From contig JAAYAB010000097.1 of assembly GCA_012719595.1 (NCBI GenBank), positions 1 to 40,778 on the forward strand: a DNA stretch of 40,778 nucleotides. Direction: 5' to 3'. The position numbers and the translations under genes were made by a program. The notes below the pieces were generated by a model. The model saw only the letters and a program-made list of their open reading frames with translations, made no database searches and had not been told where the DNA came from. Source of the DNA: Bacillota bacterium (lineage in GTDB: Bacteria > Bacillota > DTU014). The stretch's first letter is position 1, and each line of letters begins with the position of its first letter. This document shows, in pieces, positions 1 to 40,778 of the stretch.

Positions 1-1
1 C

Positions 2-2467
2 ACCCGTGAGATGGAGGTGCGAGGAATCGCCACGCGCATCGCCAAGCTGCTCAGCGATGATCCAGCACTGGACCCCTCTCAGATTGGAGTCATCGTCCCG
101 AACCTCGATCGCTATCAGGCACTCATAGAGGAGTACTTCGCAGCGTACGGAGTGCCCGTAGACTTCCCGGGCGGGTTTCCGCTGAAGGCGAGCCCGGCTG
201 CATCGATCGCAAGAGCCCTGCTGCTGCAGGCGCAGACTCCGGGCGACAGGGCGGGCCTGTTCCGGCTCCTTGCCTCAGGACTGGTCGAGGCGGACGGCAT
301 AGACATACAGACGCTTGATCGGCTCGCCAGGCGGTTCAACGTCTCAAATCTGACTGAACTGGCGGATGTGCTGGACGAGATGCCCGAAGAGTACCTTCCT
401 GAGGAAGAGGGGCGGGCGAGCCTGGAGCAGAGTCTGAACGGCCTCCAGTCCCTGCTGGACGACCTTCAGGTCCTGGGGAGGGAGGCCAACCCCCGGACGT
501 TTTCGGATGCACTGATCGGCGTGATGTCAAAGCTGAGGGTAGTGGTCAACGCGGTCCGTGTCCCATGGCCCGCGGCGGAAGGGTCCAAGTTCAGTATTGC
601 CAGACCCGACAACCTCGAGTTCTCAGACGAGTGGTCCAGGCGGAATGCCCGAGCCCTCTCAGCGTTCGTGGACGCGGTTGGCGATGTCAGAGACGCGTTG
701 CGGCTGTTCGACGGAGGAAAAGGCCCTGCTCCAGAGGAGCTCGTTCGCATGATAGAAGACGTGCTGGATGAGCGGCGGTACCGGTGCCGGCCGGTCGAAG
801 AGGCCGTCAGGGTGATGAGCTTCGCCGACTCCCGAGGGATGGGTTTCCGCCACTGCTTCGTGCTCGGCCTCGTTGAGGGTGAGTTCCCGTCAATGCCAGA
901 CAGGGGATTCCTGCTCCGGAAGCCTGTCGAGTGGCAGGAGCGTCGCAGAGAAGCAGCGTACTCCCTGATCGACCTCATGCTCGGATGTGAACGCGTGTCG
1001 CTGAGCGCGTTTGCCGCTGACGGTTCGGACCGGTTTTCCATTTCTCCCTTGTTGAGAGACTGTCCTCAGGAAACCGTGGAGGAAGTGGCCTCCACGGCAC
1101 AGGACGACGATTCCGGTGCCCGGGCAGACTTCGAGACGCAGATCGCAGTAGGGGCCGCCCTCTCTCAGGACCGGCCCGACGTCTTGATGCAGCTCTTGCC
1201 AGCCTGTGGCGCATCGCAATGTCTCGAGCAACTGCGGATGGAGGTTTGCAGAGAGGGCAGTGGCAGGGGAGGGCCATACGGCGGCGAAGTGCGGCCTGGG
1301 CTTCTGAACCTTGAAAACAGGAGATTCTCGGTCACGCAGCTCGAGACCTACATCCGATGCCCGTTCCTGTATATGGCAAGGTACATACTTGGCGTCGAAC
1401 CTCTGGAGGAAGTGGACGACGAGCTGGAGAGCAGTGAGATGGGGAGCCTCATCCACCAGGTTCTGGCGGAGTTCGGGAGAAAAGACGGATTCAAGCTGCT
1501 GAAATCTGATCTGGCTGCAGCCAGGCGATTGCTTCTCAAGATCGCGCAGGACGCGTTCGGGACTGCCGCTGCCGCGGGGCGGGCCGGCCTGTTTGTGCGG
1601 GTGCAGTACGAGAGACTGGTCGACGGGCTGGACCAGGGTGGGCTCGAACAGGCTGGCTGCGAGCAGGATGGACTGAACCAGGCTAGACCTGGCGAGGCAG
1701 GACTGGACCATCATCGGCTCAAGCAGGATGGACTGATCCGGGCTGGATCCGATCAGGCTGGGCTCGAACAGGCCGGGCCGGGCCAGGGTGCTGCCGGGCA
1801 GGACGCAGCCGAACAGGACAGGCAAAGGTTCGGACTGCTGCGCAGATTCCTTGACGCAGAGGCTGGGAGAGTGTCATCCGCAGTCCCCAGGTTGTTTGAA
1901 CACGAGTTCGAACTCGACATACCGCCCCGAAGCTGTCAGGACTCTGACTGCCGTGATCCTGTGAAGATCATTGGGAAGATTGACAGAGTGGACGTGTCTG
2001 AGGACGGTTCGCTCTGCTTCGTGATTGACTACAAGACCGGACGGCTGCCCGCGATCTCTGACATAGGAAGAGGCCTGTCGCTTCAGCTGCCTGTCTATAT
2101 TATGGCCCTGGATCAGGAAAAACGTCTGCGCAACACTGTTGCACGAGTGTCTGGGTACTGCCACCTTCCGCCTGCCGGGCCGGTCAAGTTCAGCACGACC
2201 TTCGGAGACCTCGGCTGTCTGCCTGAGGTGCTCGATCGCTCCGCAGGAAGAGGTGACCTTGACCTCTCCGAAGTCGGTGGACTGGACGCGATAGCCGACC
2301 TGATTCTTGCACTTTGCGAGCAGATTCGTCAGGGGCGGTTTGCTACGACCGCTTTGGATGAGAACCGGGCCGGTTGCAGGTACTGCGAGTTCTCGCGTGT
2401 GTGCAGGCACGATCGAATCGACACTGCCTGGGCGGAGCAGTCCCCCAAAGCGGAAGGAGGGTCCTGA
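2..2467 (+). CDS. addB: AddB-type helicase/nuclease subunit (ATP-dependent nuclease subunit B), 5' truncated by the window edge
   Basis: The frame stays open to the window start (acc cgt gag before the ATG at 11). C-terminal PD-(D/E)XK nuclease motif 'CFVIDYKTG' and Fe-S cysteines 'YIRCPFLYMARYILG ... CRYCEFSRVC'. Immediately followed by addA. Confidence 0.9.
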   Translation, partial: TREMEVRGIATRIAKLLSDDPALDPSQIGVIVPNLDRYQALIEEYFAAYGVPVDFPGGFPLKASPAASIARALLLQAQTPGDRAGLFRLLASGLVEADGIDIQTLDRLARRFNVSNLTELADVLDEMPEEYLPEEEGRASLEQSLNGLQSLLDDLQVLGREANPRTFSDALIGVMSKLRVVVNAVRVPWPAAEGSKFSIARPDNLEFSDEWSRRNARALSAFVDAVGDVRDALRLFDGGKGPAPEELVRMIEDVLDERRYRCRPVEEAVRVMSFADSRGMGFRHCFVLGLVEGEFPSMPDRGFLLRKPVEWQERRREAAYSLIDLMLGCERVSLSAFAADGSDRFSISPLLRDCPQETVEEVASTAQDDDSGARADFETQIAVGAALSQDRPDVLMQLLPACGASQCLEQLRMEVCREGSGRGGPYGGEVRPGLLNLENRRFSVTQLETYIRCPFLYMARYILGVEPLEEVDDELESSEMGSLIHQVLAEFGRKDGFKLLKSDLAAARRLLLKIAQDAFGTAAAAGRAGLFVRVQYERLVDGLDQGGLEQAGCEQDGLNQARPGEAGLDHHRLKQDGLIRAGSDQAGLEQAGPGQGAAGQDAAEQDRQRFGLLRRFLDAEAGRVSSAVPRLFEHEFELDIPPRSCQDSDCRDPVKIIGKIDRVDVSEDGSLCFVIDYKTGRLPAISDIGRGLSLQLPVYIMALDQEKRLRNTVARVSGYCHLPPAGPVKFSTTFGDLGCLPEVLDRSAGRGDLDLSEVGGLDAIADLILALCEQIRQGRFATTALDENRAGCRYCEFSRVCRHDRIDTAWAEQSPKAEGGS
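1625..1819 (+). repeat. 13-unit degenerate 15-bp tandem repeat encoding GLxQA-like pentapeptides inside addB
   Basis: Rows such as gggctggaccagggt / gggctcgaacaggct / ggctgcgagcaggat / ggactgaaccaggct ... gcagccgaacaggac; peptide GLDQG GLEQA GCEQD GLNQA RPGEA GLDHH RLKQD GLIRA GSDQA GLEQA GPGQG AAGQD AAEQD. Confidence 0.95.
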
Positions 2468-2468
2468 A

Positions 2469-5400
2469 GTGGGGCTTGAGGACACCTTCGGCATTCGGTG
2501 GACGGACTCGCAGCGCGACGCACTCGATATCCATGTCAACACAGCCGTGACTGCAGGTGCAGGCTCAGGCAAGACGCAGGTGTTGGCTGCCAGGTACTTG
2601 CTGGCCGCGCAGCAGTTGATTGCCTCAACAGAGTACAAAGGGCCTGAGCACATACTGGTTCTCACGTTTACGGACAAGGCCGCCGCAGAGATGAGGGAGC
2701 GGATCGGCGCGGCCATTCAGAACTACGTGCGAGGATCAGACTTCAGCCGGCTGGATCCGCTGCTCAAGGATCGCTGGCTGAGGTTCTACACAGATCTGCC
2801 GGTGGGCGAGATATCCACCATCCATTCCTTCTGCGCCAGAATCCTGCGCCAGTACCCTGTCGAGGCCCGTGTGGACCCCGAATTCGCGATCATTGAGACC
2901 TATCAGCAGAAGCAACTGCTTGAGGACTCCATCAGAGCCGTCGTTTCCCGTCTTGCACGCGACATGGACGACAGCCTCGCACTCCTTCTCAAGACATGGA
3001 GTGCGCCGCGCCTGGCAGAAGTGCTGGCTATGCTTGCCGAGAACGGCCCACTGCTTTCAGACTGGTTCGACAGGTACGGCAATCGCACGATTGTCGAGTT
3101 GGAGCAGAACCAGCGCGAGACGATCATGAAGGCTGTGGTGCGAGGTCTGAAGGAGCTCAACACAGCGGACCACGCGCAGTTGATCGCTGAGATCGACGCG
3201 TGTCCGACCCTGAAGGATGCAGCCGGGGATAGACTCGAAGAGCAGAGACGCGTCGTGGCTGGCTGTTGGCGGAGGTGCATGCAATCCATCGGGACAGGCG
3301 ACGTAGACATCGATGCTCTCACCGGCCTTATCGATGCACTGTGCAGGCAGGACGGCTCGCCGCGCTCATTCAGGAATATGGGTTCGGCTTCCGTCTGGGG
3401 AAAGCAGGGCAAGGAGTTCGTTGGAGGCAGGCTCCAGCTTCTGGCCGAAGCAGTGTCCGCGCGCGTGTCCGATCTGAGTCTGAGGTTTGGTGAACACGAT
3501 CTAGCGTCTGTGCATGTGCTCAAGGCGCTTGCGATGGTCGGGCGGTCTGTGTTCGAACACTTCCGGCAGTCAAAGGACCGCTCAGGCGTGCTGGACTTCT
3601 CTGATCTGGAGACTCGTGCCCGCGAGCTCCTCACGGTGCCTTCCGTCAGAGCCTCACTAGCGTCGCGCTACCGATATGTCTTGGTCGACGAGTTTCAGGA
3701 CACGAACGGAATGCAGTGGGAGATCATCCGCAGCCTTTGCACAACCGAAGACGGTTCGTTCTCGCCGGACAAGCTGTTTCTTGTAGGCGATGAGAAGCAG
3801 GCCATTTACTCGTTTAGAGGCGGGGATGTGACCACCTTCGCGAGGGCGAGGCGTGAGTTGGCAGCTGGAACCACCGTGCCCGGAGCCGACGCGCACGGCA
3901 GTCCCGGAACCGTGGCAACGCACGTGCCTGGAGCCGCCGTATCCGCAGCCCGCGAGGCCAGCTCATACAGAAAGGTCGTGTTTGAAGACAACTTCCGCTC
4001 GTGTCAGCGGCTGGTCGACTCATTCAACTACCTCTTCTCACGCCTGCTGAGCTCTGGAGGGGTGCCCGATTACGAGGCTCAGTTCCAACACATGGTCAAA
4101 TCCAACGAGAAGATCACGCAGGACGGGTGGGCGGAGATTCACCTGCTGAGAACAAGCGACGGAATAGACCGTCTGGCGGCTGAAGCGGAGATGGTCGCGG
4201 AGCTCGCGAAGCGGATGGCTTCGGATGACGCAGTGAAAGCTCTCGCGGGCGGCGAAATGCCTCTTGTCGCCATTTTGTTGAGGCGAATGAGTGCGGTCAA
4301 AATCTATGAGAGTGCTCTTCGCAGGCATGGCCTTGCTTTCTCCACAGTCAAAGGACGAGGGTTCTACGCCCAGCAGGAAGTGCTCGATCTGTTCAACCTG
4401 CTAGCCTTCCTCTCTGACCCAAGGAGAGATATCGAGCTGTTCGGCGTGCTCCGCTCGCCTGTCTTCGGTTTGAGTGACGACGATGTCGTAGCCATATTGG
4501 GGCCGGGCACAGGAGCCGTCTGGGATCGACTGAGAAGCAGGCAGATGCCCAAGGCAGTCCGATGCACGCAGGTGCTTGAGAGCTGGCGGGAGATCCGAGA
4601 CCGGTGCTCGGTGGCGAGACTCATCCGCCATATACTCGTCGACTCTGGGCTTTTCGCTCCTCTTGCATATGGAAGGCGTGGTAAGCAGCGGCTGGCCAAT
4701 GTCGAGAAAGTGATCTCGCTGGCTCGGTCTTCAGACGCTCGCGGGAGCGGTCTCGCAGAGTTTGTGGAGTTCCTCGAACGCCAGATGGAGAGTGAAGAGC
4801 CTGAGGGAGAGGCGGAGTTGACGATAGAGTCGCCGGTGGTGCTCATGACCATCCACCAGGCAAAAGGGCTTCAGTTCCCTGCGGTGATCGTGCCCGACCT
4901 CTCGGCGCGGTTCAACATGGGATTCGAAGCCCCTGTGTACATAGGGGAAGTCGAAGGCCGCCGAGAACTCGGAATCAAGGCACCTGACCCTCTGAACCAG
5001 GGAGCGATGGAGAAGACCGCGTTGAGGACTCTGATCCAGAACACGATCAAGAGGCGCGATTTGGCTGAGCAGAAGCGGCTGCTCTATGTCGCAGCAACGA
5101 GAGCTCGGCTGCTGTTGGCACTGGTTGGGCAAGCGCCCTCAAGATCCGTTCAGGACAAGAGCTTCGAAGAACTCCTCTGCTGGAGTGAGTGGATCTGGAA
5201 AGCTTGTGACCTAGAATTCGTGGACGAGGGCACCCTGGCCTGGTCCGCACATCTTCAGCAGCCGACCGAGTCCGCAAGGGTAAGCATTGGTCCGATGACT
5301 GCGGTTCTCCACCGTCTCGGGTTTGCGCAGCCTCCCACCTCTTTGAGTGCGGCCGGCCGAGTTGCCGCGGCAGAGGCGTCCGCCGGCCTCGACGAGGTGA

Positions 5401-6452
5401 TCGATGGGGGAACCGGCGAAGCGGCTGATGCAGTGGCCGGCAGAGCGCTTGATGACATGACTGAGCGTGAGGACGTAGGCTTGAGGAGCGTTTCCAAGAG
5501 GCTGGACATCCTGGACAAGCTCGCCAAGGCCGAACTCGCACCTGTTACTGAGCAGAGGCGCGTCCTTTCGCGGCGAGTGATAGACCTGTCTGCGACCGCA
5601 GTCATGGACTACACGAGATGCCCGCGGCTGTACTACTTAAGGCACTATATCGGCGTTCCTGAGCAGCTGCTGGATCAGTGGGCGGACTCGGCCTGCTGCG
5701 AGGCATCGGCAGGCTGCGAGCCATCAGGCGGCTGCCGGGCTGAGGCCAATCCCCGCCGCGGGTACAGCGAAGACATTGCCTTGAGGGCGCGGAGCAGATA
5801 CGGCGAAGACATGACCATGGGTGCGAGGATCGGCGATTTGCTCCACCGGCTCATCGCTCACGAGGTATACGGTCCTGGGGACCCGCGGACCGAGATGCTG
5901 GTCAAGTCACTGCTGCCTCCGGCGGAATTGCCTCTGTTGGGCACTTACGTGGAGACTATCAACGCTCACCTGTCGTCCTTGCAGTCGCTCGGATACGCGG
6001 GCCGGCTCCGCAGCCTCCCTCGGAACGCCAGGCGCTGTGAGGTCGAGCTCGACTTGGTGGTCGGCAGCACCGATCAGTACGTTGTAAGGTTTACCGGATT
6101 CATCGATATGCTGGTGTCGACGCAGGCCGGGAAGTGGCGCATTCTAGACTTCAAGACAAACGCCGTGGGCGGCGCTGATATAGCCAGATTCACTGAGGAA
6201 CACCTTTACGATCTGCAGATGGAACTCTACCTGGCCGCCGCAGGACTCGCGCTGTCGAGGGCGGGCAGAGAAGACACAATCGAGAAGGCGGAGATCATCT
6301 ATACCTCTGCAGCTCTCCGTCACGAGGTCGACCCGGATCCTAACGCGATCGACAAGCTGTTGGAGGTCGCTCGCTCGATCTATGACGGGCGGTTCCCAAG
6401 GTGCGACGGCGCGTGCGACACGTGCGGGTATGAGGCTGTGTGCCGACCGTGA
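2469..6452 (+). CDS. addA: AddA-type UvrD/Rep helicase-nuclease subunit
   Basis: Walker A 'TAGAGSGKT', 'DEFQDT', 'VGDEKQAIYSFRGGD', C-terminal nuclease 'WRILDFKTN'. Likely start GTG 2469 with GGAGG about 9 nt upstream, just after the addB stop. Confidence 0.93.
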   Translation: MGLEDTFGIRWTDSQRDALDIHVNTAVTAGAGSGKTQVLAARYLLAAQQLIASTEYKGPEHILVLTFTDKAAAEMRERIGAAIQNYVRGSDFSRLDPLLKDRWLRFYTDLPVGEISTIHSFCARILRQYPVEARVDPEFAIIETYQQKQLLEDSIRAVVSRLARDMDDSLALLLKTWSAPRLAEVLAMLAENGPLLSDWFDRYGNRTIVELEQNQRETIMKAVVRGLKELNTADHAQLIAEIDACPTLKDAAGDRLEEQRRVVAGCWRRCMQSIGTGDVDIDALTGLIDALCRQDGSPRSFRNMGSASVWGKQGKEFVGGRLQLLAEAVSARVSDLSLRFGEHDLASVHVLKALAMVGRSVFEHFRQSKDRSGVLDFSDLETRARELLTVPSVRASLASRYRYVLVDEFQDTNGMQWEIIRSLCTTEDGSFSPDKLFLVGDEKQAIYSFRGGDVTTFARARRELAAGTTVPGADAHGSPGTVATHVPGAAVSAAREASSYRKVVFEDNFRSCQRLVDSFNYLFSRLLSSGGVPDYEAQFQHMVKSNEKITQDGWAEIHLLRTSDGIDRLAAEAEMVAELAKRMASDDAVKALAGGEMPLVAILLRRMSAVKIYESALRRHGLAFSTVKGRGFYAQQEVLDLFNLLAFLSDPRRDIELFGVLRSPVFGLSDDDVVAILGPGTGAVWDRLRSRQMPKAVRCTQVLESWREIRDRCSVARLIRHILVDSGLFAPLAYGRRGKQRLANVEKVISLARSSDARGSGLAEFVEFLERQMESEEPEGEAELTIESPVVLMTIHQAKGLQFPAVIVPDLSARFNMGFEAPVYIGEVEGRRELGIKAPDPLNQGAMEKTALRTLIQNTIKRRDLAEQKRLLYVAATRARLLLALVGQAPSRSVQDKSFEELLCWSEWIWKACDLEFVDEGTLAWSAHLQQPTESARVSIGPMTAVLHRLGFAQPPTSLSAAGRVAAAEASAGLDEVIDGGTGEAADAVAGRALDDMTEREDVGLRSVSKRLDILDKLAKAELAPVTEQRRVLSRRVIDLSATAVMDYTRCPRLYYLRHYIGVPEQLLDQWADSACCEASAGCEPSGGCRAEANPRRGYSEDIALRARSRYGEDMTMGARIGDLLHRLIAHEVYGPGDPRTEMLVKSLLPPAELPLLGTYVETINAHLSSLQSLGYAGRLRSLPRNARRCEVELDLVVGSTDQYVVRFTGFIDMLVSTQAGKWRILDFKTNAVGGADIARFTEEHLYDLQMELYLAAAGLALSRAGREDTIEKAEIIYTSAALRHEVDPDPNAIDKLLEVARSIYDGRFPRCDGACDTCGYEAVCRP

Positions 6453-6493
6453 GGCAAACCTTCGATACAACTGTGTGAGATGCAGTGATAATC

Positions 6494-6502
6494 TGCTATA
6501 AT
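6494..6502 (+). promoter_or_regulatory. Extended -10 promoter (TGCTATAAT) for purL
   Basis: TGC + TATAAT at 6497-6502, about 38 nt upstream of the purL ATG. Confidence 0.65.
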
Positions 6503-6540
6503 CTAGTGCGTGGCATAGATGAGCCGAAGGGAGCAGACAG

Positions 6541-9363
6541 ATGGGTATAGTTGCTGTTTACGTGCAAAGACATGATGATCCTGAGGCGAGAATGCTGGAG
6601 AAGCGGCTCCGCCTTCAGGGATACAAGACGCTTAGTGCAGTAAGGATAGAGCGCGTGTACAGGCTCGAGGGCGCCGTGACGATCCAGTCGCTTCTGCCTC
6701 TCCTCGTGAATCCCGTCAGCGAGTCCTACTCGGAGGAGAGCAGTCTAGTGCCAGAACAGGGGCCTGTAGTCGAGATCGGCTACCAGAAGGCCGTGACCGA
6801 CCCTGAGACGCCCTCGATCCTGGAGGGGGCGAGGGCCCTCGGCGTGTATGGGCTGGAGTGGGCCAGGCTCAGCATGCGCTATCAGTTTTCGGGGATCACT
6901 GGCGATGAGGCTCTTCGCATCGCGAAAGCCCACCTCTACAACCCGATTGTTCAGATGATTGTGACAGAATCGTCATATGGAAGCACGCTGAGGCCGTCGG
7001 GAGAGCCCGAGCCGGTCAGAAGGATCAGCCTTCGCGGGTTGAGTGACGCGGAGTTGGCTAAGGTCTCAGAGCGAAATTCCTGGTATGCGCCGCTTGAGCA
7101 GATGAAAGCCCTGCAGAGATATGAGGAGCAGCGCGGACGCGAACTGACCGATGCCGAGATCGAGATCATCGTGCAGAGCTGGAGCGATCACTGCTATCAC
7201 ACGACATGGAAGAGCCTCGGTCTGCTCAAGGTTCTGATGAACGCAACGGAGTCGATTGATCACCCGATGGTGGTGTCAGTCTTCAAGGACAACGCGGGGG
7301 CGATCGAGTTCTTCGACGGCTACGCGGTCACATTGAAGGGCGAGACACACAATTTCCCGAGCTCCATCGCGACATTCGGAGGCGTAACGACGAAGCACGG
7401 AGGCGTCATACGCGACACCATAGGGTTTGGCAAGGGAGCGTATCCGATCGGAGGGAGCACGATAATGGGCACCATGGACCCTCGGACTCCCGACGAGGAG
7501 GTGCCTGCCGGAGCGCTCAATCCAGGTCACATAGTGCGTGAGTCGATTCGCGGCACTGCCTACTACTGCAATCCCATGGGAATCCCGATGATGTACTCCG
7601 TCTACCGGGCGCACCCGGGCTACCCGAAGTGCTTGGCTCTGGGTCACTCGATCGGGATCATCCCGAAGGAGCACGCACTCAAGGAACGCCCCGTGCCAGG
7701 TGACAAGCTGGTTCTCATAGGGGGGCCGACAGGCCGGGACGGCATACACGGCGCAACTGCCAGTTCGGTCGAGATGACGGGAGAGACTGCCGAGAAGGAA
7801 TCGGCAGCCGTCCAGATCGGCCACCCGATAACAGAGCGCAAGTTCATGGAAGCCATCCCGCTGCTGAGGGATTCCGGCTGCATAAGGGCAATCACCGACC
7901 TCGGCGCCGGAGGGATCTCGTGCGCAGCAGGTGAGATGGGTGAAGCGACTGGAGTCGAAGTCAATCTTGACGCAGTCCCCCTCAAGGACCAGAGTCTAAG
8001 CGCATGGGAGATTCTCCTCTCTGAGTCCCAGGAACGCATGGCCATGGCGATCCCGGCGGACCGTGTCGCCGACGCCCTGCGCATTCTCGAGCGCTTCAGC
8101 GTGGACGCAACCATCATTGGAACGTTCACAGGCGATCGAAGGTTCCGCGCTTCCTGGCGGGGAGAGACTGTCGCGGATATCGACATGAGCTTCCTCTGGG
8201 GCGCCTGTCCGATCCCACAGGCGCAAGTAAAGACACCCGAGCCTGCAAAGACGTGCTGCTGCAAGGGCGATGTTGCGAAGCTAGACCTGGCAGGACTGTC
8301 CGATGCAGCGAAACGGGTCTTGAGCCACTACCACTGCTGCGACCAATCGCAGGCAGGATTCCAGTTCGATTCCACGGTGCAGGGAAGGACCGTGATAGGA
8401 CCGTATGGCGGCAAGACCGGGAAGATGCCGACCAATGTGTTCGTAGCTGCACCCCTGAGGGGCAAGCCCTACGGCGTGGTAAGCACGATCGCATACAACC
8501 CGTTCTACGGAGACGTCGACTCTGCAGGCCTGGTCAAGCTAATGGTCGTGGAGGCGATTGCCCGAGCTGTGGCTGCCGGCGCAGATCCGCAGTCTATAGC
8601 TCTCAACGACAACTTCTACACGCCCAAGTACACGCCCGAGGTAGGGTGGCATCTGAAGCGAATGGTCGAGACGGCTGCGAGCATATCGAAGGAGTTCGGA
8701 ACGCCTTTCATTTCCGGGAAAGACTCGAGTTCGGGCACTTTCCTGACGACAGACGGCAAGAGCATAGACGTCCCGCTGACCTTTGCTGTGGCGACTATTG
8801 GCAAGATGGCCGACGTGTCCCGGGTTAGGACCAAGGACTTCAAGTCGATAGGGAGCTCGATCGTCCTAGTCGGCGGCATCGACCCGACCAGACTCGGAGG
8901 CTCGGTCTACCTCGACTGCTTCGGCAAGCGGGGATCGGAGCTGTACGCCTCTGATGATCCGAGCTATACCCAGCGAGTCAAGAAACTGTGGTACAGGCTG
9001 CACGACTTGTACGGCAGGAGCGGCTGCTGCGTGAAGGCTGCGTCGGCTGTCGGAGAGGGCGGGGTCTTCGTCCGGCTGTTCGAGATGGCGTACGGCGGCG
9101 GACTGGGCGTTGACCTGTCGCTGGATTCGTCGGCCGGTCCGCTTGAGGGGCTGCTCTTCTCAGAATGCATCGGCTCAGTGCTGGTCGAAGTCGGCAGCGA
9201 GTCGGATCTTGAGGAGCTGTTTGGCGATCTGCCGTACGTGGTCCTCGGGAGGACGATCAGCGAGCCGGTGATCAGAGTCTCGTACTGTGGGGATTCTGTG
9301 GAACTGCCCATGGACGACTTAGTGAACGCGTGGGAAAGCACATTTGGAGAGGTGGTGCTGTGA
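6541..9363 (+). CDS. purL: Phosphoribosylformylglycinamidine synthase with N-terminal PurS-like region fused to PurL
   Basis: 940 aa; PurL signatures 'GETHNFPSSIATFGGVTTKHGGVIRD', 'SWSDHCYHTTWK', 'ITDLGAGGISCAAGEMGE', 'FISGKDSSSGTF'; about 150 aa N-terminal PurS-like segment. Confidence 0.92.
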   Translation: MGIVAVYVQRHDDPEARMLEKRLRLQGYKTLSAVRIERVYRLEGAVTIQSLLPLLVNPVSESYSEESSLVPEQGPVVEIGYQKAVTDPETPSILEGARALGVYGLEWARLSMRYQFSGITGDEALRIAKAHLYNPIVQMIVTESSYGSTLRPSGEPEPVRRISLRGLSDAELAKVSERNSWYAPLEQMKALQRYEEQRGRELTDAEIEIIVQSWSDHCYHTTWKSLGLLKVLMNATESIDHPMVVSVFKDNAGAIEFFDGYAVTLKGETHNFPSSIATFGGVTTKHGGVIRDTIGFGKGAYPIGGSTIMGTMDPRTPDEEVPAGALNPGHIVRESIRGTAYYCNPMGIPMMYSVYRAHPGYPKCLALGHSIGIIPKEHALKERPVPGDKLVLIGGPTGRDGIHGATASSVEMTGETAEKESAAVQIGHPITERKFMEAIPLLRDSGCIRAITDLGAGGISCAAGEMGEATGVEVNLDAVPLKDQSLSAWEILLSESQERMAMAIPADRVADALRILERFSVDATIIGTFTGDRRFRASWRGETVADIDMSFLWGACPIPQAQVKTPEPAKTCCCKGDVAKLDLAGLSDAAKRVLSHYHCCDQSQAGFQFDSTVQGRTVIGPYGGKTGKMPTNVFVAAPLRGKPYGVVSTIAYNPFYGDVDSAGLVKLMVVEAIARAVAAGADPQSIALNDNFYTPKYTPEVGWHLKRMVETAASISKEFGTPFISGKDSSSGTFLTTDGKSIDVPLTFAVATIGKMADVSRVRTKDFKSIGSSIVLVGGIDPTRLGGSVYLDCFGKRGSELYASDDPSYTQRVKKLWYRLHDLYGRSGCCVKAASAVGEGGVFVRLFEMAYGGGLGVDLSLDSSAGPLEGLLFSECIGSVLVEVGSESDLEELFGDLPYVVLGRTISEPVIRVSYCGDSVELPMDDLVNAWESTFGEVVL

Positions 9364-10094
9364 TGAGACCGAAGATCGCAGTTCTATACGCCCCGGGTAC
9401 GAATTGTCATGAAGAGACTGCGTTTGCCATAGAATGTGCCGGTGGAGACCCATCCATGGTGATTCTCCACGATCTGCTGGCTGGCGAGGAGAAGCTCAGC
9501 GACTACCAGGGGCTCGTGATCCCCGGCGGCTTCTCGTTTGGTGACCACATCGTAGGCGGAAGGATCCTTGCTACGTACCTGGTAGCGCGGCTGAACGATG
9601 AACTTCAGGCATTTGTCGACTCGGGCAAGCCGGTTCTCGGCATATGCAACGGCGACCAGGTATTGATGGAGTCTGGTATTCTGCCCACAGGTCGGATCGG
9701 TGAGCGTGTTGCTGCTCTTGCGCAGAACAGAATGGCCAGATTCGAAAGCAGGTGGGCAAATCTGCTCGTTCCAAGCACGGGAAGCTTCTGGACCGAGGGA
9801 TTTGAGGGCACGATCCTGCGCCTGCCTGTGGCCCATTCAGAGGGCAGGCTCTACCACACTCCTGGCACAGAGATCAGACCGGCATTCCTGTACGCCGACG
9901 GCCAAGGTATGCCGACCGAGAGCTATCCGGCGAATCCAGCCGGTTCTCCGGGAGGCGTGGCGGGCGTGCTCGATCCGAGAGGCACGGTCCTTGGCCTGAT
10001 GCCGCATCCTGAAAGGGCGGTGTTGAAGGAGCACGGGTCCGTCGACGGACTTGTGCTCTTTGAGAATATGATCCGCTATTGCTGTCAGACCTAG
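9363..10094 (+). CDS. purQ: Phosphoribosylformylglycinamidine synthase glutaminase subunit PurQ
   Basis: 'VLYAPGTNCHEETAFAIE', 'GLVIPGGFSFGD', 'GICNGDQVLMESGILP', 'GLMPHPERAV'. ATG at 9363 overlaps the purL TGA (TGATG). Confidence 0.93.
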   Translation: MRPKIAVLYAPGTNCHEETAFAIECAGGDPSMVILHDLLAGEEKLSDYQGLVIPGGFSFGDHIVGGRILATYLVARLNDELQAFVDSGKPVLGICNGDQVLMESGILPTGRIGERVAALAQNRMARFESRWANLLVPSTGSFWTEGFEGTILRLPVAHSEGRLYHTPGTEIRPAFLYADGQGMPTESYPANPAGSPGGVAGVLDPRGTVLGLMPHPERAVLKEHGSVDGLVLFENMIRYCCQT

Positions 10095-10116
10095 CCTACG
10101 GCTGGAGGTGGATTTG

Positions 10117-11220
10117 TTGGCTTACCGGATTTTGGTGATAAATCCCGGTTCGACAACGACGAAGGTTGCAGTGTACTCGGGCTCGGAGCCTGAGTTCATC
10201 GAGACCATCCACCACGATCCTGCACAGCTTAGCACGTTTTCAGACATCCTTGAACAACGCGAATTCCGCAAACGGACCATCGTCGATTTGCTGCACTCGA
10301 AGGGACTGAGCATTTCAGGATTTCATGTCGTGGTCAGCAGGGGAGGGTTGTGCAAGCCTATACCGAGCGGGGTATATGAAGTCAACCAACAGATGATCGA
10401 GGACCTGAGGACAAGTGTTCTCGGGAAGCATGCGTCGAGTCTCGGGGGCATCATCGCGCACGAACTCGCTAGCGAGGCGGGCGTGCGCGCCTTGATAGTG
10501 GACCCGGTTGTGGTCGACGAGATGGAACCGCTGGCCAGGTATTCGGGATGGTCGCTCATACCCCGCAAGAGCATATTCCACGCGTTGAACCAAAAGGCGG
10601 CCGCGCGGACGATAGCTGCCCGGTTTGGCGTCAGATACGAAGAACTTAACATGATCGTAGTCCACCTGGGAGGCGGGATCTCCGTAGGTGTTCACAGGCG
10701 GGGCCGCGTGGTAGATGTGAACAACGGTATGGAGGAGGGCCCCTTCGCGCCGGAGCGCGCAGGGTCGCTCCCTATCGGCGACCTGATCCGCATCTGCTTC
10801 TCCGGCAAATACACAAGGGAGCAGATGCTCAAAGTCATGTCCGGACAAGGCGGGCTCGTGAGCTACCTCGGAACCAATGATGGCAGGGAAGTAGAGCGCC
10901 GCATCGAGACCGGAGATACGCGAGCTGCAGAAGTGTACGAGGCAATGGCGTATCAGGTGGCAAAAGAGATCGGTGCAGGGGCTACTGTCCTCGCAGGCGA
11001 TGTTGACGCCATAGTGCTGACCGGAGGGCTTGCCCGATCGAGGCGCTTCGTGGCAAGCGTCAAGTCAAGGGTCCGGTTTATCGCACCTGTCTTTGTGGTG
11101 CCGGGCGATCTCGAGATGGAGACCCTGGCCAAGAGTGCCCTGCAGGCACTCACAGGAGAGGTGGAGATTCGGACCTATGCCCCCGTTGGAGATTGGCACC
11201 ATTACCAGGGATTCTGCTAG
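10117..11220 (+). CDS. buk: Butyrate kinase
   Basis: 'RILVINPGSTTTKVAVYSG', 'NMIVVHLGGGISVGVHRRGRVVDVNNGMEEGPFAPERAGSLP'. Probable TTG start at 10117 (GGAGG at 10104-10108). Confidence 0.9.
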   Translation: MAYRILVINPGSTTTKVAVYSGSEPEFIETIHHDPAQLSTFSDILEQREFRKRTIVDLLHSKGLSISGFHVVVSRGGLCKPIPSGVYEVNQQMIEDLRTSVLGKHASSLGGIIAHELASEAGVRALIVDPVVVDEMEPLARYSGWSLIPRKSIFHALNQKAAARTIAARFGVRYEELNMIVVHLGGGISVGVHRRGRVVDVNNGMEEGPFAPERAGSLPIGDLIRICFSGKYTREQMLKVMSGQGGLVSYLGTNDGREVERRIETGDTRAAEVYEAMAYQVAKEIGAGATVLAGDVDAIVLTGGLARSRRFVASVKSRVRFIAPVFVVPGDLEMETLAKSALQALTGEVEIRTYAPVGDWHHYQGFC

Positions 11221-12931
11221 ACAGCGTTTCGTGCGACGCCTTTACCGCCGCGATCAGAGAGGTCTTGGCCGCGATCGTGTCCGTTGAGACGCTGGTGATG
11301 TCCTTCAAGAGCTTCTGCGACACCATCGGCTGATACATGAGGTTGTAGTACTCGGGCAGCACTCTGGCGATAGAGAACCGCTCTACGGCCATGTGGATGC
11401 TCCGTTTCATCATTTCAACCCAGCGCTTCTTGTCCAGGTAGTAGGTGGGTATGACCTCGTCTATGAGCACCTCATAGAGCGAGATCAAATCGCACTCGTT
11501 CTGGCCCTGGCCTTCGTATCCGCAGCCGATCTGCCACCCCGTGATCCCATGTACACAGCCCTCCGGCCACCATCCGTCCAGGATGCTCAGATTGAGCACT
11601 CCGTTCATGGCTGCCTTCATGCCCGACGTGCCGGATGCCTCAAGCGGGCGCTGAGGGTTGTTGAGCCAGACATCGCACCCGGAGACCATCAGTTTGGCTA
11701 CTTGCATATCGTAGTCCTCAAGAAAGACTACGCTGTCCTTGAACCTCTGCGACATAGCGTAGATCTGGCTGATTATCGATTTCGCGTGCTCATCCGACGG
11801 ATGCGACTTACCCGAGAAAACGAGCTGTATGGTGCCGTCCTGAAGAAGCGGGTCGATCACGTCCCGGCGCTGGAATATGAGGTTGCCCCGTTTGTACGCG
11901 GCCACCCGCCGGGCGAAACCTATCACCAGGCATTCGGGCCTTAGGGTTACTCCGGTTCTCTCCCGCACGAAGTCCAGAAGGGCTCGTTTGGCCTCGGCGT
12001 GCGCCGACAGGAGATCTCCGTTTTCGTTGACTGCTCTGGCTATTGCAGGGTGTTGCCAAGTCCGAACATGCACTCCGTTTGTGATCCCAATGATAGGGGC
12101 TGAGTCGCGCACGTCCTGCCACATGAGGCTCGATGTGATTGCGTGCAGTTTGGCCACTCCGTTTGCAATGTGCGAGAGCCGCAGACCCGCTACCGTCATA
12201 TTGAACGGATCGTCGCCGATTCGAGCCATGTTCCAGTAGTTGAGGGTGTTGTAGGCCCCCATGTGCTTCAGCAGGCTGTGGTCGTGGGTTTCATTGCCCG
12301 CCGGGACCGGTGTGTGTGTGGTGAAGACGACGTTCTTGCGGACCTTCCTCAGGGCCTCCTCAAACGAGCATCCGTCTTCCATCCACCTGCGTATCAGCTC
12401 GATGCCCCCGAATATGGCGTGACCTTCGTTGAAGTGATACACGTCCACGTCTATGCCGAGAGCCTTCAGCGCTCGCACTCCGCCTATCCCGAGGACCATC
12501 TCCGACGCGACACGATCTTGCTCGACTCCGCCGTACAGCTGACGGGTGATCCAGGCATCCTCGCCGTTCCCGGTGTTGGCGTCAAGCAGGTAGAGAGGGG
12601 CGTTGTCATACGCCTCTGTGCTCCAGACCTTGCACCGCACGTTCTTGCCCCTGATGAAAACCTCTACCTCGACACCTGTGTCGTCCACGAGATGCCTGGG
12701 GAACTGCTGGGGGACGTTGTACGGCCAGCCATCTTTGCCGATGAACTGGTGGGTGTATCCTTGTTCCCACAAGATCCCGATTCCCACCATCGGGTAGCCG
12801 AATTGCCTGGCTCCCTTGAGTATGTCTCCTGCCAGGATACCCAGGCCACCTGCATAGATGGGGAGTTCTGGATCAAGACCAAATTCCATGCAAAAATACG
12901 CTACTTTGGGTAGCACTGAACCGCGACTCAT
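11150..12931 (-). CDS. glgP: Alpha-glucan (glycogen/maltodextrin) phosphorylase, short form
   Basis: 'VAYFCMEFGLDPELPIYAGGLGILAGD', 'VYHFNEGHAIFGGIELIR', 'VFTTHTPVPAGNETHD', 'RPLEASGTSGMKAAMNGVLNLSILDGWWPEG' (PLP-site region). Confidence 0.92.
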   Translation of the reverse strand: MSRGSVLPKVAYFCMEFGLDPELPIYAGGLGILAGDILKGARQFGYPMVGIGILWEQGYTHQFIGKDGWPYNVPQQFPRHLVDDTGVEVEVFIRGKNVRCKVWSTEAYDNAPLYLLDANTGNGEDAWITRQLYGGVEQDRVASEMVLGIGGVRALKALGIDVDVYHFNEGHAIFGGIELIRRWMEDGCSFEEALRKVRKNVVFTTHTPVPAGNETHDHSLLKHMGAYNTLNYWNMARIGDDPFNMTVAGLRLSHIANGVAKLHAITSSLMWQDVRDSAPIIGITNGVHVRTWQHPAIARAVNENGDLLSAHAEAKRALLDFVRERTGVTLRPECLVIGFARRVAAYKRGNLIFQRRDVIDPLLQDGTIQLVFSGKSHPSDEHAKSIISQIYAMSQRFKDSVVFLEDYDMQVAKLMVSGCDVWLNNPQRPLEASGTSGMKAAMNGVLNLSILDGWWPEGCVHGITGWQIGCGYEGQGQNECDLISLYEVLIDEVIPTYYLDKKRWVEMMKRSIHMAVERFSIARVLPEYYNLMYQPMVSQKLLKDITSVSTDTIAAKTSLIAAVKASHETLSSRIPGNGANLQRGHRSESPPLL

Positions 12932-12957
12932 CTACACCATCCCTCTGCCGGTGAGTC

Positions 12958-13037
12958 GAGATAGCAGGCGCCGAGTCCCTCTGTGGAGATGGCGGGCTCC
13001 GAATCTCCCTCGAGGCAGCGGGCTCTGAGCCTCGCTC
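12958..13037. repeat. Three degenerate ~26-28 bp tandem units in the intergenic region upstream of glgP
   Basis: gagatagcaggcgccgagtccctctgtg / gagatggcgggctccgaatctccctc / gaggcagcgggctctgagcctcgctc. Confidence 0.75.
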
Positions 13038-13112
13038 GGGACTGCCGGTCCAGAAACCCTCCGGCGAGCGAGACCCGGGCGCCCGGCGGCGCACCGCAGG
13101 TGCGAACCGTGA

Positions 13113-13262
13113 CTAAGCACCAGGCAGCAGCGGAACGATGTACCTGGCCAAGAAGTAGATGATCACGCCGACAATGATAACAATGGCGCCCCATTTGATG
13201 GCGGCTGTCGCCGGATCGGAGTTGTGTTTTACTCTGCTCTCTCGGTAGTTGTCGTTGTCCAT
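13113..13262 (-). CDS. Small single-pass membrane protein (~49 aa), uncharacterized
   Basis: MDNDNYRESRVKHNSDPATAAIKWGAIVIIVGVIIYFLARYIVPLLPGA; one hydrophobic helix near the C-terminus; GGAGG upstream of ATG at 13262. Confidence 0.55.
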   Translation of the reverse strand: MDNDNYRESRVKHNSDPATAAIKWGAIVIIVGVIIYFLARYIVPLLPGA

Positions 13263-13364
13263 GATAGCGCATGCCTCCGACTGCGTTCTGGGTACAACGC
13301 TATCTTGCCCATCTGTGCCGCTCAACAGTCATCCTTGGCTCATTTCAGCCGATGCTGCGCATCA

Positions 13365-13475
13365 GCGGATGCGAAGCATCAATGCGTACGAAGTATCGGC
13401 CGAACCAAAACCCTGTGTCAGTGCGAACGACGTGCCAGGGCGAATGAAGCATCAGCGCGAGCAGAATATCAGTGG
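13365..13475. repeat. Degenerate ~17-bp repeats near the 3' end of the MFS gene
   Basis: gcggatgcgaagcatca / atgcgtacgaagtatcg ... gcgaatgaagcatca / gcgcgagcagaatatca. Confidence 0.65.
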
Positions 13476-14830
13476 GATCGAACGGCCGCAGACGGGCGGA
13501 CACGCAATGACTCCCTGAGCATTTGGCCGGTTTCACGCGATTGGGGATCGTCGAGACCAGGCAAGATGAAAAGCAGAACTGCCAGGCGGAGCAAACCCGA
13601 CAGCAAGAACAACAAGTGGAATCGAGTGAGCGGAGAACCGAGAATCGTCATATCCAGAGACTCCGTGATCGGATGGACCACTGACAGAAAGGCGCCAGCC
13701 GTGAGATATGGCAGAGCATTGCCGAGCACGCCGGACATCAGGGAGTAATTCGCCACATACGCAGACCTGTTTCTATCTGGACTCGAACGCATGAGCATGT
13801 TGACGGCTCCGAGGTCCATCGCTGACCAGAAGAAACCTCCCACGAAGCTGGCGAACAGCATCAGCCACCAGCGGCTGGCTGAGGTCAGAATCCAGAGAAA
13901 CGGGAGGAAGGCCTGCACTGTCATAGCAACCGTCAGCACGGGTTTGCACCCGTAGCGGTCGATCATCAAGCCCCACTTTCTTGCCGCGAGGAAGATCGCT
14001 ATGTTCGGAATGACCTGAACATACAGAGAAGCCTGACTGAAATCGAGTGATAGAGATTCAAGCAGATACAGAGTCGTAAACGGACCCATGAGCATTTGCG
14101 CAAACATGGCGCTGCACCAGAAGATCACGAATCTAGTGAATGCCTTTGACCTGAATGGCTCGAACAGAATCTCAGTGAGCCGCGGCGAGTCCGCACTTCG
14201 GTTCATCGGGGGCTCCTTGATGAAGTGGAAGAACGCGATATCCACAGCCCCAAAGACCGCTGCCGTGGCAAACACTGCTCCGTAACCGCCGAAGCCAGGG
14301 AACCGGTCGAGGAACCAGCCGACCGACCAAGCAGTGACGACAGCTACGGCTGTCGACAGCATGCTCCTCGTGCCAAAGAACCTGCCTCGCATCTGGCCTG
14401 GGATGAGATCGGCCATCCACGACATGAACGCCACGTTTCCGAAAGACCCGCATATGCCCGAGATGCCTATCAGAGCTATAGCTGCGACGATTCTTGGAGT
14501 GGTCTCTTGCAGCACCACAGGAACCAGCGCTACTCCGATCCAAACCAGGCGTTGCGGATACAGCGATACCAGAAAGAACAGCTTGCGATTCCCGCTTCTC
14601 TCAAGGAGGTATGAGGCGAAAACCTGAGCAACCCCGCCCAGCGCGGGCAGAGCCATGAGCAGGCTGAATACGAGGTCGTTTGCGCCCAGCTTCCGGGCAA
14701 AACCTGTCAATGCCGGGCCGTTGGTCACCGAAAAGAAGACCATGCCGAAGCATACAGCCAGTATGACATAGCGCAGGCTAATTCTGAGATCTCTTGCGCT
14801 GATCGGAGGGACAGGGCCAGTCTGACTCAA
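13469..14830 (-). CDS. Major facilitator superfamily transporter
   Basis: About 12 hydrophobic segments; motif 'SWMADLIPGQMRGRFFGTRS'. The ORF extends to 14977 but a GGGAG followed about 9 nt later by TTG (14830) supports an internal start; -10 TATAAT at 14870-14875 lies inside the longer ORF. Confidence 0.8.
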   Translation of the reverse strand: MSQTGPVPPISARDLRISLRYVILAVCFGMVFFSVTNGPALTGFARKLGANDLVFSLLMALPALGGVAQVFASYLLERSGNRKLFFLVSLYPQRLVWIGVALVPVVLQETTPRIVAAIALIGISGICGSFGNVAFMSWMADLIPGQMRGRFFGTRSMLSTAVAVVTAWSVGWFLDRFPGFGGYGAVFATAAVFGAVDIAFFHFIKEPPMNRSADSPRLTEILFEPFRSKAFTRFVIFWCSAMFAQMLMGPFTTLYLLESLSLDFSQASLYVQVIPNIAIFLAARKWGLMIDRYGCKPVLTVAMTVQAFLPFLWILTSASRWWLMLFASFVGGFFWSAMDLGAVNMLMRSSPDRNRSAYVANYSLMSGVLGNALPYLTAGAFLSVVHPITESLDMTILGSPLTRFHLLFLLSGLLRLAVLLFILPGLDDPQSRETGQMLRESLRVRPSAAVRSH

Positions 14831-15077
14831 TGAACACATCTCCCAGCAGTCGTTGCAGCCGATGGATTGATTATAGCACACAAGAACCAAAGGGAGATAT
14901 GAGGTCATAGGCTCTTCTGCGAGAGGATATGGCCGCTCGTCATTGAATTGAATCGAGTAACCTATGACCCGCTGCACAGTGGAGCTTGGCCGAATGGGCT
15001 TGGCCGAGGAGGCTCAGGCCGCGAAGGCTCCGCATGCAACGGGTATGCGGATGCGCTTATCTCGTGGAGGCGATTGC

Positions 15078-16274
15078 ATGGACATACTGAGTAGTTTGGC
15101 GAGGAAAAACGATACCAAGATGGTACTGCTGGTGATGGACGGTCTAGGCGGACTGCCGTGCAAGGAGACAGGCCTGACGGAGCTGGAGACCGCCAAGACT
15201 CCGAATCTGGACCGCCTGGTTCCGAAGTCGTCGTGCGGCCAGATGCATCCGATTGCTCCCGGGATTACTGCGGGCAGCGGCCCCGCTCATCTGGGGCTGT
15301 TCGGCTACGATCCTCTCCAGCACAACATAGGCAGAGGGGTCCTCTCTGCGCTAGGCCTGGATCTCGACCTTGGACCGGACGATGTGGCGTGTCGCATCAA
15401 CTTCGCCACGATGAGGGACGGTAAGATCGTCGACCGACGTGCGGGCCGGATCCCTACAGAAGAATGCGCGAGGCTGTGCAAGATACTGTCTGGCATCAAG
15501 ATGGAGGGCGTCGAGATCACTGTCGCTCCGGAAATGCAGCACCGGGCAGCAGTGGTCTTCAGAGGCGAGGGGCTCTGGGGCGCAGTCACGGACAGCGACC
15601 CGCAGAAGGAGGGACTGGCTCCTCTCACTATGCAGCCGCTCAATCCGGAGTCCAAGCGAATGGCTGACATAGCCAACGCCTTTGTAGAGGAGGCCAAAAG
15701 GGCACTCAAGGACGAGCCTGTTGCCAACATGATACTGATGCGGGGATTCGACAAGTCACCCGCCATCGCTACCGTGAGTGAGCTCTACGGCATACGTGCT
15801 GCAGCGATAGCGACCTACCCGATGTATCGCGGACTCGCCAAGCTGGTAGGCATGAACGTGGTCACAGGCGTGAAAACTCTGGATGAGGAGATCAAAGCGC
15901 TTGCGGATTGCTTCGCCGACTATGACTACTTCTTCATCCACGCGAAGTACACCGACAGCTCGGGAGAGGACGGCGACTTCGATCGCAAGGTATCGGTCAT
16001 AGAGGAAGTGGATGATCTTATTCCGTCAATCCTCGACCTGCGGCCGGATGTTTTCGTTGTGACTGGCGACCACTCCACACCTGCAAGTCTGAAGGGTCAT
16101 AGCTGGCACCCTGTTCCTGTGCTGCTACACGCCACGACCGCAAGGTGGGATACGTGGCTGACGTCGTTCGGAGAAGGGCAGTGTGCCCGAGGCAGTCTGG
16201 GCACGTTCGAGTCGCGCCATCTCATGGCGCTGATGCTTGCGCACGCCCAGAGGCTGGCGAAGTACGGAGCATGA
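15078..16274 (+). CDS. apgM: 2,3-bisphosphoglycerate-independent phosphoglycerate mutase, archaeal-type (ApgM)
   Basis: 'VLLVMDGLGGLPCKETGLTELETAKTPNLDRL', 'PGITAGSGPAHLGLFGYDP', 'VTGDHSTPASLKGHSWHPVPVLL'. ATG at 15078 preceded by GGAGG. Confidence 0.92.
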   Translation: MDILSSLARKNDTKMVLLVMDGLGGLPCKETGLTELETAKTPNLDRLVPKSSCGQMHPIAPGITAGSGPAHLGLFGYDPLQHNIGRGVLSALGLDLDLGPDDVACRINFATMRDGKIVDRRAGRIPTEECARLCKILSGIKMEGVEITVAPEMQHRAAVVFRGEGLWGAVTDSDPQKEGLAPLTMQPLNPESKRMADIANAFVEEAKRALKDEPVANMILMRGFDKSPAIATVSELYGIRAAAIATYPMYRGLAKLVGMNVVTGVKTLDEEIKALADCFADYDYFFIHAKYTDSSGEDGDFDRKVSVIEEVDDLIPSILDLRPDVFVVTGDHSTPASLKGHSWHPVPVLLHATTARWDTWLTSFGEGQCARGSLGTFESRHLMALMLAHAQRLAKYGA

Positions 16275-16314
16275 TCGGAATCACTTAGCTAGACTCGAGC
16301 CGGGAGGTTTGCCC

Positions 16315-16764
16315 ATGAGAGCGAAGAAGCTCTTGCTTGAGATCAGCCAGGCTGATCTGGACATCTTGACAGCAGCCGTCACAGAGAGCCATGCAGCTCT
16401 CAGGAATGTGTCAGCCCAAATACTGGACGGCCGCATCCGGGTGTCCGGCGAGTACGCAATCCTCCCGGTTCGGGTCAGGTTTGCTGGAGAGGGCGCTGTC
16501 AGGGTGACAGGCGAAAACACGCTGGCGATCGACGTGCATGGTGTGTCGCTAGGGTCTCTGATTCGTTTTCCACCCGCCTGGGCCTGCCGAGCGCTGTCGC
16601 ATATCCTGAGCAGGCACTCAGTCGGCGGGGGAGTGAGTGCGCATGGATCCACGCTGCTCGTCGACGTGACCCGGTTGCGGCTGCCTTTTCCTGCGGGCCT
16701 GGTGGACATGTCGTTCCGGGAGATCAGGATCCTGCCAGGGCTCATACAGGTCGCGCTGCTCTGA
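16315..16764 (+). CDS. Conserved-looking hypothetical protein (150 aa)
   Basis: ORF with GGGAGG just upstream of ATG 16315, directly downstream of apgM; no recognised motif. Confidence 0.6.
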   Translation: MRAKKLLLEISQADLDILTAAVTESHAALRNVSAQILDGRIRVSGEYAILPVRVRFAGEGAVRVTGENTLAIDVHGVSLGSLIRFPPAWACRALSHILSRHSVGGGVSAHGSTLLVDVTRLRLPFPAGLVDMSFREIRILPGLIQVALL

Positions 16765-16767
16765 CAC

Positions 16768-16908
16768 ACTGCGACTGACGCGCGAACACTAGCGCGCAGC
16801 AGACGGCCTGCCACGACTGACGCCCTGCGACTGACGTGCGGCTGCGGATGGGCTGCACTACGACTGACATGCCATGACTGACTCGGCGCGCTCGCAGCCT
16901 TACGACTA
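16768..16908. repeat. Dispersed short repeats with core CGACTGAC between two convergent genes
   Basis: gcgactgacgcg, cacgactgacgcc, gcgactgacgtg, tacgactgacatg, catgactgactcg, tacgactag. Confidence 0.75.
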
Positions 16909-17844
16909 GATGATCGAGCCTAGTCGGTCCACAACCGCCTGCAGGCCATCCATCAGCTCTTGAACTATTTCCGCTGCCGGTTGTATCCGGTTGACCATGC
17001 CAGCCGACTGACCTGCCATGACGCTGCCTTGGTCAACATCGCCCTCCACAACGGCAAGGCGCAGCTTCCCCGCGCCGAGTCTCTCCAACTCCTCAGGAGT
17101 GCTGCCGCTGGATTCCATGGCTGCAAACTGCCTGGTCAAACGGTTCTTGAGGCATCGGACCGGATGTCCTGTCGTCCGTCCTGAGACAGTAGTGTCCCTG
17201 TCTTCGGCGGCGATGATTGCTCGCTTGTAGTTCTCGTGAGCAGTGCACTCGGCGGCGCACACGAATCTCGTGCCCATTTGCACTGCCTCTGCGCCCAGGG
17301 CGAAGGCAGCCGCCATTCCTCTTGAATCGGCTATCCCGCCGGCTGCGATCACCGGGATGCTTACAGCGTCTACGACCTGAGGCACTAGGACCATCGTCGT
17401 GAGCTCTCCGATGTGGCCGCCCGACTCATGCCCCTCGGCTATGAGAGCGTCGACACCGAGCCTTTCGAGCCGTCGCGCGAGTGCCACACTGGGCACGACC
17501 GGGATCACCTTCGTCCCTATCCGTTTGAACGCGTCCAGATACTTGCCTGGATTGCCTGCACCCGTGGTCACGACTGGGACTTCGGCTTCGAGCACTACAT
17601 CGACTACATCGTCGATGTACGGCGACAGCAGCATGATGTTGACTCCGAACGGGCGGGCAGTCAAGGCCCTGGCCTTCTCGATTTCTCTCTTGACCAAGTC
17701 TGCGGGCATGTTGCCGGCACCGATGATCCCAAGTCCCCCGGCTTCGCTCACGGCAGCGGCCAGCTCCGCAGTGGCCACCCATGCCATTCCGCCCTGCAGG
17801 ATGGGGTAATCTATCCCGAGCATCTGGGTTATCCGTGTTTCCAT
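16906..17844 (-). CDS. fabK: FabK-like enoyl-ACP reductase / nitronate monooxygenase family flavoprotein
   Basis: 'LGIDYPILQGGMAWVATAELAAAVSEAGGLGIIGAGNM', 'AEGHESGGHIGELTTMVLVPQVVDAVSIPVIAAGGIADSRGMAAAFALGAEAVQMGTRFV'. Confidence 0.88.
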   Translation of the reverse strand: METRITQMLGIDYPILQGGMAWVATAELAAAVSEAGGLGIIGAGNMPADLVKREIEKARALTARPFGVNIMLLSPYIDDVVDVVLEAEVPVVTTGAGNPGKYLDAFKRIGTKVIPVVPSVALARRLERLGVDALIAEGHESGGHIGELTTMVLVPQVVDAVSIPVIAAGGIADSRGMAAAFALGAEAVQMGTRFVCAAECTAHENYKRAIIAAEDRDTTVSGRTTGHPVRCLKNRLTRQFAAMESSGSTPEELERLGAGKLRLAVVEGDVDQGSVMAGQSAGMVNRIQPAAEIVQELMDGLQAVVDRLGSII

Positions 17845-17917
17845 GAACGTAGGCCTCCTGGCTAACTGAACGACGCAGGCTTCTGACGCAGCAGGCCCTT
17901 GGCATCACAAGGGCAGG

Positions 17918-17934
17918 TCAGACCCCTGGTCTGA
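17918..17934. promoter_or_regulatory. 17-bp palindrome TCAGACC-CCT-GGTCTGA in the fabK leader
   Basis: Perfect 7-bp arms with a 3-nt spacer, between a putative minus-strand -10 (TATATT, 17962-17967) and the fabK start. Confidence 0.5.
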
Positions 17935-18208
17935 ATCCGGTCTTGTCCTGCGGTACACTTCAATATAGCAGAAAACATCCTTGGATGCCAGGAAAGCGCG
18001 ACCAGAACAGCGCGGACACTGAGTGCTGCGTGCCACCTCTTGCGCTCTGGCTTTCACAACCCCGCCGATGGCTCCGCCGCACGTGAATGCCTGCTATCCC
18101 TTCAGATATATTGGATGTCTCTCTCAAATATGATGGTAGTGGATAGACAAACGCCAGTCGGTTCTGTGGTTGTTTGGCAGGCCCGACAGGCATGCGGAGG
18201 GGTGACTC

Positions 18209-18829
18209 ATGGTACGGATAAGGATCATACGCCGGCGGACCATTTACCTGGCAACTGCTGCGACCCTGGCAATTCTCGGATTGCTTGTCGCTTGGGCGCT
18301 CGCCAATAGGCCTGGCGTAGGCGCGTACTTCCCTCTCTCGTCGGGCAGCTGGTGGATCTACCGCTCAGAAGACAGTCCACAGGCCTCCTATCGCCAGGAC
18401 GTGTTATATCGAAAGGGCAATCTTGTCCAGATCAGAGTAGACAACGGCGCGGCTACGCAGATGAAAGTGTATGCCGTAGGCCGGAATGCAGTTACGCTCA
18501 TCCATTCGGCCGACGTCAGGGATGACAGGACCCCCAACTACCTGGACAGTCCGGCGAATGCGAACAGAGTCCTCATAAAGTCGCCGCTCAAACCAGGTGC
18601 GAAGTGGCTGTCTGACGGGTGGCTGCACGAGGTGGTTGCGACCGGAGTCCGAGTGGAGACGCCTGCGGGCGTGTTCGAGGATTGCGTCAAGGTCAGAGCT
18701 GTGTCGCCTGACGGGACTGCCACTGTCTATCGGATCCACAAGAAGGGGATCGGGATAGTCAGGACTGAGCATACCTCGCAGGGCAGAACGGTCGTGACTG
18801 AGCTGGAGGACTTCAGGATCAATACGTGA
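18209..18829 (+). CDS. Exported or membrane-anchored hypothetical protein
   Basis: N-terminal basic region plus TM/signal 'TIYLATAATLAILGLLVAWALA', then beta-rich region 'YFPLSSGSWWIYRSED'; GGAGGGG RBS before ATG 18209. Confidence 0.65.
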   Translation: MVRIRIIRRRTIYLATAATLAILGLLVAWALANRPGVGAYFPLSSGSWWIYRSEDSPQASYRQDVLYRKGNLVQIRVDNGAATQMKVYAVGRNAVTLIHSADVRDDRTPNYLDSPANANRVLIKSPLKPGAKWLSDGWLHEVVATGVRVETPAGVFEDCVKVRAVSPDGTATVYRIHKKGIGIVRTEHTSQGRTVVTELEDFRINT

Positions 18830-18857
18830 GATTCCGACTACCAAAACCCAGCCATAC

Positions 18858-18868
18858 TGTGCTACAAT
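18858..18868 (+). promoter_or_regulatory. Extended -10 promoter (TGTGCTACAAT) abutting the MFS start codon
   Basis: TACAAT 18863-18868; ATG begins at 18875. Confidence 0.6.
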
Positions 18869-18874
18869 GTGTGC

Positions 18875-20137
18875 ATGGACAACATCGGTGTACGGGACAG
18901 CTCGCGCCGCAATTTCGTGGCTCTGTTGATAGATTCAATCGGGTGGCCGTTTGGGCAGAGTTTTGTGTCATCCCAGACGATTCTGCCGATGTTCGTGGCT
19001 AGACTCGGTGGGTCGAATGCCTTGGTGGGTCTCGTGAACGGGATACAGAGCTTCGGCACGCTGTTTCCTCAGCTCATTGCTGCAAACAAGGTCGAGAGAC
19101 TCCCGTACAAAAAGCCATACTTGCTTGCCGTGGGCATGCTAGTCGAACGGCTGCCCATCTTGGTGCTCGCCATATCGACCTTCCTAATATCTGACTCGGC
19201 AGCGCTCCTGATTGTCTTCTACGCCTGCTGGTCTGTTGCAAGCCTCGGAAACGGGCTCAACCTGCCCGCGTATATGAGCATACTTGCCAACGTGATCCCG
19301 GCAGAGCGGCGAGGCAGGATCATGGGGCTTGGGAATGGCATCGGGGCGCTGTTGGCTACTGGCGGAGCCTATGTGGCCCGGTATCTGCTCCAGACCGAGC
19401 CCGGTCTGAGAGGGTATGCATGGTGCTTTCTGATTGGTGTAGCAGCGATGGTCTTGAGTCTCGCGCCGACGGCCCTTGTCGATGAGGGACGGCCTCTCGC
19501 CAGATCGGAACGTCACAGTCTCGTGGAGTACCTGTTGCAGGTTCCGAAGGTAATTCGGACCAACAAGTCGTTCGCCAACTACATATTCATGCAGATATGC
19601 CTGCAACTGCCTCTGACCGGAGCAGCTTTCCTCACTTCGTACGCGATCCTGGATCTCAAGGTGTCTGATCCGACTGTGGCCTTGTGTTCGGCCCTGTACA
19701 TGGCTGCGAGCACTGTGGGCAGTATGCTTTGGGGCCTGATCGGAGATTCAGGCGGATATAGACGCGTGTTCATCATCGGTTCCGTATTCGGCATCGCAGC
19801 GTATTCGGCGATGGCCACATTGCCACAGTTGCCAGTGGTGTGTCTCGCGTTCGTGGCTTCCGGCATGTTCACTAGCAGCCTGTGGGTCGGCACCAGCATG
19901 TGTCTCGAGTTCTGTCACGAGTCAAGAGCTGCGACATACTCAGCGGTGGCCTTCACCTGCACAGCCCCGTTCAGGACACTCCTCCCGGTGCTTGCCGGAT
20001 GGTTTGCCGACCGGATCGGGTTTATGCCTGTCTACGCGGGGATGGCTGCCTTGACCTTCGCAGCGCTCTACCTGGCGGTAGCGCGCGTGTCTGATCCGAG
20101 GCATGCTAAGCCATGTGACTCATCGGCTGAATACTGA
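18875..20137 (+). CDS. Major facilitator superfamily transporter
   Basis: About 12 hydrophobic segments; motif 'ILANVIPAERRGRIMGLGNGIGALLATGGAY'. ATG at 18875. Confidence 0.8.
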   Translation: MDNIGVRDSSRRNFVALLIDSIGWPFGQSFVSSQTILPMFVARLGGSNALVGLVNGIQSFGTLFPQLIAANKVERLPYKKPYLLAVGMLVERLPILVLAISTFLISDSAALLIVFYACWSVASLGNGLNLPAYMSILANVIPAERRGRIMGLGNGIGALLATGGAYVARYLLQTEPGLRGYAWCFLIGVAAMVLSLAPTALVDEGRPLARSERHSLVEYLLQVPKVIRTNKSFANYIFMQICLQLPLTGAAFLTSYAILDLKVSDPTVALCSALYMAASTVGSMLWGLIGDSGGYRRVFIIGSVFGIAAYSAMATLPQLPVVCLAFVASGMFTSSLWVGTSMCLEFCHESRAATYSAVAFTCTAPFRTLLPVLAGWFADRIGFMPVYAGMAALTFAALYLAVARVSDPRHAKPCDSSAEY

Positions 20138-20196
20138 GATTGGTTTTCGCCCAGGTGGAGATCAGGCCGCGGCGGCCTCTTGAGAGTACGCCGAAT

Positions 20197-20994
20197 CTAG
20201 CAGGGGATCAGCCCGTTCCGGAAGGCCGCCAGATACTCCATCACTCCCGCCTCCGGATCCGCAAGTGCCTTCGACGCGTGGAGTATCCCCATGAGTTCCC
20301 TATCGGTCGGATCGAGAATCACTGCGTCCAACCCATGCATGGCCGCCAGCGGCAAGAAGGCTCTGTTCAGCGACCTTCTTGCAGGCATGCCGAAAGAGAT
20401 GTTGCTGAGGCCGCAGACTGTGCGAACGTCTGGTGACAGCGATTTGACCGCCGCAAGCGAGTCCAGAAACAGACGACAGGCCGACTCACCAGTGGATATG
20501 GCTCGGACGAGTGGATCAAGGAACAGGTCGTGAACGGGAAACGACCAATCAGCTGCCTTGGACAGGAGCCTCTCTGCGTTCGCCTTCGTCTCATCAGGGG
20601 AAGAAGGAAGCGAAGTGCCCGACAGGCACAGTCCGACGACCTTCGCCCTGCGCTCTCGCGCGGCAGCAAACACCTCGCTGAGTCCAGGCGAGTCTGCGGT
20701 TACCGAGTTCAGGATCGGCTGCCCTTTGACCAGGCTCAGAGCATCGAGAATGGCTCGGATGTTTGGACTGTCAATACTGAGTTGCACATCGAGATTGTCC
20801 TGAAGCAATGGGATTAGCCATCTGAGGGACGCAGTCTCATTCGGTCCGACAGCACTGCAGTTGACATCTATGTAGTGAGCTCCAGACTCCCTCTGCCGCC
20901 GCGCGATCTCCAGCAGAGCGGCCGCGTTTCTCGACTCGACAGCATCCCGCACCTGCGGCCTTGAGCTGTTGATCAACTCCCCAATGACTAGCAA
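20197..20994 (-). CDS. Pterin-binding methyltetrahydrofolate methyltransferase-like protein (AcsE/MeTr family)
   Basis: 'MLVIGELINSSRPQVRDAV', 'ARRQRESGAHYIDVNCSA', 'QLSIDSPNIRAILDAL', 'PILNSVTAD', 'VHDLFLDPLVRAIST', 'CGLSNISFGMPARRSLNRAFLPLAAMHGLDAVILDP'. TTG start with GGAGGAGAGG upstream. Confidence 0.85.
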   Translation of the reverse strand: MLVIGELINSSRPQVRDAVESRNAAALLEIARRQRESGAHYIDVNCSAVGPNETASLRWLIPLLQDNLDVQLSIDSPNIRAILDALSLVKGQPILNSVTADSPGLSEVFAAARERRAKVVGLCLSGTSLPSSPDETKANAERLLSKAADWSFPVHDLFLDPLVRAISTGESACRLFLDSLAAVKSLSPDVRTVCGLSNISFGMPARRSLNRAFLPLAAMHGLDAVILDPTDRELMGILHASKALADPEAGVMEYLAAFRNGLIPC

Positions 20995-21095
20995 AGCCTC
21001 TCCTCCTCGGGACTCAGTAGGTTCGGCCGTGTGCGCTCCAGAAGAAGCGGGGCCGGTTCAACCCAGAGGCTTGGAAGCCCGCCCGGTATGCCTCA

Positions 21096-21124
21096 ATTGT
21101 AGCAGGACGAGCGTGCAGAGGCAA
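21096..21124 (-). promoter_or_regulatory. Promoter for the methyltransferase gene (TTGCCT-17-TACAAT, extended TGC)
   Basis: Minus strand TTGCCT (21124-21119), 17-bp spacer ending TGC, TACAAT (21101-21096). Confidence 0.65.
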
Positions 21125-21209
21125 CGCTGCGAGAGATAATTGACGACAGCTCCCACGGGTGTTTTGCATTTGTCCAACATACGATACAATTGAGCAGGGG
21201 GGAGTCAGA

Positions 21210-22142
21210 GTGCCGGTAGATGTCAGCGTCGTGATACCGACGTACAACCGTTCTGCCCTGCTCAGGCATTGTCTATGCGCCTACGCAGATCAGACCTACC
21301 CGCGGGATCGATTTGAACTCGTCATAGTCGACGACTGCTCGACTGACGACACAGCCGGTGTAGTCGAGGAGTTCAGAGAGAAGACTCAGATTCCAATCAA
21401 GTACATCCGGAACGAGAGACGCATGCACATCACGCGGACTCGCAATGTAGGGATCCAGGCGGCGACGGGACGTATCGTCATCCAGACGGATTCAGATCTC
21501 ATCCCCACTCCTCAGTTCATCGAAGGCCACATGGAGACGCACCGGGAATCCGGTGTGATGTGCACAGGTCCGGTGATCAACATCTCAAGCATCGATCAGC
21601 TTTTCGTGAAGCGCCCTTCAGCCTCAGACATGTGCAGGCATCCTCTGCCGGGAGCAAACGGTTCGGTGTCAAGAGAGGTTCTCCTGAGTGTCGGAGGGTA
21701 TGATGAGGAACTCAGCGAGTACGGTTGGGAAGACCTTGAGCTGGCCACGAGACTGAGAGCGAAGGGCATCAAGTCTACGAGATCTTCAAAAGCGGCGGGA
21801 TACCACCTCCGCAGGCCGTTCACTATCGACGATCTTCCCGCAGTCAGAGCGAGGGAAGAAGCCAGGGCTCGCATGGCGATCGTGTACGCACGCAAGTGGC
21901 CCACATTCCGAGTGAGAATGGCCACCTGGCTCAGCCCGGCCTTCTTTGCGCTGGACAGGCTCATCTTCGCATTCGACTGGATACACTCACCTGCAACCGA
22001 ACGCCTCATTGCCAGGTGGCTGGAGTCAGACAAGCGGGGCAGGGCAGAGTTCCTGGCTCAGCTCTACGCCAACCACGCTTACGTGCAAGCGCTCAGGCGC
22101 GAGCTCCGCAAAGGGGCGGGTTCAGCTTCAGGCATGACGTGA
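21210..22142 (+). CDS. Family 2 glycosyltransferase
   Basis: 'DVSVVIPTYNRSALLRHCLCAYADQTYPRDRFELVIVDDCSTDDT', 'QTDSDLIPTPQFI', 'YGWEDLELATRLRAKG'. GTG 21210 after GGGGGGAG. Confidence 0.9.
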   Translation: MPVDVSVVIPTYNRSALLRHCLCAYADQTYPRDRFELVIVDDCSTDDTAGVVEEFREKTQIPIKYIRNERRMHITRTRNVGIQAATGRIVIQTDSDLIPTPQFIEGHMETHRESGVMCTGPVINISSIDQLFVKRPSASDMCRHPLPGANGSVSREVLLSVGGYDEELSEYGWEDLELATRLRAKGIKSTRSSKAAGYHLRRPFTIDDLPAVRAREEARARMAIVYARKWPTFRVRMATWLSPAFFALDRLIFAFDWIHSPATERLIARWLESDKRGRAEFLAQLYANHAYVQALRRELRKGAGSASGMT

Positions 22143-22214
22143 TTCGGCTCAGGCGGCAGCCTTCCTTCAATCAGGCTTGGTCCAGCGAAGTTCTCATTGT
22201 GCTGGAGTAAGTCA

Positions 22215-22225
22215 TGTGCTACAAT
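22215..22225 (+). promoter_or_regulatory. Extended -10 promoter (TGTGCTACAAT) for the LysE-family gene
   Basis: Same 11-mer as at 18858; followed by GGGGGAG RBS and GTG 22254. Confidence 0.65.
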
Positions 22226-22253
22226 GGCAAAAAAGAGAAGGGGGAGTGTCGCT

Positions 22254-22925
22254 GTGTGGGTTGTCGGTCAGTTTGCTTCTGCGTTCCTGCTCGCCCTCAC
22301 AGGCGCAATAATGCCGGGACCGATGATGACCGTCACCGCCCAGCACAGCGCTTCGCTTGGATGGCTCGCAGGCCCGGCTGTCGTAGCCGGACACGCTCTG
22401 CTTGAGGCGGCAGCCGTCTTCGCCATAGCCCTCGGAGCAGCCCGCTTCCTCACCGCACCGACGTTCGCCGGTGTTATCGGCCTTGTTGGAGGCATCGTTC
22501 TCGTCTACATGGGGATCGGAGTGGTGCGGACGGCTGGTACCACACGCCTGAGTGCGAATGGCGGATCTAGCCCGCACGCTCAAACCGATCGGTCTAGGCG
22601 AGCTCTTCTGTCCGCAGGCGTCGCGGGAACTGTCACAAGCATAAGCAATCCTTACTGGGTGGTCTGGTGGGGCACGGTTGGAGCCGGCCACGTTGCGCTC
22701 GCCCTGCGCACTGCTGGCGCGGCAGGAGTGGCAGCGTTTTTTGCGGGTCATTTCTCAGCAGACCTTGCGTGCTACGTAGTGCTGGCTGCATTGATAGCCA
22801 CCGGAGGGAGAAAGCTCCCTCAGGCGGCCTTGGCAATGACGTTAAGAGTGCTTGGAGTCTTCATGGTGGCGATGGCCGGGTATTTCATATACTCCGGAGT
22901 CGGATTCCTCATCGGTGCTTTATAG
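22254..22925 (+). CDS. LysE/RhtB-family amino-acid exporter
   Basis: 'FLLALTGAIMPGPMMTVT', 'SISNPYWVVWWGTVG' with about 6 TM segments; GTG 22254 preceded by GGGGGAG. Confidence 0.8.
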   Translation: MWVVGQFASAFLLALTGAIMPGPMMTVTAQHSASLGWLAGPAVVAGHALLEAAAVFAIALGAARFLTAPTFAGVIGLVGGIVLVYMGIGVVRTAGTTRLSANGGSSPHAQTDRSRRALLSAGVAGTVTSISNPYWVVWWGTVGAGHVALALRTAGAAGVAAFFAGHFSADLACYVVLAALIATGGRKLPQAALAMTLRVLGVFMVAMAGYFIYSGVGFLIGAL

Positions 22926-23646
22926 CCTCAGTTACGATCCAGTCGAACAGCCTCTGGAATATGGGATAGGCCAGTGCGGATTCCTCTGCGTGGAATTGAA
23001 CGGCCAGCAGCGGCTTGCCCTCTGAAGACTCGATGCCTTCGACGACGCCGTCGACAGACCGGCAGTTCACGCGAAGTCCTTGACCCACCCGCTTGACGCA
23101 CTGGTGATGCCAGCTGTTCGTGGCGAGTCGCGCCGTGCCGAGGACCGAAGCGAGGACCGAATCCTCTTCAACCAGGACCGTGTGACACAGCACCGAATCA
23201 GCAGCGCTGGTCCAGTGTTGCACCGATTCAGGGAGCTGCGTGACGAGGTCTTGAATCAGCGTTCCGCCGAGTGCGACGTTGATCAACTGCAGGCCTCTAC
23301 ATATCCCCAGCACGGGAATTCCCTTCTCAAGTGCGAGCTTCAGGACTGTGAACTCCATCTCGTCCCGGATCGGATCCTGAAAACGACACGACCTGTGGGG
23401 CTCCTCTCCGTACCTCTGCGACACGATGTCGCCGCCGCCGGTTAGGAGCAGCCCATCGATTGTGTCGACCGCCGCCTCGAGAGCTTCCTTGTCCGCGATG
23501 CGGGGGAGCAGCACGGGTGCGCCGCCTGATCTGACTACGGAGTCCACGTAGTCGTGGTCGCAGCCTATGAACCAATCCTGGATCCTGTCCGATTCCGTGA
23601 ACGGGTTCCGCCTTCCTGTCGTCAATCCGATTACGGGTTTGGCCAT
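22909..23646 (-). CDS. Peptidase C26 / PuuD-like gamma-glutamyl-gamma-aminobutyrate hydrolase family
   Basis: 'PVIGLTTGRRN', 'IDGLLLTGGGDIVSQRYGEEPH', 'PVLGICRGLQLINVALGGTLIQDL', 'AVQFHAEESA'. Confidence 0.87.
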   Translation of the reverse strand: MAKPVIGLTTGRRNPFTESDRIQDWFIGCDHDYVDSVVRSGGAPVLLPRIADKEALEAAVDTIDGLLLTGGGDIVSQRYGEEPHRSCRFQDPIRDEMEFTVLKLALEKGIPVLGICRGLQLINVALGGTLIQDLVTQLPESVQHWTSAADSVLCHTVLVEEDSVLASVLGTARLATNSWHHQCVKRVGQGLRVNCRSVDGVVEGIESSEGKPLLAVQFHAEESALAYPIFQRLFDWIVTEAIKHR

Positions 23647-23864
23647 CAGTCTTCTCCTCTCAGCTCTGACTAGGGCAAGACAAGCTCAGACCGAGGGCAA
23701 ACCTCGGGTCCGGATCCAGACCCAGATCGAGACCTGGACCAGCAGGCCGGGGCCATTCTTGTCCTGCTAAGGGCTTGAGCGGCCGACGCTGCCCATGAAC
23801 CGGCAGTCAGTCGGCCCGCCCAACATAGATTATACACAAAATGCTGTTGTCCCGTGACTGATCC

Positions 23865-25094
23865 CTACGACTTCTCGACTCTCGAGAGCAACATCCCTCT
23901 GCATGTGTTCTCTACGTGCACCAGTTGGTCTCCAGCCAACGTTTCTATCAGCTCGTCGACCAGTGTGGGAGGATAGTACATGGCGTTTCTCAAGTTGTAG
24001 AAATGAGTGCCCTCTCCAACGACAGACAGGTGCTCGTTCAGTATTCTCTCTCTGTCCGGCGCAGGCGCGGGGTCCAGCGGGGCCGAAGACACCACGTAGT
24101 TGTCGAAGGCGTCCCAGTCCCTCACCAGCTTGGAGTGGACAGAGGCAAGGCAGTAGGGATCAGGATACCGCTTGCCAAGGTCGAGCACGAGGTCTGCCTG
24201 ACACCTTCGCTTCTCAATCATGGCCTGAAGGAGCGCCAGGTCTTTGCGGTCCGCACCCAGAGCTGCAAGACTCGCAGCTGACTGATCGAGCATCTCGTCG
24301 ATAATCTCCACCACAGGGCGCTCTGTTCCGTTCCACAGAAAGGTTGCCTGCATGCCGTACTTCGCAGCTGACCATCGGTTCGTCATGCAGTCGACGTACT
24401 CGGTTTCACTCAGTCGATACTCGCTCGTGTTTTCGCCCAACCAGTGCACGAATGCCGCCGTGAACACGACGAGCTCAGCCAGCAGTCTCCGCGACGACGC
24501 GCAGTCTGTGATCCGCACCTCCAGGGTAGGCGCGCTGTACACCTTGGGCGAGGCGTCGCCGCCCCACGTGAACTGGGACAACCTCGGATCTCTTGCGGAT
24601 TGAGGCCGCGTGCAGCCGTGCGCGTTGTCCCGGATGCGGTAGCTCTTGTACTGACCTGCAAACCCGTGAGCAAAGGGCGAGTTCGCGGCTATGGCTCCGA
24701 ACACAGGGGCGTATCTCATGAGTCTGGACTCGAGGTATATGCCCTTGCCCTCGTCATGAAGGGTCCCGATGTGTATGTGTGACGAGTTGTACATCGGTTC
24801 TACCGGATGAGAGCCTGCGGGATACAACTCCAGACCGAGCTCTCTCACGAGCTGAGCCGCGCGGTCGGTTACTGACCGCACGCGCTGGACAAACTGATCG
24901 AACTGTGAGTTGATCCCGAGAGCCAGCTCAAGAGTGTTCCAATCGACCTGAATGGGGAGGTCGAACTCCGACCGCAGCGCGCCCGCAAACGCCAGCAGTT
25001 TCTCTGTGTCTGCGCAGCGCTCCAGTCGGTCAATCACCATTATCTCCCAGTCAGTGCTAAAGGTTCTCGGGCTGAACGCGTTCATGAACCGCAC
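23865..25094 (-). CDS. GCS2 family carboxylate-amine ligase (glutamate-cysteine-ligase-like)
   Basis: 'STDWEIMVIDRLERC', 'GSHPVEPMYNSSHIHIGTLHDEGKGIYLESRLMRYAPVFGAIAANSPFAHG', 'TLEVRITDCASS', 'EGTHFYNLRNAMYYPPTLVDELIETL'. Confidence 0.82.
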   Translation of the reverse strand: MRFMNAFSPRTFSTDWEIMVIDRLERCADTEKLLAFAGALRSEFDLPIQVDWNTLELALGINSQFDQFVQRVRSVTDRAAQLVRELGLELYPAGSHPVEPMYNSSHIHIGTLHDEGKGIYLESRLMRYAPVFGAIAANSPFAHGFAGQYKSYRIRDNAHGCTRPQSARDPRLSQFTWGGDASPKVYSAPTLEVRITDCASSRRLLAELVVFTAAFVHWLGENTSEYRLSETEYVDCMTNRWSAAKYGMQATFLWNGTERPVVEIIDEMLDQSAASLAALGADRKDLALLQAMIEKRRCQADLVLDLGKRYPDPYCLASVHSKLVRDWDAFDNYVVSSAPLDPAPAPDRERILNEHLSVVGEGTHFYNLRNAMYYPPTLVDELIETLAGDQLVHVENTCRGMLLSRVEKS

Positions 25095-26665
25095 CTCCCT
25101 GGTATTCCGGATACGATAGCTCTCAGAGGTTGCCTCATATCGCCTTCAGGAAGCCACACGGCAGAGTATGCCAGGTCGCCGAGGCCGGGGATTGACAGTC
25201 GCTGAAGGGGAGCCGTGACTGCCGAACCGCCGATCTCGAACTCAGCATAGGATCCGCCTTCGAGGTCCCGGAGCTTCGCTACCGCGCAGCAGACCACTCC
25301 TCCTCGGTTGTCGGGGACCCGGCACGCGACCCACGCACCGGTATCAGCGGCGCCGCAGACCTCGCCTGCAACCAGCCCTATCACGTACCCGCAACCCTTC
25401 CCGGGATACACCGGGACGTGCATCCATGACGGCTCGAGAGTGATCGTGTTGCGGTTCAAACTTGTGGCTATTTGCGGCCCCTGGCTGCCGTCGAACAGGT
25501 ACATCATGCACTCGCAGCGGTGAGGGTGCTCGGCAATGACCCAGCCGTCGAACAGCCGAAATGTGTTGTACCGGACGCTTTCGTTTTCGCGGACGCATCT
25601 GATGGATCGGAGGCGCCCGTTTTCGACTGCCAGAACGCGGCTTCCTGGGCCTGGGCCGCCGTCTGCCCTCCATGCCGCGCGGAACTGCATGGAGACCGCG
25701 GCCATACCATCGACCGGCTCGGACGGCTTCTTCTCGGCTTCCTTCTTGTCGTCTTTCTCCTCGTCACAGAACAGCAGTTCCCGCTGGATCGTGATCAGAG
25801 GGAGTGTGTCGAGCGCCGTGTATGAAACCGTGGTCCGGAGACCTTTGCCTTTGTCGAGCGTTCCCGCGAAGCTGAGTCTCGTGGTTCCGCCCTCTCTTCG
25901 AGCGCCGCTGCTCGACATGGACGTTTCCGCGAGCTTGTCGTCTCCCCACCCGAACAGAAGCTGGTCTATGTGGCCAGAAAGCCCGAACCTGCCCTGAATC
26001 AGGTCTTCGGGGTGGCTGAAGTGGTCGACGTTCCTGCCGCGCTCGACGAGCGAAGCAATCCCCGCCCCGTTGGTGTCCGCGATGACGCGGAACTCGATCC
26101 AGCGATTGGTGACCACCCATGACTCTCCACCTGCACTTACTGCGCGGCGAAAAGCCGGTGCGTCCTCCGCGAACAGGGTGCAGCTCGCTCGGAGCTTGTC
26201 GCATTCGAACAAGACCTCGGCAGGGAGGCTCTCAGAGCCGCTGAACAGGTCTTCGAGGTTGACGACGGCTTCGTGTTCATGGCCCTTCTTCGACAGCTTG
26301 GCCCGCCTGACGCGGCCGTTCGCCCTCACCTCGAGTTCGGGAGGCTTCTTGTCCTTCCACCACCTTAGTGAAACGAGGATTTGCCCCCTCAAGGTTGCTC
26401 GCAATAGAGGCGGAGTCACCACCAGCGGTAATAGGTACTTCGAAGACTCAGAAGGCGTAAGGACAATGCTGTCTCCAGGCGCGCCGATCTCCCGAGGATC
26501 GGGCACGACCCTGGTGATGCTGATTACTTGTCCTTTCAGCCACTCAGGAATCTGCTTGCGCTCAGGCATAACGCATCTCGGCTTCAGCTTAATTTCGGTG
26601 CGGTATGTGCCGCCCTCAAGGGCGCGGCAATCGACCGACTCTATGCAGCCTAGAATCGCATTCAC
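25082..26665 (-). CDS. Uncharacterized protein (~528 aa), overlaps the start of the GCS2 ligase
   Basis: Long ORF; GTG start at 26665 preceded by GGAGGGAG (ORF can extend to 26785). Its 3' end overlaps the GCS2 start by 13 bp. Middle region 'WIEFRVIADTNGAGIASLVERGRNVDHFSHPEDLIQGRFGLSGHIDQLLFGWGDD' is beta-rich; no confident family. Confidence 0.7.
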   Translation of the reverse strand: MNAILGCIESVDCRALEGGTYRTEIKLKPRCVMPERKQIPEWLKGQVISITRVVPDPREIGAPGDSIVLTPSESSKYLLPLVVTPPLLRATLRGQILVSLRWWKDKKPPELEVRANGRVRRAKLSKKGHEHEAVVNLEDLFSGSESLPAEVLFECDKLRASCTLFAEDAPAFRRAVSAGGESWVVTNRWIEFRVIADTNGAGIASLVERGRNVDHFSHPEDLIQGRFGLSGHIDQLLFGWGDDKLAETSMSSSGARREGGTTRLSFAGTLDKGKGLRTTVSYTALDTLPLITIQRELLFCDEEKDDKKEAEKKPSEPVDGMAAVSMQFRAAWRADGGPGPGSRVLAVENGRLRSIRCVRENESVRYNTFRLFDGWVIAEHPHRCECMMYLFDGSQGPQIATSLNRNTITLEPSWMHVPVYPGKGCGYVIGLVAGEVCGAADTGAWVACRVPDNRGGVVCCAVAKLRDLEGGSYAEFEIGGSAVTAPLQRLSIPGLGDLAYSAVWLPEGDMRQPLRAIVSGIPGRCGS

Positions 26666-26987
26666 GTGTCTCCCTCCAGACTGCGGCGGGGTAGGGTCCA
26701 CTGCTGAACCCCAGCCGCCAGGGATAATGCAGCAAATATGGGTGATCTCGCCGTTCTGTATAGAGTCTAGCTCACCGATTGTCATGAGGTGAAGGGCGAG
26801 TTCGACTCAGAACAGTAATTGCCTGACATCTGTACAATCTCAGAACACACTGCGGCAACGACGAGTGTGCCTGCGTGACATTGTCGACAGCGCCATCTAG
26901 TCGATGCAGGAAGGCGAGTGGATGCATAGAAACTATGCCAAAACGCTCCAAATAGAACACAGTGAGCCGCATGGAGGAGATAGAACG

Positions 26988-29438
26988 ATGAGGTTCGGCT
27001 ACTTCGATGACCAGAGCAGAGAGTACGTCATAACGACTCCGAGGACTCCCTACCCCTGGATCAACTACCTTGGAAGTGAGAGTTTCTTCTCGTTGATATC
27101 CAACACGTCCGGAGGTTACTGCTTCTACAAGGATGCAAGGTTAAGGCGGATCACGCGCTACAGATACAACAACGTACCGACAGACTGCGGGGGCAGGTAC
27201 TTCTACATAAAGGACGGCGACGACTTCTGGACGCCAGGCTGGATGCCTGTAAAGCGTGAGCTGGAACGCTACGAGTGCAGGCACGGTCTGGGCTACACCT
27301 CTATTCTGGGCAAGCGAAACGGGATCAGCGTCACCCAGACCACTATGGTTCCGCTCGGCCATGACTGCGAGCTGACCCGCGTGTCTGTGGCCAATGAAGG
27401 GTCAGTCCCAAAGCGCCTTGCTGTGTTCTCGTTCATCGAGTTCTGTCTGTGGAATGCGTATGACGACATGACGAACTTCCAGCGCAACTTCAGTACAGGC
27501 GAAATCGAGATAGAAGGTTCAGTCATATACCACAAGACGGAGTATCGTGAGCGCCGCAATCACTACTCGTTCTACGCAGTCAATGCGCCTGTGATCGGAT
27601 TCGACACTGACCGTGAGGCGTTCGTCGGCCTGTACAACGGCTTTGATGCGCCTGCGGCTGTGGTCGAGGGCAGGTCGAGGAACTCGACAGCGAGCGGGTG
27701 GTCGCCCATCGCGTCTCATTGCTTGCAGGTTGACCTTGCTCCCGGCGAGCGCAAAGACCTCATCTTCGTTCTCGGCTATGTCGAGAACGCGCTCGAAGAG
27801 AAGTGGGAGAGCCCAGGGGTGATCAACAAGGCGAAGGCGCGGGAGCTGATGCAGAGCTTCAGCAGCACCGATGCGTTTGACGCGGCCATGGAGGAACTCG
27901 GCGCCTACTGGAGCGGGCTGCTGTCCAAGTACACCCTTTCGTCGCACGACCCGCGCCTCGAGAGAATGGTGAACATCTGGAACCCGTACCAGTGCATGGT
28001 CACGTTCAATCTCTCCCGAAGCGCCTCCTACTTCGAGTCGGGGATCGGCCGGGGCATAGGCTTTCGTGACTCCAATCAGGACATTCTCGGATTCGTCCAC
28101 CTGGTGCCGGAGCGTGCGAGGCAGCGGATCCTCGACCTTGCTTCGACTCAGCTCGAGGACGGCGGAGCGTACCATCAGTATCAGCCTTTGACCAAGCGAG
28201 GAAACAACGAGATCGGTGGAGGCTTCAATGACGACCCGCTGTGGTTGATTCTCAGCACCGCAGCGTACATAAAGGAAACGGGCGACGAGTCGATTCTGGA
28301 TGAGATGGTTCCGTTCAACTGCGACGAGTCGAAGAAGGACACCCTGTTCGAGCATCTTCGCAGATCGTTCTACCACGTGGTCAACAACAAGGGGCCGCAC
28401 AGGCTTCCTTTGATCGGCCGCGCGGACTGGAACGACTGCCTGAACCTGAACTGCTTCTCGATGACTCCTGACGAGTCGTTCCAGACTTATGGGGACCCGG
28501 ACGGACGCGTGGCGGAGTCAGTGTTTATTGCAGGCATGTTTGTCTACATCGGCCCCGAATACGTCGAACTCTGCAAGAGAAGAGGGCTGCTCGACGAGGC
28601 TGAAGCCGCGGAGGTTGAGATCAAACAGATGCGGAAGGCTGTGCTTGAGCACGGGTTTGACGGCGAGTGGTTCCTCAGAGCTTACGACGCCTTCGGCAAT
28701 CCAGTCGGGAGCCGAATGTGCGAGGAGGGCCGCATCTTCATAGAGCCGCAGGGCTTCTGCGTTATGGCGCGGATCGGCGAAGAGAACGGCCTCGGGATAA
28801 AGGCGCTGGATTCGGTCAAAGAACTGCTCGACACCAAGTACGGGATTGTGCTGCACACTCCGGCCTATACTGCATATGACCCTCGACTCGGTGAGATAAC
28901 CTCCTATCCGCCGGGGTACAAAGAGAATGCGGGGATCTTCTGCCACAACAACCCTTGGATAGCCATAGCTGAAACGGTCATCGGGAGAGGGGATCGTGCG
29001 TTCGAAGTATACGCGAAGACCGCCCCAGCATTCTTGGAGGACATAAGCGAGATCCATAGGATGGAGCCGTACGTGTACTCGCAGATGATCGCAGGCAGGG
29101 ACGCCAAGCGCTTCGGCGAAGCCAAGAACTCATGGCTGACAGGGACCGCCGCGTGGAATCTGGTCGCGATCACTCAGTGGATACTGGGCGTTCGACCGGA
29201 CTATGACGGACTCAGAGTGGATCCGTGCATTCCGGCAGATTGGAGCGAGTTCACAGTAGTGCGCTCATTCAGGGGTGCAACCTACAGGATACATGTGACG
29301 AATCCGGGTCATGTCTGCAAGGGAGTCGGGCGGGTCACAGTCGACGGACGTGAGATCGAGGGAGCACTGCTGCCTGTGTTTGGAGACGGGCGAATGCACG
29401 AGGTGGAAGTAGTGATGGCGCCAACGGACGCTAGGTAG
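26988..29438 (+). CDS. GH94-type cellobiose/cellodextrin phosphorylase family protein (formerly GT36)
   Basis: '[62 protein letters not shown]', '[17 protein letters not shown]', '[12 protein letters not shown]', '[23 protein letters not shown]'. GGAGGAG upstream of ATG 26988. Confidence 0.92.
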
Positions 29439-29487
29439 AGGCAGAGTCCGACCTAAGGCCGGAGGAGGGGGCTGTCCTTGGTTCATC

Positions 29488-30402
29488 TCAGCCCAAGACA
29501 TCTCCGAGGAGGCCGGCAAGGATCACAACAACGCCCAGAAGTATGACAAACGCGAAGTACCTTCGAATTCTGCGGCCTCCAAGGACGTGACATACTCTAA
29601 CTCCGAGCTGCACGCCTGCAATCGATCCCACGAGGATTGCAAGGGCGAGCGCGAGGTCGACATGGTGTGCGAGAGCGTGTCTGAGCGCACCGTAGGCCGT
29701 GGCAAACAGAATCTGAAATGCGCTGGTGCCGACCGCTAGATGCGTTGGCACTCCCAGCGCATACACCAGGAGAGGGAAGTTCACGAATCCTCCGCCTATG
29801 CCGAGCAGGCCGGTGAGGACGCCGACACTGCAGCTCAGGAACAGAGGAACCCACAGCGGCATCGAAGCGATGCCGCTTTTCTCAAACGAGAGCAGCGGCT
29901 GCATTCGGAGCGAACGGAAGTAACGGCAGGCCGGCGTCACGACCTCCTGCGATCCCTGTTGTCCCGACGTCTCCTTCAGGATCGTAACGGCAATCGCGAC
30001 CATCAGGATCAGGAAAATCACAGGCATGACCATGTCGATAACCGGAAACTCGCGGCTGTTGAGGACGATCGCACCGCCGGTGTCCAGAATCCTCAAGAGC
30101 CGAACCCCAACCTCCGTCCCTGCGAGAGCCCCGACGGCCATGATGGTTCCGAGCTTGGGATCAGTATTCCGTGCTTGCCAATGCCTCCAGGCCGAGAGTG
30201 AGGCGGTTATGAGCATCTGAGCGAGCCCGCTTCCGACTGCAACCGGGTACGGGACATTGAACAGAATCCGCAAGAATGGCGTGAGCAGGAAGCCCCCGCC
30301 GACTCCGAACAGGCCTGTCAGAAACCCGATGAAGATGCCCAGAGCAATCAGCCCGGGCACCCATACTTCAATGCCCGCAAGGGGCAGTTCTACCGTGAGC
30401 AC
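29488..30402 (-). CDS. TauE/SafE-family permease
   Basis: Duplicated motif 'GFLTGLFGVGGGFLLTPFL' and 'GVLTGLLGIGGGFVNFPLLVYALGVPTHLAVGTSAF'; GTG start. Confidence 0.88.
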   Translation of the reverse strand: MLTVELPLAGIEVWVPGLIALGIFIGFLTGLFGVGGGFLLTPFLRILFNVPYPVAVGSGLAQMLITASLSAWRHWQARNTDPKLGTIMAVGALAGTEVGVRLLRILDTGGAIVLNSREFPVIDMVMPVIFLILMVAIAVTILKETSGQQGSQEVVTPACRYFRSLRMQPLLSFEKSGIASMPLWVPLFLSCSVGVLTGLLGIGGGFVNFPLLVYALGVPTHLAVGTSAFQILFATAYGALRHALAHHVDLALALAILVGSIAGVQLGVRVCHVLGGRRIRRYFAFVILLGVVVILAGLLGDVLG

Positions 30403-30556
30403 GCGAGAGAGATCCTTTCACTCTACTGATGCCAGCTTCGTTCCTGGCATCAATGCCGGCCGTGTTCTTCATGCCAACTCCAGTTGTGTTCTTTCCAGAC
30501 TCAATGATTCCTTCTGCAGTCTTGGAGTACGCCTATAGTATGCACATCAGCCGCAG

Positions 30557-31816
30557 CTAGAAGCTATGCTTAAGCATGACGGTGACGTGAGTCGAGTGAC
30601 CGGAGAACTCGCCCGTATCACCCAGGAAGAAGATCGCACCGAGCTTGAGGCTTGTTGCACGCGCGAGACTGAGCGTGTACAGAGGCATCACCACGGCACT
30701 GCCGTCCTGCAGATTCGCAATGCTGATGCACTCCAAGCTGTTGTCTATGTCGATGCTGTACGCGAGGCGGTTCATGAGGTAGTGTTCTGGATCGATCTTC
30801 TGGCCTGGATTCTGGCTGTAGGGAACGAGCAGCGAGCCGCTCCCGTTGTACACGTATTGGACCTCGGCATAGAGGCCGCTGTCGAAGGTGTGATCTGCTC
30901 CGACAACTGCTTGTATGTACGGATCGTCAGGTGAAAGCCCCAGTCTGACCTCCAACGGATTGCTAGGTGTGAGCGGCAGTTTCGCAGGCATTACGTATGC
31001 CGCCTCAGCCCACACTCCCGTGTCCTTGATAGCACCGGCAACAGCCACGCCGACCTTGTCGACGGAGCGGTAAAGGCCTTCGTACGCGAGGGTGCTCGGA
31101 TCCGGCAACAGGGTGAGCGGGTCGATGTTCATCCGGGCTATCAGCGCAGGCATGTCTTCCCACCCATGGAAGTAGCTCACGTGAAGGTCATAGCCAGAAA
31201 CACCCATGCCCAGCTTGACTGCCCACTCCATATTCTCCAGCTTAGCCTGGGGTAGTGTCGGGGTCAGGCTGCTGAGGATGGCAGTCAGTGGGCCGGCCGC
31301 GCCCGCAAACGGGACTAGATCTGACAGCTCCAGAGGAACGAAGATGGGAACTACCACTCCTGTCAGGTCGAAGCTGTCGGCATAGTAGGTGGCCTGAGCA
31401 GCCAGCACTGGCTTCCCTGTGAGTTCCGTACTCGCCAGCGAGAATCCCGACGGATTGATGTAGTTGGTGGGGTTGATTCCGTCGGCTGTGCCCCAGCTGA
31501 TCACCTGCCTGCCGACTACGATATCCGTGTCCTCCAGGTAGAGCGAGACATAAGCCTCGTCCATTGAGATCGCAGTCTTGCGCGCAAGGGCGTCATGGCC
31601 CGCGGCAAACGAGAGACGCAGCTTGCCGAAGTCGTGTTTTCTCTCGAGGCAGAGTTTGAGTTCAGTGTCAATCCCCGCAAACGCCTGCGTATCAACCTCA
31701 TAGCTTAGCGATTGGGTCAGCTCTCCGCCAGTGCTGAACTCCGCTCCCAGAACGGACGCTGAACAGCATGCCAGCAGGATCGCTGCGATCGCACAGATTA
31801 GGTGTTTCCTAGTCAT
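30557..31816 (-). CDS. Putative outer-membrane beta-barrel protein (DUF1302-like)
   Basis: Signal peptide 'MTRKHLICAIAAILLACCSASVLGAE'; 'DTDIVVGRQVISWGTADGINPTNYINPSGF' resembles DUF1302-type barrels; alternating beta pattern; ends 'HVTVMLKHSF' with a C-terminal Phe typical of OMPs. Confidence 0.7.
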   Translation of the reverse strand: MTRKHLICAIAAILLACCSASVLGAEFSTGGELTQSLSYEVDTQAFAGIDTELKLCLERKHDFGKLRLSFAAGHDALARKTAISMDEAYVSLYLEDTDIVVGRQVISWGTADGINPTNYINPSGFSLASTELTGKPVLAAQATYYADSFDLTGVVVPIFVPLELSDLVPFAGAAGPLTAILSSLTPTLPQAKLENMEWAVKLGMGVSGYDLHVSYFHGWEDMPALIARMNIDPLTLLPDPSTLAYEGLYRSVDKVGVAVAGAIKDTGVWAEAAYVMPAKLPLTPSNPLEVRLGLSPDDPYIQAVVGADHTFDSGLYAEVQYVYNGSGSLLVPYSQNPGQKIDPEHYLMNRLAYSIDIDNSLECISIANLQDGSAVVMPLYTLSLARATSLKLGAIFFLGDTGEFSGHSTHVTVMLKHSF

Positions 31817-31847
31817 GGCCTTGATCCACCCGCCCTTCGGTTGGTAT

Positions 31848-32693
31848 TCACTTGGCTCGGAGGTACCTTAGCGTGAAGAAATCGTCGTCGACTTGATTCC
31901 TGATCTCCAATATTTCAATGATCGACTTCGTTCCGGCCAGCTCGTTCGACATGACGATCCTGTGCGGGATGCATTCCCCATCTTCGTTCCGGCGCAGATC
32001 GGTGATGAGCAGTTGTTTGCTCAACTGCCCGCTGGTATCGTAGAATTGAATCTTCAGCGGAATCATCTCATCGCGCCACACCCACATCTTTAGCCTGGAG
32101 TAGTCGCCCTCGGTCCTCGGAGTCAGATCCAGCACGTAGCAGGCGTATTCTTCATGGGCTTCGTCATCCAGTCGCACTGCGTCGTACTCATCGCTGTAAG
32201 CCCAGCCTCCGCCGATCTCCTCGTACGTGAAGTCGGTGCCCATGAAGTTGCCCTTGGTCATGTGTCCGGCAATCCTTCGCTCCCTCCCGAGAGCAGGCAG
32301 GTAGAGCCACATCTCCGGCTCGCCGCCTCCCCGCTCGCTGATCGAGAGGAATTTGGTCCCCCGGACATCCGCAGGATCCATGTACTCCACCAGCTGCTTT
32401 TCGGCAACGCCGTCGTCGCTTCTGAACACCATCAGCTTGCTGGCCCGCTGGTCGCCCTTCTTGTTCTCGGTGATCAGGTTGACAACAGCCGAGCCTGAGC
32501 CTATCAGGGCTGTCTGGCCCTTGAGTTGGGCCAGGATGTCATCCCCTGAAGGAAGGTCCTGGGCGAATGTGGTACCCGACGCCATCAACAACAGCGCCAG
32601 GGTCAGCGACAGCCGCGTCAGAGTCATCAACAGCGGCCTCAATATCGGCGCCGGAAGCCCGGGAGTCAGCAGCACTGTCTTGGTCGTCTTCAC
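31848..32693 (-). CDS. LolA-like outer-membrane lipoprotein-sorting-type protein
   Basis: Signal segment 'LSLTLALLLMASGTTFAQD'; 'MWLYLPALGRERRIAGHMTKGNFMGTDFTYEEIGG' typical of LolA-like proteins that accompany MMPL transporters; GTG start overlaps the stop of the upstream MMPL gene. Confidence 0.82.
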   Translation of the reverse strand: MKTTKTVLLTPGLPAPILRPLLMTLTRLSLTLALLLMASGTTFAQDLPSGDDILAQLKGQTALIGSGSAVVNLITENKKGDQRASKLMVFRSDDGVAEKQLVEYMDPADVRGTKFLSISERGGGEPEMWLYLPALGRERRIAGHMTKGNFMGTDFTYEEIGGGWAYSDEYDAVRLDDEAHEEYACYVLDLTPRTEGDYSRLKMWVWRDEMIPLKIQFYDTSGQLSKQLLITDLRRNEDGECIPHRIVMSNELAGTKSIIEILEIRNQVDDDFFTLRYLRAK

Positions 32694-35014
32694 TTCGAAA
32701 GCCCTCCCTTTTCCGATAGTCTGTATGTTCGTCCCATCAACGCAGTAGGCCTGAGAAGTCTGAGAATCGCCGGCACGATCGTCAGCGACGAAAGGGAGCT
32801 GGTAAGCATGGTCAAGGCTATGAGATAGCCGAACACATCGACGGCCCGGAAGTGCGAGAAGGCCAGAATGGCGAAGCCGACGATCAGGGTGAGAGCATTG
32901 AAGAAGATCCCTCTGCCTGCCGTGGAGCTGGTGGTTGCGATCGCCTCAGATGGATCTTTCCCCGCTTCGATCTCGAGCCGGTACCGGCTGATGTAGTGAA
33001 TGGAGTAGTCGATGCCTATCCCAACCGCTATGCTGGCTATCATTGTGGTGACGGCGTCGAGGGGGACGCCGCTATAGCCCATGACCCCGAAATTGACGGC
33101 GACTGTAAGTATCAAGGGCAAGATGCTGATGACGCCTGCCAGGAACGATCCCATCAGAATCGAGACTATGATGCCGCACGTTACGATCGAAATGGCCAGG
33201 CTGTAAATCTGGCTGTCCCGGAATCTGTCTGCTAGGACGAGCATGACGTTTGGTATTCCCACCACCTTGACCTGAAGATCTCCGTCCGACGGGTAGTTCG
33301 CTCGAACGTAGTCATCGAGACGGCGTATCGTCCTGCGCAGTTGCTCGGAACTCATGCTTTCGATCCGCGCGGATACGATGGCTTTATCGAAGTTGTAGCT
33401 CACCAGCGAGTCGACGCTCGATCCGCCCTGCAGAGTGAACAGGAGCAATTCCTGCGCAACCGCCTGTCTCGTCTCGGGTATTGTGTAGTACTCGTTTTCG
33501 CCCATGTTGAGGGCTCGATTCAGTTCTCGCACGACATCTGCAATGGATGTGGCCCGGCTCACTCCCGGCACGGAGTTGAGGAAGTCCTGAGTCTCTAGCA
33601 TCCTGTTTAGCACTGCCGGCTCCTTGACTCCGTCAGGCTCTCCCGTATCAAAAACGAGCGATACCTGCATGCTCCCACCGAACTGGTCCTCAACAATGTT
33701 GGTCCCCCGTATGATCGGGCTGCCTTTCTCGAAGTAGTTCATCATGTTGCTCTCGAGAGAAAGGTTCAGCGCTCCGACTACGCACACAACCACGATGATG
33801 ATCGAAGCAATTGTCACTCCTCTCGCGTGAGCCGCGACGAAACCGCCGAGGGCTGACAGGGCGTCGACAATCCGCTTCGTGGGGCGCGCTTCTCTCCTTG
33901 TGAATTGAGAAGGCGCGGGCCGAAGCACAAGCACTGCCGGGATGAAGAGCATCGAAAAGATCATAGCGGCCAGGACTCCGAACGCCGTGAACACGCCGAA
34001 TTGGCGGATAGGTGTCACAAATGAGGAGACCAGAGAAGCGAATCCCGCCACCGTCGTGAGCGAAGTCATGGCCACCGGCGCGTTCATTTGCCCCATAGTC
34101 TCTTCCAGAGCAGCCCCCTTCTCGTTGCCCGCAGCCAGCGCTTCGGTGTATTTGTTCAGGATGTGCATTCCGTACGCGCTTCCGATCGCTAGCAGTATCA
34201 CGGGTGTCACCATAGTGACGATCGTCAGGGGGATGCGCAGCATGGACATGAGGCCTACGGCCCAAATGACGCTCGTCACGACTGTCAGCAGTGGAAGCGC
34301 CACGCCCACAGTGGTTCGGAAGCTCCAATAGAGGATGGCGAGCAGAACGGCAATGACTAAAGGAATGAGAAAGGACATGTCTTCCTTGATCGTCTGTTCG
34401 GCATAGTAGCTGATGTAGGCGTTGCCGACAATGAGTATCTCCTCGGGTCCGCGGTACTTCTGCGCGAGTCCTTCGACATCGCGGGCGATCTGGCTCGATC
34501 TGGCGTTTGCAAGCTCGCCGGCGTTCTCCATCGTGACCATGATCGCGGCCGCCCGCCCGTCCTCTGAGATCAGCTTGCCCAGGTACTGGCTGTCGGTTAT
34601 GGACCTGCGAAACTCGTCGATTTCATCATCTGTCTGAGGTAATCCGGGCGCTGCAGGCACGATCTCGATCCCCAGCTCGCTGCTTCGGATCAAGTCCACG
34701 GTTATCGGATCCAGGACGGCTTCGACACCCTGGATTTCGCGGATCTCTTCGGCCAGGCTATAGATCTTCGCGAGAGTGTTCGCAGTGAAGACATCTTCCC
34801 CGCGAAGAACGACCAAGAAAACATCCTGGTAGCCGAACTCGGCGGTCGCATCCCTGATGTCCTTGATAGCCGGGTCGTCTGCCGGAACCATCCTCTCTAG
34901 ATCCGCGTCGAACTCCATCTTCGGCAAGAACAGGGCAAACACGACTGTGATGGCTAGCAACGCGGCTATCACGAGCTTGGGATGGCTGAAAGCAAGCCTG
35001 CTCAGAGTTGACAG
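32690..35014 (-). CDS. RND superfamily (MMPL/HpnN-like) transporter
   Basis: Two repeats each with a large extracytoplasmic domain and TM bundle; 'TIVTMVTPVILLAIGSAYGMHILNKY', 'TTMIASIAVGIGIDYSIHYISRYRLE'. The ORF extends to 35056, but GGAGGTGATCC followed by CTG at 35014 suggests a later start. Confidence 0.88.
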   Translation of the reverse strand: MSTLSRLAFSHPKLVIAALLAITVVFALFLPKMEFDADLERMVPADDPAIKDIRDATAEFGYQDVFLVVLRGEDVFTANTLAKIYSLAEEIREIQGVEAVLDPITVDLIRSSELGIEIVPAAPGLPQTDDEIDEFRRSITDSQYLGKLISEDGRAAAIMVTMENAGELANARSSQIARDVEGLAQKYRGPEEILIVGNAYISYYAEQTIKEDMSFLIPLVIAVLLAILYWSFRTTVGVALPLLTVVTSVIWAVGLMSMLRIPLTIVTMVTPVILLAIGSAYGMHILNKYTEALAAGNEKGAALEETMGQMNAPVAMTSLTTVAGFASLVSSFVTPIRQFGVFTAFGVLAAMIFSMLFIPAVLVLRPAPSQFTRREARPTKRIVDALSALGGFVAAHARGVTIASIIIVVVCVVGALNLSLESNMMNYFEKGSPIIRGTNIVEDQFGGSMQVSLVFDTGEPDGVKEPAVLNRMLETQDFLNSVPGVSRATSIADVVRELNRALNMGENEYYTIPETRQAVAQELLLFTLQGGSSVDSLVSYNFDKAIVSARIESMSSEQLRRTIRRLDDYVRANYPSDGDLQVKVVGIPNVMLVLADRFRDSQIYSLAISIVTCGIIVSILMGSFLAGVISILPLILTVAVNFGVMGYSGVPLDAVTTMIASIAVGIGIDYSIHYISRYRLEIEAGKDPSEAIATTSSTAGRGIFFNALTLIVGFAILAFSHFRAVDVFGYLIALTMLTSSLSSLTIVPAILRLLRPTALMGRTYRLSEKGGLSK

Positions 35015-35082
35015 GTGGATCACCTCCGGCACTGGGTAGGGGAGTGCCATAACCACATAGATGCACGTTGTACAAGCATATG

Positions 35083-35107
35083 AAACAATCGTTTAATACG
35101 ATAGTTT
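35083..35107. promoter_or_regulatory. Imperfect palindrome AAACAATCGT-TTAAT-ACGATAGTTT, candidate TetR-family operator
   Basis: 10-bp arms with 9/10 complementarity and a 5-nt spacer, just upstream of the MMPL gene and downstream of the TetR gene. Confidence 0.6.
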
Positions 35108-35317
35108 TAGTACAATATACCACCGCGGTGTGCCGGTGTCAATCAAGATCAGTTGTGGAGGAGGCGATGTGTACGGTTGTGTGGCGGCCAGAGACGTGAA
35201 GGACTGATTGGCGATTAGAGATGTGCGGGCAGACTCGTCGCCCGTGGGGGGGCAACTAGTAGAACGGGAGGAGGAAGACACCTGGTGATCGCTAGGTAGG
35301 CAGCGAGTGATAGGTTG

Positions 35318-35905
35318 TCAATCCAGTATGTTGTTTACCAGCAGTTCGACATAGTCCGATCTCTCACGCGGGTCCTTGAGATTCATGCCGAAGGTTCTGC
35401 CAATGCCGTGGTGGAACAGGATAGGGGTGACCACGCCCGCAATCAACTGCATGACCATGTGTGAGCACTTTGGATCATCTTCGGGCATGCCGGTCAGGCT
35501 TCGGATGATCGGTGCGAGCAGCATCTCTGAGTTGTCGATCAGCTCGATCACGCCTTCGCTCTGGCGGCCGTCGCTGATCAGCTTCGTGACCATCAAGAAC
35601 AGCACTCCGGGGTACTCCATCAGCTGGTGCATCAGCCGCTCAGCCCATCTCACGATTCTGGTCTTGGGGCTGGACTCCGCTTGGCTGAGCTCACCATACG
35701 TCTTGCGGAGCTCTCTCATGAAATGCCTTTCGACCTCGTCTATCAGATTGTCCTTGGAGCGGAAGTAGTAGTTGACCGAGGCAAGGTTGACACCAGCCTG
35801 CTCTGCGAACTCCCTGATCGTGAAGTTCAGGTTTACCTGCCTGCCGATCATGTCGATGGCCGTCGCTATCATCTTGCTCTGAGTATCGCTCTTTTCCGTT
35901 TCCAT
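35318..35905 (-). CDS. TetR-family transcriptional regulator
   Basis: N-terminal HTH 'MIATAIDMIGRQVNLNFTIREFAEQAGVNLASVNYYFRSKDNLIDEV'; 195 aa. Confidence 0.9.
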   Translation of the reverse strand: METEKSDTQSKMIATAIDMIGRQVNLNFTIREFAEQAGVNLASVNYYFRSKDNLIDEVERHFMRELRKTYGELSQAESSPKTRIVRWAERLMHQLMEYPGVLFLMVTKLISDGRQSEGVIELIDNSEMLLAPIIRSLTGMPEDDPKCSHMVMQLIAGVVTPILFHHGIGRTFGMNLKDPRERSDYVELLVNNILD

Positions 35906-36076
35906 ACTGACCTCCGACTCCGCCGGTGGCGGTGCAGAGATGAGTCCTCAAGAAGCGTGGTGCAAAATGTACGCATTTCGATTATACCATACTACGCTGC
36001 ACGCATAGTTCCGGTACACAAAGACACCGCCTGACACCAGCTATAGCAGGCAGTTCAGACGGTTACGTTAGAGAAA

Positions 36077-36165
36077 TGGTGCCGAAGGCGGGAGTCGAAC
36101 CCGCACGGGGTTTGAGCCCCACCGGATTTTGAGTCCGGCGCGTCTGCCAATTCCACCACTTCGGC
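36077..36165 (-). tRNA. tRNA-Leu (anticodon CAA), CCA encoded
   Basis: Reverse complement GCCGAAGTGGTGGAATTGGCAGACGCGCCGGACTCAAAATCCGGTGGGGCTCAAACCCCGTGCGGGTTCGACTCCCGCCTTCGGCACCA: 7-bp acceptor, long variable arm, anticodon loop CTCAAAA, TTCGACT T-loop. Confidence 0.97.
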
Positions 36166-36183
36166 ACGTTGAATCGCAGTCCC

Positions 36184-36212
36184 ATTCTAGCAAAGGCGAT
36201 GGCTCGTGTCAA
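36184..36212 (-). promoter_or_regulatory. Sigma-A-type promoter for tRNA-Leu
   Basis: Minus strand TTGACA (36212-36207), 17-bp spacer, TAGAAT (36189-36184), about 20 nt upstream of the tRNA 5' end. Confidence 0.85.
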
Positions 36213-36231
36213 CAAAACCGGAGCCATCGCC
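36195..36231. repeat. Perfect 11-bp inverted repeat GGCGATGGCTC / GAGCCATCGCC with 15-nt loop
   Basis: ggcgatggctc (36195-36205), loop gtgtcaacaaaaccg (36206-36220), gagccatcgcc (36221-36231). Confidence 0.9.
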
Positions 36232-36282
36232 CCCAACACGTCCTATGATGCCGCGGCGACCTGCCTGCAATCCGCTTGAGCG

Positions 36283-37569
36283 TCAAGCCCCGGCGCTGCT
36301 GCCTGTATTGCTCCCTTTGTCCAGAGCGCCCGTGCCAGCCAGCGCAGCTATGACGTATTCAGTCAACTTCTGCTCGGCGAACGAGCGGACGGAATCCCAC
36401 TTCTGCTTGACTGTGTCTACTATCAGTTCCGGAGGAACCCCGAGCTGCTTGGACACTGACGACACGGCCCGTTCCTGCAACAGCGCAGGTATGCTGTCCC
36501 AGTTCCTCGACAGCAGAGCATCCGCCTCCTCGTCGCTCAGCCCCTGGTCGATGAGCCGTTCCTTTACCTTCGGGGCGAGCTGCTGCTCTACTGTGTCGAA
36601 GTCGCCGCGTATGAGTGCAGCTATCTCTTCCTCAGTCAGCAGACCCTTCACTGCGCTTGCGGCCCTAGCCACTAGATCCTCCTGAGTCAGCTCTCCAATG
36701 GAGTGCACGAACTTGGCGTCGCTGCCTGAGGCGACCACATACACCATGTCGCCCTCCTTCAGCGCGTTCGACCTCGCTGCAATCCCATTCCGCACTGTCA
36801 GAGTGCCTGACGAGACGTTGAGCTTCGACTCCGGGTTTCCTTCAGTGGCTACCACAATCGCCCCTTCTGGATCTGCACTCGTGATGACTCCTTCGATCAC
36901 ATCCAGGCTCGTAAGTCTGCGAACCATCGCAGCAGCTTCAGCCCTGGTCGCCGTGCGATTGGGCCCGAATGCAGTTCCGAAGTGAATCGGGATTATGCCC
37001 AGCCTCTCGGCGGCTTCCACTTGTCTGAACAGCTCGTCCTCGGATGTCACGTCGACGAAGCTGGAGTCGACTTCCTCCAGCAGGTTGCCGAACTTCTCGT
37101 CCACGGGAATGACCTTCATGATCGCGCCCACGACTTCCGATCTGATCATGTGCTTGTCGGGCTCGAAGGACTCGCCATCAGCGAAGCTCAGGAGCTGGTT
37201 GTCGCTGAGACTCGCAATGTATCCCTCCGCCCAGTGATCCTTCACATCAGTGTAGAGTAGGTCTTCAGCGCTTTCGCCCGCCTCCAAGCCGAGAGCTCTG
37301 CTCAGCATGGCGGCGAACTCGGCTCGGGTGATCGGCTGGTTGGGCTTGAACGTGCCGTCCGGATATCCGATCACAGCTCCCTGATCGGCCAGGGCCCCGA
37401 TGTCGTCGCGGGCCCAGCTGTACTTGGCGTCTTCCAGCGTTTCAGCCTTCACTGCTGTCGCAGTGTCGGTTCCGGGCTCGTCCGCAGTTATTCTCATCGA
37501 GAGCGTCAGCAGCGCGAGCACGGCGAGCGCTGCTGCCACAATTGCCTTCATTCGGGTAGTCTTGAGCAC
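36283..37569 (-). CDS. SLH (S-layer homology) domain-containing exported protein
   Basis: SLH motifs 'DIGALADQGAVIGYPDGTFKPNQPITRAEFAAMLSRALGL', 'DHWAEGYIASLSDNQLLSFADGESFEPDKHMIRSEVVGAIMKV' and a third 'AAERLGIIPIHFGTAFGPNRTATRAEAAAMVRRL'; signal peptide. GTG 37569 next to GGAGGAAGAG. Confidence 0.87.
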   Translation of the reverse strand: MLKTTRMKAIVAAALAVLALLTLSMRITADEPGTDTATAVKAETLEDAKYSWARDDIGALADQGAVIGYPDGTFKPNQPITRAEFAAMLSRALGLEAGESAEDLLYTDVKDHWAEGYIASLSDNQLLSFADGESFEPDKHMIRSEVVGAIMKVIPVDEKFGNLLEEVDSSFVDVTSEDELFRQVEAAERLGIIPIHFGTAFGPNRTATRAEAAAMVRRLTSLDVIEGVITSADPEGAIVVATEGNPESKLNVSSGTLTVRNGIAARSNALKEGDMVYVVASGSDAKFVHSIGELTQEDLVARAASAVKGLLTEEEIAALIRGDFDTVEQQLAPKVKERLIDQGLSDEEADALLSRNWDSIPALLQERAVSSVSKQLGVPPELIVDTVKQKWDSVRSFAEQKLTEYVIAALAGTGALDKGSNTGSSAGA

Positions 37570-37827
37570 ACCTCTTCCTCCCTGGCATCCGGCAATCCCC
37601 CAGCTCAGAGCCAGGAATATAGACTGCCGGAGTCTTCGCCTATTTCGGTTCGTCCTACATCTACATGTCCCTTCAAGCAAGTGAAGCCGGGAGAGGAACC
37701 GCACGGCGATGGTTGAAACGACAGGCCGAGATGCCACGATGCAGGTATTGGTGCATTGCTAGGGAATACTCATACCTGAGTGCCCTTGCTCCCATGTTGT
37801 GGGAATACCCCCAGAGAGGTGGTTCCG

Positions 37828-40635
37828 GTGGCCAACAGGCTGGTCGTGATAGACGGGCATGCCATAGCCAACAGGGCGTTCTACGCCATGCCACTGCTGA
37901 CGAACGCGGATGGCGATTACACGAATGCAGTATTCGGGTTCGCCATGATGCTTGTCAAGATAATCAGGGATCAGTCGCCCACGCACATGGCAGTTGCATT
38001 TGACAGCTCCGCTCCCACGTTCAGGCATGAGCAATTCGCACAGTACAAGGCCCAACGCAAGGGCATGCCGGACGAACTGCGGCCTCAGATACCTGCGATC
38101 AAGGACCTGGTAGCCGCGTTTGGAATCCCTGCGTTTGAGCTCGAGGGGTTTGAGGCTGACGATATCATCGGCACACTGGCTGCACAGGTGTCGCAAGGGC
38201 CGGGAGCGATTCCTGTCACTATCGTGACGGGCGATAGGGACGTGCTCCAGCTCGTATCCGACAACGTATCGGCTATGATCACCAAGAAGGGCGTCACCGA
38301 ACTCGATGTCTACGGTCCGGATGAGGTGCGCGCGAAGTACGGGTTGGAGCCCAGGCAGCTTATCGACGTCAAAGCTCTCATGGGCGACGCTTCCGACAAT
38401 GTGCCAGGCGTGCCGGGCATAGGAGAGAAGACTGCCATCAAGATCATCCAGGAGTTCGGAGACCTTGAGACGGCGATAGCTCGAGTCGACGAGGTCACTC
38501 CAGCAAAGGCGAGAGAAGCGCTCGCAAGCAACGTCGAACAGGCGAGGGAAAGCAGGCGCCTAGTTCAGATACACCAGGACGTTCCGGTCGAAGTCGACGT
38601 CGACACGCTCAGGATAGAGGGGTTTGACAGGAGATCGATTGAGCAGTTCTTCAGGCGGATGGGGTTCAAGTCGATTCTGAACAGATTGAACGAGCTGCCG
38701 GACAGGGAGCCGTCTTCGAGGCACCCAAACGTATTGCTGCAGGAAGAGCAGAGCGGAGAGTCGCTAGACAGCTCGCAAGAGGTCTCGTCGTCACGCAGCG
38801 ACCGCTGCTTACATACGCCCGAGTGCTCGGTCGGAGACCTTGAGGAGCTGAGCGACATCGCTCTCTCCGTGAAGGGCCAAGAGGACGGGATGGCGATCGA
38901 CCTTCTTCTTAGCCACGACGAACCTATGAAGGCTGAACTCGTCGGGATAGCCCTGTACAGCACGAACGCCGAGCGAGCGTGCTATGTGCCGATCTGGAGC
39001 GCGGGAAGCCGTGAGTCTGAGTCGAGATCGAGGTGTGAGTCCGCGCTGCAAATTCTGCGACCCGTGCTCGAGGATGCGTCGGTGCCCAAATACATGCACG
39101 AGGCCAAACGGCAGATCACCTTCCTGCTCAGACACGGGATCGCGCTCAGAGGATTGCGGTCTGACACAGCGATCGCTGCCTATCTCCTCAGTCCGGAGTC
39201 TAGTTCGTACTCTCTGTCGGATCTGCTGTTCAGATATACCGAAGATCGTTTCGTGCCCGATTTGGCGCTTTACGGAAAGAGCTCGAATACGCCGGAATAC
39301 CATGGCATCTTGGAGGTTCCTCCGGAGGAGGTAGCGAGACGGTACTCGCGTGCCGTCTGCGAACTGCCTTACCTTGCCGACCTGCTGGATTCCAAGGTGA
39401 AAGAGGTAGGCATGGACGGACTGTGGCATGAGGTCGAGCTGCCACTGGTGCAGGTCCTCGCCCGGATGGAGTTCGCAGGAGTAAGAATCGATTCGGGCCG
39501 CCTACGCGGGTTATCGGAGGTCATGGGGAAGCAGATCACCGAACTAGAACGGGAGATACATAAGCTGGCTGGACAGACTTTCAACATCAACTCGACCAAG
39601 CAACTGGCGACTGTTCTGTTCGAGGACATGGGCCTTCCCGCAGTCAAGAAGACGAAGACCGGGTACTCCACGGATCAGGAGGTTCTCGAAGCGCTTGCTC
39701 CAATGCACCGGATCTGCCAGGCTCTCCTGGACTACAGGGCTCTGACCAAGCTCAAGGGAACCTACGTCGATGCTCTGCCCGAACTAGTCAACAGCGAGAC
39801 AGACAGAATCCACACCAGCTTCAACCAGACGGTGACTGCGACTGGCAGGTTGAGCAGCACCAATCCAAATCTGCAGAACATACCCATTCGAACCGAGGCC
39901 GGCAGAATGATACGCGAGGTCTTCGTGCCAGGCGAGGATTTTGACTGCATCCTGAGTGCCGACTACTCACAGATCGAGCTGCGAGTCCTCGCGCACATGT
40001 CACAGGATGACGCCCTCACAGAGGCATTCCGGAGAGATGAGGACGTCCACGCCAAGACGGCCAGCGAAGTGTTCTCCATCCCAATCGAGTGGGTCACTCC
40101 GGAACAGCGGAGCCAGGCGAAAGCGGTGAACTTCGGGATCGTCTACGGGATCAGCGACTACGGTCTCTCGAGAAACCTCGGGATTCCGGTCAGCGAGGCC
40201 AGACGCTACATCGACGGGTACTTCAGGCTGTACAAAGGTGTCAAGCGGTACATGGATCAGGTTGTCGAGGAAGCCCGCAGGAACGGATACGTGACCACGC
40301 TGCTCGGGCGCAGGCGCTATTTGCCTGAGCTGAACAGCAGGAGTGTCCCGCGAAGGAAGTTCGCCGAGCGAACCGCTATGAACACCCCGATCCAAGGCTC
40401 TGCTGCGGACATCATCAAGGTGGCCATGGTAAAGGTGGACCGCGAGATCCAGTCGAAGGGGCTCCGCTCTCGTCTGTTGCTTCAGGTCCATGACGAGTTA
40501 GTCTTTGAGGCGGTTGAGGATGAACTTGACGAGTTGAGTGCAATCGTGGCGCAGTCCATGGAGTCTGCAGCAGATTTGAGAGTCCCTCTGAAGGTCGACA
40601 TCAACGTCGGGAGCAACTGGAAAGAAGCCAAGTAG
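37828..40635 (+). CDS. polA: DNA polymerase I
   Basis: 5' nuclease 'RLVVIDGHAIANRAFYAMPLLTNADGDYTNAVFGFAMML'; polymerase 'LSADYSQIELRVLAHMSQDDALTEAFRRDEDVHAKTASEVF', 'RSQAKAVNFGIVYGISDYGLSRNLGI', 'LLLQVHDELVFEA'. GTG 37828. Confidence 0.97.
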   Translation: MANRLVVIDGHAIANRAFYAMPLLTNADGDYTNAVFGFAMMLVKIIRDQSPTHMAVAFDSSAPTFRHEQFAQYKAQRKGMPDELRPQIPAIKDLVAAFGIPAFELEGFEADDIIGTLAAQVSQGPGAIPVTIVTGDRDVLQLVSDNVSAMITKKGVTELDVYGPDEVRAKYGLEPRQLIDVKALMGDASDNVPGVPGIGEKTAIKIIQEFGDLETAIARVDEVTPAKAREALASNVEQARESRRLVQIHQDVPVEVDVDTLRIEGFDRRSIEQFFRRMGFKSILNRLNELPDREPSSRHPNVLLQEEQSGESLDSSQEVSSSRSDRCLHTPECSVGDLEELSDIALSVKGQEDGMAIDLLLSHDEPMKAELVGIALYSTNAERACYVPIWSAGSRESESRSRCESALQILRPVLEDASVPKYMHEAKRQITFLLRHGIALRGLRSDTAIAAYLLSPESSSYSLSDLLFRYTEDRFVPDLALYGKSSNTPEYHGILEVPPEEVARRYSRAVCELPYLADLLDSKVKEVGMDGLWHEVELPLVQVLARMEFAGVRIDSGRLRGLSEVMGKQITELEREIHKLAGQTFNINSTKQLATVLFEDMGLPAVKKTKTGYSTDQEVLEALAPMHRICQALLDYRALTKLKGTYVDALPELVNSETDRIHTSFNQTVTATGRLSSTNPNLQNIPIRTEAGRMIREVFVPGEDFDCILSADYSQIELRVLAHMSQDDALTEAFRRDEDVHAKTASEVFSIPIEWVTPEQRSQAKAVNFGIVYGISDYGLSRNLGIPVSEARRYIDGYFRLYKGVKRYMDQVVEEARRNGYVTTLLGRRRYLPELNSRSVPRRKFAERTAMNTPIQGSAADIIKVAMVKVDREIQSKGLRSRLLLQVHDELVFEAVEDELDELSAIVAQSMESAADLRVPLKVDINVGSNWKEAK

Positions 40636-40778
40636 CAGGGGAGATGCAGCTCATCGATGCAGCATTCGCCAGTTGACGCGCCGGAACCTGGCAACAGACG
40701 GTGATTTTGTCAGCAGATTTTGCCTGCGTAGCAGGAATTCAGAACCGAACGTAGAATGATATGTTCGACATCTGGTAA

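Follow-up and report, generated by a model that had tools for sequence, protein, structure and literature searches.

A candidate TetR-controlled export line of pump, carrier and outer-membrane barrel in a diderm Bacillota

The crossing of the periplasm by lipids and oily molecules is a long-standing question, and the kind of system reported here is already known in outline. The AmeABCD cassette of Castellaniella defragrans combines an HAE3 RND pump, a LolA-superfamily periplasmic protein and a DUF1302 outer-membrane protein, and its deletion lowers tolerance to apolar monoterpenes (PMC6394551). In Thalassolituus oleivorans, TOL_3187 joins MMPL and LolA-like parts in one protein beside the porin TOL_3188, and both are induced on C28 alkane (PMC6304351). 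The PG1175-PG1181 genes of Porphyromonas gingivalis and Prevotella relatives, which encode TetR, MMPL, LolA_like and a hypothetical protein in a single operon, are induced by iron depletion (PMC10434189). Sets of DUF1302, PF07044 and COG1033 are co-regulated with aromatic pathways (PMC6449761), and high expression of a DUF1329/MMPL cluster is reported from a culture that degrades benzene (PMC13101534). A LolB-less Lol system was proposed in 2016 for the Halanaerobiales, where LolB was not found (PMC5007114).

We analysed a window of 40,778 nucleotides (contig JAAYAB010000097.1 of the Bacillota assembly GCA_012719595.1) that contains a related operon. Comparison with AmeABCD showed that the window operon has three genes, a PF17131 carrier and the pump first, whereas AmeABCD starts with the barrel, encodes a 451-aa DUF1329 carrier and adds a YCF48-type periplasmic protein as fourth component; no YCF48/COG4447 gene was found in the operon, nor between the genes in close relatives. 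TOL_3187/TOL_3188 resembles some Bacillota relatives of the operon, in which pump and carrier share a frame, but it belongs to a Gammaproteobacterium and is known solely from proteomics on C28 alkane, while PG1175-PG1181 differs by its additional ABC ATPases and its iron-depletion response. The Lol pathway has the LolA fold in common with the operon, and LolCDE-like genes in common with an ABC version of it, but the window carrier belongs to PF17131 and not PF03548, a barrel and not LolB follows it, and the engine is an RND pump. MmpL4, MmpL5, MmpL3, HpnN and NPC1 are of the same RND fold class as the pump but differ in partners and cargo, and the pump misses the HpnN cut-off. The exact trio was not described in the literature searched beyond AmeABCD, TOL_3187/3188, PG1175-PG1181 and the Lol proposals. 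Relative to that literature, it is new that diderm Bacillota have the set and its control, that carrier and barrel are strictly paired across phyla, that pump and carrier are joined in frame in Bacillota and that an ABC engine and other exits occur, and so is the re-reading of the Halanaerobiales Lol system.

The operon, its products and its control region

Table 1. Coordinates of the operon, its surroundings and two variant loci (window positions unless a locus is named)
Feature	Position	Strand	Evidence or remark
TetR-family regulator gene, 195 aa	35318-35905	-	PF00440 TetR_N, E 9e-7
Sigma-70 promoter of the pump-carrier-barrel genes, TTGACA-17-TATATT, extended -10	35114-35142	-	11/12 match
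Probable TetR operator over the start site, AAACTATCGTATTAAACGATTGTTT	35083-35107	-	Imperfect palindrome, 9/10 arm positions; sequence reading
MMPL/RND inner-membrane pump, HAE3-like	32690-35056	-	PF03176, E 1.3e-54; 788 aa from GTG 35056
LolA_like periplasmic carrier, 281 aa, signal peptide	31848-32693	-	PF17131, E 2.8e-49
DUF1302-like outer-membrane beta-barrel (predicted), 419 aa, signal peptide	30557-31816	-	AlphaFold2, Foldseek, PF06980 family link
tRNA-Leu(caa), between the operon and the SLH-protein gene	36077-36165
SLH-protein gene, 484 aa	36283-37737	-	Three SLH stretches
Barrel-sized protein in the DUF1302 slot, Halanaerobiales	L168 5526-6920		Omp85 domain, E 6e-12
Barrel-sized protein in the DUF1302 slot, Halanaerobiales	L169 8253-9701		Between LolA_like and MMPL

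The ORF check of the window found the four genes where the sequence-only reading had placed them, all on the minus strand. Its observations on the junctions held: the TGA of the pump gene (32692-32690) and the GTG of the carrier gene (32693-32691) share four nucleotides (GTGA), and the spacing between carrier and barrel genes, given as about 31 bp, is exactly 31 nt (31817-31847). The start of the pump gene is probably a non-canonical CTG at 35014 (774 aa) rather than the GTG of Table 1, because a strong SD-like GGAGGTGATC lies upstream of it and the orthologue of the sister genome G001 has a TTG start at the corresponding place.

The results of our NCBIfam search showed that the family nearest to the pump is TIGR00921 (HAE3), with 330.6 bits for a cut-off of 351.9. 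HpnN, to which the pump had been likened, was rejected, as TIGR03480 scored 124.8 bits, far short of its cut-off of 751.85; squalene-hopene cyclase (PF13243) was not found in the genome, which makes hopanoids an unlikely cargo. A Foldseek search with the model of a homologue, a joined MMPL-LolA protein, placed MmpL4/5/3, HpnN and NPC1-like structures first and AcrD at rank 48. An HAE1 tripartite pump (AcrB-type pump, membrane fusion protein and TolC) was rejected since the operon has no MFP or TolC gene, and it is also disfavoured by the fold of the homologue, which is closer to MmpL and NPC1. The carrier scored 167.7 bits against PF17131 and 24.3 bits, barely above the cut-off of 23.1, against DUF1329 (PF07044), and its solved relatives are 9tp6, 3bk5, 4z48 and 3buu. 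The classical LolA family, PF03548, was detected neither in the genome nor in the Omp85-positive relatives tested.

The barrel ORF has the features read from its sequence, namely a hydrophobic helix at the N-terminus, VGRQVISWGTADGINPTNYINPSGF and a C-terminal Phe. A closed barrel of 14-18 strands had been expected; AlphaFold2, run on a 58-sequence alignment, predicted a barrel with high confidence (pLDDT 94.2, pTM 0.88) and a signal helix, but with about 20 strands. Foldseek comparison of this model with the PDB gave AlgE as the closest structure (E 4e-12, TM about 0.56), together with porins and OmpM1, while a profile of the barrel sequences had no match among solved structures. The window barrel alone matched DUF1302 below the Pfam threshold (E 0.017), and PF06980 (DUF1302) was matched by 49 of the 58 family members, the best at 2.9e-30. 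In the alignment of this family, G102, G256, W108-G109 and the terminal F show little or no variation. On the strength of the predicted fold, the Foldseek matches and the family matches, the 419-aa protein is, as modelled, a DUF1302-like outer-membrane barrel.

The candidate operator lies downstream of the promoter and reads AAACTATCGT-ATTAA-ACGATTGTTT from 35107 to 35083; it is a single site in the window, with 0 expected. In G001, which carries a TetR-pump-carrier-barrel operon whose barrel has 55% identity, the promoter is identical and at the equivalent position, and the palindrome core AAACGAnnGTTTnATATGCTTGTA is kept. The palindrome is absent from the list of the automatic repeat scan and rests on sequence reading and on conservation in G001, and its strict half-site pattern had no match in any fetched locus. 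A TetR gene is present near 39 of the 57 informative homologous loci, and we infer that the regulator would bind the palindrome.

The neighbouring SLH protein, which ends in GSNTGSSAGA, was considered as an OmpM-type outer-membrane tether. It has no barrel family match and hence is not OmpM-like, and this candidate was rejected.

The diderm host and the distribution of the set

Judged by its gene content, the host cell is diderm. The genome carries Omp85/BamA and LpxC, a single contig bears BamA, LpxD, LptF/G, LptC and LptA, and an LptD-like protein was detected (NCBIfam 4.8e-5; Pfam 0.0022). The genome also has an Omp85 of the TpsB type. TamB gave only sub-threshold matches in the genome search. 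MlaD was not detected above threshold in the genome, nor in most diderm relatives. The GC content of the window contig is 0.587, compared with 0.597 and 0.585 for two BamA contigs, and its tetranucleotide correlation with these two (0.92-0.94) exceeds that with all other genomes compared. Contamination was rejected on this agreement in composition and on the presence of both operon and BamA in G001; by composition, the window goes with the BamA contigs. In a set of 61 Bacillota, the 8 genomes with the barrel and the 9 with a strong LolA_like gene all fell within the 14 that are Omp85-positive (Fisher p 1.0e-6 and 1.2e-7, respectively), which is a consistency test and not an independent phylogenetic one.

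Two loci bear on Omp85 proteins. At L105, short ORFs on either side of BamA (5035-6465 and 8495-9052) have faint matches to AsmA (0.022) and TamB (0.031) and may represent a TamB that is shortened or strongly diverged. At L107 (G000:C295), a TpsB/ShlB-type Omp85 lies behind a long open frame, its potential secreted partner, so that two-partner secretion is possible in this Bacillota genome.

A scan with the LolA_like profile gave 587 confirmed hits, the best 80 of which were retained as loci; since the profile was seeded from barrel-linked loci, barrel-free LolA_like genes may be under-sampled. These best 80 of 587 cover Bacteroidota, Bacillota, Spirochaetota, Fidelibacterota, Ignavibacteriota, Cloacimonadota, Fibrobacterota, Deinococcota, Pseudomonadota and many other phyla. 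The conduit had been ascribed to a Bacillota-like genome; the three-gene set does occur in diderm Bacillota, but the ascription is too narrow, as the set occurs across many diderm phyla. One locus labelled Actinomycetota (L082) has a LolA that groups with those of Ignavibacteriota/Calditrichota and is probably a misbinned contig.

Co-occurrence of the three genes in relatives, proposed from the window, proved very strong. Among the best 80 of 587, the barrel was present in 66 of the 66 MMPL-linked LolA loci with DNA left downstream, counted with a barrel profile restricted to the window locus and those of the first eight relatives and excluding five further MMPL-linked loci that stop at a contig edge. 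The gene set is beyond chance, given this recurrence in other genomes. In an enlarged set, a DUF1302-like barrel was found in 86 of 88 informative MMPL loci, many of which are included in the barrel profile used, and in the remaining two (L168 and L169) a barrel-sized protein sits between carrier and pump (Table 1). Tree distances over 73 loci, shared species history included, were correlated at 0.87 for LolA and barrel, 0.68 for MMPL and barrel and 0.62 for LolA and MMPL; 0 of 2000 permutations were as high, and none exceeded 0.19.

The pump frame is open into LolA in four Bacillota relatives (L022, L024, L027 and L040), which form two pairs in two lineages, with the unfused L029 beside one pair. 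As each of them retains an internal SD and ATG for LolA, both joined and free carrier may be made. The model of one such joined protein (pLDDT 89.8) has a well-formed pump domain and a flexible join.

No cargo gene was found within the operon, and none was obviously recurrent among neighbours inspected by eye. In a Frackibacter cluster (L015, 8670-13452), two DUF1302-like barrels flank a TetR gene and a gene of the FadL family (PF03349, 7.7e-34).

The ABC version and the Halanaerobiales

In G017, G021, G026 and the Halanaerobiales, a LolD-like ATPase and two FtsX-like permeases precede the carrier and the barrel, often with TetR. On a 117-sequence LolA_like tree, the engine label switches a single time, a number that none of 500 shuffles matched or undercut (branch support 89 in a quick search), and the LolCDE-like engine was found only with LolA sequences across one branch from the MMPL-linked ones. 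From this single change, carrier and engine appear to be matched. LolA_like was present in 13 of the 13 genomes of the order of the Halanaerobiales genome G040, with 2-5 hits per Halanaerobiales genome, and the barrel was next in 6 of the 8 ABC-type loci examined in that order. Since the tested diderm relatives yielded no PF03548 match, the LolA of the system proposed for this order in 2016 probably belongs to the PF17131 family. Nearly all Halanaerobiales tested also have a second protein type, with a partial LolA_like domain and open frames roughly 740-825 aa long (L172 5510-7834 and L173 5203-7647), followed in L172 by TPR repeats.

We put forward, as a tentative generalisation that may well not hold, that a LolA_like carrier with a dedicated barrel is a widespread, perhaps ancient diderm conveyor whose engine (MMPL or LolCDE-like ABC) and exit (DUF1302-like, Omp85-domain or FadL) can be exchanged, and that the supposed LolB-less lipoprotein system of Halanaerobiales is the same conveyor.

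Proposed function and its alternatives

The conduit from inner membrane through periplasm to outer membrane that had been suggested for the operon is supported by the predicted barrel, by the presence of BamA, LpxC and Lpt genes and by the strength of the co-occurrence. We consider it reasonably probable that, under TetR control, it exports a lipid or a small hydrophobic molecule across the envelope, a direction and a cargo that we infer. The FadL-family channel of the L015 cluster and the monoterpene and C28 alkane findings on AmeABCD and TOL_3187/3188 also speak for it. From the anatomy of the site, TetR without ligand would block the promoter by sitting on the palindrome at +1, and the cargo would induce through TetR. 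The proton-driven MMPL pump would draw the cargo from the inner membrane, in keeping with the fold class of its homologue; as a member of the MmpL/HpnN/NPC1 class and not of the TolC-docking AcrB type, it should not by itself reach across the periplasm. The LolA_like carrier, a half-barrel by homology, would accept the cargo, a handover suggested by the in-frame joins and the co-segregation of carrier with engine, and ferry it across the periplasm to the dedicated DUF1302-like barrel, from which it would be released into or through the outer membrane. Carrier and barrel would be the constant core, with either an MMPL pump or a LolCDE-like ABC transporter as engine.

A general supply or balance of phospholipid or some other envelope lipid in the outer membrane of a cell without Mla would agree with MlaD being undetected in the window genome and most diderm relatives, with the sub-threshold TamB and with the lipid transporters among the pump's RND class. 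We judge it unlikely, because dedicated TetR control and the multiple LolA_like paralogues of Halanaerobiales better suit a specialised cargo and because G008, G013, G030, G033 and G037 are Omp85-positive diderm Bacillota without a strong LolA_like gene. That the barrel admits environmental hydrophobes such as alkanes and terpenes and the carrier ferries them inward is quite improbable: the characterised MmpL, HpnN and AmeD pumps move their cargo outward (PMC6394551) and FadL was not found in the window genome, against which stand the induction of TOL_3187/3188 on C28 alkane, set by its authors in the context of alkane uptake (PMC6304351), the FadL-family gene of the L015 cluster and the strong expression of the DUF1329/MMPL cluster in the benzene-degrading culture (PMC13101534).

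A variant of lipoprotein sorting with the barrel in place of LolB draws on the LolA fold, on the LolD-like and two FtsX-like genes of the ABC version and on the LolB not found in Halanaerobiales (PMC5007114). However, PF03548 was undetected, the engine of the operon is an RND pump and not LolCDE, and the closest engines by fold transport lipids, siderophores or sterols, which leaves this variant very improbable. We give hardly any credence to MMPL and LolA_like being assembly factors that export and insert the barrel, as proposed for TOL_3187/3188 (PMC6304351): strict co-inheritance would follow from it, but the genome has BamA, the general barrel insertase, and the slot of the barrel is filled at L168 by one with an Omp85 domain, with FadL in the L015 cluster.

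The export line remains our preferred reading. The question of lipid crossing is sharpest for the diderm Bacillota, most of which lack MlaD and for which, to our knowledge, no LolB is known. The proposed Lol system of Halanaerobiales may call for the re-reading suggested here, and the compact, widely conserved set of pump, carrier and barrel frames two questions, namely which cargo the carrier binds and whether the barrel takes that cargo from the carrier.
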